Origin: Thiotrichales bacterium
GTDB lineage: Bacteria > Pseudomonadota > Gammaproteobacteria > Beggiatoales > Beggiatoaceae
DNA length: 64,000 bases
Reading direction: 5' to 3'
NCBI GenBank assembly: GCA_016745035.1
Contig: JADGDE010000006.1
Coordinates: 62,001-126,000, forward strand
How positions within the stretch are numbered: the first letter of the stretch is position 1; every line of letters begins with the position of its first letter. Under the pieces are notes generated by a model that worked only from the letters and a program-made list of their open reading frames with translations, ran no database searches and was not told where the DNA came from. The translations under genes were made by a program, and so were the position numbers. Below, piece by piece: positions 1 to 64,000 of the stretch.

Positions 1-807
1 TCTAATTATGTCACCAACACTAGCATCAGCATAAATACGTAAAGCGGCATAGCTTGCGTGTCCACCGAATGCGCTGCCATCTCCGACCCCGACAATGGCG
101 TGAGACACTTTATCGTAAGCCAAACGATGGTGTGGGTAATGCAAAGTTTTATCAGCAAGCGATGCAATGGCATCTTCAGACCAGATATGAATCGCTGTAG
201 CAGATACGAAAACAACACACATCACAATAGTGCTATCGGAGCTACTTTTTTCTAATGGTAAGACAAAGGCAGCAGATAAGCCAAAACCGGCATCCGTGGA
301 TGATTTATTACCTTGGAACAAGCTATTAAAAACGTGATTTTCATCATAATAGCCAAAGGTGCAATATTGCGTTATACCATTAACATAGCGCCCTTTAAAC
401 ACATAAGAACGCCCCCGTTGTACATCAACACAAGAGACCGAGTTTGCTGTGCTTTGAGCAGCACCGCTATCAACTGCAATAGAGATAATTTCATCTTTAC
501 GCACAGTGTTTTGTGGCAAGGCTTCAAGTAAGGTTTGCAAGTTTGTGGTTGCCGAATTAAGCGAAGCAACACCCGCATTAAAACCCGCTTCGCCAGCCGC
601 AAGCGCTAATTCAAACCCTGTTTTAGACTCGCCGATGGCGGCATCAGTGATACCTAAAATCAACTGATTTAACTCAGTATTCCCCGTCATTTTTTCGCTG
701 CCAGCTGCAAGCAATGAAGCTTCAAACGCAGTTGTCGTCGACTGTTTTAATTTTTCTGCTGCGTAATCAAGAAAGGCTTGATTCACATCGCTAATGTTGC
801 TGCTCAC
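1..807 (-). CDS. Phage tail-region protein, 3' partial
   Basis: An open frame of 269 codons runs leftward from a GTG at 807 off the window edge without a stop, so the C-terminus is missing. The GTG shares its first base with the TAG stop of the upstream gene, which implies translational coupling. The N-terminal half is rich in Ala, Thr, Ser, Leu and Asn (coiled-coil-like, no membrane segment). The second half is a beta-rich region with aromatic residues. I recognise no named domain. Its position downstream of the gpV-like spike and NlpC-like genes suggests a tail or virion-surface protein; that role is inference from context. Confidence 0.6.
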   Translation of the reverse strand, partial: MSSNISDVNQAFLDYAAEKLKQSTTTAFEASLLAAGSEKMTGNTELNQLILGITDAAIGESKTGFELALAAGEAGFNAGVASLNSATTNLQTLLEALPQNTVRKDEIISIAVDSGAAQSTANSVSCVDVQRGRSYVFKGRYVNGITQYCTFGYYDENHVFNSLFQGNKSSTDAGFGLSAAFVLPLEKSSSDSTIVMCVVFVSATAIHIWSEDAIASLADKTLHYPHHRLAYDKVSHAIVGVGDGSAFGGHASYAALRIYADASVGDIIR

Positions 808-1223
808 TACTGTTCTCCCAGTGCCATGAGGTTTTCTAAGCTTAAGTCTTCAACAGCCCGCATCATTGCACCTTCAGTGCTTGTTGCCGGTGCTGGACTC
901 GTGTTTTCTAAACTAAAACGAAAACAGGTGAGCCTGTCTTCACCTTCAGGGAGAAAGGTTGTTGTTATTTTTAGAGGGTTATTACTGTCAACCGTGAAAT
1001 CGCGCAGTTCTTCTAAGCGTTGGCCATTCAAGTAAATACTCACCGCTTTATAATCTGCGGGGATGAAAAACACTTGATTCAGCCCATCAATTGCACCGCC
1101 CAACACTTCTGTTGCTTGCGGGACTAATTGGGTAAAAAGCTGCGCTTGCGCCTCTGCGGTCAATAATTCAGGTGGAATACTGGCAGGTTTGATCTGCCTT
1201 TTAGGATTGATTGTTGTTGGCAT
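807..1223 (-). CDS. Hypothetical phage structural-region protein
   Basis: This 138-residue protein has no family I recognise. I chose the ATG at 1223 because GGGAG lies at good ribosome-binding distance upstream on the minus strand; an in-frame ATG at 1265 would overlap the preceding gene by 65 bases. The chosen start overlaps it by 23. The protein is polar with no membrane segment, and the middle part looks like a small beta domain. It sits between an NlpC/P60-like gene and a tail-region gene, so a tail accessory or fibre-associated role is possible but not shown. Confidence 0.6.
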   Translation of the reverse strand: MPTTINPKRQIKPASIPPELLTAEAQAQLFTQLVPQATEVLGGAIDGLNQVFFIPADYKAVSIYLNGQRLEELRDFTVDSNNPLKITTTFLPEGEDRLTCFRFSLENTSPAPATSTEGAMMRAVEDLSLENLMALGEQ

Positions 1224-1701
1224 TAAACGCTCCCACTTTTTCATTAGTGTCAAACAATTGGACAACTTGTCCGGGTGTGGGGAGCGTAAAATTCACAAAC
1301 GTCTTTGCGCCTGCTTTTTGATAAATGTTTGCCACAAACTCGCTGCAAATCATTCCCTCTGAGTTACCGGGGAACTTAAGTTTTATAATACTTTCTAAAG
1401 CCAATCTGCCAAAGTCACGCCAGCCATAATGAATATGTTGTCTCATGACCGTAAAAATGGTGCTTTTGACAATATCCCTGTTAGCAGGGCAACTAAACAC
1501 ATCATATGGGTTTTCATAACTGGCTAATAAAACTAGTGCTGCACCACCGGGGTTAGTTTCAGCAGCAAATATTTGCCCTTCTATTCTGATTGCGATAGCG
1601 ACATGGGTGTAAGGTGAGCCGGTCATTTTAGCGATGGCACGCCAAAGCCACGAATCCTGTCTTTTGACAGCAATCAAGTCACCTGTTTTGATTTGCTTCA
1701 T
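1201..1701 (-). CDS. YiiX-like permuted NlpC/P60 cysteine hydrolase
   Basis: This 166-residue protein matches the permuted papain-fold (YiiX/YebB-like, NlpC/P60 superfamily) pattern. A GDLIAVKR opening strand is followed by the histidine motif YTHVAIAI and a later cysteine motif CSEFVANIY, the order expected for the circularly permuted members. These enzymes cut peptide or amide bonds, and in tail operons they can act in peptidoglycan passage. No signal peptide is seen. An ATTCTATTAGA box lies 7-18 bases before the ATG, so this may be the first gene of a promoter-proximal unit. The exact substrate cannot be read from sequence. Confidence 0.7.
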   Translation of the reverse strand: MKQIKTGDLIAVKRQDSWLWRAIAKMTGSPYTHVAIAIRIEGQIFAAETNPGGAALVLLASYENPYDVFSCPANRDIVKSTIFTVMRQHIHYGWRDFGRLALESIIKLKFPGNSEGMICSEFVANIYQKAGAKTFVNFTLPTPGQVVQLFDTNEKVGAFNANNNQS

Positions 1702-1707
1702 GATTTA

Positions 1708-1722
1708 ATTCTATTAGATATG
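1708..1722. promoter_or_regulatory. TTCTATTAGA box before tail-region gene
   Basis: The near-palindrome TTCTATTAGAT lies immediately upstream of the ATG at 1701. Closely similar TTCTAATAGA boxes precede leftward phage genes at 8,089, 15,941 and 48,609. Repetition before phage genes suggests a regulator-binding site; this copy ends in TATG instead of AAA and is the weakest. Confidence 0.35.
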
Positions 1723-1727
1723 ATGTT

Positions 1728-2948
1728 CTAAATCAACTCAAAAGATTTGGCTTTATGTTTTCCTTCACTGGTGATTTTGCCTGTATTATTAATATTCCCA
1801 TCGACCGTCACATCGCCTTTAATAACAATGTTAGGCGCATCAAGGTGTAGCTCTTCAACAGCCGAGGCTTTTAGCCTTTTTTTACTGTGGCAGTGCATTT
1901 CTTGCGTATCTAAGTTATAGACCACAAAGCTACCATCTCTGTATTGAGTTTCGTGGCTATTGGTATCACCGTGGCGATAAGTTTGGCTGGTACCATCGGC
2001 AAATTCGATGCGCTTAAGGCTGTTACCCCCTTGACTGGATTGGGTTTCTATACGCCCGTCGGCATGAGTCACCTTGGCTTCATGCAAATCACTTTTTTCA
2101 TCCCAAAAATAAGAAACTACACGACCATCAGGGTATAACCAGTCTTGCCGATGAGTTTGAGCTTTTTCATCGTAATGGTAGCTGTAATCGGTATCATCGG
2201 CGTAATGCCAATGGTGCGTATGTGTCTGCTTTTCATAGTCCCAAGTAAACTCCAACACCGTGCCATCATCAAACTGCTGATGATTGTGGATAAACTTTTC
2301 ATCTTCATCATGAATATATTGATACTGGCTTTCACCATGAAAATCCCATTGCCATAAATGGCGTGGCGGCACATTGATTTTGTCGCTATTGGTTTCTTTT
2401 TTATGGGGGCTGCGGTCTTCACGATCATCATGAAACCATGCGGTAAATTGGGTTTTATCGGGGTACAGACTCAAAAATCTGTGCAAGTAGCGGTCATATT
2501 CGACTAAACAACCATCTTTATAGCGCTTACGCTCGATAGATTCACGCCAAGGTCTCAGGTCTTTGCTTTGGTCATCCAAGCCCACCGGCGGACGATATTT
2601 ATCCGATGGCAATGCGCCAAAGACCATGCCTTGCATCGGATCGCCGCTGGGAGAAAAGACCATGACTTGCTCACCCACTTCATAGACGGTATAGCTTTGG
2701 TCTTCACCCGCCCTTAATTGTAGCTGTGGTATCCAATAGGTGAGATGATCAAGCATCCGCACGCGATACAATGGCCCGCGATAAAAGCCATTTTGATCTT
2801 CATTGCTAAACCACGGCACTTCTGGGTCACTGGGTTTTCCTTCTTCGTCGTATCGCGCCTGTTCAATTGTGCCGACACGAATGAGATTGGCAAGGCGGCG
2901 GTTCAACTCTGATGTGTCAAACTCTGGGGTTTGTTTTAAATCAATCAC
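1728..2948 (-). CDS. Phage baseplate assembly protein gpV-like spike
   Basis: This 406-residue protein opens with a gpV/VgrG-type OB-fold region: residues about 18-110 include NLIRVGTIEQ, RVRMLDHLTYW, YEVGEQVMVFSPSGD and MVFGALPSD. A middle region (about 195-310) has repeated short strands with D-G-T/D-G-R turns and an unusually high histidine and aromatic content. A C-terminal beta segment (DGNINNTGKITSEGK) is typical of spike tips. Family knowledge: gpV proteins form the trimeric membrane-piercing needle of contractile-tail phages. It overlaps the upstream gene by 8 bases. The histidine-rich repeats suggest metal binding in the spike, which is inference. Confidence 0.8.
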   Translation of the reverse strand: MIDLKQTPEFDTSELNRRLANLIRVGTIEQARYDEEGKPSDPEVPWFSNEDQNGFYRGPLYRVRMLDHLTYWIPQLQLRAGEDQSYTVYEVGEQVMVFSPSGDPMQGMVFGALPSDKYRPPVGLDDQSKDLRPWRESIERKRYKDGCLVEYDRYLHRFLSLYPDKTQFTAWFHDDREDRSPHKKETNSDKINVPPRHLWQWDFHGESQYQYIHDEDEKFIHNHQQFDDGTVLEFTWDYEKQTHTHHWHYADDTDYSYHYDEKAQTHRQDWLYPDGRVVSYFWDEKSDLHEAKVTHADGRIETQSSQGGNSLKRIEFADGTSQTYRHGDTNSHETQYRDGSFVVYNLDTQEMHCHSKKRLKASAVEELHLDAPNIVIKGDVTVDGNINNTGKITSEGKHKAKSFELI

Positions 2949-3396
2949 GAATATGAAGGCTGTTGGGAATAGGTGTGCTTTGAATACGCTTGAGTATCAT
3001 ACCGCCGCGAATTTTGGCTTCAATCTGGGGCATATAACCATCTTGATACATCAAGTCTTGGCATTTCTCGAATACAATGCTGGCTTGAAAAGCGAGCGTA
3101 TCAACGGGTATGGTCATCGGCTCAGGTTTTATCAATAAGGGTTTAAGCGTTGTTTCCAACATGATTAATGTCGGGTCTATCGGCACACTTTCATCAGAAT
3201 AAAAGCGGACTAAAATAGTGCCTTCAACTAAACGGTGGATATGCCAAAATTCATCGCTACCATTGCTGGGTGATACTAATTTCAAAGATTGAAATAGCAC
3301 TTGGAATTGAGGGTTTTTCCATTGGTCAGCATAAATTTGTAAACCGATTTCTTCTATGACACGGTTAAATTCAACACTGATTAAATCTCGAATCAT
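2941..3396 (-). CDS. Hypothetical phage head-tail/tail completion-region protein
   Basis: This 151-residue soluble protein has no motif I can name. It lies between the head-tail joining candidate (4-base overlap at its start) and the gpV-like spike (8-base overlap at its end), inside a tightly packed structural operon. In comparable phages this slot often holds a tail completion or minor tail protein. The mixed alpha/beta composition and lack of signal or membrane segments fit a virion component, but function is inferred from position only. Confidence 0.6.
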   Translation of the reverse strand: MIRDLISVEFNRVIEEIGLQIYADQWKNPQFQVLFQSLKLVSPSNGSDEFWHIHRLVEGTILVRFYSDESVPIDPTLIMLETTLKPLLIKPEPMTIPVDTLAFQASIVFEKCQDLMYQDGYMPQIEAKIRGGMILKRIQSTPIPNSLHIRD

Positions 3397-3707
3397 TGGA
3401 TTAACACCTGCATCATATTGCCACCGTTGAGTAGCGGTTCTTTGTAAACGATATAGGATTTTTCATTAACAATGACTTGCATACTACGCTTGATAAGCGC
3501 TGCATCTATCTCAGCACTAAGCAAGGTTAATTCATGGAAGCGCTCGGATAAGGTATTGGGATAGCCTTGCGCTGGCGCTTGCTCAGCATTTTCTATCAAA
3601 CGCCCTTGGATATTGATGTCCAGTGCCGGAAAGGACACGGGGACACCAATATCAGACATGATGTGGGCTAAATCAGCATCAAGGTGTTGTAACGTCATCG
3701 TAGACAC
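3393..3707 (-). CDS. Head-tail joining protein, gpFII-like candidate
   Basis: The 104-residue product follows the major capsid gene with a 29-base overlap. It ends in a beta-rich segment (MQVIVNEKSYIVYKEPLLNGGNMMQVLIQ region, residues about 75-104) resembling the FII-type connector pattern in which a short barrel closes the head and presents a tail-tube surface. Length is close to the usual 100-120 residues of this family. Position directly after the capsid gene supports head-tail joining. Sequence similarity is weak, so the name rests partly on synteny. Confidence 0.5.
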   Translation of the reverse strand: MSTMTLQHLDADLAHIMSDIGVPVSFPALDINIQGRLIENAEQAPAQGYPNTLSERFHELTLLSAEIDAALIKRSMQVIVNEKSYIVYKEPLLNGGNMMQVLIQ

Positions 3708-4650
3708 CCGTGATGATACCTAGGGCTTGATAGCTTACAACCCGGGGATCAATATGTCCTTCAGCACGATAAACGTCAGATTTAATCGGTTCATCTCGGT
3801 AGTCTTCAATCCGATACAATCCCCCCATTGCTGACCAAACAAAATTACGCATAAAGCCTTCTTCAAGTAGGTCGATAGAGCCATCATCAATAGGTTTCAA
3901 TAATGAAACGACATTTGGCTCCCATAAAGGTGTCCAAGCTTCTTTTTCTTTATTCGATGACTGGGTGCGTATGCGTGATGTGCCTACCAATACTTTATCT
4001 ACATCTAAATAAGTTGCTAAGCTTGCCAATCTCTGTGCTTTGGGCATTAGCTCTAAAGGTGTTGTGAATTTCATTTTTTCACTTAATTCCTCATTTTCCG
4101 TCATATAACGAACTAGAGGTTCAGGGATAACTAATACACTGGGTTGTATCGCATATTTATTCCCCATTTGTTCTTTAGCATCATTGATGTCCTTGCGGAT
4201 GTCAGCCGTGCGATCTTTCCACGTTTTAGCGCAAATAATTTTCGTTCCAGCTTTTGTCTCATTTTGAGCTTCTTTTGCCACTTTTTTCTCAAAGCTGGTC
4301 AATAAAATGCGGGTAGCACGCACACTGCCGATAGTATCAATATTAAATTGAGAACCATAAGCTTTACGCTCTACATCATCGACAGGCTCTTCCCAGCCGT
4401 AGCCTTCAGTGTCGTAACTTTTATCAACAGTTTTGTAATCAGAGCGACCAAAACCTGTGCGGGGGGCACGTTTGGTATCTTCAAGGCGCATAATTTCGCC
4501 TTTTTCTAAATGTGGGTAAGTACCGGCTTTTTCAGGCATGGGGGTTTCGATAGCAATTTGTCTGAAAATTAATTCCTCATGAATTAACTTGCTTAATTTG
4601 TTTTGAGTCACGGGAACTAAATCCGGTCTAACTCGTGCGATACTAGGCAT
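3679..4650 (-). CDS. Major capsid protein
   Basis: This 323-residue protein sits directly after the decoration protein and S49 protease-scaffold genes, the slot of the major capsid protein in lambda-type head modules. The N-terminal part includes the acidic/polar arm and YPHLEKGE. The central part alternates helices and strands, including ATRILLTSFEKKVAKEAQNE, which resembles a spine helix. The C-terminus carries the DYRDEPIKSDVYRAEG segment. No transmembrane segments are present. I see no separate delta domain, consistent with scaffolding being supplied by the protease gene. Family assignment is by context and general architecture. Confidence 0.7.
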   Translation of the reverse strand: MPSIARVRPDLVPVTQNKLSKLIHEELIFRQIAIETPMPEKAGTYPHLEKGEIMRLEDTKRAPRTGFGRSDYKTVDKSYDTEGYGWEEPVDDVERKAYGSQFNIDTIGSVRATRILLTSFEKKVAKEAQNETKAGTKIICAKTWKDRTADIRKDINDAKEQMGNKYAIQPSVLVIPEPLVRYMTENEELSEKMKFTTPLELMPKAQRLASLATYLDVDKVLVGTSRIRTQSSNKEKEAWTPLWEPNVVSLLKPIDDGSIDLLEEGFMRNFVWSAMGGLYRIEDYRDEPIKSDVYRAEGHIDPRVVSYQALGIITGVYDDVTTP

Positions 4651-4685
4651 GGTGCAATCCTTTGCGTTATGCGTTATTTAATCAG

Positions 4686-5051
4686 TTATGAGTACATGTA
4701 CTCGACAAAGCCTTCATCTTCGGCATCGCTTAGTGCAAAAGCACCCAGTGCCACTGTCCCTGATGCTGAAACAGTGCCGTTTGTAGCTGCAAACAATTCA
4801 GTACCTGTTGTGATTGTGCCGTGTGCTATACCAATATGTGTGCCTTGAGCATTAGTTAAACGTGTAGCGATGCTGTCATTATGCTCACCTTCATATAAAG
4901 CACTGCCGATACCAACCGTATCCTCAGCAGCCACACCGAGACCTTTGCCTAATAGGTTTTTTGGATCATCTTTAAGAATCACACGACGGTATGCTTCTAC
5001 AGATTCAACACAAGTTAAGGTGATTTCTCCCGTTTTTTTATAACCAGACAT
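4686..5051 (-). CDS. Head decoration protein
   Basis: The 121-residue product is a small beta-rich protein with the pattern of the phage head decoration (HDPD) family. A basic N-terminus and a first strand (TLTCVESVEAYRRVIL) lead to a central GVAAEDTVGIGSALYEG segment and a C-terminal all-beta part. It lies between the protease-scaffold and the major capsid gene, exactly as lambda gpD lies between gpC and gpE. It probably trimerises on the expanded capsid to stabilise it. Its start shares one base with the end of the upstream gene. Confidence 0.7.
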   Translation of the reverse strand: MSGYKKTGEITLTCVESVEAYRRVILKDDPKNLLGKGLGVAAEDTVGIGSALYEGEHNDSIATRLTNAQGTHIGIAHGTITTGTELFAATNGTVSASGTVALGAFALSDAEDEGFVEYMYS

Positions 5052-6361
5052 TACGCCTCTCCTTTAGATAAACCATCCAAATATTTTTGGTGAGCTTCTG
5101 GGTGCAATTTGACAATGGCTGCAATCGCCTCACCCTCATTGACTCCATGCTGTGTCTGGTAAGCCCCCACCAAGGTCATAAAATCATCGCCGGTATTTTG
5201 CCCGGTTGGCTGCGGTGTTAGGCTGATACTATCCGGGCTTTGCGCCTGTAGTTCTTGGATTTTGGTAGCTGCTTTGGCTTTATCCATTGATTTGTCACCT
5301 AATGCCTGCATCTGCAAGCGAAGGAAAGCGCTTTCTTGAGGAACGACGCTAAATAGGGTCGTAATATCAACACGGCGAGCTTCCTCGGCACTGGCTTCGG
5401 TTTGTAATTGCTCTAATGTGCTATTAGCATCGGCAAGTTGTTGCTTGGCTTCAGTCAGAGAGGCTTGTGTGCTGGCAAGTTCTGACTGTGCCGTATTAAG
5501 CTGTGTCTGCATTGCAGCCAAAGCTTCTTGGTGTTGTGCCTGTGCGGTAGCTAAGGCATCGTTGTTATCTTGAGGCATAAGGCTTGTGTCTCCTTGGTTG
5601 GATTTACTGGCTGGGGTTTGAGTAATTTGGTCAATCATGCCCGCTGCGAGGGCTTTTTTAGCGATAAGCACATCGCCCTTGCCATAATTGGCTTTGACAT
5701 CGTCATCCGTGGTACTGCGAAACTTGGCAATATCAGCAATGAAAATGGCTTCTAAATCGGTCAGGCGGTCTTGGATTTTCTGCACATCTTCTGCTTTGCC
5801 AGCATCAAGATGTTTGTCAGGGGCGTTGGCTGAGGTGATATAAACAAGGTCATCGTCGTTTTTCCATGTGACCAAAATCACCCCAATGCTACCAACAAAG
5901 GTGGTGAGTGATGCGTCAATGCTTTGACAAGCACTGGCTATCCAGTAAGCGGCGCTAGCAACGACACCGACACCAAATGCTTTGATCGGTTTTTCATTAC
6001 TATGGATAAAGTGGACTAATTCATGACAGCCATTGGTTCGACCGCCGGGGCTGCTGATGTGTAACTCGATATTTTCGACACGATGATCAGCATTGGCCAC
6101 TTCAAGACCCGCACGAATGTCCTGATAAGTGACTAACTCAAGGTATTTTGTCCACCAGTCCGTTGTATCCAATAACACGCCGGCAATATGGAAAACGGCA
6201 GTATTGCCATCAACGTAATAGCTCAGTTCAGGTGTGCTGTCTCTATCACGCAATGCAGCATATGTGTCTGGTTTTATCGCTGCTAACGACAATTTGATTT
6301 GGTCTATTTCAGCGATAGCATCACGTTGCAATGCCCAAGTTTGATTACTTAATCTTGGCAT
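5051..6361 (-). CDS. Capsid maturation protease (S49/gpC-like) with scaffold tail
   Basis: Residues about 60-240 form a ClpP/crotonase-fold S49 domain: LHISSPGGRTNGCHELVHFI supplies the oxyanion loop, GVVASAAYWIASA holds the likely nucleophile Ser, and the DAGKAEDVQ segment carries the likely catalytic Lys. Residues about 265-335 are a long Gln/Ala/Leu-rich coiled coil, followed by a flexible C-terminus. This fused protease-scaffold architecture is that of lambda gpC/Nu3. It would template prohead assembly and cleave internal proteins. It overlaps the portal gene by 17 bases, as in lambda-type heads. Confidence 0.8.
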   Translation of the reverse strand: MPRLSNQTWALQRDAIAEIDQIKLSLAAIKPDTYAALRDRDSTPELSYYVDGNTAVFHIAGVLLDTTDWWTKYLELVTYQDIRAGLEVANADHRVENIELHISSPGGRTNGCHELVHFIHSNEKPIKAFGVGVVASAAYWIASACQSIDASLTTFVGSIGVILVTWKNDDDLVYITSANAPDKHLDAGKAEDVQKIQDRLTDLEAIFIADIAKFRSTTDDDVKANYGKGDVLIAKKALAAGMIDQITQTPASKSNQGDTSLMPQDNNDALATAQAQHQEALAAMQTQLNTAQSELASTQASLTEAKQQLADANSTLEQLQTEASAEEARRVDITTLFSVVPQESAFLRLQMQALGDKSMDKAKAATKIQELQAQSPDSISLTPQPTGQNTGDDFMTLVGAYQTQHGVNEGEAIAAIVKLHPEAHQKYLDGLSKGEA

Positions 6362-7832
6362 CGTTCGCCGCCCTCACGTATTGGTCTAAAAATTCTTTTT
6401 CCTGCATGATTTCTTGCTTAACTTCGTTGGGGTTGCGACCACTAGAGCGCACCATATTTGACCAACTGTCCAGCCCATTTTGCAGAATGAATTGTTTTGC
6501 CCGTGCTTCTTTGAGTGGGTCAATATAGGGCATGGTGGGCGAGCGGTGACTGGCAAAAAATAAGGTGCGAATATCAATGTCGGCAGGCAATTCGATTAAA
6601 CCATTGATGATAATGGTCTCTATGACACGTTCATAAATCGGTTGCCAACACGTATTCACATAATGGTCAATCAAAGGCGCAAGATTCATCCAAGACTCGA
6701 CCATGGCTTGACGTTCGGCACTATAAGAGCCGTTATATTCCCCCATCAAAGAGGAATAACTCATAAAACCAATACCCCTGGCCGCAAGATGTAAATGCCC
6801 TTTGCGAAAGTCGTTTAAGCCGTTGTTAGGGCGGTTGTTGGGGTTGATGGGTTCAATTTCTTCACCCGGTGCCAGGTGGTCAGCAATCATACCGGGTTGA
6901 AAACGAAACAGACGTTCACCCGGTAAGGTCTTGAAATCATCCCAGCTTGAGGCGGTAATCATATCTGGGTGGCGTTTGATTTGAATGCCCAGTGCTGCCG
7001 CCATCTTTGCCGCCACCATCTCGGAATTTTCATAATCACGTAATTCGCTTAAACGGCGAAAAGTCGCATGAAAACCACTAACACCACGGCTAGCATTGGC
7101 ACGAATTTGGTGATAATAGTGGACGACTTGGTGGGATGGAATACGCCAAGTTTCTTGTGCCTCGGTGTAGCGGTTATTTGCCCCCGGATGGACTTTGTGA
7201 AAATAATAATGTTTGGGACGACTCCAGCGATCACGCTCAATGCCCAGTATTATTTGCTTATCAGCGGCAAACATGGGATCTTGATTCCACGGCAGTTGCT
7301 CGCTTTCCATTAACTCAAGACTGAGTGGCACCGGACTTTTATGCGGAACGCCTTTACCGCTGACAAAACGGGTAAATGTTTCACCATCACGAAACCCTGA
7401 ATTAACTTGCAAACGCTGAACATCACCACCCGATAATTTGCTGCTGAGCATCGGTTGCTTAAACCACAACTGATAAGACATTTTGAGCTGGGCGTTAAAT
7501 GCGCTATTTAATTCACCGTCTTGATTTAAAACGGTGGGTTCTGTTTCTAAACCCGCCCCGACTATGCGTGATTCTAATGTATTGATAGCCCCTTTGAGCA
7601 CATCATAATTTTCTTGGGCTTCACGGGCGAGCTGTAACATCGGGTAGCCCGTCATCGCGATACCGTGATCAGCATCGCCTCGGTCGGTTTGGCGGTTACG
7701 ATTAGGGTTTTTTGATGTACCCGCCTCATACAATGCCATGGCTTGACGCTGGCGTAGTCTTTCAAGTCCCCAGCGCGGGTTAATATAGCCTACGGCTTTA
7801 TCAATGAAATTAGGGGAAATATTCGGACTCAT
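6345..7832 (-). CDS. Phage portal protein (lambda gpB family)
   Basis: The 495-residue length and the conserved RDGETFTRFVSGKG, YRQRQAMALYEAG-type N-terminal helix, GAINTLESRIVGAGLETEP and SYSSLMGEYNGSYSAERQAMVESW segments fit the lambda-type portal family (PF05136). The portal dodecamer forms the DNA entry channel at one capsid vertex and docks terminase. It follows the gpW-like gene (4-base overlap) and precedes the protease-scaffold gene. No frameshift or missing part is visible, so it is likely functional. Confidence 0.85.
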   Translation of the reverse strand: MSPNISPNFIDKAVGYINPRWGLERLRQRQAMALYEAGTSKNPNRNRQTDRGDADHGIAMTGYPMLQLAREAQENYDVLKGAINTLESRIVGAGLETEPTVLNQDGELNSAFNAQLKMSYQLWFKQPMLSSKLSGGDVQRLQVNSGFRDGETFTRFVSGKGVPHKSPVPLSLELMESEQLPWNQDPMFAADKQIILGIERDRWSRPKHYYFHKVHPGANNRYTEAQETWRIPSHQVVHYYHQIRANASRGVSGFHATFRRLSELRDYENSEMVAAKMAAALGIQIKRHPDMITASSWDDFKTLPGERLFRFQPGMIADHLAPGEEIEPINPNNRPNNGLNDFRKGHLHLAARGIGFMSYSSLMGEYNGSYSAERQAMVESWMNLAPLIDHYVNTCWQPIYERVIETIIINGLIELPADIDIRTLFFASHRSPTMPYIDPLKEARAKQFILQNGLDSWSNMVRSSGRNPNEVKQEIMQEKEFLDQYVRAANDAKIK

Positions 7833-8056
7833 GAGAACTGTGCCGTACTAAACTTGCTTTGAGTACCACCACGGGCAGATAAACTATTGACAACAGTTCG
7901 CCAATAATTGATTTGTTGTAAAACCTTGCTCGCATCCGTGCGAGAAACTGTGTGATTACCACCAGGCGTAGCAAAGCTATAGCTCTCAGCTTCTGCGAGC
8001 TTTAAGTTGGCTTCTAGCCATGCGTCGAGGTGTTTTTGTGCAGTTTCAAAATCCAT
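7829..8056 (-). CDS. Small gpW-like/DUF6148-type head protein
   Basis: This 75-residue product has the pattern of small proteins found between large terminase and portal: an N-terminal helix (KHLDAWLEANLKLAEAESYSF), a G/N turn with a short strand, then a second helix (ASKVLQQINYWRTVVNSL). In lambda the protein in this slot, gpW, joins head and tail. The ATGA overlap with the portal gene shows coupling. The start codon lies beside an 11-bp inverted repeat containing GATATGC, so transcription of the portal-capsid genes may start here. Confidence 0.65.
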   Translation of the reverse strand: MDFETAQKHLDAWLEANLKLAEAESYSFATPGGNHTVSRTDASKVLQQINYWRTVVNSLSARGGTQSKFSTAQFS

Positions 8057-8100
8057 TTTGATATGCTATCCATAAAAAGCATATCAAATTCTAATAGAAA
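8057..8100. promoter_or_regulatory. Operator-like inverted repeat and TTCTAATAGA box
   Basis: Arms TTTGATATGCT (8057-8067) and AGCATATCAAA (8078-8088) form a perfect 11-bp inverted repeat directly upstream of the gpW-like ATG. A TTCTAATAGAAA box (8089-8100) abuts it. The same two elements recur between the divergent regulator genes at 15,941-15,992, so a phage regulator probably binds both places. Confidence 0.5.
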
Positions 8101-8164
8101 GCCATTGAATAAACAAATTTTTATGTAAAAATTTAACCCTCACCTTCGCATAGGTAGTTCATAT

Positions 8165-8207
8165 CTCCGCTTTGGGTAGTGCCAGCTATCACTAAAACAA
8201 AGCGGAG
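8165..8207. terminator. Hairpin downstream of terminase large subunit
   Basis: CTCCGCTTTG (8165-8174) and CAAAGCGGAG (8198-8207) are perfectly complementary across a 23-base loop, just downstream of the TerL stop. A weak T-rich tract is present on the minus strand. It may attenuate transcription between the terminase gene and the portal module. Confidence 0.35.
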
Positions 8208-8217
8208 TCTTCCTTGT

Positions 8218-10224
8218 TTAAGCTAAATCCCCCAAATATTCCGTATCCACCTGCCCTTCATAAACCACCTGCTGAGGCGCTTCTCGTTTCTCCGCTGCGG
8301 GGGCTTCTTGTGCCTTATTGGCTATTTGAGGTTGTCGTATCGGCGCTTTCATGCTTTTAAGCCGCGATTTAAGCTTTTTAGCATCAAAAAGGAAAAGCTG
8401 CATCATTAGGCAATCGAGATAATGGTTTTCATAATTTTTTACCCAGACATCCTTGCCACTTTGGCGCTTGCGCTCCTCGGATGTGATTTGTTTTAAAAAC
8501 TCATCTTCGACATTTTCAGGCAAATACAACTTGCGGTCTTTCTCTGGGGTTTCGATGCCACGGTCAAACCATGCGTATAAATCCTGTTTGAAGGCATCGG
8601 TGTTCACCGTGTATAAACCCACACCCGCCTTATAGATTTTGCCATCATGATTCACATCCACCATGTTATACGTCCACAGCTTATCCATCGGACGCGGTGA
8701 GCCTTTTATTAATAACACTTTTGAGCGATTACGCCGCCCGAATTGATAAATGATGTTGAGGTTTTTAGAAATGGGCTTGGCATCTTTCTGTTTGTCATAA
8801 TCGGCACTGGGGTTATAGGAGGCATCGACAACAATATGGGAAATAGGTAAATCATCATAGCGAACTAGCATCATCTCCTCTAAGTCTTCCCAGACCTCTT
8901 CTTGGCGTGAATCGCCGATGATTTCACCATAATCACAAATATATAAATCTGGTTTTTTCTTCATTGCCCAACCACAAAGCACGTAGACCAAGCGGTTTTT
9001 CTGCACATCGACAGTGAGGGTGAGAATTTTAATGGCGGTGGGGATGTCGGTTTGTTCATGGTGTCCGCGCAAACGCTTGAGTTGCTGCCACATCGGCGCA
9101 ATACCGGCGACATAATACAGCTCGCCAAACTCGGTATTTAAAACACTTTGTATCTCGCCCACTTTGCCAGATTGTTTGGAACGATGCAGACTGGCTGCAC
9201 GCTGTCCCCATGTGACAAAATCAGAACAAAGCCCATTTACAAAAGCTGAATAGATATTATTCTCTGCGACTTCACCGCAAACGTTGCCATCCTCTACCCA
9301 TTGCCCGGGAGCTATCATCCGCCCCAGCTCGGTTGTGAGCTGGTGTTGATGTCTTTGGTCAATAAAAGCGCCACAATGCGGGCAACGCAAGCCGGTTTCT
9401 TTCTCAATTTGACTGGTTGTCCAGTTTTCATCAAACACCAGCAATTTTGATTTAGGCGTGAAATAAGTCTGGCATTCAGGACAGGGAATCATAAACTCAT
9501 GACAAGTGCCATCTTGCCATAAACGCCAGCCCAAAGACTCCAACATAGTGGAGCGTTCCCAATGAATAAGCCCAGTATCGGGATGGGTGTATTCACCGAC
9601 TCGCCCCGTGGTAACGGTAGTTGTACCGACTTGGGTAAAATCAGGATAAGTGATGCCCCGTACCTTGGTTAAATGCCAAGGCGAGCCTTCCCCGGGAATA
9701 TCTTTTAAGCGGTCGATTTCATCAAATAACACCAGCGCTGCGGGATGACTGGAAACTTGAGTGGCAGAGCCGCCCCAACCGATGCCAAGACGCACCCCAC
9801 CGATAAACATTTCCAGCGTGGTATTGCCTTTTTTATCCAGTGCATCGGTTAAACCTTTGCTGTTTTTGAACATTTTTGCCAAACGGTCTTTGGCGATAGA
9901 ACGGGCTGAAATTTCGGTGGGCATATAGAGGATAGCCGGCGCGGGATTATCCATCATCCGATGTCCTAAGACATTGAGCAAAATACCATCGGTTTTGCCT
10001 GATTGAGAACCGGTGATGGAAATAACGGTACTGTAGTGGTAATCACTAACAGCATCCGTGATAGGAACAATCCAAGGCGTGCGAGCGCTGCGGTATTTGC
10101 CCGGTTCCGCCGTGCCTTTGGGCAAGACACGTTCAGCTTCCGCCCACTGCCACGCGCTCCGGTTCGGCGGCGGTCTCATTACCTCCGCCGCTTTCCTTAG
10201 CATTAATATAATCTTCAAGTCCAT
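8218..10224 (-). CDS. Terminase large subunit (lambda gpA family)
   Basis: The 668-residue protein carries a Walker A-like GSQSGKT near residue 75, a Walker B-like ALVLFDEID, two Cys pairs around residues 250-290 (CPECQTYF, CPHCGAF) typical of GpA zinc sites, and a C-terminal RNase H-like nuclease part (VDVQKNRLVYVLCGW, VVDASYNPSADYD). It cuts concatemers and pumps DNA into the prohead through the portal. It overlaps the small subunit by 92 bases from the first ATG; internal ATGs at 10203 and 10179 would reduce this. The C-terminal acidic tail is normal for the family. Confidence 0.85.
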   Translation of the reverse strand: MDLKIILMLRKAAEVMRPPPNRSAWQWAEAERVLPKGTAEPGKYRSARTPWIVPITDAVSDYHYSTVISITGSQSGKTDGILLNVLGHRMMDNPAPAILYMPTEISARSIAKDRLAKMFKNSKGLTDALDKKGNTTLEMFIGGVRLGIGWGGSATQVSSHPAALVLFDEIDRLKDIPGEGSPWHLTKVRGITYPDFTQVGTTTVTTGRVGEYTHPDTGLIHWERSTMLESLGWRLWQDGTCHEFMIPCPECQTYFTPKSKLLVFDENWTTSQIEKETGLRCPHCGAFIDQRHQHQLTTELGRMIAPGQWVEDGNVCGEVAENNIYSAFVNGLCSDFVTWGQRAASLHRSKQSGKVGEIQSVLNTEFGELYYVAGIAPMWQQLKRLRGHHEQTDIPTAIKILTLTVDVQKNRLVYVLCGWAMKKKPDLYICDYGEIIGDSRQEEVWEDLEEMMLVRYDDLPISHIVVDASYNPSADYDKQKDAKPISKNLNIIYQFGRRNRSKVLLIKGSPRPMDKLWTYNMVDVNHDGKIYKAGVGLYTVNTDAFKQDLYAWFDRGIETPEKDRKLYLPENVEDEFLKQITSEERKRQSGKDVWVKNYENHYLDCLMMQLFLFDAKKLKSRLKSMKAPIRQPQIANKAQEAPAAEKREAPQQVVYEGQVDTEYLGDLA

Positions 10225-10702
10225 TTGTAACCGATAAGCGCATTTCCCGCGCTTCTTCTCTTAGTAGAGCATATACTTTTTGTTTATCTTCACCCGTTAA
10301 ACCGACAATGGTACTGGCAAAGCGCCCCGGAATCGCGTCAATATGTGAAGCGAGCAGGGCAATGGTTTCAATAAACATTTGCTCCACTTCGTTCTTATTA
10401 AGCACGGTTCCTTCTTCTAGCGCATCTTTACGCTCGGCCATGTTGGCCTTTGCCGCATCAAGGCGCTTTTGTGGGTCTTTAAACTTGCCATCTTTGCCAA
10501 CACCGTCCTCATCTTCCTTGATAAATTCGATATAGCCTTTGGCACTGGCAAACAAATCATACACCCCTCTTGAGGGAGAGACGATAACGGGATTGCCGTT
10601 TTTGGTCATGCGATTTTTAAGTTTTTGGACTTGGCGTTCACCGATGCCGAGCATATCAGCAAGATCGGCGACACCACCCAGCCCATCATTTGGATAATTC
10701 AT
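10133..10702 (-). CDS. Terminase small subunit (Nu1-like)
   Basis: This 189-residue protein has an N-terminal helix-turn-helix (GVADLADMLGIGERQVQKLKN) followed by a helical region (KDPQKRLDAAKANMAERKDAL) and an assembly domain ending in acidic and Gly-rich residues. This matches Nu1-type small terminases, which recognise the packaging site and stimulate the large subunit encoded immediately downstream. It overlaps the gpZ-like gene by 17 bases and TerL by up to 92 bases. Confidence 0.75.
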   Translation of the reverse strand: MNYPNDGLGGVADLADMLGIGERQVQKLKNRMTKNGNPVIVSPSRGVYDLFASAKGYIEFIKEDEDGVGKDGKFKDPQKRLDAAKANMAERKDALEEGTVLNKNEVEQMFIETIALLASHIDAIPGRFASTIVGLTGEDKQKVYALLREEAREMRLSVTNGLEDYINAKESGGGNETAAEPERVAVGGS

Positions 10703-11297
10703 ATTTTAACTGGGAAAAATACAGCCGCTCAAAGGTTTTATCGGCAAAGGCTTGGGTAGCTTGTAGATTATCCGCCCCGACATCCTCAATTGATGTTGAG
10801 CGGAGTTCTTTAATCGGGTAGCGTTCCTTACTCAGGCGAATAAACACCCCGCGATGATAGCCATTACCCCCCGAAAATTGCCGTTCTCGGTTAGTTTGGT
10901 CTGGTCTACCGCCTAAAACACCGGCATAAAAGGCGCTTTTGATCAGTCTTGGCGCACCTTTGCGTTTGATTTTTACCCGTACCCCGCGTGCGTTTTGAAC
11001 TGCCCCAAAGGCTGTCAAAGGCAAAGAACGCTTTTTAGCATGGCTTTTAACCCCTAAGCCCGCCTTGCTGGAATCAATCACCACCAAGCCGCCGGAACGA
11101 TTGCCACCAGCCGTGGTATAGGTGGCTTTTTTGATGGTGTTTGCAGGCAAGTTGAGTTCTTTATGGATGTTTTTGACCCAAAAAGTGCGGGTTTGTGCCA
11201 AGGTTTTTTTGACAGCGCGATGCTCAGCACGGGTCATTTTCTCGGCAATGTTGTCAAGGTTTTTAGCTTCTATAGTGATGTTGATCAAGTTTGACAT
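10686..11297 (-). CDS. Minor tail protein Z-like
   Basis: The 203-residue product begins with a helical segment and has a strongly basic centre (KSHAKKRSLPLTAFGAVQ, RVKIKRKGAPRLIKSAF) followed by the RERQFSGGNGYHRGVFIRL segment. This pattern fits prophage minor tail protein Z (PF06763-type) proteins. In lambda, gpZ acts near the tail terminus during head-tail joining. Here it lies upstream of terminase rather than among tail genes, so the role could differ. No signal or membrane segment is present. Confidence 0.5.
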   Translation of the reverse strand: MSNLINITIEAKNLDNIAEKMTRAEHRAVKKTLAQTRTFWVKNIHKELNLPANTIKKATYTTAGGNRSGGLVVIDSSKAGLGVKSHAKKRSLPLTAFGAVQNARGVRVKIKRKGAPRLIKSAFYAGVLGGRPDQTNRERQFSGGNGYHRGVFIRLSKERYPIKELRSTSIEDVGADNLQATQAFADKTFERLYFSQLKYELSK

Positions 11298-11318
11298 TAT
11301 GATTTTTCATTTAAGCTT

Positions 11319-12053
11319 TCATGCTAATATTTTTAGGTGATTTTTTAAGTTATCGTTAGATAATCCTAAAAATTGACGCATATAGATCCAGATAGTAAGC
11401 ATTAGTGCTTGATTACGAACCATCGTTTCACTTAATAAAGGGTTTATTTCAGATAAAGCTAAGGTACAAGTATTCATTTTTTCATAAAAATCTTGCTGAT
11501 TAATATCATCAATAAATGCTTTCCATTTTTTCTTAGGCCATTTTTTTGTAGACCAATCATTATTTGAGTCAGTAAATTGCTCTAGTTTGATTTTTATCAC
11601 TTTGTTAATCAGAGTATCGGGCATATCTATATTTTTATGCCCAGATAATAATACTGGTGCACAGGAAATAAACTCCTCTTTATCGTAGCCATATTTTTCT
11701 GTTTTACTGGTGTAAGCGTAGTTCATGAACACACGTAAATGACCGAAATAGTTCTCTCCAATACTGAATACATCATCTACAGCGATTGGTTTAAAACTAT
11801 TATTGCCCAAGCGCCTAATAGCAAAGGGTGTAAATAAATTACCAGAAATATTCGTTAATAAATCAGCTTTAGAAAAACTATCAATTAAGCTTGATTTTCC
11901 TGTTCCAGAGTCCCCTTCTATAATCAAATGCGGATAAAATCCACTCAATTTTTTAAACTCAGTACCCAACACCCAAATCATCATCATTAATCCTGAATTG
12001 TTTGGTTGTGAATTTTTATAAAATTCTACTGTGTTAATGGCTTTTTTGTTCAT
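11319..12053 (-). CDS. Small P-loop ATPase paralogous to the primase-helicase C-terminus
   Basis: This 244-residue protein has Walker A EGDSGTGKSS near residue 50 and a Walker B-like PIAVDDVF near residue 92. Its N-terminal half parallels the helicase part of the 981-residue protein encoded just upstream: NNSGLMMMIWVLG..GFYPHLIIEGD here and NNSALIMLTWTLC..GFYPHLMIGAD there. It lacks the primase and Toprim domains. A partial gene duplication that became a stand-alone ATPase or regulator is the simplest reading. Its codon use looks more AT-rich than its neighbours. It starts within the zinc-ribbon gene (20-base overlap). Confidence 0.65.
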   Translation of the reverse strand: MNKKAINTVEFYKNSQPNNSGLMMMIWVLGTEFKKLSGFYPHLIIEGDSGTGKSSLIDSFSKADLLTNISGNLFTPFAIRRLGNNSFKPIAVDDVFSIGENYFGHLRVFMNYAYTSKTEKYGYDKEEFISCAPVLLSGHKNIDMPDTLINKVIKIKLEQFTDSNNDWSTKKWPKKKWKAFIDDINQQDFYEKMNTCTLALSEINPLLSETMVRNQALMLTIWIYMRQFLGLSNDNLKNHLKILA

Positions 12054-12267
12054 GGTTTGATTCCTTGTTACAGTTTTCGCACGGGATACCGCGCTTTGCT
12101 TCAGTTAGTGAAAAATCGTAATCTATCCAACCACTTTCCCAGCCACATTGGGGGCATTCAAAGCAGATACTGTCTACGCCTGCGTCAGCAACATGAGCCA
12201 TGACTCGTGGCTTTTGTCGAGGGGGTTTTTCCCATGCTGTACCAGTAAACAAATCAGGTTTAGGCAT
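12034..12267 (-). CDS. Small zinc-ribbon protein
   Basis: The 77-residue product has two Cys pairs, CFECPQCGW and PCENCNKE, spaced as a zinc ribbon, and a short polar N-terminus. Such proteins in phage replication modules usually bind DNA or a partner protein, but no function is assigned. It sits 2 bases after the primase-helicase gene and overlaps the small ATPase gene, so the three are probably co-expressed. Confidence 0.6.
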   Translation of the reverse strand: MPKPDLFTGTAWEKPPRQKPRVMAHVADAGVDSICFECPQCGWESGWIDYDFSLTEAKRGIPCENCNKESNHEQKSH

Positions 12268-12269
12268 GA

Positions 12270-15215
12270 TTATTCCTCATAAATCCGATTCAAATACGCA
12301 TCCGCTTCATAATCAACCCCCGGCACGGTTAAGCCATAATTCAGCAGCTTATAAGCGGGCATGGCAACGAAGTTATGCACCCTTTTTCGTCCATCGCCCT
12401 CACCGATATACGGATGGACAATGCGTGGCTCTCCATTGCCTTTTCTCAGCAACATTTCCTTATTATGAAGCTGGATTTTGAGTGCATTTTTAGAGGTAAT
12501 CGGCAAGCTTTGGCGAAATTCGCGCAGGTCTGGGGTATTATTAAAATAGTCCATCACCTCTGAGAGTTTGATCACAAAACACTGGTGCTTATGGTCGTTC
12601 TCACCCTCGGCAAATTCATCAATCGTGTGTTTATGTGGGTATTTGCCCGCATCAATATCCGTGAGTAGTTTTTCTATCACTTTCACCCACGGCTCACGGT
12701 CAGCATCGGTGCTGGCGATATGCCCGTTCATTTCTCGAATAATGCTCTCTTCCACGCCCCATGCTTCCCGCATAATACCCGCGAAATCGGCAACATAACG
12801 CCATGCCAGTAGCAGCAAAGTATAGTTTTTGAGCATCCGTTCACTGGTGGCATCGGAGGTCGAGGACTTAGACTGGCAAAACTGGGCCGCTTCTTTGTAA
12901 GCCTGTTTGAATTGGTCACGGCTGATATGGGCGAGGTATTCCATCCATTCTTTAAGTGGCCACTGAGGCACAGCAGCGGCATCAAACAAACGCCCACGGG
13001 CTTTCATGGGGAAAGTGACTTTAACGGTTTTTGATAACACATTATCCAAGCCGCCGATGTCTTCTGAGCCAATCAAGGCAGGGGAAAAGGTGAGGTATTG
13101 CAAGGCATCTGCCCCTGCCACCGTTTCGTTTTTGGTGTAGGTGTTTTGCATGTGAGAAACCACCTCGATACGCTTGGCTGGCGATGCGTTACTGAACTCA
13201 TCGAGGGCAACGGGGAATGATGAACCACTGGAGATAACGCGGAGGCGATAGGGGTTCATTTCGTTAATGGCAAACTTCTTTAACGGGCAAGTTTTACCAA
13301 TCATTTCGATAATGGTCGATTTGCCCGAGCCTTTATCCGCACCAATCATCAAGTGGGGATAAAAACCGGTAAATAGTTTGAAGTGGCTACACAAGGTCCA
13401 GGTCAGCATGATAAGCGCTGAATTGTTGTTGTATAGGTCTTTGTATTTTTCTAAAATCTTCGCACAGTCTTGACGATTGCCAGCGTTAAAAACCAGATTG
13501 CCATAAGCCCCGCATTGCTTATTGGCATCGACAAAAAACGTACTGTTTTTGTCATTGGCAACCAGTTTGCCATCGAGCCAAGCTAAGCCGACAATATTGG
13601 CAACGCGAATGGTGTTGGCTTGCGCGGTTGATTCGAGGATGGTTAAGGCACGTTTAAAAAAATTAGCATTGAGTACCGCACCGAAGTTTTTTTCCCATGC
13701 TTTGAGGTCATGAATCCCTGTGGCAAGCACCTTTTCTATTAGTTCGGTGGGCGAAGTTCGGCTTTGAACTTGGGCGGCGTATATGTCCGTGGTCATATTA
13801 TCGGGCATACCGGTACTGGCACTGGAATAGCTCACGACTTTAACTTTTTTCATGCCAGCAATACGAAAACCGCAAACATCCATATCGACAATATCGGTGA
13901 TTTCATCGCCGGTGTCTTTGTCTTTTGATTTGACCTCTTTTTGAAATATCGTGTGTTCAGGGTGAACGCGGTATTTTTTATAGGCTTTATAGTCGATAAA
14001 AGGCAGGTGTAAGCGTTGCGCCAATACGCCTTTTTTGTAGTAAACCCCTTGTATTAGCCCGCGCTGACGGTTTTCTAGGGCTGTTTTTAGGCTTTTTTTG
14101 CCATGCCAAAGCAGAATATCGTTAATATCAACGCCATAATTGGTGAGAATATTACGGATTTTGCTGCGATATTGGGCTTTTGCCTCTTCATCTTCTAGTA
14201 ATTTGGTGTATTCAATTCGCCGTTTTTCATTTTCCTTGATATAAGCATCAATATGATCATCGACAATACCCTTGTGATGCCATTTATCCTGATCTAACAA
14301 AAGGGATATTAGACCTTGGTTGCTGAGTAGTTCGTAAAGCTTCCATCCGGCTTCTTGCCCGGGGAACTTGCCTTGATTGCCGGGGCGATCTTTATCAAAG
14401 GCAATAATGATTTGCTTGCCTGCAAACTGTTGCCAATTGATGTAATCAATATTGGTTGTGCCAAGAGTTGCTATGGCAGCCGCATAGGGCAAGTGACAAG
14501 ACTCAATAGACAAGGCATTAATCACCGATTCAACGACATAAACCACCTTTGCTGAGCGTAATTTATAAGGGTCTATTGTCCAATAAAGTCCTTGCTTATC
14601 GCCTTGGCACTGGGTTTTGATACCGCCGTTATCTTTCGGGATCAAATAACGCATATCAACAGCGATGGTTTTGTGTTGATTTTTGACTATGAACACCAAC
14701 GAATTGCCCCCATAGCCTGCTTGGCCAGGGCTTTTTGCTGGGGCGGTATAATCGCTAAAACCTAGCACAGCTTTTTGGATGCCATGCTTGATAACCCCTA
14801 AATCTATTTTACGTTTTTGCGTCAGATAATCGAGAAAGGGCTGGGATATAGCCTCATTTCTAGCATTTTGTAAGGCTTTTTGCGCTATATAATCAACTAA
14901 GGTTTTCTCTTGTTTTTGAAATGATTTTTTTTCTGCTTGGATATTGTAATGTGTGGCAATGATACGAACCGCTTCCCCGACATCAACCCTGTTGACATAA
15001 GCGACCAAATTAATTTGATCACCACTCTCCCCAGTACTGAAATCGTGGAAAATATTTTTAGACGGGCTTAATGACAATGATGGTGTATTTTCATTGCCAT
15101 GAGGCCCATGGAAAAGAATGTCTTTACCGTTTTTTGCTGTGCCTAAACCTTTATTAAGCCTTAGCAGGTTTTCTGCTATGTCAACAATAGGGATTTGCTT
15201 AATTTGGCTTATCAT
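12270..15215 (-). CDS. Phage Toprim primase-helicase
   Basis: This 981-residue replication protein has three parts. Residues about 25-90 resemble a CHC2-type primase finger (ENTPSLSLSP..IFHDFSTGESGDQINLV), but the zinc-binding cysteines are absent. Residues about 215-290 are a Toprim domain with a conserved Glu (YVVESVINALS) and the acidic AFDKDRPG motif. Residues about 600-800 hold a P-loop helicase with Walker A GADKGSGKST near 630 and a Walker B-like ALDEF. It would prime and unwind DNA for phage replication. It overlaps the small gene upstream by 4 bases. Confidence 0.8.
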   Translation of the reverse strand: MISQIKQIPIVDIAENLLRLNKGLGTAKNGKDILFHGPHGNENTPSLSLSPSKNIFHDFSTGESGDQINLVAYVNRVDVGEAVRIIATHYNIQAEKKSFQKQEKTLVDYIAQKALQNARNEAISQPFLDYLTQKRKIDLGVIKHGIQKAVLGFSDYTAPAKSPGQAGYGGNSLVFIVKNQHKTIAVDMRYLIPKDNGGIKTQCQGDKQGLYWTIDPYKLRSAKVVYVVESVINALSIESCHLPYAAAIATLGTTNIDYINWQQFAGKQIIIAFDKDRPGNQGKFPGQEAGWKLYELLSNQGLISLLLDQDKWHHKGIVDDHIDAYIKENEKRRIEYTKLLEDEEAKAQYRSKIRNILTNYGVDINDILLWHGKKSLKTALENRQRGLIQGVYYKKGVLAQRLHLPFIDYKAYKKYRVHPEHTIFQKEVKSKDKDTGDEITDIVDMDVCGFRIAGMKKVKVVSYSSASTGMPDNMTTDIYAAQVQSRTSPTELIEKVLATGIHDLKAWEKNFGAVLNANFFKRALTILESTAQANTIRVANIVGLAWLDGKLVANDKNSTFFVDANKQCGAYGNLVFNAGNRQDCAKILEKYKDLYNNNSALIMLTWTLCSHFKLFTGFYPHLMIGADKGSGKSTIIEMIGKTCPLKKFAINEMNPYRLRVISSGSSFPVALDEFSNASPAKRIEVVSHMQNTYTKNETVAGADALQYLTFSPALIGSEDIGGLDNVLSKTVKVTFPMKARGRLFDAAAVPQWPLKEWMEYLAHISRDQFKQAYKEAAQFCQSKSSTSDATSERMLKNYTLLLLAWRYVADFAGIMREAWGVEESIIREMNGHIASTDADREPWVKVIEKLLTDIDAGKYPHKHTIDEFAEGENDHKHQCFVIKLSEVMDYFNNTPDLREFRQSLPITSKNALKIQLHNKEMLLRKGNGEPRIVHPYIGEGDGRKRVHNFVAMPAYKLLNYGLTVPGVDYEADAYLNRIYEE

Positions 15216-15367
15216 TTTTTAGCATCAGGCGGTGGTTTGGGTATATCTGGTAAACACTGACTAGGCACATAAACGCATTCAGGGCCTACGATGATTCTAT
15301 CGGCTCTATCCGCTGCACTGGCTGTCAACGAGATAAAGCACAGGACTAGCGACAAATTAAAGCGCAT
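15212..15367 (-). CDS. Small secreted protein candidate
   Basis: Starting at the ATG at 15367 the product is 51 residues with a clean signal peptide (MRFNLSLVLCFISLTASA) and a short mature part containing two Cys and a Pro-rich end. The same frame can start at 15427, which would bury the signal sequence, so I prefer the inner ATG although no strong ribosome-binding site precedes it. Its tail overlaps the primase-helicase start by 4 bases. It may be a small periplasmic accessory protein; no family is recognised. Confidence 0.4.
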   Translation of the reverse strand: MRFNLSLVLCFISLTASAADRADRIIVGPECVYVPSQCLPDIPKPPPDAKK

Positions 15368-15608
15368 TGAGCAAACAAAACTTTGATTGCTTGAGTTTTC
15401 GGGCTGTTGTTTTAAACAACTGAGCATCCCAGCCCTTATTTAAAAAATGTTTTTCCAAAATCATTCGCGCTAAAGTGCCACCACGCACACCTAAGCTTTT
15501 AGCATAATTTTCAAACTCGGCTCTAAACTCAGGCTTTAACAAAGGCTGAACGGGGCTACTATTGCCATTTAAGGGTAAATCTTCAGGGGTTTTCGCTTCA
15601 GTAGACAT
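15357..15608 (-). CDS. Small hypothetical phage early protein
   Basis: The 83-residue product has an acidic disordered N-terminus followed by helices (PEFRAEFENYAKSLGV, GGTLARMILEKHFLNKGW), a shape like small ribbon-helix-helix or adaptor proteins, but no clear motif. It overlaps the upstream HTH-type gene by 11 bases and the small secreted protein by 11 bases. It is probably an early regulatory or accessory protein in the prophage leftward early operon; function unknown. Confidence 0.45.
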   Translation of the reverse strand: MSTEAKTPEDLPLNGNSSPVQPLLKPEFRAEFENYAKSLGVRGGTLARMILEKHFLNKGWDAQLFKTTARKLKQSKFCLLNAL

Positions 15609-15927
15609 GAGGTCGTACCTTCTCTAGTTGTGGAAAGATAGGTTTGCACAGAGTTGTTTCTATGCGAGAGAGAATCAAGAGGCTTTGTTTTCCTCTTATA
15701 TTTGAACCGGTTAGTGCAGAACGAACCACACTAGAGACGGTTCGATTGGAAACCTTTTTTTCTAAAATACAGCCGACATCTTCAGCAATAGAATTGTAGC
15801 TCTCACCTTGCACAGTTAAGGCGGCAATCACATCATTTGATTGCCACCCATCACTTTTTGTTTGCTTTGCTTGATTTTGTCTATTCATCTGCTGTAATGT
15901 TGGTACATTATTGTGTGTTAATTTCAC
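15598..15927 (-). CDS. HTH-like phage early regulator candidate
   Basis: This 109-residue basic protein contains SNDVIAALTVQGESYNSIAEDVGCIL, which reads as a helix-turn-helix, followed by NRTVSSVVRSAL as a recognition-type helix. It is the first leftward gene after the operator region and is divergent from the repressor gene at 16,017, the place where Cro, Cox or Apl-type early regulators are encoded. DNA-binding at the boxes between the genes is a reasonable inference, not demonstrated. Confidence 0.5.
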   Translation of the reverse strand: MKLTHNNVPTLQQMNRQNQAKQTKSDGWQSNDVIAALTVQGESYNSIAEDVGCILEKKVSNRTVSSVVRSALTGSNIRGKQSLLILSRIETTLCKPIFPQLEKVRPHVY

Positions 15928-16016
15928 ATATTTTAGACTATTCTAATAGATAAGCATATCAAATTCAATAAATATAAAACATATAGATATGCTTTAACTA
16001 TCGAGGCGAAACTGAA
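15928..16016. promoter_or_regulatory. Divergent early promoter/operator region
   Basis: The 89 bases between the divergent regulators contain TTCTAATAGA (15941-15950), GCATATCAAATT (15954-15965) and GATATGC (15986-15992), the last two forming an inverted pair. The same boxes lie at 8,057-8,100. This is the natural site for the repressor and its antagonist to compete. Confidence 0.55.
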
Positions 16017-16556
16017 ATGGCAAAGAGCATCAAAGATAACGACTTGAAATTAAGAAAGAATATGGGTAATCGCCTCAAAGGAGCGATTGCTAATAGAGGA
16101 GACCTTACATATCAAAAACTAGCCAGCCATCACAACGATATGTTTGGTACAAAAGCAACTCGACAAACCATCCAGAACTTTGTTGAAGGACATAGAAGAC
16201 CCCCGATCAGCTTCTTATACATCTTTCGCCTCAATGGTCTGAACGTAAACTGGATTATTGATGGGGAAAATGTCCAAAAAGACGAGGGGCTGAGCTATGA
16301 ACACAAATACACAGTGAAGCTACATGACTTAGGCTTAAAGCATATTGTAGATACACTGATTGTCTTTGCTGAGCAAAATAAAGCACTAAGCGAAAACAAC
16401 GAAGAACTGGAAACACTCAAACTGGAAAATCAGGCATTAAAAGCCAAGCATGTCAGCACAGAAGTGCTAGAAGAGGAAAACAGAGTCCTCAAAGAAGAGA
16501 ATGAAAAACTAAAGGCGAGCATTGCAAAAATGAAAGAAGCCTTCAGTTCGTTTTAA
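16017..16556 (+). CDS. Phage repressor-like HTH protein with coiled-coil C-terminus
   Basis: The 179-residue product has an N-terminal XRE-like DNA-binding domain (residues about 10-80, with LTYQKLASHHNDMFG..ATRQTIQNFVEG as helix-turn-helix and a GLNVNWIIDGE segment typical of phage repressors). A long Glu/Lys/Leu heptad coiled coil follows at about 115-175 in place of a LexA-type peptidase. The coiled coil probably drives dimerisation. There is no catalytic Ser/Lys dyad, so induction would not be by RecA-stimulated self-cleavage. It faces away from the leftward early genes across a small operator region. Confidence 0.65.
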   Translation: MAKSIKDNDLKLRKNMGNRLKGAIANRGDLTYQKLASHHNDMFGTKATRQTIQNFVEGHRRPPISFLYIFRLNGLNVNWIIDGENVQKDEGLSYEHKYTVKLHDLGLKHIVDTLIVFAEQNKALSENNEELETLKLENQALKAKHVSTEVLEEENRVLKEENEKLKASIAKMKEAFSSF

Positions 16557-16563
16557 TCCCCCA

Positions 16564-16640
16564 GAGTTCGGTAACGCAAAAATGAAAACATTACAAAACA
16601 ATAGGTTAAAATACAAACCGAACCGAACTCCGTTTTTTTT
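16564..16640 (+). terminator. Terminator-like inverted repeat with T-tract after repressor
   Basis: GAGTTCGGT (16564-16572) and ACCGAACTC (16622-16630) are complementary and are followed by CG and eight T. The 49-base loop is long for an intrinsic terminator, so confidence is modest. A second hairpin, GCGACTCC (16662-16669) with GGAGTCGC (16686-16693), follows. Confidence 0.4.
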
Positions 16641-16731
16641 CTGAAAAATTTTGGACAGCGAGCGACTCCGCGACCCGTTGGGGTAGGAGTCGCCACAGTA
16701 CCTTTAAACAACGGCTTATAGGCTTTGGATA

Positions 16732-16758
16732 AGTATAGGATAAGCACGGGCAGTTAAA
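16732..16758 (+). repeat. 27-bp direct repeat, left copy (possible att)
   Basis: A 27-base stretch containing TAGGATAAGCACGGGC recurs with two mismatches at 43,518-43,544 in the same orientation. The two copies bracket the Cmr operon, Cas6-RT, arrays 1 and 2 and the plasmid-like module (26.8 kb). A run of ten C follows at 16,760-16,769. Direct repeats of this kind can mark an insertion, but excision has not been shown. Confidence 0.45.
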
Positions 16759-16775
16759 GCCCCCCCCCCTTATTA

Positions 16776-17618
16776 TCAATCTGCCATGCTTTTCTTCAGC
16801 GCATCTAGCATCGTGCTATCTTCTGTCATTTGCCCATATCCTAAGGCTGTTTTAGCCCCAGCACCGAGATAGCTTAATGCTTCGGTTAAATATTCCGCCA
16901 TCTTGCTAATCTCTTCTTGCTTTTCTGAGTTTCGGCTCGCCAAGGTGAATAAAAACTTGGCTTTTTTTACCACTAAAAAGGGAATGGGAACAGGTTCATA
17001 CCAATCAGCAGGAGGATTCTCTTTCGGTTTGTCATGTCCATTTTGATACCAAGGACTATAATGGGGAGTCATGATGTCCATGCCGAGTTCAACAGGTTCT
17101 ATGGGTAAGGCATCAAAAAAAATACATTCGCCCACCTGTTGCTCATTATTTTCTGGGTCTTTGGAAGTTGAACCAAAGTTTTTCCGTAAGCTTTCTTTAT
17201 CCTGTTCTTGCCAATGTTCTAACCAATGCCGTAACATGCCTTTGACACTGCTGCCACTTAGATAAGGAACAGCCAAAGTTGGATGCCATAAAAAACCATT
17301 TTCTATAGGATGCGAGCTGCCAAGCCCTGTGACAAAATGATAATCCGTTTCAAATACCAAGGCACTGCCCGCTAAACTATCAATTAAACGCAGTTGTTGT
17401 AAGGCAGCTTGTTTTAAGGTATCAGCATTGCCACAGTGTTTCCCTACCGATTCAATCCAACGTTGCTTGTCTGTTTTTGTCTCTTTGTCATTATTTTTAT
17501 CCAGTTGATAATCTTCATCATAACGGTTAAAAAAACGCTCAAACCAAAGTCCTGCATGTGCGCCTGAAGGACGCTTATCAGGGTGTTTAAATTGATATAA
17601 GGGTAAAATTTTACTCAT
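16776..17618 (-). CDS. cmr6: Type III-B CRISPR RAMP protein Cmr6
   Basis: The 280-residue protein shows Cmr6 features: a G-rich PYLSGSSVKGMLRHWL segment (residues about 118-137), GLGSSHPIENGFLWHP before it, and a C-terminal YLGAGAKTALGYGQM glycine-rich loop. Cmr6 caps the backbone filament of the Cmr effector at the crRNA 3' side. It is the last gene of the leftward cmr operon, overlapping cmr5 by 8 bases. A 27-bp direct repeat and a C10 tract lie just beyond its stop. Family length and motifs are intact. Confidence 0.9.
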   Translation of the reverse strand: MSKILPLYQFKHPDKRPSGAHAGLWFERFFNRYDEDYQLDKNNDKETKTDKQRWIESVGKHCGNADTLKQAALQQLRLIDSLAGSALVFETDYHFVTGLGSSHPIENGFLWHPTLAVPYLSGSSVKGMLRHWLEHWQEQDKESLRKNFGSTSKDPENNEQQVGECIFFDALPIEPVELGMDIMTPHYSPWYQNGHDKPKENPPADWYEPVPIPFLVVKKAKFLFTLASRNSEKQEEISKMAEYLTEALSYLGAGAKTALGYGQMTEDSTMLDALKKSMAD

Positions 17619-18027
17619 GATTCAATATCGCTATGGCAAATTTTTTTAACCAAATTAAGTATAACTGCGCTTCAGTTTGTGCCAGTTGATATTGTCCTAA
17701 TTCGCTGTTGGTAATGGCTTCGGTTAAAGATTGGGACTTAGAAAACGGCTGTGTATGGCTGGACTCTGGTTCTGATGATTGACATAACCATGCTTGTAAT
17801 ATGTCGTATAAAGTTTGGTAAGCTTCTGCTTGTAACTTATTATCTGATTTTGCTTTACTACGACAAAAGGCGACTGCTTGACCTAAACCATTTTGGTGAA
17901 TCATTGCAGGGAATGATTTGACATAACTGACAAATTTCCCTTCAGCAGTAAATTTTTCATTTGCCTTTAGGCGATTTATTTGTGCTAAGGCAGATTTAGC
18001 CCGTACTTGTTCTTGGTTTGCGTGCAT
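17611..18027 (-). CDS. cmr5: Type III-B CRISPR small subunit Cmr5
   Basis: The 138-residue helical protein fits Cmr5 (small subunit, alpha-helical bundle), with KFVSYVKSFPAMIHQNGLGQAVAFCRSKAK and C-terminal QTEAQLYLIWLKKFA helices that are typical of the family. Two adjacent ATGs (18030 and 18027) follow a strong GGGAGGT; the spacing favours 18027. The start overlaps the Cmr4 stop, showing tight coupling. Cmr5 lines the Cmr complex and contacts the target RNA. Confidence 0.85.
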   Translation of the reverse strand: MHANQEQVRAKSALAQINRLKANEKFTAEGKFVSYVKSFPAMIHQNGLGQAVAFCRSKAKSDNKLQAEAYQTLYDILQAWLCQSSEPESSHTQPFSKSQSLTEAITNSELGQYQLAQTEAQLYLIWLKKFAIAILNHE

Positions 18028-18920
18028 CATGCACCTCCCTGAGCCTGTGATAACAAGCTCACATAACACCACCCCATGCCCACGGTTTCATTGCCGCCAA
18101 TTTGTAACCATGGGCGTTCAAACATATCTTGCACTTGCCCTAATACCCAATCTGCTTTGTTATCATTGTCTTTTTTACGCACATCAGAGGCTTGTAGGGG
18201 CGCATATAACAGGGTTTCAGGGGCTAAACTTTCTTCATACCATAAGTTTTGTGAGGCTTTTTGTTCGTCTAAAACATTATGTGCTTGTACTGGGGTAGCA
18301 TGTTGCACTAGGTACTTAAATTGAGTGTCGCTAATCAATAATAGTTTTTCCTCTAGTTGCTGCTGGAAGTCTGTACGGTTGTTGACAAATTTTGTAAGTA
18401 GCTCGATGAGGTTTTTTAGCTCTTTTTTATCTCCAGTAGCAGAAAAAGCGTATTCTTCTAAATAAATTGTTTCAGCTTTATCTGAATAATGTTTCGCATT
18501 CAAGCCTTTTATTTGTAATTGGCTAAGATTTGGTACGTTATCAAACTTTAAGTCTAAATAATCTAAATCACGTAATAAGCGTTCAATATTGGCTGGACAA
18601 CACAACCAACGAAACGTACCTTGTAAAGAGCGTACGGGAAACAGTAGCAAACGTGCATCACCAACGTTTAATGCCCCAGCATAGCCCCCTTTTTCCTTAT
18701 TTGCTGCTTCGGTATCAGGACCATAAATCAACTGAACGCTTTCTGAGTCTAATTTGGTTTCGGCATGACAACGCAATGCCCCTTTCATTGAAGAGCCATA
18801 AACACAAGGCCAAGCGGTAATTTTTTCTCGTTGGATTGGTAAATCAATCACGCCCATGTCTTGTCCACTGCCTGCATGTAGGGGGGTGTGGGTCATTAAG
18901 GCTAAAATAGCTGTATTCAT
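18027..18920 (-). CDS. cmr4: Type III-B CRISPR backbone RNase Cmr4
   Basis: I place the start at 18920, after AAGGAATAACTCA, giving 297 residues; the longer frame adds 16 unconserved residues. The protein begins with LALMTHTPLHAGSGQDMG and VIDLPIQRE, in which D26 corresponds to the target-RNA cleavage aspartate of Cmr4. GSSMKGALR follows. A C-terminal GGNETVGMGWC is the RAMP glycine-rich loop. Cmr4 subunits form the helical backbone and cut target RNA at 6-nt intervals. All key residues are present, so RNA cleavage is likely active. Confidence 0.92.
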   Translation of the reverse strand: MNTAILALMTHTPLHAGSGQDMGVIDLPIQREKITAWPCVYGSSMKGALRCHAETKLDSESVQLIYGPDTEAANKEKGGYAGALNVGDARLLLFPVRSLQGTFRWLCCPANIERLLRDLDYLDLKFDNVPNLSQLQIKGLNAKHYSDKAETIYLEEYAFSATGDKKELKNLIELLTKFVNNRTDFQQQLEEKLLLISDTQFKYLVQHATPVQAHNVLDEQKASQNLWYEESLAPETLLYAPLQASDVRKKDNDNKADWVLGQVQDMFERPWLQIGGNETVGMGWCYVSLLSQAQGGA

Positions 18921-18924
18921 TGAG

Positions 18925-20274
18925 TTATTCCTTCCATGGGGCGATAGCAAATTGCCCATGATGACCAAATTTTTGTTGTTGAATGCGAGCTTTTGCTAAG
19001 CTTGCAGCCACTTCGGACTGGTTTGTTTCAACGGTGCAAAACCAAACGCTGCCTGCGGGGAGATAAGTTTGGGTAGGACGGGTACGGTGTTGTGCTAAAT
19101 TCCAGCCGCCATAACGCAAGGCTTTATCTACTATTGCACTGTGAATCGTTACTTTAATGTCCTTTAATTCTTTGAAATAACCAGAGATAGGTAATTGCTG
19201 GTTTTCCTCTTCAACGATAAAACCTGCTGGTAGTGGTATGGCGTGCTCTGTTGGGCTAGGAAACAAATTGATGAGCATAAACCCTTTATCGTTCTTAGCC
19301 GGTTGATGTAATAAAGTTTTACTCCCTTTCTTAGTGGGGGTAACTTCCACAGCAGCTAAACGTCCTTCTCCCCCTAGACGTAGCAAGTCTTTAAAAGGTT
19401 TTTTGAGCGTATAACCCGTTAACTCTATCTCTAAAGCGACATCCGGTTCTGGGCGTACGTGTTGGGTTTGATACAGTAAACCTTCTTGTATCGTGCGGGT
19501 TTTATTATCTCGCCCAATACCAACATGGGTTTCCATTTGGAATAATGTGTCTTTTTTTATTAAATCAGTTGCTTGTGGTAGTTTGCCACTTAATACATTG
19601 TGGAAGTCCACCTCCGTCATTAGATATTCTTGTAGATTTGTATATTGGCTATGTTTATCAGCCCCTTTGACACGGGGGAAGCGTATCTCTCCCAAATCCG
19701 ATAACATTGGCTCTCCCAAACTTAAAAAGGCCAATTTTAATTCTGCGTCGGCATCTTTGAGTTTTTCTTTCACTAAAATGGCGGGTACTGGATATAGGCG
19801 TTGATTACCTTGGCTTAAAAATACACCTGAAAATTTTAGTGGTGTAAGGTCGTCAGGATAACCAAGGCAATGAATCCAACGGTTTTCGTCTCTTTGCTCT
19901 AGTGGTTTTAATTCTACCGGTTTGTATTCTTGTGTTGGTTGTGTTTTTTTACCCTGCCATCGTTGCAACCAGGATTGTGTTTCTTTAGGCTGGTTTTGCT
20001 TTGGAATAGATTGATGCAATTCTTCAATATAAGCGGCATATTTATGCCAATCAACCCCCTCACGTTCTCCTATCAAGTAACGTACTGCCCCTATCAGACT
20101 AGAACTGGGGGGAGGAAATACTGAATTTAAGAGGCTATCACCTAAAGCATCCATTGGTCTTGCTTCACGGAAAAACCAACTGTCCAAAGCATTAAAACGC
20201 CAAAGAGTGACTGCTTGCTTTTTAGCTTTTGCTGGCTTTTGGTGGTTAGCTTTTTGGGGTTTCTTTTTGCTCAT
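18925..20274 (-). CDS. cmr3: Type III-B CRISPR protein Cmr3
   Basis: This 449-residue RAMP protein begins after a Lys/Gln-rich leader with TLWRFNALDSWFFREARPMDAL, the Cmr3 signature, followed by FPPPSSSLIGAVRYL. A C-terminal RYGGWNLAQHRTRPTQTYLPAGSVWF segment is also typical. Cmr3 binds the crRNA 5' handle and pairs with Cmr2. The start overlaps the Cmr2 stop by 29 bases. The basic 20-residue N-terminal extension is unusual and may be a later addition. Confidence 0.88.
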   Translation of the reverse strand: MSKKKPQKANHQKPAKAKKQAVTLWRFNALDSWFFREARPMDALGDSLLNSVFPPPSSSLIGAVRYLIGEREGVDWHKYAAYIEELHQSIPKQNQPKETQSWLQRWQGKKTQPTQEYKPVELKPLEQRDENRWIHCLGYPDDLTPLKFSGVFLSQGNQRLYPVPAILVKEKLKDADAELKLAFLSLGEPMLSDLGEIRFPRVKGADKHSQYTNLQEYLMTEVDFHNVLSGKLPQATDLIKKDTLFQMETHVGIGRDNKTRTIQEGLLYQTQHVRPEPDVALEIELTGYTLKKPFKDLLRLGGEGRLAAVEVTPTKKGSKTLLHQPAKNDKGFMLINLFPSPTEHAIPLPAGFIVEEENQQLPISGYFKELKDIKVTIHSAIVDKALRYGGWNLAQHRTRPTQTYLPAGSVWFCTVETNQSEVAASLAKARIQQQKFGHHGQFAIAPWKE

Positions 20275-22210
20275 CTATCTCACTCTCCAACCAAATACCT
20301 TCTTTTGCTAGAAACCGCACTAAAAATGCAGCACTAGCCCGTAAGCTGTGGCTATATTCATATGTCACTTGCCCATCATCTTTTTGAATACGCCGACATA
20401 AACGACATTGTGATAACAAGCCTTTAATATGGGCTTTGGCATCTTCTATGGATAAAGTTCCATCGACCAATCTGGATTGCTTATACTCAGCAGCCAATAA
20501 GGACAATTGTCGTTCTTGTTCTTCTATAAATTCAGGGTTATTTTCACTGAACCACTTAACATCTTGCTCTAAAATGTTGAACAAATCTCGAATCCGATAA
20601 AAAAACTGATTGGCCGGTAAAGGATCGTAACCATTTTTACTTCTAAAATGCGTTAAACTCTGCTCAATGATTAAGCCTTGTTGAGCCTCTAGTTTTGCCA
20701 GTGCCCAAGGCATTGACCACTCTAAAACCAAACCGCTGTTTTTCCAGACCCGTACCGCTACACTGTCCCGCCCTGTTTGGTCTTTTGCCACATTATCTAG
20801 CAAATCATGGGCATTATGTAGCATGTGGGTTAGTGGTGTGCGAATATGAGCAAATTGAATTGCCGCCGATAAGGTACTATTTATTTGCTCTTGTTCAAAA
20901 CAACGTTTATAAAATTGTTGTAAAGTATCAGCACATGCCAGTGCGTTCTCTAAGGGTAAAAAGGCCAAAACATCGTCGCCGCCGGCGTAGATTAAAAAAC
21001 CACAATGGTCTTCAACATGCTCTTTCACTTCATCGGTAAACTTAGCCAAAGCTCGGCTAATTTTGACATCATTGCCTTCTGTTTTTAAGGCATTGCCTAA
21101 ATTGTCTCCATCCATTAATAAGATGGCATAAAAAGGTGATGGTGGGTCTACATGAGTTTGGTTGTTTACGTCATTGAGAGCCTTAATGACCTTCTCTAGT
21201 TTTTCAGCTTGTTTCTCATCCGAGGTTTTATTCAAACGTGATTGCAAAGCCGATTCAAAAAATGTCTCTCCATCTAGGTAAGTAGTCCATTTACGTTCAC
21301 CTTTTGCATTTTTAAGGCAAGGCAAGACATTGTCTTTTTCCCAATAGCTAAAAACAGTTTTCGCTTCATGGCGAAATGTTTTTAACAAATCATAATGCTT
21401 TTCATATTCAGAGACCTTTAATAAACGTCCAAGCCAATGGGTTGCCGCCATAAAAGAAACTGAAGGCACAGCACTGGGCAATTGCCAACCTTTTAGCCGC
21501 CAACCGCCGGGCATTTTTCTAACATTTATCTTTTCAAAATGATAAACAAAACGCCGTTTAATAAAGCCCAAGGCGGACAAGCATTCTCCCTCACGAAAAT
21601 CGGCTTCAAATTCTTTTTGGATATGCTGCCAAAAGGTAGATAAAGCTTCACTGTGCGGTGTTTCAATGCCTGATAATTCTTGCCAACCGCTCATCATCAT
21701 ACACTTCAAGCCCGGTTCTGGTGCTGGCAAATAACTGCGAATAAATTTGCGTTGTTCTGTGACTGATGTGCTTTTTTCTGGGGCTAAAATCCAATTGATG
21801 TCCCAAAAATTTGCCACTTGTCGTTGCCAAACAATTTGGGAGGCGGGTTTATCTTTTAGGTAAGCTTTTAAATCTTGTTCATAAACTTTTTTTGCCAACG
21901 CTTCCCAAGCACAACGCACATCTTCAACGACCAATTGACCATTAAACTTTTCATGCACTTCTGCTCGAAAATGATTAGGCACACAACCTTGTGTTGGCTT
22001 TTGACCATGTTGCTCACCCCGAACAAAAGCCAAAAAGTTTTCATTTGCTTCAGGCAATAATACGGCTTGAGGGCATTGCTTTTTAACTGACTGCATTGCC
22101 ACAGCAGAGAGCCAAGACAATAAAAATGAACCACCCCAAAAATCACGGGTACGACGTGCTTGCGAAACAAAGTCTTGTACAGGACCTAGGGTGAAATCAA
22201 AATATGGCAT
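20246..22210 (-). CDS. cmr2: Type III-B Cas10 (Cmr2), no HD domain, GGDD present
   Basis: The 654-residue Cas10 begins at once with TLGPVQDFVSQARRTRDFWGGSFLLSWL, the segment that in longer Cmr2 proteins follows the HD nuclease domain. The HD region is therefore absent. A zinc-finger-like part and two Palm domains follow. The second Palm carries GGDD at residues 410-413 (YAGGDDVLAF), the cyclic oligoadenylate synthase active site. C-terminal Cys residues (SQCRLCRRI) belong to the D4 region. This predicts signalling rather than DNA cutting by this subunit. It directly abuts the Cmr1 stop. Confidence 0.92.
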   Translation of the reverse strand: MPYFDFTLGPVQDFVSQARRTRDFWGGSFLLSWLSAVAMQSVKKQCPQAVLLPEANENFLAFVRGEQHGQKPTQGCVPNHFRAEVHEKFNGQLVVEDVRCAWEALAKKVYEQDLKAYLKDKPASQIVWQRQVANFWDINWILAPEKSTSVTEQRKFIRSYLPAPEPGLKCMMMSGWQELSGIETPHSEALSTFWQHIQKEFEADFREGECLSALGFIKRRFVYHFEKINVRKMPGGWRLKGWQLPSAVPSVSFMAATHWLGRLLKVSEYEKHYDLLKTFRHEAKTVFSYWEKDNVLPCLKNAKGERKWTTYLDGETFFESALQSRLNKTSDEKQAEKLEKVIKALNDVNNQTHVDPPSPFYAILLMDGDNLGNALKTEGNDVKISRALAKFTDEVKEHVEDHCGFLIYAGGDDVLAFLPLENALACADTLQQFYKRCFEQEQINSTLSAAIQFAHIRTPLTHMLHNAHDLLDNVAKDQTGRDSVAVRVWKNSGLVLEWSMPWALAKLEAQQGLIIEQSLTHFRSKNGYDPLPANQFFYRIRDLFNILEQDVKWFSENNPEFIEEQERQLSLLAAEYKQSRLVDGTLSIEDAKAHIKGLLSQCRLCRRIQKDDGQVTYEYSHSLRASAAFLVRFLAKEGIWLESEIDEQKETPKS

Positions 22211-23224
22211 TTAAATCCCCTGAAAATGTTCATTATCGAGCAGCTCAAACATAGGTTCTTCGTTAGGCTCTTTATTGATGGCGGGATGGAAAGTGGCTGG
22301 AATATAGAGCAATAAAATGACAAACTGTTCTTGGATAGGGTGGATATGGATAAATAATGGACTAGAACGGCGTTTGTTATCCTTATCGTCTAAAGGTAAA
22401 CCAAAAATTTGTCTATCATCACCTTTAACGAATGTTGTTTGTGTGTCTTTAATCTTCTTTTTAAGCGTTTTATACATCTCCCCGATTTCATTATGAGCAA
22501 CTATCGCGGAAGTATATGTTTGACTAACTCGGCACTGGGTTTGTTGGCTAATCGCTGTATAGGGTGGTTTTCTATCTTCTCCTTGGTTTAAAAATTCATA
22601 TAGGTTGTCTTTATAATCCTGTAGACTACTTTTAGCGAAAGGAACAGGCTTGTTTTGGTAACTTAAATGGACTAAAGCTAGGCTACCAAAGCCCTTACGT
22701 GACCGTGACCCCATGCCGCCACAAAGGCCAATTACCTTCAATACATTGCATAATTGTTCAATTTGTTTTTCATTAATTATTTTATGCTTCAATATCACGG
22801 TGACAGAGAAACCTATCTCATCGCTGCTATTCCAAGCATTTTTATCTACATGCTTATCATCATTGTCTGATCTAAATAAACCATAACCAAGAAAGGCACT
22901 GCCTTTATCAGTTTTTGGAAAGTCAACGGCGGAAATTGTCTCATTAACATGTTGTTTAATCTTTAACAAAAACAAACCTTGCCCACCTTTGTTGTCCTTA
23001 TCTTTGGCTTTACCAAATAAGGCGGCTTCGTTTGCGTACAATTCTTTTAAACGAGCATTGTCATCATGACCTTGGGTTGTGTGCCAGTTTAAGGCTCGCC
23101 ACCAAAAACGCATCACCCCTTTAAAACTTGCGCCATTAATCCGTGCTAAGTCTTCTTGTTTAGCACTGCCTAAAAACATCGGGGTGACAATCTGATAATC
23201 CGCAACAAGGGTTTTTATGTTCAT
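22211..23224 (-). CDS. cmr1: Type III-B CRISPR RAMP protein Cmr1
   Basis: The 337-residue protein starts with the Cmr1 pattern YQIVTPMFLGSAKQEDLARINGASFKGVMRFWWRA (split here: TPMFLGSAKQ then SFKGVMRFWWRAL). It has GGMGSRSRKGFGSLAL as its central glycine-rich loop. Cmr1 sits at the crRNA 3' end of the Cmr complex. It lies 5 bases after the small membrane-protein gene and immediately before Cmr2. Motifs are intact. Confidence 0.9.
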   Translation of the reverse strand: MNIKTLVADYQIVTPMFLGSAKQEDLARINGASFKGVMRFWWRALNWHTTQGHDDNARLKELYANEAALFGKAKDKDNKGGQGLFLLKIKQHVNETISAVDFPKTDKGSAFLGYGLFRSDNDDKHVDKNAWNSSDEIGFSVTVILKHKIINEKQIEQLCNVLKVIGLCGGMGSRSRKGFGSLALVHLSYQNKPVPFAKSSLQDYKDNLYEFLNQGEDRKPPYTAISQQTQCRVSQTYTSAIVAHNEIGEMYKTLKKKIKDTQTTFVKGDDRQIFGLPLDDKDNKRRSSPLFIHIHPIQEQFVILLLYIPATFHPAINKEPNEEPMFELLDNEHFQGI

Positions 23225-23229
23225 GAGAG

Positions 23230-23745
23230 TTATACTTTGCTGGTAATGAGAGACACCATTAAATCGTTGAGTAACCGCCCTCTAAAATTAACGACAATAG
23301 CATTACGATAATTATTAATCTGAGTCATAATTTCAGGCTTAATGCTACCCGGGGGAGCATAAACAATTAATGCAATGGAATCTTCCATTTCACTGAGTAC
23401 AGCATCAAAGTTATCTTCAAAATCAGACCAGCAGACTAAGAAAACCGAACAGTTTTGGGATTTAGCACGGCTAATATCATTGGCCAAATTAATTTTGATA
23501 ATATTTTTTGTTTCAAATATAGAGGAGTCGGTTAAGAGGTTAAGCAGGCTGTCTGTGCTGCTAGCGTTGCCAAAAATAGCTATTTTTCGTCCAACCAAAG
23601 CCCTGCCTAAGCGATATAGAACAGGAATAATTTTTCTAAAGAATAAGACAATACCTATCAAAGCTAAGATGGTAGAAATGACTAAAGAAACATATCCACT
23701 ATATTGTAGTGTCCAGTCAAATATCTTTTCGAGTGTTTCTAACAT
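23230..23745 (-). CDS. Membrane-anchored Rossmann-like protein in cmr operon (candidate effector)
   Basis: The 171-residue product has one strong transmembrane helix at about 17-36 (VSLVISTILALIGIVLFF), a short basic linker (RKIIPVLYRLGRALVGR), then an alpha/beta domain of five predicted strands alternating with helices: KIAIFGN, NIIKINL, SVFLVCW, IALIVYAPP and NAIVVNF. The domain would face the cytoplasm, with a positive-inside linker. It is the first gene of the cmr operon, 5 bases before cmr1. The layout, one helix plus a Rossmannoid domain, resembles Cam1-type CARF membrane effectors, but I see no diagnostic CARF motif. A new cOA-responsive or membrane-acting effector is inference. Confidence 0.7.
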   Translation of the reverse strand: MLETLEKIFDWTLQYSGYVSLVISTILALIGIVLFFRKIIPVLYRLGRALVGRKIAIFGNASSTDSLLNLLTDSSIFETKNIIKINLANDISRAKSQNCSVFLVCWSDFEDNFDAVLSEMEDSIALIVYAPPGSIKPEIMTQINNYRNAIVVNFRGRLLNDLMVSLITSKV

Positions 23746-23972
23746 AAATATTCCTTAGCTATCCTTCAGAGTTTCAAATCAAGAGGACGTAAAAACTCTA
23801 TAAAACCTAACAAAACTACTTTAAAATGTCCACAAAAAAAACAAGTGAATATTAACAAAAGCTAATATAAAACCTAATATTTGACTGAATTCTGTATTCA
23901 TAGGAGTATAGATGCTGTCCTCTAGTGACACATAAGGTGATGTGATTTGAGATAAGGAAAATAGAAAACACC
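23746..23972. promoter_or_regulatory. Divergent promoter region between cmr operon and cas6-RT
   Basis: This 227-base AT-rich spacer separates the leftward cmr operon from the rightward cas6-RT gene and must contain both promoters. I see no strong inverted repeat and no CRISPR leader similarity. A modest AAGGAAAA lies 15-20 bases upstream of the cas6-RT ATG. Confidence 0.4.
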
Positions 23973-25634
23973 ATGCAAACCTCGTCCTTTCTCCCCCTCC
24001 GCGCCCTGAGCATCACGCTGCAATTCACCCAATCAAGCCGCTTTCCCTTTTTTCATCAACCCATTATCACCGCATGGCTTCGGCACTTGGTTGGTAAAAC
24101 GCCTCACTATGAACACTACATCAGCATTGATACCCCTGAGTCAGGTTGTATCCACTACCCCAAACACAGCCGCTATTGCTTTAGCCTCGTTATTTTCCCC
24201 GGTGGTGACGAACTCCAAGACAAAATCATCCAGCAACTGCAAACCCTGCCCCACAGTGTCAAAAAACGTGACAAAAAACTGGCGATTCGGGATAACGTCA
24301 TTCTTCACAGTATCGAACCACTCTACCACTATACTGAAAACGACCTAGAGGAGGACATTAACCTTTGGCAATACACCCCTAGCCTGATTATCCGCACCCT
24401 CTCGCCGCTGCGCATACTGTTACCGAAAACCGAACGGGAACAAAAGCAATTACAAAACGAATCCCGCTATTGTCGCTTTGCCCAAACAGTTGATTTTGAC
24501 CACTTACAAAAACGCCTGTACGACACCTATAACGACATCTTGCGTCGTGAAAAACAGCCCTCTATGCCCTATACTGAGGACAATGCCGAATTACAATACC
24601 GTCAACTGTCGTGGCTAAAACTCCACTACAGCAATGAACACCAAGCCCAAAAACCAATGGGGGGCTTGCTTGGGCTAATACAACTCGATTGCCGCCGTTT
24701 TAGTACCGAACAATGGCGCAACTGGATATTAGGGCAATACATCGGCATCGGACAACGTCGTGTTTTTGGTTGGGGGCGTTACCGCCTTGAAACCCCAGAA
24801 GGACAATATAAACTGCCTCGCAGTGAGACAGCCTCTAGCCTGTTAAGCCGTGCGGCAACACTGGAAAACCTCAAACAAGCTTGTCAATCTGCCCCTGATG
24901 TACAGCGCTTAAAAAGCCTCAGCAATAAGTTACAACAGCACAATTACAAGGTTCCTGAACTCCAAGGTATATTGCTGGCAAAAGCGGATAAACAATCTCA
25001 AGCACTTGCCATCCCACCACCTGATGACCGCATTGCTCAGCGTGCCGCCGCCAAAACCCTTGGGGCTGCTTTTGATGCGCTCATGCGCCAAAGTGAACCG
25101 CATTACCGCCAACACCGTAGCCGTCACAGCGCTAAAAAGGCCGTGCAAGAATATTATCAAAAAGGCTATCGCTGGGTATATCAAGCTGAAATAGCCGATA
25201 TTTTTGGCAGTTTACAATGGGGAGTGATAGATACTCAGCTCCGTGCCTTGTTTGGAGACGAGCCACTAAACCACTTTGTCATGCGCTGGCTCACGGCTCC
25301 TGTACGTTATCAACGGCGAAGTGTTTACCGTCAACAAGGTTTACCTGAAGGCTCACCCCTTAGCCCCCTGATAGCCAATATTATCTTGGATGCTTTTGAT
25401 AGAGAACTCGATACCAAAGGCTTTAAACTGGTGCGTTATGCTGCTGATGTCGTCCTATTGTGTAAAAACAAACAACAAGCCATCACAGCCGGAGATGTGG
25501 CTGCCAATGCCCTGAGACAAATTGGCTTAGAGCTGAATCAAGATAAAAGCCGTATTTGTTGTTTTGCAGATGGTTTTCACTGCTTTGGGTATGTGTTTGT
25601 TAATGAGTTGGTGATTGATAGTGAGGGGTTTTAG
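23973..25634 (+). CDS. Cas6-reverse transcriptase fusion lacking Cas1, RT motifs altered
   Basis: The 553-residue protein has an N-terminal Cas6 domain (about 1-280) with SRFPFFHQPIITAWLRHLVG near the start and the glycine-rich GIGQRRVFGWGRYR at about 258-272. Cas6 cuts pre-crRNA in the repeat. A group II-like RT domain follows (about 330-545): PPPDDRIAQRAA, GLPEGSPLSPLIANIILDAF, the C motif and GFHCFGYVF. Related proteins are Cas6-RT-Cas1 fusions, but this one stops right after the RT domain. Motif A reads AEI (E406) where ADI is usual. Motif C reads YAAD (489-492) instead of YADD. The RT is probably inactive while Cas6 looks intact. Array 1 starts about 50 bases downstream. Confidence 0.85.
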   Translation: MQTSSFLPLRALSITLQFTQSSRFPFFHQPIITAWLRHLVGKTPHYEHYISIDTPESGCIHYPKHSRYCFSLVIFPGGDELQDKIIQQLQTLPHSVKKRDKKLAIRDNVILHSIEPLYHYTENDLEEDINLWQYTPSLIIRTLSPLRILLPKTEREQKQLQNESRYCRFAQTVDFDHLQKRLYDTYNDILRREKQPSMPYTEDNAELQYRQLSWLKLHYSNEHQAQKPMGGLLGLIQLDCRRFSTEQWRNWILGQYIGIGQRRVFGWGRYRLETPEGQYKLPRSETASSLLSRAATLENLKQACQSAPDVQRLKSLSNKLQQHNYKVPELQGILLAKADKQSQALAIPPPDDRIAQRAAAKTLGAAFDALMRQSEPHYRQHRSRHSAKKAVQEYYQKGYRWVYQAEIADIFGSLQWGVIDTQLRALFGDEPLNHFVMRWLTAPVRYQRRSVYRQQGLPEGSPLSPLIANIILDAFDRELDTKGFKLVRYAADVVLLCKNKQQAITAGDVAANALRQIGLELNQDKSRICCFADGFHCFGYVFVNELVIDSEGF

Positions 25635-25684
25635 ATGAGGTAAGATTTGCTTTAGGAAGAAATGCTTGCTTATAATGAGGCATG

Positions 25685-26828
25685 GGTGTGGAGGTGTTAG
25701 CCGTTTAGGCTATTGAGACTTTAGGTCTACATAATATTGTCCGGCTTGTTTTATTGTTGCAGCAGCGTTAGCCGCTTAGGCTATTGAGACTTTAGCAAGG
25801 GGTACTCAATATGTCCGTCTTCAGTTGCAGCAGCGTTAGCCGCTTAGGCTATTGAAACTTTGCTGTGACTTCGATCGGGTGTGAATGATTGTTGCAGCAG
25901 CTCCAGCCGTTTAGGCTATTGAGACCTTTGAGAGCTAGCAGTCGCAAGGCGCGCCAAAGGTTGCAGCAGCTCCAGCCGTTTAGGCTATTGAGACCCTTTG
26001 TTGCTTGCAAGTAGCTATTTGGTAAAGCTGTTGCAGCAGCTCCAGCCGCTTAGGCTATTGAAACGCAACCAATTTGCAATCGTTTTGTTGGCACTATGGC
26101 GTTGCAGCAGCTCCAGCCGCTTAGGCTATTGAAACTTATGATATTTAGATTCGTGGTATCTGGCGCCATCGTTGCAGCAGCTCCAGCGCGTAGGTTGGGT
26201 TGACGAAGGAAACCCAACATTTTCAGGCTTTGTTTGTGTTGGGCTTCATAAATTCAGCCCAACCTACGAGCTGATTTTGAAGCTAGAAAAAGAGGTGCTG
26301 TTGCAGTAGCTCCAGCCGCTTAGGCTATTGAAACTTTGGTAATCTCCTTTAGAGACTCAATTGGTTTTGTTGCAGCAGCGTTAGCCGCTTAGGCTATTGA
26401 GACTAGCCATCAACCAGGTGTTCATCACCTTCATATAAAAGTTGCAGCAGCGTTAGCCGCTTAGGCTATTGAAACCTTTGATGAGCATGAACCATCCCGG
26501 TTTAAAGTTCTGTTGCAGCAGCTCCAGCCGCTTAGGCTATTGAGACCTTTGCGCAGCCATAGATGCCGAGCACGACATTCGTTGCAGCAACGTCAGCCGC
26601 TTAGGCTATTGAGACTTATATCCATAACAACACAATAATAATCTCATCGAAGGTTGCAGCAGCGTTAGCCGCTTAGGCTATTGAGACGCTTTATTTGTGA
26701 ATGTGATAAGGACAATTTTAGAAGGGTTGCAGCAACGTCAGCCGCTTAGGCTATTGAAACTTTATTCACTTACGGGGCGACCGTGAACTAAAAGTTGCAG
26801 CAGCGTCAGCCGCTTAGGCTATTGAGAC
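25685..26828 (+). CRISPR. CRISPR array 1a, 16 repeats
   Basis: Sixteen 35-base repeats start GTTGCAGCAGC and end CTTAGGCTATTGARAC, giving the ATTGARAC 8-nt handle typical of Cas6 products, so transcription is rightward. Starts are 25685 (degenerate 5' half), 25756, 25824, 25891, 25960, 26030, 26101, 26171 (truncated), 26300, 26369, 26441, 26512, 26581, 26653, 26726 and 26794. Spacers are 32-38 bases. Three central variants occur (GTTAG, CTCCAG, CGTCAG). No leader like those of arrays 2 and 3 precedes it. Array divergence suggests it no longer acquires spacers. Confidence 0.95.
26188..26271. mobile_element. Small palindromic element inserted in an array 1 repeat
   Basis: About 83 bases with near-perfect terminal arms, CGTAGGTTGGGTTGA (26189-26203) and TCAGCCCAACCTACG (26256-26270), start inside the repeat at 26,171 after its first 17 bases. 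The remainder of that repeat is missing. Size, arms and lack of coding capacity suggest a MITE or REP-like element. Confidence 0.6.
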
Positions 26829-27152
26829 GGCACGTTTGTGCCATGTCTCACTTTTAGGAGTGCAGACACTTACAATATGTCAGGCTTCGATATACGCCAT
26901 GCAAACCTTAAACAGCGTGCCAGCAAAAGCACGGCTGAAGCCGTGATTCCATTAGGAATCGGGACTTTAGTCCCGCACCTCACTTCGCTTAAACATCTCC
27001 CCACTTACACCCCCTCGACCTTAAAAACCCTTATCAACGCGAAAAGAAGCACAGCGCCATAAACGAAGCCAAAAAAGAGACCCTGCTTGTGATGTTTTTT
27101 TCGCCATGATACGATGTGTATATATTTTATTTTTATACACCTGAGGTCTCAA
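26829..27152. other. Non-coding remnant between array 1 and vapBC
   Basis: This 324-base stretch has no convincing gene; a 74-codon frame at 26,838 resembles nothing. It contains palindromes CACGGCTGAAGCCGTG (about 26,930) and CGGGACTTTAGTCCCG (about 26,960), related to the repeat units at 31,955-32,046. The far end holds the vapB operator. Confidence 0.5.
27116..27140 (+). promoter_or_regulatory. Putative vapBC operator
   Basis: GTGTATA (27116-27122) and TATACAC (27134-27140) form an inverted repeat in an AT-rich promoter 12 bases upstream of the vapB start. VapB-VapC complexes usually bind such a palindrome to repress their own operon. Confidence 0.55.
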
Positions 27153-27347
27153 ATGCGAACGAATATTGTTATTGACGATCAACTCATGAATGATGCTTTA
27201 GCCGCTGCGGGCGTAGAGACAAAAAAGGAAGCCGTTGAGCTGGGGCTTAAAATGCTGGTCAGGCTCAATAAACAACAAGAAATCCGCAAGCTTCGAGGGA
27301 AACTCAAATGGGAAGGTGATCTGGATGAAATGCGGGGTGGTCAATGA
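27153..27347 (+). CDS. vapB: VapB-type antitoxin
   Basis: The 64-residue antitoxin follows a GAGG ribosome-binding site. Its N-terminal ribbon-helix-helix (MRTNIVIDDQLMNDALAA) is the classic VapB DNA-binding fold, and KKEAVELGLKML follows. The C-terminus (KLKWEGDLDEMRGGQ) is the usual toxin-neutralising tail. It would bind and block VapC and repress the operon. The unit sits between two pieces of CRISPR array 1 and overlaps vapC by 4 bases. Confidence 0.88.
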   Translation: MRTNIVIDDQLMNDALAAAGVETKKEAVELGLKMLVRLNKQQEIRKLRGKLKWEGDLDEMRGGQ

Positions 27348-27748
27348 TATTGGTTGATACCAGTATCTGGATTGATTACTTTAATGGCATTGATAGCAAA
27401 GCCACCAATACACTTGATATGGCGCTTGTCGATGGCACAGTCGCTATTGGCGACATCATCATGATGGAAATATTGCAAGGGTTTAGAAGCGATAAAGACT
27501 ATAACAAAGCCAAAAAATCATTAGCTACTTTAGAACAGTACGAAATGTTTGGACAAGGTATGGCGATTAAATGTGCAGATAACTTTCGAGCATTAAGGAA
27601 AAGAGGGATTACGATTAGAAAAACGGCGGATATAATGATTGCTAGTTTCTGTATTGATAATAAAATCCCCCTGCTTTTTTCAGATAGAGATTTTGTGCCA
27701 TTTGTAAAATATCTTGATTTAATTGCCGTGTTGGATGAAACTGAATGA
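27344..27748 (+). CDS. vapC: VapC PIN-domain RNase toxin
   Basis: The 134-residue toxin has the PIN acidic set: D5 in ILVDTSIWIDYF, an early Glu in MMEILQG, and Asp residues in KTADIMIASFC and LLFSDRDF. These coordinate metal for RNA cleavage; VapC toxins typically cut tRNA or rRNA. The gene overlaps vapB by ATGA and is complete, so the pair is likely functional. It ends 12 bases before the next CRISPR repeat, placing the module inside array 1. Confidence 0.9.
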   Translation: MILVDTSIWIDYFNGIDSKATNTLDMALVDGTVAIGDIIMMEILQGFRSDKDYNKAKKSLATLEQYEMFGQGMAIKCADNFRALRKRGITIRKTADIMIASFCIDNKIPLLFSDRDFVPFVKYLDLIAVLDETE

Positions 27749-27760
27749 TGTCAATAATTG

Positions 27761-27866
27761 CTTGCAGCAGCTCCAGCCGCTTAGGCTATTGAGACCTTAG
27801 TCATCAACTCATGTTTTTGGGATGCTGATAAGTTGCAGCAGCGTCAGCCGCTTAGGCTATTGAGAC
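27761..27866 (+). CRISPR. CRISPR array 1b, distal fragment
   Basis: Two repeats (27761-27795, first base C in place of G, and 27832-27866) with a 36-base spacer resume array 1 after vapBC, in the same orientation. A further degenerate repeat-like stretch (GTTACAGCACGTAGTCAG, from 27,899) may mark the old end. Confidence 0.85.
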
Positions 27867-27930
27867 TTTAGAGACAGGGTCTTTCATGACGCAGGGATTG
27901 TTACAGCACGTAGTCAGCTATAGTGAATAA

Positions 27931-27966
27931 AAAAAGCCCCGATACTTAAAAAATATCGAGGCTTTG
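27931..27966. terminator. Bidirectional hairpin terminator
   Basis: A-rich sequence precedes AAGCCCCGATA, a loop and TATCGAGGCTTT, giving a strong stem with one mismatch. It ends array 1 transcription on the plus strand and can also stop leftward transcription, since the A-tract gives U residues on the minus strand. Confidence 0.7.
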
Positions 27967-28004
27967 TTGATGGTGTATAGCGTTGCGCTGACACACCCTA
28001 CGAG

Positions 28005-28457
28005 TTACCACTTCATTAGTAACATACAGCTAGCCGCAAGTTCAGCAACTGCCATCTTTTCATATCCTTGACCGCCTGCTGCCTCATTAATACAAGTAAG
28101 CAATTCAACTGCAAACGGCTTCAAGGCATCAATTCCACTTATTCTAACTTTTGCCTCTATTTGAGGTCTACTAATTGACCAATCCGCTGTTGTAGCTAAT
28201 TGATTTTCATAAGTTGCTGTTCTCCATTCCCCAACAGATGTTTTGTGCAGATTACCACCTTCATACCATTTTGAATTTAATTTCGGTGTTTCGACTGACG
28301 TTGAAGGCGAGGATTGCACTTTTGACGGTGTTTGTGGGACAGCTTGATTATTTTGTATTTCATCTTTTGGTTCAGAAAAAATGCCGATGAGAATCAGTGC
28401 CAGAATAATATAAAAAAGACCTTTTAACATATTGTATTTCCAATTTCTAACTAACAA
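28005..28457 (-). CDS. Membrane-anchored hypothetical protein
   Basis: The product is 150 residues from 28457, or 141 from the ATG at 28430, which places the hydrophobic segment LKGLFYIILALILIGIFS at the extreme N-terminus. A Pro/Ser/Thr/Gln-rich linker follows, then a soluble domain containing KWYEGGNLHK, VGEWRTATYENQLATTADW and two Cys. This reads as an inner-membrane-anchored periplasmic protein. I recognise the pattern only as a hypothetical family found on mobile DNA. It is flanked by terminators on both sides, so it is a single-gene unit. Confidence 0.6.
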   Translation of the reverse strand: MLVRNWKYNMLKGLFYIILALILIGIFSEPKDEIQNNQAVPQTPSKVQSSPSTSVETPKLNSKWYEGGNLHKTSVGEWRTATYENQLATTADWSISRPQIEAKVRISGIDALKPFAVELLTCINEAAGGQGYEKMAVAELAASCMLLMKW

Positions 28458-28601
28458 TTAACCCAACCTGTATATCCTTAGTTATACAGAAAACCATAAA
28501 TATTTGTTGCATATTGTTACGGATTTAGGTTTGAAATTCAAGCAAAAATCTATGTATTGGGCTTTATTGATTTTGGTTTACAAACCCCTTATACGTCCAC
28601 A

Positions 28602-28634
28602 AAAAAACCCCAACATCCGCAAGGGTGCTGGGGT
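28602..28634 (-). terminator. Intrinsic terminator for leftward transcript
   Basis: ACCCCA and TGGGGT arms with additional pairing around a GCAA loop, preceded by seven A on the plus strand (U tract on the minus strand). It would end transcription of the DUF3164 gene and the small membrane ORF that follows it. Confidence 0.65.
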
Positions 28635-28754
28635 CACATGCGCTGGTCGGCTATTCAATGCTGCTTAGTCAAGCAATCTCAAGGATCCTATTTGCCGAAG
28701 TCGTGCTATTAACGATGCTTTCCCCGTTAGTGGGAGCGCGCAGCGCAAAACCTA

Positions 28755-28853
28755 TCACGCGACTAACCACGCGACGACCAAAACCCCGCCCCAAATCAAC
28801 CACGGTGGGAATTTCTCCCAGAAATCCGCTTGCATTTTATCCCAGCGGGTCAT
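28755..28853 (-). CDS. 32-residue single-helix membrane microprotein
   Basis: An ATG at 28853 overlaps the DUF3164 stop as ATGA and opens a 32-codon frame: a short polar N-terminus (MTRWDKMQADFWEK) and a hydrophobic helix (PPWLIWGGVLVVAWLVA) ending in TGA at 28755. Translational coupling and the clean Trp-flanked membrane helix argue that it is real. A terminator follows 120 bases downstream. A role as holin-like, toxin or accessory peptide is possible but not shown. Confidence 0.5.
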   Translation of the reverse strand: MTRWDKMQADFWEKFPPWLIWGGVLVVAWLVA

Positions 28854-29503
28854 AGGCGACTCCAATCTAGCGCGACTAACTTCCAGTCTTGCTCTACCTT
28901 TTCGCGAAAATAAAACCTTGTGTAAGATTTTTTCCCAAAGACTTCGATAGATTCGCGCAATACCTTAATCGCTTTGTTCCACTCGGCATCCTCGGATTTC
29001 ACCTTAAACAAATGATTTAACAAGTCTCGGTCAAACGTGCCGGATTTCGAGCGTTTAAATACCGCTTGGACGATGGAGCGTAGTTCGTCAACGCTGGATT
29101 TTTCTGCCCAGCGGTCGAGACAGTTGGTGATTAATTCTTGGGCAAAACCGATTTTTTCGTTAAAGCCTTCGATATTTGCAGCGGTGCGGCGGATTTGTAA
29201 GCGCCCGTCAAATGAGGCTAAACGAAACCAGCGCTGTTTTTCGTCTACGCCCGAATCGCCCGCCGAAAGCGCCATAAATGCGTCTACTTCGGCGACCACA
29301 TCGGCTTTGGCGGCTTTGAGTTGTGCTTGTAAAGCCAGCACCCGTGACAAAGAGCCGCGCACCACGTCGTCCCGCAAGGCATCTATTTCTGAAATTTGCG
29401 ATATGGGCACAAAACGCCCTTGGGAATCGACTAAACAATCTTGGGGACAGTTCGCTGGGGGAGAAAATAATTCGGGAAAATCGACTTCAGACATTAAAGA
29501 CAC
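28850..29503 (-). CDS. DUF3164 family protein
   Basis: The 217-residue protein has the DUF3164 pattern seen in Mu-like phages: a central RWFRLASFDGRLQIRR segment, LITNCLDRWAEKS, then VQAVFKRSKSG and a C-terminal SYTRFYFREKVEQDWKLVALD. The function of the family is unknown; it is commonly encoded among early genes of Mu-type phages. Upstream (29,637-29,670) lie CTAATAGAAAA and GCATATCAAAT boxes like those of the prophage early operator, so it may be controlled by the same regulator. Confidence 0.75.
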   Translation of the reverse strand: MSLMSEVDFPELFSPPANCPQDCLVDSQGRFVPISQISEIDALRDDVVRGSLSRVLALQAQLKAAKADVVAEVDAFMALSAGDSGVDEKQRWFRLASFDGRLQIRRTAANIEGFNEKIGFAQELITNCLDRWAEKSSVDELRSIVQAVFKRSKSGTFDRDLLNHLFKVKSEDAEWNKAIKVLRESIEVFGKKSYTRFYFREKVEQDWKLVALDWSRL

Positions 29504-29897
29504 CTAACAAGTAATAGAAAGGCCACCTAGGGCAAAGGAATTCCAAAAGGAGGAGGAAAACCCTAGGTGGCAAAGGGGTGCTGAAGCGAAAAAAGCGCCC
29601 CTATCCAACAGGACGAGCAAATCATAGCATAAGCAACTAATAGAAAAAAGATTTTAATTGCATATCAAATAATAATTTGGGGCGCATAAAAGACCGTGAG
29701 CGGGCTTTAGCAAAAGAAAATGCTTTAAAATTTCATATGGAGTGACGGAAAGCAGCTAAAAGGATTTGACAAAGAAAATGATTGGTGCTTTAATGTGAAC
29801 CATCGAGCGAGGACAAACGCGCCTCTCGGGTTGCTACCAACAACACCGAGACACGACTTCCTCCCTCACAGCTATCACCATTCGACCGAGAATAGCC
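29504..29897. other. Non-coding regulatory stretch with inverted repeats
   Basis: No gene is convincing. GCCACCTAGGG (29522-29532) and CCCTAGGTGGC (29561-29571) form an 11-bp perfect inverted repeat around a purine-rich loop. AGGGGTGCT and AGCGCCCCT form another at about 29,574-29,602. CTAATAGAAAA (29637-29647) and GCATATCAAAT (29660-29670) match the prophage operator boxes. It separates the divergent DUF3164 and 29,898 genes and likely holds both promoters; a centromere or origin role is also possible. Confidence 0.5.
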
Positions 29898-30503
29898 ATG
29901 AAAGAAGCGAACGCAATTGTAGCATATGCGGCTACACCACAAAACTATTGTGCCCCTACTAACATCCCCGTTAGTCACTCCCCTGCAATTACTGAAGATT
30001 TCCAGCGCCCAGCGAAATGCGCCTATACCCCAGCGCCCGCCACTCGTGCGACTCGCACAGCCAATAAATGTAAACCTTCAATGAAAGAAATTGTCACCGG
30101 AAAAAAACTCCAAACCATAGACGAACTTGTCACCCATACCGTACAAAACACCCTTCCTTCAGACCCTGCCTACATCTACGCTTTTGCCGCTGAGGAACTC
30201 ATTCGCGAGTTTGATATTCCTGAAACGGGGCTAGCGCTGTTCTATAAACTCCTGCTCCGCCACGCGCAATTGAGCCAAAATCCCTGCGCGCTGTTACCGG
30301 AAGAGGGCAAAATCCCCAAAATCAATAAGCAGTACAAACGCAATCAAAGTTATGAGATGCAATTAACCGCTGCGCTGAAAAAGCACATTAAGCGCAGTCG
30401 CGCCCCCAAACTCGCTAAGGATTTAGCGTTTTATCTCCTCACCCAGACCGACGACGGCACGCGCTACGCCGCTGTGATTGTCTATATCACCCACCGCCGC
30501 TAA
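29898..30503 (+). CDS. Hypothetical mobile-element protein
   Basis: The 201-residue frame has a low-complexity, Ala/Pro/Thr-rich first 60 residues and a helical, basic C-terminal domain (QYKRNQSYEMQLTAALKKHIKRSR, LAKDLAFYLLTQTDDGTRY). An alternative ATG at residue 62 would leave only the folded domain. I recognise no family. It leads the rightward operon that continues with the DNA ligase, and its basic helical domain could bind nucleic acid. Role unknown. Confidence 0.5.
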   Translation: MKEANAIVAYAATPQNYCAPTNIPVSHSPAITEDFQRPAKCAYTPAPATRATRTANKCKPSMKEIVTGKKLQTIDELVTHTVQNTLPSDPAYIYAFAAEELIREFDIPETGLALFYKLLLRHAQLSQNPCALLPEEGKIPKINKQYKRNQSYEMQLTAALKKHIKRSRAPKLAKDLAFYLLTQTDDGTRYAAVIVYITHRR

Positions 30504-30563
30504 GCGTCTAACGGGCGGCAATCCCGCCCACAAAACCCGAAAACCGCACTGAGGAACCGTCAA

Positions 30564-31952
30564 ATGTCTGCACAAAAGCCAGAGAACCGTCCACTAACTG
30601 CTGCAATGGTCAACGCCCTTCAATATACGATTGGCACGCCTGACACCTATAAACCACAAGTCAATACCCTAAAAGCCCTAGAAAAACGTGGCTTAATCGC
30701 CAATCACAAACTTACCTTGGCAGGTGTAGAAGTTGTCAAAGACGGTGATAACAACAGCTACTTCATCATTAGCCGAAACAACACGATGGGCGACAGCTAC
30801 ACTGACGATGCCGATGCCATTACAGGCATCGACAACGCTGTTGCACTCGCAAAAACCCATCTGCAAAAAGAAGAATGCCAAAACATCAGCGCCACCATTT
30901 ACACTACCGATAACCACTGCGCTGTCATCACACTAACGCAAGATGACTTCCCCGACTCATCTATCGACGACCTCTCCGACAATGACATCTTTGATGCGTT
31001 AATGGACACATTGGATGAAAATTTCCCCCTAGAAATCCCCTTAACCACGGTTGGCGGCAAGCGTTTGGTCGATATGAGCGAGCGTGAAATTGAAGATTAT
31101 GCCGCTCAGAATCCGCCTGCCGTTCAAGACTTGGACGGGATTGCTGACCTTTTTAATCAACAAGTTGTTAGCCAAGAAAATCAACTCCCCGAAAACTTCA
31201 CCCCCATGCTCGCCCACCGTTGGGACGAAAAAACCGACCCAACGGGTTGGTATATGTCGGAAAAACTCGACGGTGTCCGCGCTATTTGGACAGGCTCGCA
31301 GTTGCAAACCCGCACTGGCAAAATCTTGCACGCTCCTGATTGGTTTATCCAAGGCTTGCCCGCTGTGGCGCTCGATGGTGAGTTGACCATGGGGCGTGGG
31401 CGCTTTCAGGAAACGGTGGGGATTGTTCGCCGCCATCAGGGCGACTGGCAGGGCGTGCAATATATGATTTTTGACTTGATTGACTTTGAGAAAAATTATC
31501 TTGAGCGTGAAGGCGTACTCACCGAGATTTGGCAAACCCTGCCCGAGCATTGCGATGTTGTCCACGTTACCCGTTGTCAGGGTAAAGCCGATTTACACGC
31601 TTATTTGCACGACATCGAAGCCCAAGGCGGCGAGGGAGTCATGCTCCGCAAGCCAGATAGCCTTTATCAGCAAAAACGCAGCCGTGATTTGCTCAAGGTT
31701 AAAAGCCATCAAAGCGCTGAGGCCTTGGTGATTGGTTACACCGAGGGCAAGGGCAAGCATCAAGGCGTTATCGGTGCTTTGCAGTGCAAGGCGGATAACG
31801 GCAAAACCTTCAAACTCGGTACTGGACTCAGTGATGCTGAGCGTCAAAACCCGCCTGCTATCGGCGAGCGCGTTACCTACCAATATTTTGAAACCACCAA
31901 TGCGGGTGTGCCGCGTTTTCCTGTGTTTGTTGCCGTTCGTAACTACGAGTAA
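30564..31952 (+). CDS. ATP-dependent DNA ligase with long N-terminal extension
   Basis: Residues about 215-462 are a compact ATP-dependent ligase: motif I SEKLDGVR with the adenylated Lys near residue 234, motif III ALDGEL, VQYMIFDLIDF, motif IV GGEGVMLRKP and motif V LLKVKSH, ending in a short OB fold. This is the minimal Lig E-type core. About 200 N-terminal residues of acidic, unrecognised sequence precede it, and there is no signal peptide, unlike periplasmic Lig E. It probably seals nicks during replication or transfer of the element. Confidence 0.85.
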   Translation: MSAQKPENRPLTAAMVNALQYTIGTPDTYKPQVNTLKALEKRGLIANHKLTLAGVEVVKDGDNNSYFIISRNNTMGDSYTDDADAITGIDNAVALAKTHLQKEECQNISATIYTTDNHCAVITLTQDDFPDSSIDDLSDNDIFDALMDTLDENFPLEIPLTTVGGKRLVDMSEREIEDYAAQNPPAVQDLDGIADLFNQQVVSQENQLPENFTPMLAHRWDEKTDPTGWYMSEKLDGVRAIWTGSQLQTRTGKILHAPDWFIQGLPAVALDGELTMGRGRFQETVGIVRRHQGDWQGVQYMIFDLIDFEKNYLEREGVLTEIWQTLPEHCDVVHVTRCQGKADLHAYLHDIEAQGGEGVMLRKPDSLYQQKRSRDLLKVKSHQSAEALVIGYTEGKGKHQGVIGALQCKADNGKTFKLGTGLSDAERQNPPAIGERVTYQYFETTNAGVPRFPVFVAVRNYE

Positions 31953-31954
31953 CT

Positions 31955-32046
31955 GGAATCGCGGCTTCAGCCGCGCCTGAACGGGACTAAAGTCCCGACG
32001 ATAGGAATCGCGGCTTCAGCCGCGCCCGAACGGGACTAAAGTCCCG
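31955..32046. repeat. Tandem double-hairpin repeat (2 units)
   Basis: Two copies, from 31955 and 32004, each contain GGAATCGCGGCTTCAGCCGC and then CGGGACTAAAGTCCCG, forming two palindromes per unit. A related unit lies inverted at about 26,930-26,976, and GGGACTTAAGTCCC occurs at 57,043. These look like a dispersed REP-type family between genes. Confidence 0.7.
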
Positions 32047-32064
32047 ATTCCGTGAGGATTAAAA

Positions 32065-32355
32065 ATGAATATACAAAAGCCAGAATACCCTTTGATGTAT
32101 TTAAAAACCCCAGCAATTTTATATCTCCTAGCGCATTTGACGATAGCGAATGCGGACAACTTCCCTGAGTCCATGCAGGCGTTAAAACCACAAGCGCCTA
32201 AGCAGGGTTATGTGTTCCAGCATCCGCTTAGCGATATGACTTGCGCGGAAATCAGACGAAATATTGAGCGCTGGCAAAAGCAGGGGTTTAGCAATGCCGC
32301 CGCTGGGTTACAGCAAGAAGCGAACGCTGAAAAGCGTTGTGAAATGGGGGAGTAA
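32065..32355 (+). CDS. Small secreted or membrane-anchored protein
   Basis: The 96-residue product has a hydrophobic segment (TPAILYLLAHLTIANA) compatible with a signal peptide if translation starts at the ATG at residue 11. The mature part carries two Cys residues (DMTCAEIRRNIERWQKQGF, EKRCEMGE) around a helix. No family recognised. It is in the rightward operon between the ligase and a zinc-ribbon gene; possible envelope accessory. Confidence 0.5.
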   Translation: MNIQKPEYPLMYLKTPAILYLLAHLTIANADNFPESMQALKPQAPKQGYVFQHPLSDMTCAEIRRNIERWQKQGFSNAAAGLQQEANAEKRCEMGE

Positions 32356-32358
32356 GTC

Positions 32359-32961
32359 ATGCTGAAATTAAAATCTGAGATTCAATCCTTGGTTAAAAAA
32401 TATCGCGATAATGGCGTTGGTGATGATGCCATTATGATTCCCTTGATAACAATCATTGTGGAAACTTTAGAGGCAAAATCACAAGGCGGTGATTTATCAG
32501 AAAATGAACAATATGCGCTTGATTATGCTAAATCCCTAGCAAGAGAAATTATTTTAGAACCAGAACACGGTACATCCGAGCAAGAGCAATACTACATCCA
32601 AGACAGTAGTTATTACGCTGGAGACCATATGCTGTGGTGGAAACCCAATGGTGCAGGTTATACCACAGACATCTCTCAAGCAGGTTTATTCAGTAAAGAA
32701 CGTGTCATCAGTCAAAACCAAACCCGCCACACAGATATTCCCTGGTCTAAAACTTATATCGACCAAGCCCCTCATGTCACTGCGATTAATGCTGAACACG
32801 TCAATAAAACAGAAGCCCTAAAAGGTACGGGCATCAAATTAGCCAAACCGCCAAAAATTCGGAAAGAGACTTACCGCTGCGCAGACTGTGGTCGTTTTTT
32901 ATCTGAAGAACAGCATTGGGGCGGCGAATGCCCCCATTGCGGCGCTGACAACCGTCCGTAA
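32359..32961 (+). CDS. Zinc-ribbon hypothetical protein
   Basis: The 200-residue protein has a helical N-terminus, an acidic middle, and a C-terminal zinc ribbon: CADCGRFLSE and CPHCGADNRP. It starts 3 bases after the previous stop and is followed 10 bases later by the winged-helix gene. The middle region (YYIQDSSYYAGDHMLWWKPNGAGYTTDI) has the look of a small beta domain seen in phage and plasmid proteins of unknown function. Role unknown; DNA- or protein-binding likely. Confidence 0.6.
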   Translation: MLKLKSEIQSLVKKYRDNGVGDDAIMIPLITIIVETLEAKSQGGDLSENEQYALDYAKSLAREIILEPEHGTSEQEQYYIQDSSYYAGDHMLWWKPNGAGYTTDISQAGLFSKERVISQNQTRHTDIPWSKTYIDQAPHVTAINAEHVNKTEALKGTGIKLAKPPKIRKETYRCADCGRFLSEEQHWGGECPHCGADNRP

Positions 32962-32971
32962 GGAGAGCACC

Positions 32972-33940
32972 ATGCCCATCAAAACCTTTTTCAACCGCGC
33001 CTTATGCCAAAAGCGTTACCACATCGACATGGTAAACGGCGACCCTGCCGCTGAGAAATTACTCGGACAATTGCTATTTTGGGAGAAAAGCTACCACAAA
33101 CGCTATGGGATACCAACGCCGTTTTATTTGTCCACAGGTGAAATTAATTTCCAGACCGGTTTGACCGAAAGCCGTATTCGTACCGCACGGCAAAAGCTCC
33201 TCGATGCGGATTTGATTTCTTATGAAGTTAAAAGTGTGCGCGGCTATCCTCGCAGTTATTACACCATCAAGCGGGCGAACTATATCAAAGCCAGCTTTGT
33301 TGCTAAAGCCCGTTATCGTGCCAAATACGCCGACTACTTTAGCAGTGCCCCCATGCAAATCGCAGCCCCTCTGTCAGCTCCAACGCCGCCCACGTCAGCT
33401 CCGACGAATATACACAGACCAGCCTACAAATCTACCTCAAAAACAACCACAGTCACCGCGCGCGCTCCACTTCCGCCAACGCCGCCGCCAACCAGCGCCC
33501 CGCCCAAGCCTCAAGGTGGTCGTGGTTGTTATGCAGGTTTGGTGATTCCAAAGCTGTTACAGACTTATCCAGTCGAGCAAATCGAGGCGCATTTGCCCCA
33601 AGACCCAGAGGCTGCACAGCAGCTTTTGTTTGCGCTCAAGGCGTGGAAGGGGGTTGAAAATCCACTGCGGGGGCTGCGGTCTTTACGGCAACTCCAAGAC
33701 CGTGGCGCTTTGGATACCACCGGGGCGGATGCCATCGCCAAGCGTTATGCCGCTGTCAAAACCAAGCCGACAAAGCCTGCACCGATAGTCAAAGCACCTG
33801 AGGGCGAGGGTTATCAAGATTTTTGTCGGCAAATCAAAGACCGTCACCGCACTGCCAGCCAACGCCAAGACAACGAACAAAACAGCGTTGAAGCCAACCG
33901 CCAGCTCGCTTATCTACAACAAAAAGGACTGTGCTCATGA
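32972..33940 (+). CDS. Winged-helix DNA-binding protein, possible replication protein
   Basis: The start at 32972 follows AAGGAGAGCACC, better than an upstream in-frame ATG that lies inside the previous gene. The 322-residue product has an N-terminal winged helix (FYLSTGEINFQTGLTESRIRTARQKLLDADLISYE), a Pro/Ala/Thr-rich linker (about 130-180) and a helical C-terminus. This arrangement resembles phage or plasmid replication accessory proteins that bind the origin. It overlaps the next gene by ATGA. Naming it an initiator would be inference. Confidence 0.6.
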   Translation: MPIKTFFNRALCQKRYHIDMVNGDPAAEKLLGQLLFWEKSYHKRYGIPTPFYLSTGEINFQTGLTESRIRTARQKLLDADLISYEVKSVRGYPRSYYTIKRANYIKASFVAKARYRAKYADYFSSAPMQIAAPLSAPTPPTSAPTNIHRPAYKSTSKTTTVTARAPLPPTPPPTSAPPKPQGGRGCYAGLVIPKLLQTYPVEQIEAHLPQDPEAAQQLLFALKAWKGVENPLRGLRSLRQLQDRGALDTTGADAIAKRYAAVKTKPTKPAPIVKAPEGEGYQDFCRQIKDRHRTASQRQDNEQNSVEANRQLAYLQQKGLCS

Positions 33941-34188
33941 GTACCAATACGCCTTTGGGCAAAAACTTTCGTATTAATCCTGAAACTCAGGCACTGGAAA
34001 AATATTGCCCTGCTTGTGCCAAAAACGAGGCGGACAGTCGTTTGCCTAAAGACCCTGACCAAGGCTGGTGGCCTTTGGATACAGAATTTTTTTATCGTAA
34101 AAACCCCGGTTTTCAATCGCAGTGTAAAGCCTGTATGTGCCTTGGGGTGAAAAAAAGCTTAGCCAAAGCCAGAGGCAGAAAAAAATGA
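33937..34188 (+). CDS. Small Cys-rich protein
   Basis: The 83-residue product begins at the ATG in the ATGA overlap with the upstream gene. It has CPACAKNEA and CKACMC pairs that suggest a zinc site, followed by a Lys/Arg-rich C-terminus (KKSLAKARGRKK). It also overlaps the FtsK-like gene by ATGA. Such small zinc proteins accompany DNA-processing genes on mobile elements; function unknown. Confidence 0.6.
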   Translation: MSTNTPLGKNFRINPETQALEKYCPACAKNEADSRLPKDPDQGWWPLDTEFFYRKNPGFQSQCKACMCLGVKKSLAKARGRKK

Positions 34189-36029
34189 AGCGTGATATTC
34201 AAGTCGCTTATCAAAGTGACACGCCCAAAACCCCTTTGAGTTTTGGGCAAATGGTCGGTTTTTTAGTTTGGATTTATGCCGGGATGCTGGGCTTTAATTT
34301 GGCTTTTAGCTTGCCTAGCGACTTACTGCAAAATGCACAAAGTTATTTCGGTCAGTTTGGCGTGGTGGCTTGGGTTTTGGTTAATGTCTATTTGGCGATT
34401 TTGTTACACGCTAAGTCCAGCACTAATAAGCTGATTAAGGATGGCGGCTTAAGCCTGGTCGCCTTGGTGTTGGTGTTGACGGCGGGTTATTTATTCGGTC
34501 TTGAGTATTCCAAGCTTGGCGAGTACACCACGGCGGTTTTATTAGAAATCACCTATAACCGTATTTTCGCCGCCAAGGTGCTGTATGTCCTCGGTCTCAT
34601 CGGTATTTTTGTCTATGTCACTGGGGCTTATAAAATTTTCTCAGCATGGATGTGTGCTTTCGCCAATCGTTGCGATTTGTGGGATAGCACCGTGGGAAAG
34701 CTGCGCGCGCTGGTAGTAAAAAAACAGCCTATCTTGAGCCTGCCAAAGGTCAAAGCTCCCAGCGCCAACGAAAAACCACAACAACCATACATCGACCTGC
34801 CGGAAGTGGACGCGGAACCAGCCTTAAGCCCTTCGACCCCAACGACGAATAAAAACCATCCGATGTGGGCGATTTTGGAGAGTTTAAAAATTGCTGTCGG
34901 TGTGCAGGACATCACCCCGCTACAGAGCTACCGCATCCAGCGTTTGTTAATCACCCCCAGCGATGCCGCCAGTATGGATGTTGCCAAAATCCTCACCGCT
35001 GCCAATAAGCAAATCGCCCGCAAACTCGCTGTGCCTAGCGTCAGTGTCTATGAAAATATCATTTATCAGAATCAAGGCTATATCGGCATTGATTATCCCT
35101 TGCCACAAGCCGAGGTTCAGACCACCAAGCTTGCCGATATTCTTAAATCTGAACAATTTAATGCCTTTATAGGTCTGCCAGTTATCGTGGGTCACAGCAT
35201 TGATGGTGATGTCATCATCAAAGATATTCGGGATTTACAACACATTTTAGTCAACGGTAAAACCCGCAGCGGTAAAAGTACCGTGCTACATAATTTCCTC
35301 ATCTCTCTGATGATGAAAGGCAGCCCAATTGCCAGTGAAGACCGCGATATTGTCCCGGTGAATATCATCATGATAGACCCCGCCAAGCGCTTGGCAACCC
35401 ATTACAAACCTTTGGTAGGCAAACAGCATTATGTCAGAGGCTTTGATTATGCCGAGAATCCCGAAACCGTCCATACCATGCTGGCGTGGGTTAAAGGGGA
35501 AATCCAAAAACGCGATAGTTATTTGGAGCGTTCCAAGTCCAGCACCTTAGCCCAGCTTAACCGTAAATTAGCCCCTAAAAAACGCTTGCCTGTGCTGGTC
35601 GTCGTCTTTGATGAGTTCGAGGGCTTTATGGAGGACATTATCAAAGCAGGCAAAAACAAGGCAATCGAAAAGACGATGCCTGACGATATTCGTGCCTTTA
35701 TCAGCAGTATTTTTCGCACCGGTAATGCTGTTGGGGTGCATTGCATTCTCGGTACGCAATACGGCAAACGCGACATTGTTGGTTCTAGCAATATTGAGAA
35801 CATCAATACCAAAATCGGCTTACTCGCCAGTCCAGTTGCCAGCCGTACTATTTTTGATGATAGCAAAGCCACGCCTTGTCATAACTTGACCGGCAATGGC
35901 GATGCGTACATCCAATCTGGTGCTATTGACACCCAGCGTTTCCAAGCGCCTTGGGCTGACGATAACACCCTCGAAAAACTCATCAGCGCCTTAGACAAAC
36001 GGGCGCAAATCTTCATTAGCAACGCCTAA
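34185..36029 (+). CDS. FtsK/HerA-like membrane DNA translocase
   Basis: Translation from 34185 gives 614 residues. Four hydrophobic segments lie in the first 160 residues (for example GFLVWIYAGMLGFNLAF and SLVALVLVLTAGYLFGL). A linker follows, then a motor domain with Walker A NGKTRSGKST near residue 360 and Walker B LPVLVVVFDEFEGFM near 470. FtsK-type motors move double-stranded DNA through or along membranes. It lacks an obvious gamma domain. Next to ParM/StbB-like genes it may serve partition or conjugative transfer of the element. Confidence 0.8.
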   Translation: MKRDIQVAYQSDTPKTPLSFGQMVGFLVWIYAGMLGFNLAFSLPSDLLQNAQSYFGQFGVVAWVLVNVYLAILLHAKSSTNKLIKDGGLSLVALVLVLTAGYLFGLEYSKLGEYTTAVLLEITYNRIFAAKVLYVLGLIGIFVYVTGAYKIFSAWMCAFANRCDLWDSTVGKLRALVVKKQPILSLPKVKAPSANEKPQQPYIDLPEVDAEPALSPSTPTTNKNHPMWAILESLKIAVGVQDITPLQSYRIQRLLITPSDAASMDVAKILTAANKQIARKLAVPSVSVYENIIYQNQGYIGIDYPLPQAEVQTTKLADILKSEQFNAFIGLPVIVGHSIDGDVIIKDIRDLQHILVNGKTRSGKSTVLHNFLISLMMKGSPIASEDRDIVPVNIIMIDPAKRLATHYKPLVGKQHYVRGFDYAENPETVHTMLAWVKGEIQKRDSYLERSKSSTLAQLNRKLAPKKRLPVLVVVFDEFEGFMEDIIKAGKNKAIEKTMPDDIRAFISSIFRTGNAVGVHCILGTQYGKRDIVGSSNIENINTKIGLLASPVASRTIFDDSKATPCHNLTGNGDAYIQSGAIDTQRFQAPWADDNTLEKLISALDKRAQIFISNA

Positions 36030-36041
36030 AAGGAAAACATC

Positions 36042-37118
36042 ATGGCTAACAACGACATTTGCATTATCGGCTTAGACATCGGCAATAAAACCACGGAAGC
36101 GTTCACCGCTCAAGGCAGCGCTATTACCCGCACGTATGTCAATTATGGCGATTTGAATATGGTACGCAATACCACGCTGGAAGGTTCTACTTATGGGGAT
36201 AATCGAGAATACACTATCGACGACAATCAGTATATTGTCGGCCCGGATGTAGCCCCTTGTGGCACGCAGTCCGATTATTGGTATCGCAGTCAGTTACGCA
36301 CCATCGCTGGGCATTATGCCGCGCAGATGGTCGGCTGTCAGGGCGTTGTTAATGCGATGGTGACTGTGCCACCGCATTATTATTATGACCAAAACTTCCA
36401 AAAACAAACGGCTACTTTAGAAGCCTTAATCAAAACCTTAAAAACCCCTGTGGTGCTGCAACATCACGATGGTCAAACCACCTTTTTAAAAGTCGATATT
36501 GCTGCCGAGGGCATGGCGGCGAGTTTTACTTATTTGCTGGATGAGGAAGGGCATGTGCGCCCCGAGGCAAAAGATACCAGTGTGTTTGTGATCGACATCG
36601 GCAGCAATGACACCACGCTTTATGGCGCAAGTTATGACGCACTGGGGCGCACCACGGTTAAGGTCGCCACTGCCATTGATAAGCTCGGGCAAGCCCATGC
36701 TCACGCTCGGATTAAAACCCAGCTTTTGGCTTTAATTCAAGAAAAAACCGGCATCATTTTGCCGCCCAATCAAATCAGTGAGCAAGCCTTGATTGCGGCT
36801 ATCGAAAGCGGTCAATACAAAGTGCAGGGCAATGTGATCAAGATTAAGGATTTGGTCAAAAAAGCCAATCATTGGTTATTGGGGCAAATCAAGGCGGCGG
36901 TTAATGTCGAAATTGGTCATGCCAGCGAGTATGACACGGTGTTGTTGTGCGGTGGCTATATGCAGACCTTGATTGAGCAAGACTACGATATTGATTTTTA
37001 TCCCAATCAAAAAATCCATGAAAACCCGATCATGGCAAATGCTCAGGGCGCATACAACTTAGCCAAGGCTAAAGCCCGCATTGCCGATAAAAAATCCCGT
37101 ATTAAGTCAGCAGCCTAA
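36042..37118 (+). CDS. ParM/StbA-like actin-family partition ATPase
   Basis: The 358-residue protein shows actin-fold landmarks: phosphate 1 CIIGLDIGNKTTEAF at the N-terminus, phosphate 2 FVIDIGSNDTTLYGA near residue 185, and an adenosine motif VLLCGGYMQTL near 305. ParM/StbA proteins polymerise to push plasmid copies apart. The adjacent small gene looks like the StbB/ParR adaptor. A centromere would be expected near the promoter; none was recognised. It indicates that this module exists or existed as a plasmid or phage-plasmid. Confidence 0.8.
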   Translation: MANNDICIIGLDIGNKTTEAFTAQGSAITRTYVNYGDLNMVRNTTLEGSTYGDNREYTIDDNQYIVGPDVAPCGTQSDYWYRSQLRTIAGHYAAQMVGCQGVVNAMVTVPPHYYYDQNFQKQTATLEALIKTLKTPVVLQHHDGQTTFLKVDIAAEGMAASFTYLLDEEGHVRPEAKDTSVFVIDIGSNDTTLYGASYDALGRTTVKVATAIDKLGQAHAHARIKTQLLALIQEKTGIILPPNQISEQALIAAIESGQYKVQGNVIKIKDLVKKANHWLLGQIKAAVNVEIGHASEYDTVLLCGGYMQTLIEQDYDIDFYPNQKIHENPIMANAQGAYNLAKAKARIADKKSRIKSAA

Positions 37119-37127
37119 GGAATGATT

Positions 37128-37487
37128 ATGTGTCGCATTCACCTTTCACTCAATACTAAAAATCCCCAGCATGTGGCTATTTTAGAGATGATTCAAAATC
37201 ATCCTTCCAAAGATGCCACCGCTGTTGTCAGCTTATTAGATGAATACTTGCATATCAAAACAGCAATGGCAGGGCACGCCCCAGACCCTCAAGCGCCTGC
37301 CGCTGCTCTCCTTATTTGGCAGCTTTTACAAAAACTAGCCCCTCAAGCTGAACTCAATACGCCCGCCGTGTCCGTGCCTCACGTTGTGGAACAAACCACA
37401 GCAGCGCCGCCCGAACCCAAACCCGCACCCGCACCGAGTTTACAAGAACAACTCAGTGCCGTAGAGCAAGACCTCGAAAACTTATAA
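37128..37487 (+). CDS. StbB/ParR-like partition adaptor
   Basis: I prefer the ATG at 37128, which leaves AAGGA at suitable spacing, over the one at 37122. The 119-residue protein has an N-terminal RIHLSLNTKNPQHVAILEMIQNHP and KDATAVVSLLDEYL region matching small StbB/ParR-type DNA-binding adaptors, and a Pro/Ala-rich C-terminal tail that would contact the filament protein. It directly follows the ParM-like gene. Confidence 0.6.
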   Translation: MCRIHLSLNTKNPQHVAILEMIQNHPSKDATAVVSLLDEYLHIKTAMAGHAPDPQAPAAALLIWQLLQKLAPQAELNTPAVSVPHVVEQTTAAPPEPKPAPAPSLQEQLSAVEQDLENL

Positions 37488-37496
37488 GGATTTATC

Positions 37497-38018
37497 ATGA
37501 AAACGATTTGTGCATTTTTATTATTATTGAGTTCTGTTACCCATGCCGAAACCTACAGCGAAATTATCGACGCGGTGGGCGCTGAGGCGGTCAAGCAAGG
37601 TTTTCCCATCCATACCGCTTTGGCCATTGCCGCTGCGGGCAGTGGCTTAAACCCGCAATGGGTCGAGCCGGGCAGTGGCACACGCGGGGCGGGGCTTTTC
37701 CAGCTCACCGAGCCAACAGCGAGCAAAATTAACGGCGGCACGGCGGTGAGTAAACAGCAATTGCTGGATTTAAAAACCAGCGTTGCCTTAGCGCTCAAAC
37801 ACATGGGGGCGTTATATAAGCAATTGGGCAACTCGGACAAGGTGATTATCGCTTGGTGGGCGGGGGTAAATTACTTTAAAAAAGCCGATAATTTCCGCGA
37901 ACAAGACGGCGCAGTCGTGCCTTTGAAAGGTCGCAACACCCGCGCATGGTTCAAAGCCGTCAAAGCTGCCGAAGCGAGCTGGTATGCCATGTTTCAAGTT
38001 CAAACCGAGCCTAAATAA
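37497..38018 (+). CDS. SLT-fold protein lacking catalytic glutamate
   Basis: The 173-residue secreted protein has a signal peptide (MKTICAFLLLLSSVTHA) and a lysozyme-like SLT fold with TRGAGLFQLTEPTASKING. The usual catalytic ES motif reads GS: residue 48 is Gly (AAAGSGLNP) where Glu is required for lytic transglycosylase activity. The gene is otherwise open and of normal length. It could bind peptidoglycan without cutting, as in transfer systems. It precedes an intact muramidase in the same operon. Confidence 0.7.
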   Translation: MKTICAFLLLLSSVTHAETYSEIIDAVGAEAVKQGFPIHTALAIAAAGSGLNPQWVEPGSGTRGAGLFQLTEPTASKINGGTAVSKQQLLDLKTSVALALKHMGALYKQLGNSDKVIIAWWAGVNYFKKADNFREQDGAVVPLKGRNTRAWFKAVKAAEASWYAMFQVQTEPK

Positions 38019-38024
38019 GCCCCC

Positions 38025-38780
38025 ATGCCCAGCACCCGAGACCTGATACTTTTATTCTTTGTTGTCGTGGTGCTGGTCATCATCACCGATACCAATCAAA
38101 CCGTCCAAGGCATTGATAAAAAGCTCGACCAAATCAGCTATAAGCTGGGGATTCCTATCCCTAAAGGCATCAACACCTCGGCCGCTGGTTTCATCGCCGA
38201 TATGAAAAAGCACCATTTTGTTTGGGCTGTGCAGAAAAACCCGACTTCTCCTGCGACTTATGGTTGGGAAAAAGCGCAAATGCTCACCGCGATTAAATAC
38301 GATAGCGCTCCGGTGTCAAATCTGATTGCCATGCTGAAAAAACACGAAGGCAGCGTGCGAGACAAACGCGGTTTACATGCGCCCTATCGGGACACCGAGG
38401 GCTATTTGACTATCGGTTACGGCTGCAATATTGACGGCGGTTGCATGAGCGCGGCGGGCTTTAAATGGGACGGCAAACCCATCAATGAACACGAGGCCAC
38501 ACGGCTATTGCGCTACCACGCTAAGCTGTGCCAAAAGCAATTAAAAAATAGCAATTTGGGCGGCTACAAGCAACAAAACAAAGCCCGAAAAGATGCCCTT
38601 GCCGACATGTGCTACAACATGGGCATCAAAGGCTTGAGCCAATTCAAAAACACCTTGGGCTTTATTAAAAAACGCCAATATTCCCGCGCTGCCCGTGGCA
38701 TCAAAAATTCACTTTACTGCAAGCAAACCAAGACGCGCTGTCACACCATCAGCCGCATCATCAAAACGGGGAAATATTAA
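38025..38780 (+). CDS. Membrane-anchored GH24 (T4-type) lysozyme
   Basis: The 251-residue protein has an N-terminal membrane anchor (LILLFFVVVVLVII) and a linker of about 75 residues. A GH24 domain follows, with catalytic E108 (KKHEGS), D123 (YRDTEG) and T129 (YLTIGYG), the T4 lysozyme triad, and NMGIKGLSQFKNTL in the C-lobe. It hydrolyses peptidoglycan in the periplasm. It starts 6 bases after the inactive-looking SLT gene. It may serve cell-wall passage during DNA transfer, or phage release. Confidence 0.85.
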   Translation: MPSTRDLILLFFVVVVLVIITDTNQTVQGIDKKLDQISYKLGIPIPKGINTSAAGFIADMKKHHFVWAVQKNPTSPATYGWEKAQMLTAIKYDSAPVSNLIAMLKKHEGSVRDKRGLHAPYRDTEGYLTIGYGCNIDGGCMSAAGFKWDGKPINEHEATRLLRYHAKLCQKQLKNSNLGGYKQQNKARKDALADMCYNMGIKGLSQFKNTLGFIKKRQYSRAARGIKNSLYCKQTKTRCHTISRIIKTGKY

Positions 38781-38781
38781 T

Positions 38782-39579
38782 ATGAACGATCCACAACAAC
38801 TGGCAAATAAAATCATGGAATCGCCGCTGGGGGATTTGATTTGGTTTGTGCTTGCCGCCTTGGCAATTTTTATCATGGTCAAAGTCTTGTTATTCGTCGG
38901 CGGTAAAGCCTCGGGCATTGTCGCGGGCTTGTTTAAAATGCTATTGGGGCTGGCGATTATAGCCGTGGCTTATTTTGCCCTCGCCAGCAAAGGCTGGATT
39001 AATCACGACGGGGTGATGCGCTGGTGGCAACAAAGTCAAACCCAAATCAGCCAAACGCTACCCAACAAGGTATTATCGCTCGATAGCATCAGCCAGTGGT
39101 TTAGCCCGCCCACAGCACCAGTTGCCCCAGATATGCCAGCAGCCCCAGTTGAAAAACACGCCAAGCCCATCACCCCGCGTAATCCTGTACTGAAAGCGCC
39201 CGCCCCGGTGGCACAAACCACGCAGCCGTTGCCGAATGTGTTTCAAAAGTATGCACAGCAAGTCCACCCGCAAAAGCCCCTCAGCCCTGCACCCAGCGCT
39301 GAAGTTACCCAGCCGCTGCCGAATGTATTTCAAAAATACGCTAAGCAAGTTCATGCGCCCAATAGCCAGCACCTCAGCGTGTTTGAAAACGGCGATACCA
39401 AACACGGTTATTTTACCTCGACCAATTGCCAAACCGCACAGCCGATACCGACGGAACATATTACCGTTAGCGTTAATCTGACTTGTGTGGGGAATTGTGA
39501 GCATAAGGTAGAGACAGGGCAGATTTGGACAACGCCGACAGGGAAGTTGTGCCAGACGACGCGGGTTAAGTCTCAATAG
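38782..39579 (+). CDS. Two-TM protein with Pro-rich repeats, stop inside CRISPR repeat
   Basis: The 265-residue frame from 38782 begins one base after the lysozyme stop. It has two hydrophobic segments (IWFVLAALAIFIMVKVLLFV, and about residues 50-75), then a Pro/Ala/Gln-rich region with two copies of QPLPNVFQKYA followed by QVH. A C-terminal Cys-containing beta domain follows. Its last codons and TAG come from the first CRISPR repeat of array 2, so the natural C-terminus may have been longer. Probably an envelope protein of the element. Confidence 0.6.
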   Translation: MNDPQQLANKIMESPLGDLIWFVLAALAIFIMVKVLLFVGGKASGIVAGLFKMLLGLAIIAVAYFALASKGWINHDGVMRWWQQSQTQISQTLPNKVLSLDSISQWFSPPTAPVAPDMPAAPVEKHAKPITPRNPVLKAPAPVAQTTQPLPNVFQKYAQQVHPQKPLSPAPSAEVTQPLPNVFQKYAKQVHAPNSQHLSVFENGDTKHGYFTSTNCQTAQPIPTEHITVSVNLTCVGNCEHKVETGQIWTTPTGKLCQTTRVKSQ

Positions 39580-39958
39580 CCTAAGCGGCTGGAGCTGCTG
39601 CAACAATACGGTGTTGTGCCACGAATTAGCTTTTGTTTGTCTCAATAGCCTAAGCGGCTGGATCTGCTGCAACTTTATCGATGAACGAATCTTCCTACTT
39701 CGACTTAAAGTCTCAATAGCCTAAGCGGCTGACGTTGCTGCAACGGCGTAAATGAGATTGCATTCAAATAAGTTTCTAAGTCTCAATAGCCTAAGCGGCT
39801 GACGTTGCTGCAACCGGCAAGTGTCAAGCCGTTGACAAAGTTGCAAAGGAGTCTCAATAGCCTAAGCGGCTGGAGCTGCTGCAACCTGTAAGTTAACTGA
39901 AAATGGCAAGTTAAAACTTCAACGTCTCAATAGCCTAAGCGGCTGGAGCTGCTGCAAC
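39570..39958 (-). CRISPR. CRISPR array 2, 6 repeats
   Basis: Six 35-base repeats read on the minus strand as GTTGCAGC...ATTGAGAC, at 39570, 39639, 39710, 39780, 39851 and 39924, with spacers of 34-38 bases. The leader lies to the right, so transcription is leftward. Distal repeats carry variants (GATCTGCTG, GACGTTGCTG) while the leader-proximal ones match array 3. Same repeat family as array 1. Confidence 0.95.
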
Positions 39959-40225
39959 AGCACCCCTTTTTCCACCTTCAAAATCAGTTAGTTGCAACCC
40001 ACTTTGGGAGAAGCTCATCATTTTTGCAGGACAACCGATGTATTGTTGCACTTTTACCTCCGTTTTGAGCACAAAAACAACGCTAAGTATCTGATTTTTA
40101 ACAGGTGGAGCAACTTTCTTTAGAAAGTGGTTTAATATTATCAAATAATAGTATGAATGTGAAATACTTTTTAAAAAAACACTTATAACCATCTTAATAA
40201 TATGGTTACTAACTCCCCAAAATCA
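39959..40225 (-). promoter_or_regulatory. Array 2 leader
   Basis: About 265 bases directly beyond the first repeat are nearly identical to the sequence beyond array 3 at 44,448-44,714. Identity is almost complete for about 185 bases, then decays. This is the expected leader with promoter and integration signals. Open frames in it are shadows. Confidence 0.75.
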
Positions 40226-40392
40226 TAAAATCAACAGGTTTGGCATTAGAGGCATAGGTTCAGCATTAAGCCAATGTGCGTTTGAATGTCAATAAATAAT
40301 CTTGACTATTTAGCTCTAAATATCTCATTTATATTGACTTTATACACAAAAGTCTCTATAATTGATACTAACATTTAAGGGAGCGATGCAAG

Positions 40393-41967
40393 ATGTTTAA
40401 CGATACTTTTTACCCCACCCCAGCGCCATTGATTGAACGCATGATGTCTAAATTAGATATTGCAGAATATCGTGGTCAAAAATATTTTAATAAAAGCGTT
40501 TTAGAACCCAGTGCCGGCATGGGCGATATTGTCGAATATTTGGACGAAAAATATTCCGGTGTCAAAATCAAAGCCATTGAGCAAGACCCCCGTTTGCAAG
40601 ATGTCTTGCGTGGTAAAAACATCAAGGTCATTGATTCTGACTTTTTAAGCTATCCCGCCTTAGAACAATATGATGCCATCATCATGAACCCGCCTTTTAA
40701 GGATGGCCATAAACACCTGCAAAAAGCCATCGACATTATGTACAACGGTGATGTGTTGTGCATTCTCAACGCTGAAACCCTCAAGAACCCTTGCAGCAAT
40801 GGGCGTAAAAAATTAGTTAAAACCTTGGAAGCATTAAACGCCGATATTGAATATATCCAGCACGCTTTCAAAGACGCTGACCGCAAGACCAATGTCGAAA
40901 TCGCTCTGATTCATGTCAAAAAAGAAAATGATATTGAGTTTGAGTTGTTTGGTGGCATGAGCGCAGAGCAAGAAAAGTTTGAAAGCTTAAAAGCGTCTAC
41001 CGAGTTAGATCATAAAAAAACCGACATCCACACCTTGGTGATGAATTACCAAGACACGCAAGCAGCGGTCAATCAGCAAATTGTCGATTTTTACCGTAAC
41101 TATCAAAAAATCAACGGCTATCTTGACCTTAATGTGGCAGGGCAAAGTTCTCCTAGCAAAGATGCGGCATTAAATACAAAAATGCGCCAACTTTTATCCG
41201 GTTTTAATAAGCAATTAAAACAAGATTACTGGAAAAAAACCTTACAACTTAAAGAGGTGAGCAGCCGTTTAACCCGTAAAGGTCATGAGCAATTTCATAG
41301 CAAAATTGAACAATTCCAACAAATGGAATTCAGTGTGGTTAATATCCGCCAATTGATTAGCAATTTAAGTAAAAACTATGGAGAACTTATCGAAGAGGCG
41401 ATTGAGGAAGCTTTTGATGATATGACTCGCCATGCCCTCAGTCGTTACTATTTCAGCGAGAAAAAATACCAAAACAATATCCATTATTACGATGGCTGGA
41501 AAACCAACAGTGCCTTTAAGGTCGGTAAACGGGTGATTTTACCCAGTCGAGGCGAATATTCCCGCTATAACGATGACAATATGTTGCGTGACTATAACAA
41601 AATCATGAGCTATTTGGATGAAGCGCCAGAAAATGATGATATTGTCGGCATCTGCAATGCGGCTTTAAAGAACGGGCAAAGCCGACATATTCAAACCCAT
41701 TATTTTAAGATTTCGATTTATTCCCAAACCATCCACATCACCTTTAAAGACCAAAAGCTTTTGCGCCGTTTTAACATTTTCGCTGCCAAGAAAAAGAACT
41801 TTTTGCCCAGTGACTATGCCACTCAAAACTATAAGGATTTGAAGCCAGAAGATAAAAAAATGGTGGATGAATTTGAGGGTAAAAAAGCCTACAAACCGGA
41901 ATTAGCCCCCGTGCCTGCTTTGTTCCATACGCCAGACATGCCCTTACTTAGCCACAGCATTCACTAA
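40393..41967 (+). CDS. N6-adenine DNA methyltransferase with DUF4942-type C-terminus
   Basis: The 524-residue protein has a class I methyltransferase N-terminus: FYPTPAPLIERMM, SAM-binding LEPSAGMGDI near residue 40 and catalytic NPPF near 100. The C-terminal half contains NIHYYDGWKTNSAFKVGKRVILP, the DUF4942 pattern of phage and plasmid methyltransferases. It probably methylates adenine in the element's own DNA, protecting it from host restriction. No cognate endonuclease lies beside it. It precedes the sliding clamp gene by 17 bases. Confidence 0.8.
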   Translation: MFNDTFYPTPAPLIERMMSKLDIAEYRGQKYFNKSVLEPSAGMGDIVEYLDEKYSGVKIKAIEQDPRLQDVLRGKNIKVIDSDFLSYPALEQYDAIIMNPPFKDGHKHLQKAIDIMYNGDVLCILNAETLKNPCSNGRKKLVKTLEALNADIEYIQHAFKDADRKTNVEIALIHVKKENDIEFELFGGMSAEQEKFESLKASTELDHKKTDIHTLVMNYQDTQAAVNQQIVDFYRNYQKINGYLDLNVAGQSSPSKDAALNTKMRQLLSGFNKQLKQDYWKKTLQLKEVSSRLTRKGHEQFHSKIEQFQQMEFSVVNIRQLISNLSKNYGELIEEAIEEAFDDMTRHALSRYYFSEKKYQNNIHYYDGWKTNSAFKVGKRVILPSRGEYSRYNDDNMLRDYNKIMSYLDEAPENDDIVGICNAALKNGQSRHIQTHYFKISIYSQTIHITFKDQKLLRRFNIFAAKKKNFLPSDYATQNYKDLKPEDKKMVDEFEGKKAYKPELAPVPALFHTPDMPLLSHSIH

Positions 41968-41984
41968 ATTTAAAGGAAACCCTG

Positions 41985-43076
41985 ATGAAATTATTAGCCA
42001 AAGAACTCAAGCAAGCACTACAAGCAATTATCCCTGTGCTGCCAAGCATGGCAAAAGCCAAATTGACAGCCGAAAAATATGTATGGATTGCTGATGGTTG
42101 TTTACACATTGATGACGATGATAAACGTATCAAGCAGCCCTTGAACTATAAAGGCAAGGCAGGCATCGCCATGCCAGCCCATAATGTACTCAATAGCATG
42201 GCATTTATTGACCTAGAACAGGAAATCAGCCTTTCTGTTGCGGGTAAACAATTCAAACTCAGTGCTAAAGATTATGCACTACAAACCCCCAGTGCCACAC
42301 TGGTAGCGCCGAACGCTGCCTTGCCGGATTTTAAGGCGGATATTGATTTGCATCTGGAACAATTCAAAACCGCGATTCAATCTGCCTTACATAGCATGGC
42401 AAAAGACGATGTGCGTTTTTACCTCAACGGTTTGTTATTTGAATTTAAAAAACAGCAATTGAACATTGTATCGACCACAGGTCATATCCTCAGCAAAGAA
42501 AGCTTGCACATTGACGCTGACATCGAAGGGCGTTTCATCATGCCGCGTGATGTGGTGCTTGCCATTGCTAAAATGCTCAAAAATGCCGAAACTGTCAAAA
42601 TAGGCGTGAGTGATGCCGACTTAACTTGTTTAAGCCTACAAATTGACCAAACCGAGATGGTGATTAATGGTATTGAAGGACGTTTTCCGGCTTATGAGGG
42701 CGTGTTCCCCAGCAATGCCACCCCTTGGTTTAGTATCCGCATGGGTGATTTGCGCAAGAAATTACAAACCATGCGTAAAGTGGTGGAAAAAGCCTCTATG
42801 CTGCGCTTATCGACCTTAAAGCAAGGCTTAGAATTGGCGTGTTATAACAAACTCGATACCATGCAGGAAATGGCGTTAAATCTAGCCTTAGAGGTCAAAA
42901 GTGCGCATGAGGTACACTTTAATCCTAAGCTGCTTTTAGACGCGACCAAGTCCATCCCCGCAGCGGTGATGGTGGATATTTTCCAACCCAATGGTGCGCC
43001 AGATGCCGCGCACATTTTCCAGCCGCAAGACAGCACACTAAAAGAGCAAATCGTGGTAATGCCGATGCGCCCTTAA
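41985..43076 (+). CDS. DNA polymerase III beta-like sliding clamp
   Basis: The 363-residue protein follows the three-domain DnaN plan: KDDVRFYLNGLLFEF in domain 2, an EGRFPAYEGVFP loop, and a C-terminal IVVMPMRP corresponding to the DnaN end (usually MPMRL). It is more diverged than a chromosomal DnaN and lies in the mobile module between a methyltransferase and a terminator. It may recruit host polymerase to the element or rival the host clamp. Chromosomal dnaN is not in the window. Confidence 0.8.
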   Translation: MKLLAKELKQALQAIIPVLPSMAKAKLTAEKYVWIADGCLHIDDDDKRIKQPLNYKGKAGIAMPAHNVLNSMAFIDLEQEISLSVAGKQFKLSAKDYALQTPSATLVAPNAALPDFKADIDLHLEQFKTAIQSALHSMAKDDVRFYLNGLLFEFKKQQLNIVSTTGHILSKESLHIDADIEGRFIMPRDVVLAIAKMLKNAETVKIGVSDADLTCLSLQIDQTEMVINGIEGRFPAYEGVFPSNATPWFSIRMGDLRKKLQTMRKVVEKASMLRLSTLKQGLELACYNKLDTMQEMALNLALEVKSAHEVHFNPKLLLDATKSIPAAVMVDIFQPNGAPDAAHIFQPQDSTLKEQIVVMPMRP

Positions 43077-43081
43077 AGTCT

Positions 43082-43107
43082 AAAGCCCCAGCAATGGGGC
43101 TTTTTAT
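43082..43107 (+). terminator. Intrinsic terminator after sliding clamp
   Basis: AAAGCCCCA, loop GCAA, TGGGGCTTTTT: a compact stem with a T tract, 6 bases after the stop. It also overlaps the end of the convergent HTH gene. Confidence 0.85.
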
Positions 43108-43439
43108 GGGCGGGCTTCAAAAGCTTTTATCATTTCATCTATGACAGGCTCAAGCCCCAGAGCTTTTACTTTCGCCATGCGCTCGGCCGCTGGGGATTGT
43201 CCACCGGTATCTATTCTTTCCAACACCGCCGACAACAGCAACACCGCAGGCACTTCCTGTTTTGGGGGGCGTTTAAAGTGATTGATAGCCTGCTTGTTGA
43301 CACCGATTAAATCTGCTACATCTTTATCACTGCTGACATCTAATAAGGCTTTGCACTGGTTTAATAAGTCTTCTCTGTTCACACATATTTCCTTGGGTAA
43401 AGTCTCGATTATCTTTACCTTTTGGACGGAGTTTGTCAA
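43104..43439 (-). CDS. Small HTH transcriptional regulator
   Basis: This 111-residue protein contains a Cro/CI-type helix-turn-helix, SDKDVADLIGVNKQAINHFKRP, near residues 35-58 and a helical C-terminus. It is transcribed convergent to the sliding clamp gene and shares its terminator region. It probably regulates the element's genes, including its own. A palindrome (43,522-43,559) lies just upstream of its promoter. Confidence 0.7.
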   Translation of the reverse strand: MTNSVQKVKIIETLPKEICVNREDLLNQCKALLDVSSDKDVADLIGVNKQAINHFKRPPKQEVPAVLLLSAVLERIDTGGQSPAAERMAKVKALGLEPVIDEMIKAFEARP

Positions 43440-43517
43440 ATTATTTTATAGGTTTAGAAGCGCTATGATTTTTACCAAAATTGCTTCGTTCAAGCTCGTT
43501 TTATGTGGGTTTGGCTG

Positions 43518-43544
43518 AGCATAGGATAAGCACGGGCGGTTAAA
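43518..43544 (+). repeat. 27-bp direct repeat, right copy (possible att)
   Basis: Matches 16,732-16,758 with two mismatches in the same orientation. It lies inside the larger palindrome at 43,522-43,559 and at the far end of array 3. Confidence 0.45.
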
Positions 43545-43559
43545 CCAGTGCTTATCCTA
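43522..43559. repeat. 12-bp inverted repeat at array 3 trailer
   Basis: TAGGATAAGCAC (43522-43533) and GTGCTTATCCTA (43548-43559) are perfect inverted arms with a 14-base loop. The right arm replaces the first bases of the terminal CRISPR repeat (starting at 43558), so the repeat appears truncated by this sequence. A recombination site or insertion scar is possible; a terminator for the leftward array is also possible. Confidence 0.6.
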
Positions 43560-44447
43560 GCAAATAGCCTAAGCGGCTGGAGCTGCTGCAACTTTAGGTG
43601 AGCAAGTTAAAGTGACCGATAAGATAAAGTCTCAATAGCCTAAGCGGCTGGAGCTGCTGCAACCTTGACCTATGTGCAGGTCAAACAGTGGAGTCATCCG
43701 CCTCAATAGCCTAAGCGGCTGGAGCTGCTGCAACGCTCCAATTCCGCGTGACCATCAAAATAATTGAAGAAAGTCTCAATAGCCTAAGCGGCTGGAGCTG
43801 CTGCAACGAAGCGCGAATAATCCAACTCCAACTTACACTGAAAGTCTCAATAGCCTAAGCGGCTGGAGCTGCTGCAACTGGGGGCTGTTAACATTAATGT
43901 TGGTGCTGCCAAAGGTCTCAATAGCCTAAGCGGCTGGAGCTGCTGCAACACAACATTTTTCGTGTTACACACGATAGCATGCAAAGTCTCAATAGCCTAA
44001 GCGGCTGGAGCTGCTGCAACGTTATTTGCGGCCTCGAAGATAAAAAAGCAAGTGAAAGTCTCAATAGCCTAAGCGGCTGGAGCTGCTGCAACATTAGCAA
44101 GTGACTACTTGCCAACTTTAAAAGAAAGGTCTCAATAGCCTAAGCGGCTGGAGCTGCTGCAACTTTCATTGTGGGCTTTATGATTTTTGCATATCTAAAG
44201 TCTCAATAGCCTAAGCGGCTGGAGCTGCTGCAACTGATGAATTTGTGAATAAGGTATACAGCAAATACGAAAGTCTCAATAGCCTAAGCGGCTGGAGCTG
44301 CTGCAACCCCAAACTGTGTCCAAGTTCCCGAAGGCACTCTTCTGTCTCAATAGCCTAAGCGGCTGGAGCTGCTGCAACGGTATTTGTTCAACGATGGCGC
44401 CGGCATCAAAGGGTCTCAATAGCCTAAGCGGCTGGAGCTGCTGCAAC
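43558..44447 (-). CRISPR. CRISPR array 3, 13 repeats
   Basis: Thirteen repeats begin at 43558 (5 bases degenerate), 43629, 43700, 43773, 43844, 43915, 43986, 44058, 44129, 44200, 44273, 44344 and 44413. Spacers are mostly 36 bases (34-38). Apart from the trailer repeat and one base at 43,701, the repeats are uniform. The leader is on the right and transcription is leftward. Uniformity suggests the most recently active array of the three. Confidence 0.95.
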
Positions 44448-44714
44448 AGCACCCCTTTTTCCACCTTCAAAATCAGTTAGTTGCAACCCACTTTGGGAGA
44501 AGCTCATCATTTTTGCAGGACAACCGATGTATTGTTGCACTTTTACCTCCGTTTTGAGCACAAAAACAACGCTAAGTATCTGATTTTTAACAGGTGGAGC
44601 AACTTTCTTTAGAAAGTGGTTTAATATTATCAAATAATACTATGAATGTAAAAATATTTTTTTAAAAACCTCTATAACCACTTTAACAGGATGGTTACTC
44701 GCTCCCCAAAATTA
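44448..44714 (-). promoter_or_regulatory. Array 3 leader
   Basis: Nearly identical to the leader of array 2. The two arrays therefore derive from duplication or parallel insertion of a leader-repeat unit. The first 185 bases next to the repeat are the conserved part; frames inside are not genes. Confidence 0.75.
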
Positions 44715-44823
44715 CAAAATCAGCACCTCTGGCATCTGTGCGATAGGTTTCGCAAAGGCGATAGAGGCGTATTCAAATACAGTTAAAGAAAGCAGAATAT
44801 AACAATCATAACATCCCTTAAAT

Positions 44824-44993
44824 TCACCCCACCCAACTCTCCGAAATAACCTCCGCCTGCTTCAACACCAACTCAACAGCGGCTTTTTCCATATCAGGTG
44901 GATACTTATATTTTTTTAAAATCTTATACGCACAGAAAATCGCAGTTTGTCCGCACTTGACCAGAGGGATTTTTTAATATCTTGGCGTGTCAT
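44824..44993 (-). pseudogene. Type I restriction deletion scar (hsdM start joined to hsdR end)
   Basis: On the minus strand an ATG at 44993 begins MTRQDIKKSLWSSADKLR, the typical HsdM N-terminus. The sequence then switches, in another frame, to ILKKYKYPPDMEKAAVELVL and KQAEVISESWVG before a stop at 44824, the typical HsdR C-terminus. No S subunit or body of M or R remains. The remnant is a deletion scar joining the two ends of a type I restriction operon. Confidence 0.6.
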
Positions 44994-45039
44994 ATTTGGG
45001 AGCAATCTTTCTATCGGATAAAATTGCAGCAAATAGTAA

Positions 45040-45248
45040 CATAAAGCGGCTAATTGTCACTTTCTGGTGCTTTTAGTGACTTAGGCACTTAAGGTAAAGC
45101 TGCAAGCAGTAGCTAAAAGCAGCTAAAAGCAGCTAAAAGCGCCAAGAAGTGACAAAACGTGACTTTAAGTCACGGAAGGATTAGCGACTTTTAGCCGCTT
45201 TAAGTGACAGAAAGCGGCTAAAAGTGGCAAATAGTAGCAATGAGCTGC
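45040..45248. repeat. Repeat cluster downstream of recombinase
   Basis: Three exact tandem copies of AGCTAAAAGC lie at 45111-45140, surrounded by imperfect relatives (GCGGCTAA, TTAGCCGCTTT, GCGGCTAAAAG) and several GTGAC/GTCAC boxes in both orientations. No gene is present. The cluster ends at the recombinase stop, so it could contain recombinase-binding sites. Confidence 0.55.
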
Positions 45249-46235
45249 TTACCAAAGCTTGGCGGTGGGGTTATTTTCCCGCAATTGGGTGTCGCGGTCG
45301 TAGACATCTATCATTCTATCGGACTTGTGTCCGCTGATTTTCCTTATTTCGGCGTTGGACATGCCCAGTGCGCGGCAGGTGGTGATAAAGCCAGCGCGAA
45401 AGCTGTGCCCCGAAAACACCGGATTAACTCCAGGGGTTTCGACATTGGGGATGTTGAGTTGTTTTGCCCAATGCTTGATTAAATTGTCCACCGATTTATC
45501 GCTTAGGCTCTCTCGCAGTTTGCCGCCGGGTTTGAAGCCGCGAAACAAACGTCCTTCGCTAATGTCGGCGCTATCGAGCCAACGCACCAGCGCCCGCACC
45601 GGACAATATTGTTTGTTTTTACTGGCTCGGAAAATCAGTTTTCTAAATTGTTTACCTTCTTGGTCAGTTTTGGAGTGGCGCAAGGTCAGGATCATAAATT
45701 GCCCATCGAGGAGCAAATCTTGATATTCAAGTTGGCATAGTTCGGAGCGGCGAAAAGCCCCCGAAAATCCAACCAGCAACAAAGCCAAATCTCGCTGTGC
45801 TTTGAGGCTGTCTTCTTGTAACAGCATGTCCGCTATGTTGATGACAAATGCTTGGGTTAATGGCCGTGCCATTTTTTGAATCACCCCGCGTTCACGCCGC
45901 AAGCGTCGCATCGCTGCCTCGACCACAATCGCCGCTGTGGGGTCGGGAAAGCCGAGACAACGATGCCAAAAGGATAAGGCGGCAATATGGGTGTTTAGGC
46001 TGGCTGCGCCAAGTTCAGAGCGGCGGATATAATCCGCGACGCTGTCGGCATCGGCGGGGAAGGTATAGCCGCTTTGTCTAAAACGGCGCATGACGCTGAG
46101 GTAGGTTGCCTGTGTGTTCTCTGCCATGCCAGCGACTAAATCATCGGCAAAGCTCGGCAGGTCTTTGATTTCTACTCCTGCCAAGTTCAGGACTTGTTGT
46201 AGGTTTTGTTGTTGGAAAAGGGCTAAGTTAGCCAT
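45249..46235 (-). CDS. Tyrosine recombinase/integrase
   Basis: The 328-residue protein has an N-terminal SAM-like domain and a catalytic domain with the R-K-H-R-H-Y set: AFRRSELCQL (Arg I), RHSKTDQEG (Lys), HSFRAGF (His and Arg II), SGHKSD (His) and VYDRD (Tyr). It has no tRNA gene beside it. A TTAGATATGC box lies just upstream of its start. It is the most likely agent of insertion of the CRISPR-bearing segment, but its target sites are unproven. Confidence 0.85.
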   Translation of the reverse strand: MANLALFQQQNLQQVLNLAGVEIKDLPSFADDLVAGMAENTQATYLSVMRRFRQSGYTFPADADSVADYIRRSELGAASLNTHIAALSFWHRCLGFPDPTAAIVVEAAMRRLRRERGVIQKMARPLTQAFVINIADMLLQEDSLKAQRDLALLLVGFSGAFRRSELCQLEYQDLLLDGQFMILTLRHSKTDQEGKQFRKLIFRASKNKQYCPVRALVRWLDSADISEGRLFRGFKPGGKLRESLSDKSVDNLIKHWAKQLNIPNVETPGVNPVFSGHSFRAGFITTCRALGMSNAEIRKISGHKSDRMIDVYDRDTQLRENNPTAKLW

Positions 46236-46362
46236 TTAGATATGCTTCCGATAAAAGTAATTATAGGAAGTACGCCTCCGTATAAAAATCAGCCAAGCGG
46301 CTGATATAAGTGAAAATAATTGTAAGCGACATACTCAAATACGCTGGGGCGCTTAGTTTATA

Positions 46363-46842
46363 TCAATCGGGCGGATCGCGGGCGTTGGGTTTTTCTGCCG
46401 AGGCATCTGCTTCTCGGTCTTGTTCTTCTGATAAAAAAGCCAGTTCACTTTTAGAGAAAGCCCCGGTTGCTTCAAAGTCGGTTTTTTTCTTTTTCGGAAA
46501 TAAATATTCCAACACGATGGTGCGCCGTTTTTTGTCTTTGATAAAAATCAGCGCCAAGCCTGCCAATAAGTGTTTGGTTGGCTGCGGCAGTGCCGCTGGG
46601 TTCAATATTCCTCCAGCAATCGCCGCTGCAATCAGTGAGTCGGTGTTGTCGAATTTGGGATATTGGACTTTAACCCACGCAACCACTAAAAATGCTGACA
46701 TGCCGCCGGTTAAAAACATGGCTAAACTTTGTCGCATATTGGGCATGGAGTTGTGCAGCAAGTACGTAGAAAACGCAGCCCCACCACCAATCAAAAAAAT
46801 AAAGACCCGAAAGAAAAATTCAGGGGAATAAATATCTGGCAC
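46363..46842 (-). CDS. Holin-like multi-TM phage protein candidate
   Basis: The 159-residue protein has three hydrophobic segments (FFFRVFIFLIGGGAAFSTYLL, LAMFLTGGMSAFLVVAWV, AAAIAGGILNPAAL then HLLAGLALIFI) and a charged C-terminal tail, a common holin plan. It is the last gene of the coupled gpU-gpX-gpD cassette. Its end lies about 130 bases from the second recombinase start, near the presumed junction. Its length and charged tail look complete. Function is inferred. Confidence 0.45.
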   Translation of the reverse strand: MPDIYSPEFFFRVFIFLIGGGAAFSTYLLHNSMPNMRQSLAMFLTGGMSAFLVVAWVKVQYPKFDNTDSLIAAAIAGGILNPAALPQPTKHLLAGLALIFIKDKKRRTIVLEYLFPKKKKTDFEATGAFSKSELAFLSEEQDREADASAEKPNARDPPD

Positions 46843-46849
46843 AATTCAG

Positions 46850-47050
46850 CTAACCCGATTGTTTAAGCACTGGTGTTGCGAGCTGTTGCTGTAATTCTAG
46901 GACGGTTGCGTTTATTTCTATGATATGTAAATAAAGCATTCCCATACAAATCAGCATCAGCACGGTAAAAACACACAGAGCTTGGAGTAAAAATTTCAAA
47001 CGGGAGTTGATAATTGTTAATTGCGCTTGTCGAATCTCTTGTTCACTCAT
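46850..47050 (-). CDS. Small single-TM phage protein
   Basis: The 66-residue product has one membrane helix (FLLQALCVFTVLMLICMGMLYL) followed by a helical segment and a short tail. It overlaps gpD by ATGA. Small membrane proteins beside holin-like genes are often antiholins or Rz-like spanins, but this protein has no lipobox, so the role is open. Confidence 0.5.
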   Translation of the reverse strand: MSEQEIRQAQLTIINSRLKFLLQALCVFTVLMLICMGMLYLHIIEINATVLELQQQLATPVLKQSG

Positions 47051-47991
47051 AACGCTTCTTCTGCTTGTAGTGTTGTCGTATAGCCACTGTCGGAATAATC
47101 ATGGTTTGCTTGGGTCGTTACCCATGTTTTATTCAGATCAGGTCGAAAACCTACCAATATCAGATCCATTTCCGCACGGGCATTAGGATCGCCGGGCATT
47201 TTTAAATTCTCTATCGCTCCCGTGCCACGTTCAAATTGTTGTAGCTTGGCGTTAGCACTATATTTAGCCTTTTGTTTCGACTCGAAAGTATGGCGGATTT
47301 CATATTGTGGCTCACCGCTGCCAGCAACTTCTGATTTGCGTCTGGCGGCGTTGGGATCGTGCCAAAAGGCTTTGACCGATTTGTATTTGTTACGCCGGTT
47401 AGCTGTGCCAGAAATAGAGATGCTTTTGTTATTGACCACCGTAAGCGAGCCGTTGGTTGTGCCTCTGGGTTTTAGCATCAATTTGCCATCGGATAATTTG
47501 CAGTACGCATCGTATTGTTCAGCAAGGCGGCTAACAAAATGAATATCACTTTCTTCGGCTTGGTCAATGTGGTCATACCAAATCGGCGCTAACATGCCAT
47601 CGACATCAGCGCTGTAGCCATTTCGCCCGGCGATTGCACCGACAATATCCCCTAGGGTTTGTTCATCCCATGCTTGGGTTTTCGGGGCTTTGATGCTGCT
47701 ATTTTCGTGATACTGCGCCCGCGCGGTGATTTCCATCGTTTTTGCTTGAGATTCGGAAAAACGCACTTCGTCAATTTCAAACATACCCAAATTAACCACG
47801 CCGGTTTCTTCGTAGCCAAGGGCAACAGCAATTCGGTGTCCTGTTGGTGGCGTGGCTAATAGATAATCTCTATCATCCAAGCGAATGGTGCAGCTATCGG
47901 ATTGAATCCCCGCTTGGTCGCTAATCGTAATTCCAAGCACCCGTTGATTGGCGAGTTCACTTAAACCAGAGACATGATGCGCAGGTTTCAT
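47047..47991 (-). CDS. Phage late control/baseplate hub protein gpD-like
   Basis: The 314-residue protein matches the P2 gpD/late control D family: an N-terminal LGITISDQAGIQSDSCTIRLDD segment, HRIAVALGYEETG, DIVGAIAGRNGY in the middle, and SDIHFVSRLAEQYDAYCKLSDGKL. The protein forms the hub of the contractile tail baseplate. It overlaps gpX at one end and a small membrane gene at the other by ATGA. No frameshift is visible. Confidence 0.85.
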   Translation of the reverse strand: MKPAHHVSGLSELANQRVLGITISDQAGIQSDSCTIRLDDRDYLLATPPTGHRIAVALGYEETGVVNLGMFEIDEVRFSESQAKTMEITARAQYHENSSIKAPKTQAWDEQTLGDIVGAIAGRNGYSADVDGMLAPIWYDHIDQAEESDIHFVSRLAEQYDAYCKLSDGKLMLKPRGTTNGSLTVVNNKSISISGTANRRNKYKSVKAFWHDPNAARRKSEVAGSGEPQYEIRHTFESKQKAKYSANAKLQQFERGTGAIENLKMPGDPNARAEMDLILVGFRPDLNKTWVTTQANHDYSDSGYTTTLQAEEAL

Positions 47992-48200
47992 AAGTTATCA
48001 AACACCTGTATTTGTTTCAGAATCACCGGCTCAGTGGGCAACTCAGGCAGATTTACCATCAGTCCTGTAGGTAAAATAACTCCCAAATCGGCAAGGTGTG
48101 GGTTTTGTTCCAAGACCTGTTCAACTGCGCCAGAGGTGCGCCCATAGTGCCTATGGCAAATCATATCGACGGTTTCTTGTTGTTGGCAGCGGTATATCAT
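47988..48200 (-). CDS. Phage tail protein X (LysM domain)
   Basis: The 70-residue product is a single small LysM-like domain (ETVDMICHRHYG, VEQVLEQNPHLADLGVILPTGLMVNLPEL), the pattern of P2 gpX. It is thought to bind peptidoglycan or tail parts. It is coupled by ATGA to gpU before it and gpD after it, the P2-like order U-X-D. Confidence 0.85.
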   Translation of the reverse strand: MIYRCQQQETVDMICHRHYGRTSGAVEQVLEQNPHLADLGVILPTGLMVNLPELPTEPVILKQIQVFDNL

Positions 48201-48598
48201 GCGCCATCCTCGCCATAGCGTTTCAATTCGACCACAAAATCCACCCGTCTGGCTTTGCCATCATCTAAAAGACCGGAAAAATCATCTTTCACACTCACGA
48301 TCACAAATTTGCCAAAAATTTTACCGTGCATGGTGACGACAATATGTGGCTGCCCACCTGCGGCAAGCGCCCGTAAATCATCGAGCTTATACATACCCAC
48401 GCCCATTTCAGGATGGATATAGCCATTAATGGAAATGGCTTCGTTACCTTCACCAACAAACTGATGCGCGACTCGGTGCTGAATACGGTTTTGCGCTGGC
48501 CAGCGATAATTACTTGAGCGCGATAACTTCTCATACCCGGCATCATCAATACCAAATATAAAGCCACTCAATATGATTTGCACGCCTATCTTCGCCAT
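48197..48598 (-). CDS. Phage tail protein gpU-like
   Basis: The 133-residue protein follows the gpU pattern with ASKFVGEGNEAISINGYIHPEMG-type residues (HQFVGEGNEAISINGYIHP) and a C-terminal RRVDFVVELKRYG strand. It is involved in tail terminator or completion function in P2-like phages. It is the first gene of the leftward tail cassette; an ATTCTAATAGAAAA box is 9-22 bases before its ATG, as seen before other phage genes. Confidence 0.8.
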   Translation of the reverse strand: MAKIGVQIILSGFIFGIDDAGYEKLSRSSNYRWPAQNRIQHRVAHQFVGEGNEAISINGYIHPEMGVGMYKLDDLRALAAGGQPHIVVTMHGKIFGKFVIVSVKDDFSGLLDDGKARRVDFVVELKRYGEDGA

Positions 48599-49190
48599 AG
48601 CAAACCATTCTAATAGAAAAACCTAACAAAAACACAATTAAGAATAGGCGCGTGCGCACGACACCCACAGACTGGTTTAAAATCGATCCACTATGCTTAC
48701 AAAACAACTAAACGACTGATTAATAAGGGTATAGATAAAATAATAGCGGATCGGAATGCCTAAATATGGATCGAAATAGGCTCAAAATAGATCGGAAAGG
48801 CAAGTTTATGGTGCAAAACGGATTTAAGCATAAACCCTTCTTTTGCTAGCTATCTTATTAATATTTATATATAAATTATATAAAATAATAATAAATAAAT
48901 AGATCGAAATAAGAAATATGCCAAGATTTTATGGATCGAAAATTGACTGAAACGGATCGATTTTCGATCCATACTGCATGTAAAAAATATTGTTATTTCA
49001 TGCACTTAAAAATGGATCGAAATGTGGATCAAAACCGAAGAGAAAACCGATCCATAGCTATCATGTCTAAGCCTTTGAATCACAAAATAAAATGAGAAAA
49101 TGAAATTGAAATAGATCGAAAAAGCTCGCTTTTTGATATGCCTGCTTATAAAATCAACTCATAAAGCGAAAAGAGTTACTCATAAAAATC
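48599..49190. promoter_or_regulatory. Iteron-like region with repeated GGATCGAAA motif
   Basis: No gene is present. At least eleven copies of a GGATCGA-type motif occur in both orientations, at about 48684, 48748, 48768, 48789, 48901, 48933, 48954, 48965, 49014, 49026, 49048 and 49113. GGATCGA-TTT-TCGATCC (48954-48970) is a perfect short palindrome. TTTTGATATGC lies at 49131-49141 before the integrase. Integrase arm-type sites, an origin or a repressor operator are all possible. Confidence 0.65.
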
Positions 49191-50252
49191 ATGACAACAG
49201 GTCTCATAAAACGTGGTGGTATTTACCACGTTAATAAAACAATTCTAGGTAAGCGTTACCGCTGTTCCACAGGCACGGGCGAAAAACAAGAAGCTGAACA
49301 GTTCTTGGCAAAACTTGCTGTAGATGTCAGAAATAGACTTATTTACGGTGAGAGAGAAAAATGGACGTTTGAAAGAGCAGCGGACTATTATCTTGACGGT
49401 TGCACAAAAAAGACGAAAAAGGATGATATTGAGCAAATAAACATCCTTAAGCCCTATTTTAATGGGCTAAACCTGAATGAAATTCATCAAAACTGCCCTG
49501 CTTTGCGGCGTTTTATCAATGAACGGCAACTCACCGTCAAAAACCGAACCATTAATAAAGGTCTCAAGGTTTTAAAATATATTCTCAAATTGGCCGCAAC
49601 AGAATGGTTTGATGAAAATAATAACAGCATTCTTGAAAATATCCCCAGCATACGTTTACTACCTCAACACGATCAGCGTCAACCGCGTCCTATTACTTAT
49701 CGAGAAGAGTTATTAATATTAGACGACTTGCCTTTGCACCTAAAGCAGATGGTGCTATTTGCTTTGCATACAGGGTGTCGAGACAGTGAAATTTGCGGTT
49801 TGAAGTGGGAATGGGAGCAAAATATAGAAGGGCTAGGTCGTCTATTTGTGATACCCGGTACGAACCACAAAAATGGTGATGACAAAATTGTGGTATTAAA
49901 CAAGGTGGTGCATAAGGTAATAGATGAGCAACGCTACCAGCATGCAACGCATGTCTTTACATTCAGGCATAAACCTATTGCGCGGATGAATAATAATGGT
50001 TGGCGCACTATGCGCAAGAAAACGCATTTGCAAGATGTACGGGTTCATGATTTGCGCCATACTTTTGGCACGCGCCTTCGAGCAGCAGGAGTCAGTTTAG
50101 AAACCCGTCAAGAACTCCTAGGTCATCGTTCAGAGAAGATAACAACACATTATAGTGCCGCCCAACTCCAAGAGCTTTTTAATGCTGTGCAAAAACTGGA
50201 AAATCAAACAGAGGAAACGCCAACATTGTTGGTTTTAAAACGTAGAAGATAG
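49191..50252 (+). CDS. Prophage tyrosine integrase
   Basis: This 353-residue phage-type integrase has an N-terminal arm-binding-like segment, a SAM-like core and catalytic residues HTGCRDSEI (Arg I), the HKNGDDKIVVL region (Lys), HDLRHTFGTRLRAAG (His and Arg II), LLGHRSEKITTHYSA (His and Tyr). It ends about 150 bases from the 3' end of tRNA-Lys, the standard position for an att site in a tRNA. A repeat-rich region precedes it. It probably drove integration of the whole accessory region. Confidence 0.88.
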   Translation: MTTGLIKRGGIYHVNKTILGKRYRCSTGTGEKQEAEQFLAKLAVDVRNRLIYGEREKWTFERAADYYLDGCTKKTKKDDIEQINILKPYFNGLNLNEIHQNCPALRRFINERQLTVKNRTINKGLKVLKYILKLAATEWFDENNNSILENIPSIRLLPQHDQRQPRPITYREELLILDDLPLHLKQMVLFALHTGCRDSEICGLKWEWEQNIEGLGRLFVIPGTNHKNGDDKIVVLNKVVHKVIDEQRYQHATHVFTFRHKPIARMNNNGWRTMRKKTHLQDVRVHDLRHTFGTRLRAAGVSLETRQELLGHRSEKITTHYSAAQLQELFNAVQKLENQTEETPTLLVLKRRR

Positions 50253-50398
50253 ATGTCACATACCCAAAAACAAATATTTCTAGCCTAGCAGGCAAAGGGC
50301 TGGATTGTTCTTAAAATCAAGGGATAATTGGGGATTGACACAAAACTGACACAAGGCTTATTTACTGGGGAAGTAAATACAAAAAAACTTAAGGAAAA

Positions 50399-50474
50399 TG
50401 GTGGGTTGTGAAGGATTCGAACCTTCGACCAGCGGATTAAAAGTCCGATGCTCTACCAACTGAGCTAACAACCC
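50399..50474 (-). tRNA. tRNA-Lys (TTT)
   Basis: Cloverleaf on the minus strand with acceptor GGGTTGT paired to ACAACCC, anticodon TTT within GACTTTTAATC and an encoded CCA at 50399-50401. Its 3' end faces the prophage integrase, making it the likely attachment gene. Length 76 nt. Confidence 0.95.
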
Positions 50475-50491
50475 ATATCTCAAAGTTTTAA

Positions 50492-50567
50492 TGGTGGCCA
50501 GAGGTGGAATCGAACCACCGACACGAGGATTTTCAGTCCACTGCTCTACCAACTGAGCTATCTAGCC
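50492..50567 (-). tRNA. tRNA-Phe (GAA)
   Basis: Minus-strand cloverleaf with acceptor GGCTAGA paired to TCTGGCC, anticodon GAA in GACTGAAAATC and encoded CCA. It lies 17 bases upstream of tRNA-Lys and is likely co-transcribed with it. Confidence 0.95.
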
Positions 50568-50977
50568 CCTGAGAAAGCGCGTATTAAACACTATAACGAT
50601 TTAGCTGTCAACATTTTTTTTCATAAAAATAATCTGTTTTTATGATTTTTTTTATTTTTCAATGAATTATATATTTATTTATAATTAAGGCTAGATGCGT
50701 ACAAGATACTTCTTGAATTTAGGCATGGATTTTGTCCGGTAAAAATGGGAAAAATGTCTATGTAGACAAAGTGTAAAATTTTTGCAATCGGCACAGAGGG
50801 TGCTGTACCATGCAAACCTAATCAAGTGATTCAATAAGTTCGATCAAAAAGCACTCTGAAAACTTGCTATATCGAATTTAGCTTTATCAACTATACTTAA
50901 GGTCGTGTTAGGCAATTACCTTGTGTTGGATTCTAGGGTAATTGCACAATTACAGCTAAATCAGCGGAGAAAACAAC
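50568..50977. other. Intergenic region before sensor kinase
   Basis: About 410 bases of AT-rich DNA lie between the tRNA promoter side and the sensor kinase. It must hold the tRNA promoter and the kinase promoter. I see no strong hairpin, riboswitch or gene; GGAG sits 8 bases before the GTG start at 50978. Confidence 0.5.
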
Positions 50978-52801
50978 GTGGAAAAAACAGCAACAGATGC
51001 GACACTGCTTTCTTTTGGGCGACGCTATCTACCCATTGTCTTAAGTCTGACCGTCGGCATCATGGTCTCAGTGCTGCTGTATGTCTATGTGCATGTCGGA
51101 GAACAAGAAAGGATAAAAAACACCTTTGATAAGGCAGCAGAGGATAGGGCGGTCTCGATCCAAAGGGCTTTAGCACATAAGCTAGAACTCATGATGAGCA
51201 CCACTTCGTTTTTTCAAGCCGTGGGTACAGATATAAGTTCTGATACTTTCCGCGCTTATGTGATGCCAATGATTACCACTGACCCTTCTATTCAAGCGAT
51301 TGAGTGGATTCCCGCAGTGACTCAAGAGCAACGCGCTTCATTTGAGGCACAAGCACAATCGGTTCATCCTGAATTTTTTATTAAAGAGTTGGATGAAAAC
51401 AAACAATTGATTCGGGCAGCGCAGCGTGACGAATATTATCCACTCTATTATGTCCAACCTATCGATGGCAATGAAGTATCTGTTGGTTTTGATTTAGGTT
51501 CTAATGTTAAATACCGTGACATGCTAGAGCATTCTCGTGATAACAATGTACCAATGGCTATTTCCCACGTCACTTTAATTCCTGATACCGCGAATCAACA
51601 CGGTTCGGTGGTGTTTTTACCCATTTATAGTCGCGGGATGCCGATTCAAACTTTATCCCAACGCCGTCAAGCTTTTGCTGGTTTTATTATGGGGGTTTAT
51701 CTCGTCGGTGAAGTCTTAGATCAGGCGATGAAAACCTTAGAGCCACGCCCAATTGATATTCGCGTTTATGACCGCTCCCAAGATGTACAAGAAGAAGCTA
51801 GCTTCCTTTATTTGCACCCGGGTCAATTAGATGACAATCTCATTGAACAATTGGATGAAGATGACTTAAATCATGATGCCACTGAGAACAAGCTAAAAAT
51901 TCATAAAGAGTTCTTTATTGCCGGACGTACTTTGCAAGTGATTTGTACCCCAGCTGCGGGCTATCACTTAACCACTGGTAGTGGTTGGCAAGCACCTAGC
52001 GTCTTAATCTTAGGCTTATTAGTGACCTTACTCTTGGCCGTTTACTTCTATAACCGTATGAGCCACGTTTACCATATGGCTGAAGCGGCTGAGCAAGCCA
52101 ACGATGCCCAATCGCGCTTTATGGCGAATATGAGTCATCAATTGCGTACCCCATTGAATGCCATTATTGGTTACAGTGAGCTATTGCGAGAGGAGGCCGA
52201 AGATCTCGACGATCCCACCGTGCTTGAGGACATCGAAAAAGTTTATATTTCGGGTAAATATCTGTTGTCCTTAAGTGATGGTATTTTAGATTTGTCTAAA
52301 ATCAAATCTGGCAAAATCGAATTGCATTCCGAAACCTGCAAAATTCAGCATTTGGTCGAAGAAGTCGAGGGCATTGCAACCTTGTTGGCGAAACAAAATG
52401 GTAACAATCTGGCGGTCAATTGCCCCAATGACATTGGTACGATGCAAACCGATATTACCCGCTTGCACCAAATTTTGTTTAACTTACTCAATAACGCCAG
52501 CGCCGTGACCGAGCAAGGTGAAATTGGGATGAATGTTAGTCGTGAGAGCATCGCGGGTAAAGAGTGGATCCAATTCTCTGTCAGTGACATGGGCGGCGGT
52601 ATTTCAGTACAGCACCGTGATTGGCTCTTGGAAACCTTGGCGCGTTCTGATGTCCATGAATCCACCAGTGGTAATGAGTCCGTGCGTTTAGGCTTAGCTA
52701 TCAGTGCTCATTTCTGGCAAATGATGGACGGTAAGATCGATATTCGTACCGAAAATGGTAAAGGTACGACCTACATCTTGTTGTTACCTGCACACAGATG
52801 A
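50978..52801 (+). CDS. CHASE-domain sensor histidine kinase
   Basis: Translation from GTG after GGAG gives 607 residues. A TM helix at about 18-40 and another at about 340-360 (VLILGLLVTLLLAVYFY) flank a periplasmic CHASE domain (ERIKNTFDKAAEDRAVSIQRAL, IQAIEWIPAVTQEQRASFE). A HisKA H-box (MSHQLRTPLNAIIGYSEL) and HATPase N-box and DMGGGI G-box follow. It would sense an extracellular ligand and phosphorylate a response regulator, none of which is adjacent. It overlaps fxsA by ATGA. Confidence 0.85.
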   Translation: MEKTATDATLLSFGRRYLPIVLSLTVGIMVSVLLYVYVHVGEQERIKNTFDKAAEDRAVSIQRALAHKLELMMSTTSFFQAVGTDISSDTFRAYVMPMITTDPSIQAIEWIPAVTQEQRASFEAQAQSVHPEFFIKELDENKQLIRAAQRDEYYPLYYVQPIDGNEVSVGFDLGSNVKYRDMLEHSRDNNVPMAISHVTLIPDTANQHGSVVFLPIYSRGMPIQTLSQRRQAFAGFIMGVYLVGEVLDQAMKTLEPRPIDIRVYDRSQDVQEEASFLYLHPGQLDDNLIEQLDEDDLNHDATENKLKIHKEFFIAGRTLQVICTPAAGYHLTTGSGWQAPSVLILGLLVTLLLAVYFYNRMSHVYHMAEAAEQANDAQSRFMANMSHQLRTPLNAIIGYSELLREEAEDLDDPTVLEDIEKVYISGKYLLSLSDGILDLSKIKSGKIELHSETCKIQHLVEEVEGIATLLAKQNGNNLAVNCPNDIGTMQTDITRLHQILFNLLNNASAVTEQGEIGMNVSRESIAGKEWIQFSVSDMGGGISVQHRDWLLETLARSDVHESTSGNESVRLGLAISAHFWQMMDGKIDIRTENGKGTTYILLLPAHR

Positions 52802-53298
52802 GTGTAGGCGGCGTTCTCCTGTGGAGCTTTATCCTCATTCCCATTTTGGAGATTTATCTCCTGATGGAAGTGGGGAGCCTGATTGGCTTTTGGGCAACGC
52901 TGGGCATTATTCTGCTCACAGCGATTGTCGGCAGTTTTTTACTTCGTATTCAAGGCGTTTATACTTTGCAAAAGGTACAAACCGCTTTGAATCGGGGCGA
53001 AATTCCTGCCAAAGCTATGATGGATGGGATTTTACTGCTCATCGGCGGTGTGTTGTTACTCACGCCAGGTTTTTTTACCGATGGACTGGGGTTAATGTGT
53101 TTATTACCCGGCCCGCGTGATTTAATCAGCCATTTTTTAAGTAAGCAACTCATCGCCCAGCAACTCAAACAACGGGGCTTTAGCGCCGAGGGCGCAGCAA
53201 CTTATCAGCGTCAGCAACAACAAGCCCATAGACAAACCCAGCAAAGTGAAAAAACCGGCAATGTCACCATTGAAGGGCAATACACGAAAGAAGACTAG
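52798..53298 (+). CDS. fxsA: FxsA family membrane protein
   Basis: The 166-residue protein has the FxsA pattern: N-terminal LIPILEIYLLMEVGSLIG, an FLLRIQG turn, and GILLLIGGVLLLTPGFFTDGLG as a re-entrant or TM helix, then a Gln-rich cytoplasmic tail. FxsA in E. coli relieves F-plasmid exclusion of phage T7; its cellular role is otherwise unclear. It is translationally coupled to the kinase gene, a less common pairing. Confidence 0.85.
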   Translation: MSVGGVLLWSFILIPILEIYLLMEVGSLIGFWATLGIILLTAIVGSFLLRIQGVYTLQKVQTALNRGEIPAKAMMDGILLLIGGVLLLTPGFFTDGLGLMCLLPGPRDLISHFLSKQLIAQQLKQRGFSAEGAATYQRQQQQAHRQTQQSEKTGNVTIEGQYTKED

Positions 53299-53301
53299 CA
53301 C

Positions 53302-54723
53302 ATGATTACCCCTGTTATCCTCTCCGGTGGTGTTGGTAGTCGCCTCTGGCCTTTATCACGCAAACTACATCCCAAACAACTGCAAGCTTTGTATGATGAT
53401 GATACGCTATTGCAGGCGACCAGTTTACGGCTAAAAAACTTACAAGGGCGCAATCCCAGCATTGTGGTTTGCAATGAAACCCATCGCTTTTTGGTCGCTG
53501 AACAATTGCGCCAGATTGAGGAGCCTGCAAGTATTTTGCTCGAACCTGTGGGAAAAAATACCGCTCCTGCTATCGCCATTGCAGCTTATGCGGCTTTGGA
53601 TCAGGACCCTGACAGCGTTTTGTTGGTTTTACCGGCCGATCATTTAATTCAAAATCCGGATGCTTTGTTAGCCCAAGTCCAACAAGGTCATGCCCTTGCT
53701 AACCAAGGCTATCTGGTGACGCTAGGCATTGTCCCTGACCGTGCAGAAACAGGCTACGGTTATATCCACAGAGGCAAAGGCTTTGAGGATTGCGATGCCT
53801 ATCAGGTCGATGCTTTCAAAGAAAAACCAGATAAAACCACCGCGCAAGCCTATGTCGAGAGTGGTGAGTATTATTGGAACAGCGGTATGTTTTTATTTTC
53901 CGCCCAAACCTATTTGGATGAATTACAGCGCTTTGCGCCCGATATTCATAAAAGCTGTGCCCAAGCCTTTGAAGAAAGTGCCTTTGATTTAGACAGCGAT
54001 TTTATTCGAGTCGATAAAGAAAGTTTTACCCAGTGCCGTAGTGATTCGGTCGATTATGCGGTGTTTGAACACACTGACAAAGCAGCCGTCGTGCCTTTGG
54101 ATGCCGGTTGGAATGATATTGGCGCATGGTCGGCGTTATGGTCGGTGGCAGATAAAGATGCACAGCAGAATTATTGCCAAGGCGACGTGTTAGAGAAAAA
54201 TACTCACAATTGCTATATCCGCGCTGAGCATCGTTTGGTTGCTGCGGTCGGCTTGGATAATTTGGTGGTGGTCGAGACGGCCGATGCGGTGTTAGTCGCA
54301 GAAAAATCACAAGTGCAAGATGTCAAAGATATCGTTGCCCAATTGGAAACCAGCGAGCGCTGTGAATCGGAGCTGCATAGCAAGGTTTACCGTCCGTGGG
54401 GCTATTATGAAGTCATGGACGAAGATGAAAACAGCCGTTTTCAGGTTAAGCATATCCAAGTCAATCCGGGCGCAAGTTTATCCTTACAAATGCACCATCA
54501 CCGCGCCGAACATTGGGTCGTGGTGCGCGGCACAGCCAAAGTCCATTGTGATGGCAAAAGCTTTTTATTAACCGAAAATCAATCGACTTATATTCCCTTG
54601 GGCGCAGCACATCGCTTGGAAAACCCCGGCAAAATTCCACTAGAAATCGTTGAGATACAATCAGGCACCTATTTAGGAGAAGATGACATCGTACGCCTAG
54701 ACGATGACTACGGGCGCTTCTAA
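53302..54723 (+). CDS. manC: Mannose-1-phosphate guanylyltransferase/mannose-6-phosphate isomerase
   Basis: The 473-residue bifunctional enzyme has N-terminal VILSGGVGSRLWPLSRKLHPKQL (GTP-binding pyrophosphorylase signature), EPVGKNTAPAIAIAA, and a C-terminal cupin (RPWGYYEVMDEDE, QMHHHRAEHWVVVRG) for the isomerase reaction. It makes GDP-mannose from mannose-1-phosphate for exopolysaccharide or LPS. It follows fxsA by 3 bases. Full length with both activities expected. Confidence 0.92.
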   Translation: MITPVILSGGVGSRLWPLSRKLHPKQLQALYDDDTLLQATSLRLKNLQGRNPSIVVCNETHRFLVAEQLRQIEEPASILLEPVGKNTAPAIAIAAYAALDQDPDSVLLVLPADHLIQNPDALLAQVQQGHALANQGYLVTLGIVPDRAETGYGYIHRGKGFEDCDAYQVDAFKEKPDKTTAQAYVESGEYYWNSGMFLFSAQTYLDELQRFAPDIHKSCAQAFEESAFDLDSDFIRVDKESFTQCRSDSVDYAVFEHTDKAAVVPLDAGWNDIGAWSALWSVADKDAQQNYCQGDVLEKNTHNCYIRAEHRLVAAVGLDNLVVVETADAVLVAEKSQVQDVKDIVAQLETSERCESELHSKVYRPWGYYEVMDEDENSRFQVKHIQVNPGASLSLQMHHHRAEHWVVVRGTAKVHCDGKSFLLTENQSTYIPLGAAHRLENPGKIPLEIVEIQSGTYLGEDDIVRLDDDYGRF

Positions 54724-54737
54724 ACTAAGAGACTACC

Positions 54738-56525
54738 ATGCGCTGTTTAATCCGCCACATTAATCATTACGGTCGTAGCGGGCGTGTCTATAAAGACAAG
54801 CTTGTTGATAAAGACAGCCTCACGATCGGGCGCAGTGTGGATCAGGATTTATTTTTGCCTGATTTGCGTGTGGCACTGCAACATGCGGTGATTTCCGAAC
54901 TCCCTAACGGGCATTATTTACTTCAAGCTCGCACCTTATCAGGGATTCGGGTGAATGAGCGTTTATCCCAATCAGCGACTTTGAATATTGGTGATACCCT
55001 GCGTATCGGTAACACCGATATTAAAGTCAAACAAATCCCCATTGAGAGCCATAATGATGCCCCAGACTTCATGCTTGAAGTCGACAATCATCTCAATCAA
55101 GCCCAGCATCAAGACAGCAGCCACGAAGAAAACTTCAAACTCCATAATCAAGCCGATAGTCAGCAAATTCGCCGCTGGTCATGGTGGTTGTTTAGCAGTA
55201 TTTTAATTTTGTTTTTTGCCATTCCTTGGTTTAGCGTTTACATGGGCGAATTTTATGAACCAAAACTGATCGCACTGGAAGAATGGTATTCTGAAGATAA
55301 AGAAGAATATGTCAGCCTGCCGCCTTTACCCATGCTTATCAGTGATCGGTTTTGGAATTCAGGCACAGTCGCCTCAGCGCATCATTTTTTTAAAGAAGAT
55401 TGTGCGACGTGTCATGAAAAAGCTTTTGAAAAAGTCACTGATAAAGCTTGTGTCAGTTGTCATAAAAAAACCTACCATCATGTTGATCCCAACTTTTTTG
55501 ACCTCGATACCTTGCATAACAGCCCCTGCGCCAGTTGTCACGAAGACCATAATGGCAAACGCCAATTAGTACAACGTGATGATACCCTGTGCAGTCAATG
55601 TCACGGCAACTTAAAAGTCCAAATTGGTGATGACACTGTACTTGAAGATGCCAGTGATTTTGAACACGACCACCCGGCTTTTAAACCGACTTTGATCAGC
55701 TACGAAGATGGACAAGAAATTACCGAGCGCGACCTCATGCTTCAAGATGTCAATATTCGTGAATTTTCCAACCTGAATTTCCCCCATGCGCCGCATGTGT
55801 CTCGCAAAGGCTTGGAGACCATTGATGGCATTTTTAGGCTCTGGTGTGATGATTGTCATATCCATGAACCCGGGCAAAACCATTTCCGCCCGATTGATTT
55901 CAATGCCTTGTGCAAAGACTGTCACCAACTCAGTTTTGAGGCGACGGATCCGTTTCGGGTCGTGCCACACGGGCAATCGGGCGAGGTCATGCATGTTTTG
56001 CAAGAATACTATGCCACTAGAGCGCTGGAAGGCGATTACCATGGCGATGGCGATGTGCCTGATATTGTTGCCCAAGGGCGTTTCCCCGGTGAAAGTCTAA
56101 CTGGGGAAGAGCGTATGATCGCGCTAGACTGGGCGCGCAATAAAGCTGAAGAAGTCGCCGCCGATGTGTTTGAGTTTAGTTTATGTATCGAATGCCATGA
56201 AGTCGAGAAAGTCAAAGACGATCCGCCGCGTTGGGAAATTGCCCCTGTTCGTATCAATCAACACTTTTTACCTCGGGCAAAATACAATCATGATAAACAT
56301 CTGACCATGAATTGCACTACTTGTCATTGGGCAGCTGAATCGGAAAAAAGTAGTGATTTATTATTGCCGACCATTGATAGCTGCCAAGAATGTCATGGCG
56401 GTATTCATGCCGAGAATAAACTCCAGTCCACTTGTGTTGATTGTCATGGCTTCCATGTCGCCACCGAATTTGTCATGGGTAAAGAAGAGGATGAAGAAGA
56501 TGTCTTCGCCGATGAAAATAATTGA
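54738..56525 (+). CDS. FHA domain-TM-decaheme cytochrome c fusion
   Basis: The 595-residue protein begins with an FHA domain (about 20-95: LTIGRSVDQDLFLPDLRVALQHAVIS and GIRVNERL), then a linker and one TM helix at about 149-170 (WWLFSSILILFFAIPWF). The large C-terminal part has ten CxxCH heme motifs: CATCH, CVSCH, CASCH, CSQCH, CDDCH, CKDCH, CIECH, CTTCH, CQECH and CVDCH. The topology places FHA in the cytoplasm and the hemes in the periplasm. It may link redox state to phospho-peptide signalling. The fusion is unusual. Confidence 0.85.
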   Translation: MRCLIRHINHYGRSGRVYKDKLVDKDSLTIGRSVDQDLFLPDLRVALQHAVISELPNGHYLLQARTLSGIRVNERLSQSATLNIGDTLRIGNTDIKVKQIPIESHNDAPDFMLEVDNHLNQAQHQDSSHEENFKLHNQADSQQIRRWSWWLFSSILILFFAIPWFSVYMGEFYEPKLIALEEWYSEDKEEYVSLPPLPMLISDRFWNSGTVASAHHFFKEDCATCHEKAFEKVTDKACVSCHKKTYHHVDPNFFDLDTLHNSPCASCHEDHNGKRQLVQRDDTLCSQCHGNLKVQIGDDTVLEDASDFEHDHPAFKPTLISYEDGQEITERDLMLQDVNIREFSNLNFPHAPHVSRKGLETIDGIFRLWCDDCHIHEPGQNHFRPIDFNALCKDCHQLSFEATDPFRVVPHGQSGEVMHVLQEYYATRALEGDYHGDGDVPDIVAQGRFPGESLTGEERMIALDWARNKAEEVAADVFEFSLCIECHEVEKVKDDPPRWEIAPVRINQHFLPRAKYNHDKHLTMNCTTCHWAAESEKSSDLLLPTIDSCQECHGGIHAENKLQSTCVDCHGFHVATEFVMGKEEDEEDVFADENN

Positions 56526-57030
56526 ACGCTTAAGCGAACAATTACAAACTTTAAGCGATGAACAGCTCAGCGCAGTGGCACAAGGACAAATATTAGTCTG
56601 GCAAAATGATGCTGAGCTGATATGCACTGATGCGCCGACAGCGCCAATAATGCTGCAAGCAGGGCAAATTCAAGCAGCTGATAACCAAGCGCTCAAAGCC
56701 GCATTATTGGCACAAACCGAGTCGCTATATCACGACTTTTATCAAAAAACCCCGTTAAGCCCAGCAGGCTTTCAAGCACAAGTCCAAGACTTATTTGATC
56801 AACATAGCGCAGGGGCATTTGTGGCCACAAGCAACAAAGCTGCGGCTTTTAGTTTATTTGTAGAGCTGGGCGAAGTGATTGTCGAGCCTCAAGGCGCGGC
56901 AAAATTCCCTTATGGTTTATGTTTTCAGCAAAGCTTTTTAAATAGCTCAGAAACGATAGAGGACTGGCTTGAAAACGGCGAGGCGTATGCGCAATATTTG
57001 AGCATGAACGTTTGTCGCTATCAATGCTAA
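56500..57030 (+). CDS. Hypothetical protein following the cytochrome gene
   Basis: From the ATG at 56500 the product is 176 residues; 56512 is an alternative. It overlaps the cytochrome gene by 26 bases, suggesting coupling. The sequence is acidic, with helices (SDEQLSAVAQGQILVW, DNQALKAALLAQTESLYHDFYQ) and a beta-rich C-terminal part. No signal peptide or known domain is seen. It may be an accessory protein of the FHA-cytochrome. Confidence 0.55.
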   Translation: MSSPMKIIERLSEQLQTLSDEQLSAVAQGQILVWQNDAELICTDAPTAPIMLQAGQIQAADNQALKAALLAQTESLYHDFYQKTPLSPAGFQAQVQDLFDQHSAGAFVATSNKAAAFSLFVELGEVIVEPQGAAKFPYGLCFQQSFLNSSETIEDWLENGEAYAQYLSMNVCRYQC

Positions 57031-57041
57031 AAATGCGGTAA

Positions 57042-57057
57042 AGGGACTTAAGTCCCT
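57042..57057. terminator. Palindrome between convergent genes
   Basis: AGGGACTTAAGTCCCT is a perfect 16-bp palindrome in the 42-base space between convergent genes. No T tract follows. It resembles the GGGACT palindromes at 26,960 and 31,983, so it may be part of a dispersed repeat or act as a bidirectional terminator. Confidence 0.45.
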
Positions 57058-57072
57058 GCCATTATCTACTTA

Positions 57073-57387
57073 TTAAGCATAGCTTTTACGTTGACCTCGG
57101 CGTAAACCACCGCCTTGAATAATCACACCATGCACTTGCTCAAGCCCACTGATGGGGATTTCAGGGTAGTTTTTATTTAAAGGCACGAGTGTATGCTTCT
57201 CGTCTTCAATGCGTAATTGCCGAAAAATATACTCATCACCATCGATACCATCAACAGCAAAAACATAAGCCCCATCACTGACCACCGCATCAGGGTCAAT
57301 GATAATAATATTGCCATCTTTAAATTCAGGCTCCATACTATCGCCAATTACCCGTAGGGCAAATGGTTCGCTACCACATTCACTCAT
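57073..57387 (-). CDS. Stand-alone S24 (LexA-like) peptidase domain
   Basis: The 104-residue protein is a peptidase S24 domain without a DNA-binding half: LRVIGDSMEPEF carries the nucleophilic Ser, with DGNIIIIDPDA and YVFAVDGIDGDEY following. The usual catalytic Lys position (VKRL in LexA) reads FRQL, with Arg in place of Lys, so self-cleavage may be lost. It may derive from a phage repressor. It stands alone, convergent to the previous gene. Confidence 0.65.
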   Translation of the reverse strand: MSECGSEPFALRVIGDSMEPEFKDGNIIIIDPDAVVSDGAYVFAVDGIDGDEYIFRQLRIEDEKHTLVPLNKNYPEIPISGLEQVHGVIIQGGGLRRGQRKSYA

Positions 57388-57426
57388 TTATTACACCTCA
57401 ACATGCTTTATCTATCTGGTTTGACT

Positions 57427-57858
57427 TTATGTGGAAACTTGCCACAAATTTTGCCACCAACGTTGTCTATTCATGGGGATGGGTGCTTGATCTTCAATCT
57501 CATCGGGAGGGATTTTACTTAAAACCCAACGCGGGGGGATAATTTGCCCAGAGCTGCCACAAGAGGAACCCAAGTTTTTTGGATCAAAAATTTTGATCAT
57601 GCTGGGGTTTTGAAAATCATCGCTGTAGACGATGCCACAATAATCGTGCTTGTGTTCTTTGCGCAATAAGCCGTCTATTTCTTCAATAAAACGCATCAAA
57701 CTATCGCTGTCGGCACTGTGTTCGGGCAAATCTTTGCCAACAAAGTAAATATACCAACCCTCGGATTGTTGTTTAAGTGTATTCCAAAGCTCATCGAGTT
57801 GTGGCCAACGCAAAGCGCTGGTAAAAGAGCCTTGGAAACATTGTTGATATTCGGTCAT
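57427..57858 (-). CDS. Hypothetical protein
   Basis: The 143-residue product is a cytosolic-looking protein with Trp-rich segments (RWPQLDELWNTLKQQSEGWYIYFVG, PRWVLSKIPPDEI) and two adjacent Cys in SSCGSSG. I do not recognise a family. It overlaps the upstream DUF2259 gene by ATGA, so the two are co-expressed. Seen features are consistent with a small chromosomal protein of unknown function. Confidence 0.55.
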   Translation of the reverse strand: MTEYQQCFQGSFTSALRWPQLDELWNTLKQQSEGWYIYFVGKDLPEHSADSDSLMRFIEEIDGLLRKEHKHDYCGIVYSDDFQNPSMIKIFDPKNLGSSCGSSGQIIPPRWVLSKIPPDEIEDQAPIPMNRQRWWQNLWQVST

Positions 57859-58727
57859 GAGTTTGTCCTCTTATCAGTTATTGGAGTGGGGGCTGCTGGT
57901 TTTTCCTCCACTTTTGGGGGTGTGGCTTGTGGGCGAGGAGGTAAGGTGATTTTAGGGTTTTTACGCACTTTAGGTGCTTTGACTTCGGCCGTGACGACCA
58001 AATAACGCATATCTTCGCCTTCAAAACCAGCGGAAATGACATTGATAAACACAGCGATATAGTTATGTTTTTGATAACTATACCAATAGACATCTTGAAT
58101 ACGATAATTCAAAGGGCAGCCCCGGCTAGGAGGAAGACGCTTATCTTCTTGTAGCACTTGTTGTTGACCACCGCTATGTGTGAGCGTGAGTTTAAAAATT
58201 TTCGGTTTGCCCATGCCATGACAACTGAGGTTTTTACCCTCGTCAATCTGTTTGAAACTTAAATCTAAATCATATTTGTCATAACTCAAACCACCGAAAG
58301 GAATATCTGGGGTAAAGCTAACTTGATTATTTTTTACCCCTAAATCGGTCACCGGATGATGAATAACCCGTTGCCCTGGCAGTGGATAGTGCAATTTTAA
58401 GTCTTCAAATATATTTTGGGAGAAAATGCGGTTACGGTTACGGACGCGGGCTTGGAGGGTTTCTATATCGGCTTTTGGGTCGTCATTTTTAGCTTCATGA
58501 ATAATCGGCTTGGTAACATAAGCATTGCGCTCGACATCGACAAAATACATATTGCTATACGGTACGCCCTGCCCTTCGTTAAAACCATATTGCTCAAAAG
58601 CAAAATAACGCCCATCGGGCGAGAAGCCAATCACGTCTAAATGAGGTATATCAGCATGGAGCGTGTGACTTAAACCAAGGCAAAGACACCAGGCTGTCAG
58701 GGAAAAACGCGATAGTTTGCTTATCAT
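57855..58727 (-). CDS. DUF2259 family secreted protein
   Basis: The 290-residue protein has a signal peptide (SLTAWCLCLGLSHTLHA) and then VIGFSPDGRYFAFEQYGFNEG, the opening of DUF2259 proteins, plus SNMYFVDVERN. A Pro/Lys-rich C-terminus follows. Members are predicted periplasmic proteins of unknown function with a beta-propeller-like N-terminal strand pattern. Coupled to the downstream hypothetical gene. The start is followed by a 256-base promoter region before the malyl-CoA lyase gene, read in the other direction. Confidence 0.75.
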   Translation of the reverse strand: MISKLSRFSLTAWCLCLGLSHTLHADIPHLDVIGFSPDGRYFAFEQYGFNEGQGVPYSNMYFVDVERNAYVTKPIIHEAKNDDPKADIETLQARVRNRNRIFSQNIFEDLKLHYPLPGQRVIHHPVTDLGVKNNQVSFTPDIPFGGLSYDKYDLDLSFKQIDEGKNLSCHGMGKPKIFKLTLTHSGGQQQVLQEDKRLPPSRGCPLNYRIQDVYWYSYQKHNYIAVFINVISAGFEGEDMRYLVVTAEVKAPKVRKNPKITLPPRPQATPPKVEEKPAAPTPITDKRTNS

Positions 58728-58983
58728 GAGTGTGCTCAGTGTGCATCAGCGCTTGCACAAGGCTCCTATTTAAGTGTTTAATAATATTCTAATATTGTGA
58801 CAGCAGTTGACACGAATTGCAAAGTCGCATTCTATCTCACTGATATATAAGAGCTAAAACTATATTTTATCCCTTAGATATGCGGTCAAGCACTGCACCC
58901 AATCAGCAACCATAAGAAAATTATGATATACTCAGCGACTATTTTAGCGCTAACTTATTGATAACATCAACAAAGGATACTCT

Positions 58984-59934
58984 ATGAGCCATACTGGTTA
59001 TGCTCCAGCCAGACAACGTCTACAACGCAGCGAACTCGCTGTCCCCGGTTCCAACCCTCGCATGATCGAAAAAGCTTTAACCAGCGAAGCCGATTATGTA
59101 TTTTTAGATTTAGAAGACGCGGTGGCACCGGATGATAAAATTCCCGCCCGTAAAAATATTATTGATGCCCTGAACGACCTTGATTGGCGTGGTCATGGCA
59201 AAACTATTTCTGTGCGTGTCAATAGCATTGACACCCACTATATGTATCGCGACGTAGTTGAAATCGTCGAACAATCAGGTGAAAACCTCGATACCATTTT
59301 ATTACCTAAAGCTGGGGTTCCAGCTGATGTCTACATGCTCTCAGCGATGTTAAACCAAATCGAAACCGCTAAAGGTTTTAAAAATCGCATTGGCATCGAA
59401 GTCTTAATCGAAACCACCCTCGGTATGGCAAACGTGATGGAAATCGCCAAGCACGGCCGCGCTGAACGTCTTGAAGCCATGCACTTTGGTGTGGCTGATT
59501 ATGCCGCTAGCTGCCGCGCTCGTACCACCGTTATCGGCGGTCTTAACCCGGATTACCCAGGCGACCAATGGCACAATGGCTTATCGCAAATGCTCGTCGC
59601 TTGCCGCGCTTATGGCCTGCGTCCTATCGATGGCCCTTTTGGTGACTTTAACGACCCAGAAGCGTTTAAAGATGCCGCTCGCCGTGGTGCAGCACTTGGC
59701 TTTGATGGTAAATGGGCAATTCATCCATCGCAAATTGAACTGGCGAACGATGTGTATACGCCACCAGAAAAAGAAGTCACCCACGCGAAACAAATTCTCG
59801 AAGCTTTAGATGAAGCGGCGCGTGAAGGTCGAGGTGCTGCACAATTGCACGGTCGTATGATCGATGCGGCCTCTGCGCGTATGGCTGAAAACATTGTCAA
59901 TATTGACGATGCGATTCAAGCTAAAGGCAACTAA
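58984..59934 (+). CDS. mcl: L-malyl-CoA/beta-methylmalyl-CoA lyase
   Basis: The 316-residue protein belongs to the CitE/malyl-CoA lyase family: RSELAVPGSNPRMIEKAL, ADYVFLDLEDAVAPDDK with metal-binding acidic residues, and GIEVLIETTLGM. It splits malyl-CoA into acetyl-CoA and glyoxylate in the serine cycle or related routes. The malate-CoA ligase genes follow downstream on the same strand, which supports this assignment over citrate lyase. Confidence 0.9.
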   Translation: MSHTGYAPARQRLQRSELAVPGSNPRMIEKALTSEADYVFLDLEDAVAPDDKIPARKNIIDALNDLDWRGHGKTISVRVNSIDTHYMYRDVVEIVEQSGENLDTILLPKAGVPADVYMLSAMLNQIETAKGFKNRIGIEVLIETTLGMANVMEIAKHGRAERLEAMHFGVADYAASCRARTTVIGGLNPDYPGDQWHNGLSQMLVACRAYGLRPIDGPFGDFNDPEAFKDAARRGAALGFDGKWAIHPSQIELANDVYTPPEKEVTHAKQILEALDEAAREGRGAAQLHGRMIDAASARMAENIVNIDDAIQAKGN

Positions 59935-60224
59935 AGCCTTTTTACAGTTGAGGCTCTCATCAGCCCCATAGCGGGTTTACATCCTCGCCTTAACTGTGTA
60001 ACAAAAATTCTCGCAAGGGTTTAGATTCAGTTCTCCTTAAATAACAGATGTTACGCAAAGGCTTCTTCATGCCTTAAGGGTATAAAAAACCACACAGCTA
60101 AGCTTCACTATGCAGGTAAAAAACTTGAATAATGAAGCGTGACATCAGTTAAATAACAGCACAAACACAGAACCGAACAGAGCGCTTGCCTAACACCTTA
60201 GAACGATAAAGGTAATTTCAGCGC
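59935..60224. other. Intergenic region between mcl and mtkA
   Basis: This 290-base gap holds ACAGTTGAGGC (59944-59954) and GCCTTAACTGT (59987-59997), an imperfect inverted repeat that could form an RNA hairpin. The rest has no gene or clear terminator. The genes may still be one regulon. Confidence 0.5.
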
Positions 60225-61400
60225 ATGAATATTCATGAATATCAAGCCAAGCAACTGTTGGCGAAATTTGGCGTACCGATTCCCAAAGGCGGTATTGCCC
60301 ATTCCAAAGATGAAGCCATTTACCAAGCCAACGAACTCGGCGGCGACAAATGGGTCATCAAAGCACAAATCCACTCCGGTGCACGCGGTAAAGCGGGTGG
60401 GGTAAAACTTTGCTCCAGCCATCAAGAAATCGAAGAAATGTGTGGCAAACTGTTGGGTGAAAAACTCGCCACTATCCAAACCGGTCCTGAAGGCAAATTG
60501 GTCTCCAGCGTTTATGTTGAAGAGCCAAGCGCGATTGCTAAAGAACTCTATTTCAGCATCATCATGGATCGAGCCAGCCAATACGTGACCTTGATCGCCT
60601 CTACCGAAGGCGGCATGAACATCGAAGAAGTGGCAGCCGAAACCCCAGAGAAAATCATCACCGTCTCTATCGACCCAGCCGTGGGTTTACAAGCTTTCCA
60701 AGCCCGTCAACTCGCCTTTGGTCTTAACTTACCAACCGAAGCCTTAAATGTCGCTACCCGCACAGTAATGAACTGCTATCAAGCTTTTGTTCAATCAGAC
60801 GCGAACCTGTTGGAAGTCAACCCACTGGTCTTGACTGAAGACAACCACATCGTCGCTTTAGATGCAAAAATGACCTTTGATGAAAATGCGATGTATCGTC
60901 AAGCGGCTGTGGCTGAATTACGCGACACCACCCAAGAAGATCCCCGCGAAACCAACGCCAGCCAACACGACTTAAGCTATGTTGGCTTAGAGGGTAACAT
61001 CGGTTGCATGATTAACGGTGCAGGTTTGGCGATGGCAACGATGGACATGATCCAACACGCTGGCGGCGAGCCTGCCAACTTCCTCGATATTGGTGGTGGT
61101 GCGTCCCCTGAGCGGGTTGCCACTGCAATTGAAGCAGTCTTAGCTGACGATACCGTCGAGGCGATTTTAATCAATATTTTTGCTGGGATTAACCGCTGTG
61201 ACTGGGTTGCCCAAGGCATCGTTGACTTACTTGCTAAACGTGAAATTGATATGCCATTGGTTGTGCGTCTTTCCGGCACGAATGTCGAAGAAGGACAACG
61301 GATTTTGCGCGAGAGCAATACCAGCGTCATTACAGCAGAAACCTTGGCTGATGCGGCAGAAAAAGTCGTGGCAGCATGGAAACAGGCTACAGGGAAATAA
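60225..61400 (+). CDS. mtkA: Malate-CoA ligase beta subunit (ATP-grasp)
   Basis: The 391-residue protein begins MNIHEYQAKQLLAKFGVPIPKG, the signature of SucC/MtkA, and has an ATP-grasp core (WVIKAQIHSGARGKAGGVK) and C-terminal GGGASPERVATAIEAVL, IFAGINRCD. The family contains succinyl-CoA synthetase and malate thiokinase; position after malyl-CoA lyase supports malate-CoA ligase. It activates malate with ATP and CoA to give malyl-CoA. Confidence 0.88.
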   Translation: MNIHEYQAKQLLAKFGVPIPKGGIAHSKDEAIYQANELGGDKWVIKAQIHSGARGKAGGVKLCSSHQEIEEMCGKLLGEKLATIQTGPEGKLVSSVYVEEPSAIAKELYFSIIMDRASQYVTLIASTEGGMNIEEVAAETPEKIITVSIDPAVGLQAFQARQLAFGLNLPTEALNVATRTVMNCYQAFVQSDANLLEVNPLVLTEDNHIVALDAKMTFDENAMYRQAAVAELRDTTQEDPRETNASQHDLSYVGLEGNIGCMINGAGLAMATMDMIQHAGGEPANFLDIGGGASPERVATAIEAVLADDTVEAILINIFAGINRCDWVAQGIVDLLAKREIDMPLVVRLSGTNVEEGQRILRESNTSVITAETLADAAEKVVAAWKQATGK

Positions 61401-61409
61401 GGGGCTAAC

Positions 61410-62297
61410 ATGAGTATTTTTATTAACGAAAAAACCCCGATCATTGTCCAAGGGATTACCGGGCGTATTGGCTCTTTTCACGCTGAAGAAATGATCGAAT
61501 ACGGCAGCAATGTCGTTGGTGGTGTGACCCCCGGTAAAGGTGGACAAACCCACTTAGACCGCCCGATTTTCAACACGGTTGCAGAAGCGGTTGCCGAAAC
61601 CGGCGCTGAAGCTAGCATCGTTTTTGTACCCCCTGCCTATGCCGCCGATGGCATCATGGAAGCGGCAGAAGCGGGCATTAAATACTGCGTCTCTATCACC
61701 GACGGCATCCCTGTGCATGACATGGTGCGGGTTAAGCGTTATATGAACACCCTTGAAGCGGATAAACGCATGATCTTAACCGGTCCTAACTGCGCCGGTA
61801 CAATCAGCCCCGGTAAAGCCATGCTCGGCATTATGCCAGGTCACATTTACCAACAAGGCAATGTCGGCGTGATTGGGCGCTCAGGGACGTTAGGTTATGA
61901 AGCCGCAGCGCAAATGAAAGAGCTGGGCATTGGTATCAGCACCAGTGTCGGTATCGGTGGCGACCCAATCAACGGGAGTTCTTTCCGCGAAATTTTAGAA
62001 CACTTCGAGCAAGATGACGAAACCCACGCGGTGATGATCATCGGCGAGATTGGTGGCCCTCAAGAAGCCGAGGCAGCCGAGTTCTTCAAAGAGCACATGA
62101 GCAAGCCAATGGCCGCTTATATTGCTGGTTTAAGCGCGCCTAAAGGCCGTCGCATGGGACACGCGGGAGCGATTGTTAATTCTAGTGGTGAGAGTGCCGC
62201 AGAAAAAGTCGAGCTATTAAGAGCGGCTGGAATTAAAGTAGCACCTACCCCATCTGACATGGGTACAACCATGGCAGCATTGCTAAACGGCAAATAA
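61410..62297 (+). CDS. mtkB: Malate-CoA ligase alpha subunit
   Basis: The 295-residue subunit has an N-terminal CoA-binding Rossmann fold (TPIIVQGITGRIGSFHAEEM) and the phosphohistidine loop GHAGAIVNSSGESA near residue 250, where the His carries the phosphate intermediate. It pairs with the beta subunit encoded 9 bases upstream. SucD and MtkB cannot be split by motif alone; gene order favours MtkB. The downstream gene is convergent. Confidence 0.88.
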   Translation: MSIFINEKTPIIVQGITGRIGSFHAEEMIEYGSNVVGGVTPGKGGQTHLDRPIFNTVAEAVAETGAEASIVFVPPAYAADGIMEAAEAGIKYCVSITDGIPVHDMVRVKRYMNTLEADKRMILTGPNCAGTISPGKAMLGIMPGHIYQQGNVGVIGRSGTLGYEAAAQMKELGIGISTSVGIGGDPINGSSFREILEHFEQDDETHAVMIIGEIGGPQEAEAAEFFKEHMSKPMAAYIAGLSAPKGRRMGHAGAIVNSSGESAAEKVELLRAAGIKVAPTPSDMGTTMAALLNGK

Positions 62298-62301
62298 ATG
62301 C

Positions 62302-62328
62302 TAGAGCCGTAGCACTGCTGCGGCTCTA
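62302..62328. terminator. Hairpin after mtkB
   Basis: AGAGCCGTAG and CTGCGGCTCT form a stem with a small loop 5-10 bases after the mtkB stop. No T tract follows, so termination is uncertain. Confidence 0.45.
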
Positions 62329-62331
62329 CTA

Positions 62332-62492
62332 AGAGTCTATGCGAAATATGAATAATCTGCTGCAAATCCGCTATTTTGGTCTAATTCCGCGCTTTTATTC
62401 GTTAAATAACGCGTTATTCGCCTCACAAAACCGCAAAATTAGCCTCAAAATATCTGATTTTCGCGACGACTCCCATACTCCGCATAGACTCT
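62332..62492. mobile_element. MITE-like element between mtkB and ilvA
   Basis: A 161-base stretch starts AGAGTCTATGCG (62332-62343) and ends CGCATAGACTCT (62481-62492), a perfect 12-bp terminal inverted repeat that continues imperfectly for about 7 more bases. It codes for nothing. Its right end overlaps the ilvA stop codon. Confidence 0.55.
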
Positions 62493-64000
62493 AATTTAAA
62501 AATAACTGATAGGCGGGATTATCGTCTTCAAATTGATAGGTATAACCCAACTTATCGAGAAACAATTTAAAATCATCCAGTTCAGGTTCACAGACTTGCA
62601 CCCCCATCAGCACCCGACCATAAGCAGCAGCATGGTTGCGGTAATGAAACAAACTAATATTCCAGCGTTGCCCCATTTCCGTTAAAAAATGCAACAAAGC
62701 CCCCGGACGTTCGGGGAAAATAAAGCGGCAAATATGCTCTTCACAAACGCAATCAATATCGGCGCGGTGACAATGCCCACCAACCATATGGCGGACGTGT
62801 TCTTTTGCCATATCGTTATCGCTTAAATCAATCACGGCATAATCATGCTCAGCGAGTTTTTCAATCAAAGCCAGACGCTCAGATTCTAGCCCCGAAACTC
62901 GCACACCGACAAAAATCTGTGCTTGCTGGCTATCGGCATAGCGATAATTAAACTCGGTAATGGTGGCATTGCCCAATGTGTGGCAAAAACGGCGGAAACT
63001 GCCGGGCTTTTCATCGATGGTCACCGCCAATAAAATCTCACGTTTTTCCCCAACTTCGGTACGCTCGGCAACATATTGCAAGCGGTCAAAATTGATATTC
63101 GCACCGCTGGCAATAGCGATGAGGTTTTGGTCTTGGCATTGATTGCGGGCGACATAAGTTTTTAGCCCCGCCAATGCCAAAGCGCCAGCGGGTTCAGTGA
63201 CTACGCGGGTATCATCAAAAATATCTTTAATCGCCGCACAAATCTCATCGGTACTGACGGTTAGCACTTCATCGACCCATTGCTTGGCAATTTCAAACGG
63301 GTGTTCACCAATGCGCGCCACCGCTACACCATCGGCAAAAATGCCCACTTGTGGCAGCGTCACCGGATGCCCGGCTTCTAAAGCGGCTTTAAGACAAGCG
63401 GCATCTTCTGGCTCGACACCAATGACTTTAATATCCGGGCGAATATATTTCAGATAAGCGGCAACCCCCGCAATTAAGCCACCGCCACCGACAGGCACAA
63501 ATACCGCCTCAATATCTTGGCTATGCTGGTGCAAAATTTCCATGCCGACCGTGCCTTGTCCAGCAATCACATCGGGGTCGTCATAGGGCGGGATAAAAGT
63601 CAAAGCTTGGGCTTTTGCCATGTCTTTGGCATGAACCCCGGCATCATCGTAGCTATTGCCGTGTAAAATAATTTCTGCGCCAAAATTTTTCACCGCTTGA
63701 ACTTTAATATCCGGCGTGGTTTTAGGCATGACAATCAGGGCGCGAATGCCAAGTTTTTGCGCCGCCAGCGCCACACCTTGAGCATGATTACCCGCTGAGG
63801 CAGCGATAATGCCTGCGGCTTTTTCGGCATCTGTCAGCTGGACGATTTTGTTATAGGCTCCGCGAATCTTAAAAGAAAACACTGGCTGTAGGTCTTCGCG
63901 TTTAATCAACACGCGGTTTTGTAAACGCCGCGACAAATTAGCAGCCAATTCTAAAGGCGTTTCAGTAGCGACATCGTAGACACGGGCGCGTAAGATTTTT
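62491..64000 (-). CDS. ilvA: Threonine ammonia-lyase IlvA, 5' partial
   Basis: The open frame continues past the window edge: sequence upstream of an in-frame TTG at 63948 still matches IlvA (LRARVYDVATETPLE), so the true start is outside. The visible part has the PLP lysine motif VFSFKIRGAYNK and two C-terminal ACT-like regulatory domains (about residues 320-485). It deaminates threonine to 2-oxobutanoate for isoleucine synthesis and is feedback-regulated by isoleucine. The stop codon overlaps a MITE-like inverted repeat. Confidence 0.93.
   Translation of the reverse strand, partial: KILRARVYDVATETPLELAANLSRRLQNRVLIKREDLQPVFSFKIRGAYNKIVQLTDAEKAAGIIAASAGNHAQGVALAAQKLGIRALIVMPKTTPDIKVQAVKNFGAEIILHGNSYDDAGVHAKDMAKAQALTFIPPYDDPDVIAGQGTVGMEILHQHSQDIEAVFVPVGGGGLIAGVAAYLKYIRPDIKVIGVEPEDAACLKAALEAGHPVTLPQVGIFADGVAVARIGEHPFEIAKQWVDEVLTVSTDEICAAIKDIFDDTRVVTEPAGALALAGLKTYVARNQCQDQNLIAIASGANINFDRLQYVAERTEVGEKREILLAVTIDEKPGSFRRFCHTLGNATITEFNYRYADSQQAQIFVGVRVSGLESERLALIEKLAEHDYAVIDLSDNDMAKEHVRHMVGGHCHRADIDCVCEEHICRFIFPERPGALLHFLTEMGQRWNISLFHYRNHAAAYGRVLMGVQVCEPELDDFKLFLDKLGYTYQFEDDNPAYQLFLN

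Follow-up and report, generated by a model that had tools for sequence, protein, structure and literature searches.

The closest described systems are the Cas6-RT-Cas1 fusions of clade 8 of Toro et al., including those of Marinomonas mediterranea MMB-1 and Thiomicrospira (structures 7KFT/7KFU). In the Thiomicrospira protein, the engineered substitution D540A abolishes reverse transcriptase (RT) activity, mutants of RT and Cas1 leave Cas6 processing unchanged, and R37A in the Cas6 domain reduces repeat processing from 97% to 12% (PMC8102632). The protein described here shares the order and fold of Cas6 and RT with these fusions, as well as their adjacency to cmr genes and CRISPR arrays, whereas it has no Cas1 domain, no cas2, and alterations in all three catalytic RT motifs.

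Related arrangements without Cas1 have been noted before. A footnote in Toro et al. 2017 lists one Cas6-RT of clade 8A without a recognizable Cas1 (PMC5541045), i.e., the same shortened architecture, on whose catalytic state, recurrence, or context the main text of that paper gives no information. An RT beside cas6 without cas1 is likewise found in Methanosarcina (branch 11; PMC5513706), but there the two are separate genes and the RT was independently recruited from a group II intron, while our protein is a fusion minus its Cas1. Type III loci served by adaptation modules in trans also comprise effector genes and arrays without adaptation genes, but the assembly studied here has no cas1 at all and retains the remnant of the fusion. 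Thus, Cas6-RT without Cas1 is already known, and a literature search conducted mostly outside subscription journals found no paper that takes up a dead RT, recurrent losses, or orphan forms.

We have analyzed a 64,000-nt stretch of DNA from a Thiotrichales bacterium of the Beggiatoaceae, hereafter called the window, together with its genome assembly (a 90-contig draft of 4.18 Mb that is 99.6% complete). Judging from comparative sequence data, it is probable (roughly 0.78) that the gene in question is a shortened Cas6-RT-Cas1 descendant that serves as the only Cas6 of a type III-B system, with a dead RT and with adaptation lost in cis.

Results

A Cas6-RT fusion without Cas1 beside a type III-B module

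The fusion gene and its neighbors are arranged as follows:

16776..23224, minus strand: cmr6-cmr5-cmr4-cmr3-cmr2(cas10, GGDD kept)-cmr1, type III-B effector genes
23230..23745, minus strand: small membrane protein, a type III ancillary by its match to the PADLOC "1TM Effector" profile (E 4e-47)
23973..25634, plus strand: Cas6-RT fusion frame of 553 aa without a Cas1 domain (from the frame, Pfam, and the 7KFT alignment)
23973..24821, plus strand: Cas6 domain, about aa 1-283, which retains H28, R37, and the glycine-rich loop GIGQRRVFGWGRY
24900..25607, plus strand: RT domain, about aa 310-545, predicted fold intact, catalytic motifs altered
25188..25190, plus strand: E406, motif A catalytic Asp to Glu (D406E; alignment)
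25347..25349, plus strand: E459, invariant motif B Gln (LPQG) to Glu (Q459E; alignment)
25443..25445, plus strand: A491 (GCT), Ala in place of the first Asp in the YADD of motif C (D491A; alignment)

The interference module is complete (cas10/cmr2 with GGDD, cmr1, and cmr3-6), and a search of the genome also returned Cas10 and RAMP genes. Positions 12270-50252 contain plasmid- and phage-like genes encoding primase-like, DNA ligase, FtsK-like, ParM-like, beta clamp, and GPD baseplate proteins as well as two integrases. Given these surroundings, the CRISPR system probably resides on a mobile element.

An earlier, sequence-only reading of this DNA had described one open frame from 23973 to 25634 with an intact-looking Cas6 domain that stops right after the RT, and all of this agrees with our results. 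Start and stop are where it placed them, and the frame ends about six residues past the last conserved RT block and about 60 residues ahead of where Cas1 would start in Candidatus Venteria. The Cas6 half matches PF10040 with 25.5 bits, barely over the 25-bit cut-off, and none of the six Cas6 columns that are invariant in 29 intact relatives is altered; R37 corresponds to the active-site R37 of Thiomicrospira Cas6 in the 7KFT alignment (constant offset of three). The RT half matches RVT_1 with 92 bits. Thiomicrospira Cas6-RT-Cas1 (7KFT) is the best solved relative, with residues 4-549 aligned by phmmer (E 2e-72), and an AlphaFold2 model of the 553-aa protein (pLDDT 91) finds 7kft as its top match in Foldseek, so that the fold of the RT half is predicted to be intact.

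Relatives were collected with an alignment query, as a single-protein query gave no related loci. Aligning the window protein to Cas6-RT-Cas1 proteins confirmed the motif columns (E406, A491) and the absence of a C-terminal Cas1. The window protein is 41-45% identical to intact relatives within its family, and in the Cas6 tree it is sister to the Cas6-RT-Cas1 of Candidatus Venteria, which points to common descent with this family. The derivation proposed earlier is backed by both synteny and phylogeny: the protein is derived from the Cas6-RT-Cas1 family and is no longer a member of it as an adaptation protein.

The only PF10040 Cas6 in the genome is the Cas6-RT protein itself. The 35-nt repeats of the window retain a 4-5 bp AGCC/GGCU stem and an AUUGARAC tag; Cas6 is predicted to cut at the base of this stem, which would yield an 8-nt AUUGARAC tag.

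Decay of the reverse transcriptase

The Glu406 in motif A and the YAAD in motif C that had been pointed out before both fall into columns that hold an invariant Asp in the 29 intact relatives, and in the 7KFT alignment E406 faces the motif A Asp while A491 faces the first Asp of FADD. A third change had escaped that reading and affects motif B, where the window has GLPEGSP instead of the usual GLPQGSP. The motif A Asp, the motif B Gln, and the motif C Asp-Asp are invariant in intact relatives, and the window is altered in all three motifs. Seven more invariant RT columns, also absent from the earlier reading, bring the altered ones to 10 of 30 (R343Q, E404Q, D406E, F410I, R422Q, Q459E, D474A, D478E, D491A, and F493V). 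Among columns conserved to at least 90%, the window alters 14 of 51 RT sites compared to six in the next worst sequences. A bias toward polar or nonpolar positions among the altered invariant sites is not significant (p 0.25).

By the 7KFT alignment with its constant numbering offset of three, A491 corresponds to Thiomicrospira D540. The window thus natively carries the RT-killing, Cas6-sparing substitution known from this protein, plus two further motif changes. Since the equivalent D540A kills the Thiomicrospira enzyme and two more motifs are changed in addition, we infer that the window RT is catalytically dead, as had been suspected. Separately, an otherwise intact Cas6-RT-Cas1 of Thiomargarita (L063, genome G020) reads RFTDD where RFADD is expected in motif C.

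Loss of the fused Cas1 in relatives

The fused Cas1 has been lost about five times. One loss is that of the window, and another falls in the clade of genomes G001, G036, G019, G034, and G033, which has 100% support and the intact G020 as its sister. The others concern G006, G344 (paired with an intact Thiothrix protein at 100%), and the genus g75; in this count, the position of G006 is weakly supported, and G060, which ends at a contig edge, was left out. The fate of the RT differs between these lineages. Large RT parts are missing in G034, G006, and G344, and G019, for which no Cas10 was detected, has stop codons directly after Cas6, which indicates that the RT is not always needed. G036 and G001 share a mid-RT truncation, and the remnant evolves with a dN/dS of 0.37 (Fisher p 0.006 versus 1). 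The RT remnant of G001 (L004, 1672-1759) contains a 43-nt palindromic repeat element twice, both times in frame, and is not broken by it. In G033, a Candidatus Parabeggiatoa, Cas6-RT is joined directly to Cas2 (L051/L059, 3027-5084), with intact RT motifs and a missing Cas1 domain, and at a second locus of this genome (L055) Cas2 follows an RT frame with no Cas1 in between. An uncultured Thiodictyon encodes Cas6-RT and Cas1 as two successive frames (L085, 137-3545), i.e., as a split fusion.

In genus g75, an orphan Cas6 with a decayed RT is present in four of four species (L144, L145, L146, and L177; context in L168-L170). RAMP genes were found in none of the four species and Cas10 in none of the three tested, while Cas1 is present in one of three species tested. 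No array lies within about 8-10 kb of the orphan gene, which an EAL/PAS gene precedes in at least two of the species; a type I system may exist elsewhere in these genomes. The motif-less RT remnant evolves under strong purifying selection, with a dN/dS of about 0.07-0.12 and saturated dS.

Constraint on the RT remnant

On a fixed tree of 31 sequences, the terminal branch of the window measures 1.16 in RT versus 0.61 in Cas6. This ratio of 1.9 compares to a typical 0.6 (rank 1 of 31; z 3.0), so the RT branch has sped up about threefold relative to Cas6 with its frame still open. In drift simulations with substitutions only and indels left out, a 244-codon frame in which a third of the invariant sites have changed stayed free of stops in about 1-2% of cases (P ~0.01-0.02).

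It had been proposed that selection on Cas6 keeps the frame open and that the dead RT is either a relic or has a structural role. The first proposal holds only in part: RT codons lie 3' of Cas6 and are not protected by selection on it alone, and an RT that had drifted neutrally to this extent would be expected to contain stops (P ~0.01-0.02 for an open frame). Between the two fates of the RT, the comparison leans slightly toward residual structural constraint because drift would leave stops and because RT remnants of relatives are under purifying selection. The strongest competitor of our reading is that the RT codons are pure, unconstrained read-through, with Cas6 alone mattering and the open frame owed to a recent loss or a lucky lack of stops. 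The accelerated RT branch, the 10 of 30 altered invariant columns, and the relatives that lost large RT parts or stop right after Cas6 all suit this explanation, but few simulated frames stay open, even with indels uncounted, and the remnants of G036/G001 and g75 are under purifying selection; we regard it as a serious though somewhat doubtful alternative. As the dN/dS values of these relatives show, an RT remnant can remain under constraint even when it no longer catalyzes, and by this comparison a non-catalytic role of the window RT is possible. The evidence for a structural role is comparative, as the relatives searched included no second genome of the window's genus. With less certainty, the RT half may stay in shape under weakened constraint by buttressing Cas6, rather than drifting freely.

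Missing adaptation genes and the CRISPR arrays

No Cas1 domain was detected in any contig of the assembly and no match to Cas2 (PF09827) either, which bears out the earlier claim that adaptation by this protein is lost and extends it to adaptation genes genome-wide. A merely frameshifted Cas1 was considered and rejected, since none of the reading frames of the window contains a trace of Cas1. Intact counterparts exist on a plasmid of Vibrio aerogenes, which has the same divergent gene order with Cas6-RT-Cas1 and cas2, and in Candidatus Venteria, where both genes are present and about 290 nt precede the array. The window itself has the following arrays:

25685..26828, plus strand: array 1, 15 recognizable 35-nt repeats and one interrupted copy
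26188..26272, strand not assigned: inverted-repeat (MITE/REP-like) insertion splitting an array 1 repeat (read directly)
27761..27866, plus strand: mini-array with two copies of the array 1 repeat
39570..39958, minus strand: 6-repeat array with a leader at about 39967-40260
43558..44447, minus strand: 12-repeat array (full repeats, 11 of them identical) with an additional degenerate terminal repeat and a leader at about 44456-44749

Array 1 begins 50 nt past the cas6-RT stop with a degenerate first repeat and no leader, while the leaders of the 39.6-kb and 43.6-kb arrays are 91% identical over 295 nt. The earlier reading mentioned neither these leader-bearing arrays nor the repeated loss in relatives. 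Array 1 lacks the leader that its two sister arrays keep, which fits a deletion that took this leader along with Cas1 and Cas2. The array 1 repeats combine variants of their core (GTT/TCC/GTC) and of their end (GAGAC/GAAAC) in many ways, and this mix suggests recombination between arrays rather than plain leader-proximal repeat copying. Contig C90 carries three further copies of the same repeat.

The identity of 11 of its 12 repeats implies that the 43.6-kb array gained spacers more recently than the heavy divergence of the RT suggests. The two do not fit a simple clock, which could be explained by adaptation in trans, recent import of arrays, or fast change of the RT. If Cas1-Cas2 encoded on an unassembled or lost plasmid served the leader-bearing arrays, then their conserved leaders, the near-identical repeats of one of them, and the location of the locus on plasmid/phage-like DNA would make sense; adaptation in trans between CRISPR types has been reported (PMC8092290), and a draft of 90 contigs could miss a plasmid-borne cas1. 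However, the lack of any Cas1 or Cas2 domain in an assembly of this completeness makes such a helper unlikely.

Spacers of the window arrays often start with TTT, CTTT, or CCTTT, and TTT lies within the first five bases of 20 of 30 spacers against an internal expectation of about 2.7. Such starts may be left over from 3' purine tailing by an RT-Cas1, or they may reflect a protospacer preference. The signal is weaker in other RT-Cas1 arrays. Over 263 spacers from RT-Cas1 arrays, pyrimidines make up 59% of the first three positions (z 3.1), which is so weak a general dA-tail signature that it was set aside as evidence of RT history. Most window spacers searched against phages had no protospacer match.

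Discussion

Taken at its most probable, the window protein would act solely as the Cas6 endoribonuclease of a type III-B (Cmr) system borne by a mobile element, serving the arrays of the window. An RT that retains some unusual activity outside spacer acquisition, e.g., RNA binding or nucleotide transfer by E406/D492, would fit the predicted intact fold, the conservative nature of the E406 substitution, and the retention of D492 and K525, but it is quite improbable given that the protein has lost the Gln of motif B as well as the first Asp of motif C, and that in Thiomicrospira the Asp-to-Ala substitution is by itself enough to abolish activity. Least credible is an artefact in which a misjoin between RT and array dropped Cas1, as repeats near the breakpoint could favor in a draft of 90 contigs: ten RT codons of invariant columns have changed independently, which rules out a single base-call error, no contig contains Cas1 or Cas2, and several unrelated genomes show the same architecture.

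A shortened Cas6-RT with a dead RT and adaptation lost in cis has a bolder extension, namely that the RT repeatedly became a pseudo-RT scaffold of Cas6 after Cas1 loss and that in g75, where the gene is conserved in all four species, this scaffolded Cas6 left type III CRISPR and acts on unknown RNAs. We consider this extension speculative and on balance unlikely.

The RNA-recording part of RT-Cas1 immunity appears dispensable and is often lost while Cas6 stays, and these natural mutants make the dependence of Cas6 on its RT neighbor directly testable. The window locus would illustrate how a CRISPR system can live off a fixed memory, and the orphan gene of g75 suggests how a CRISPR nuclease may find its way out of CRISPR.
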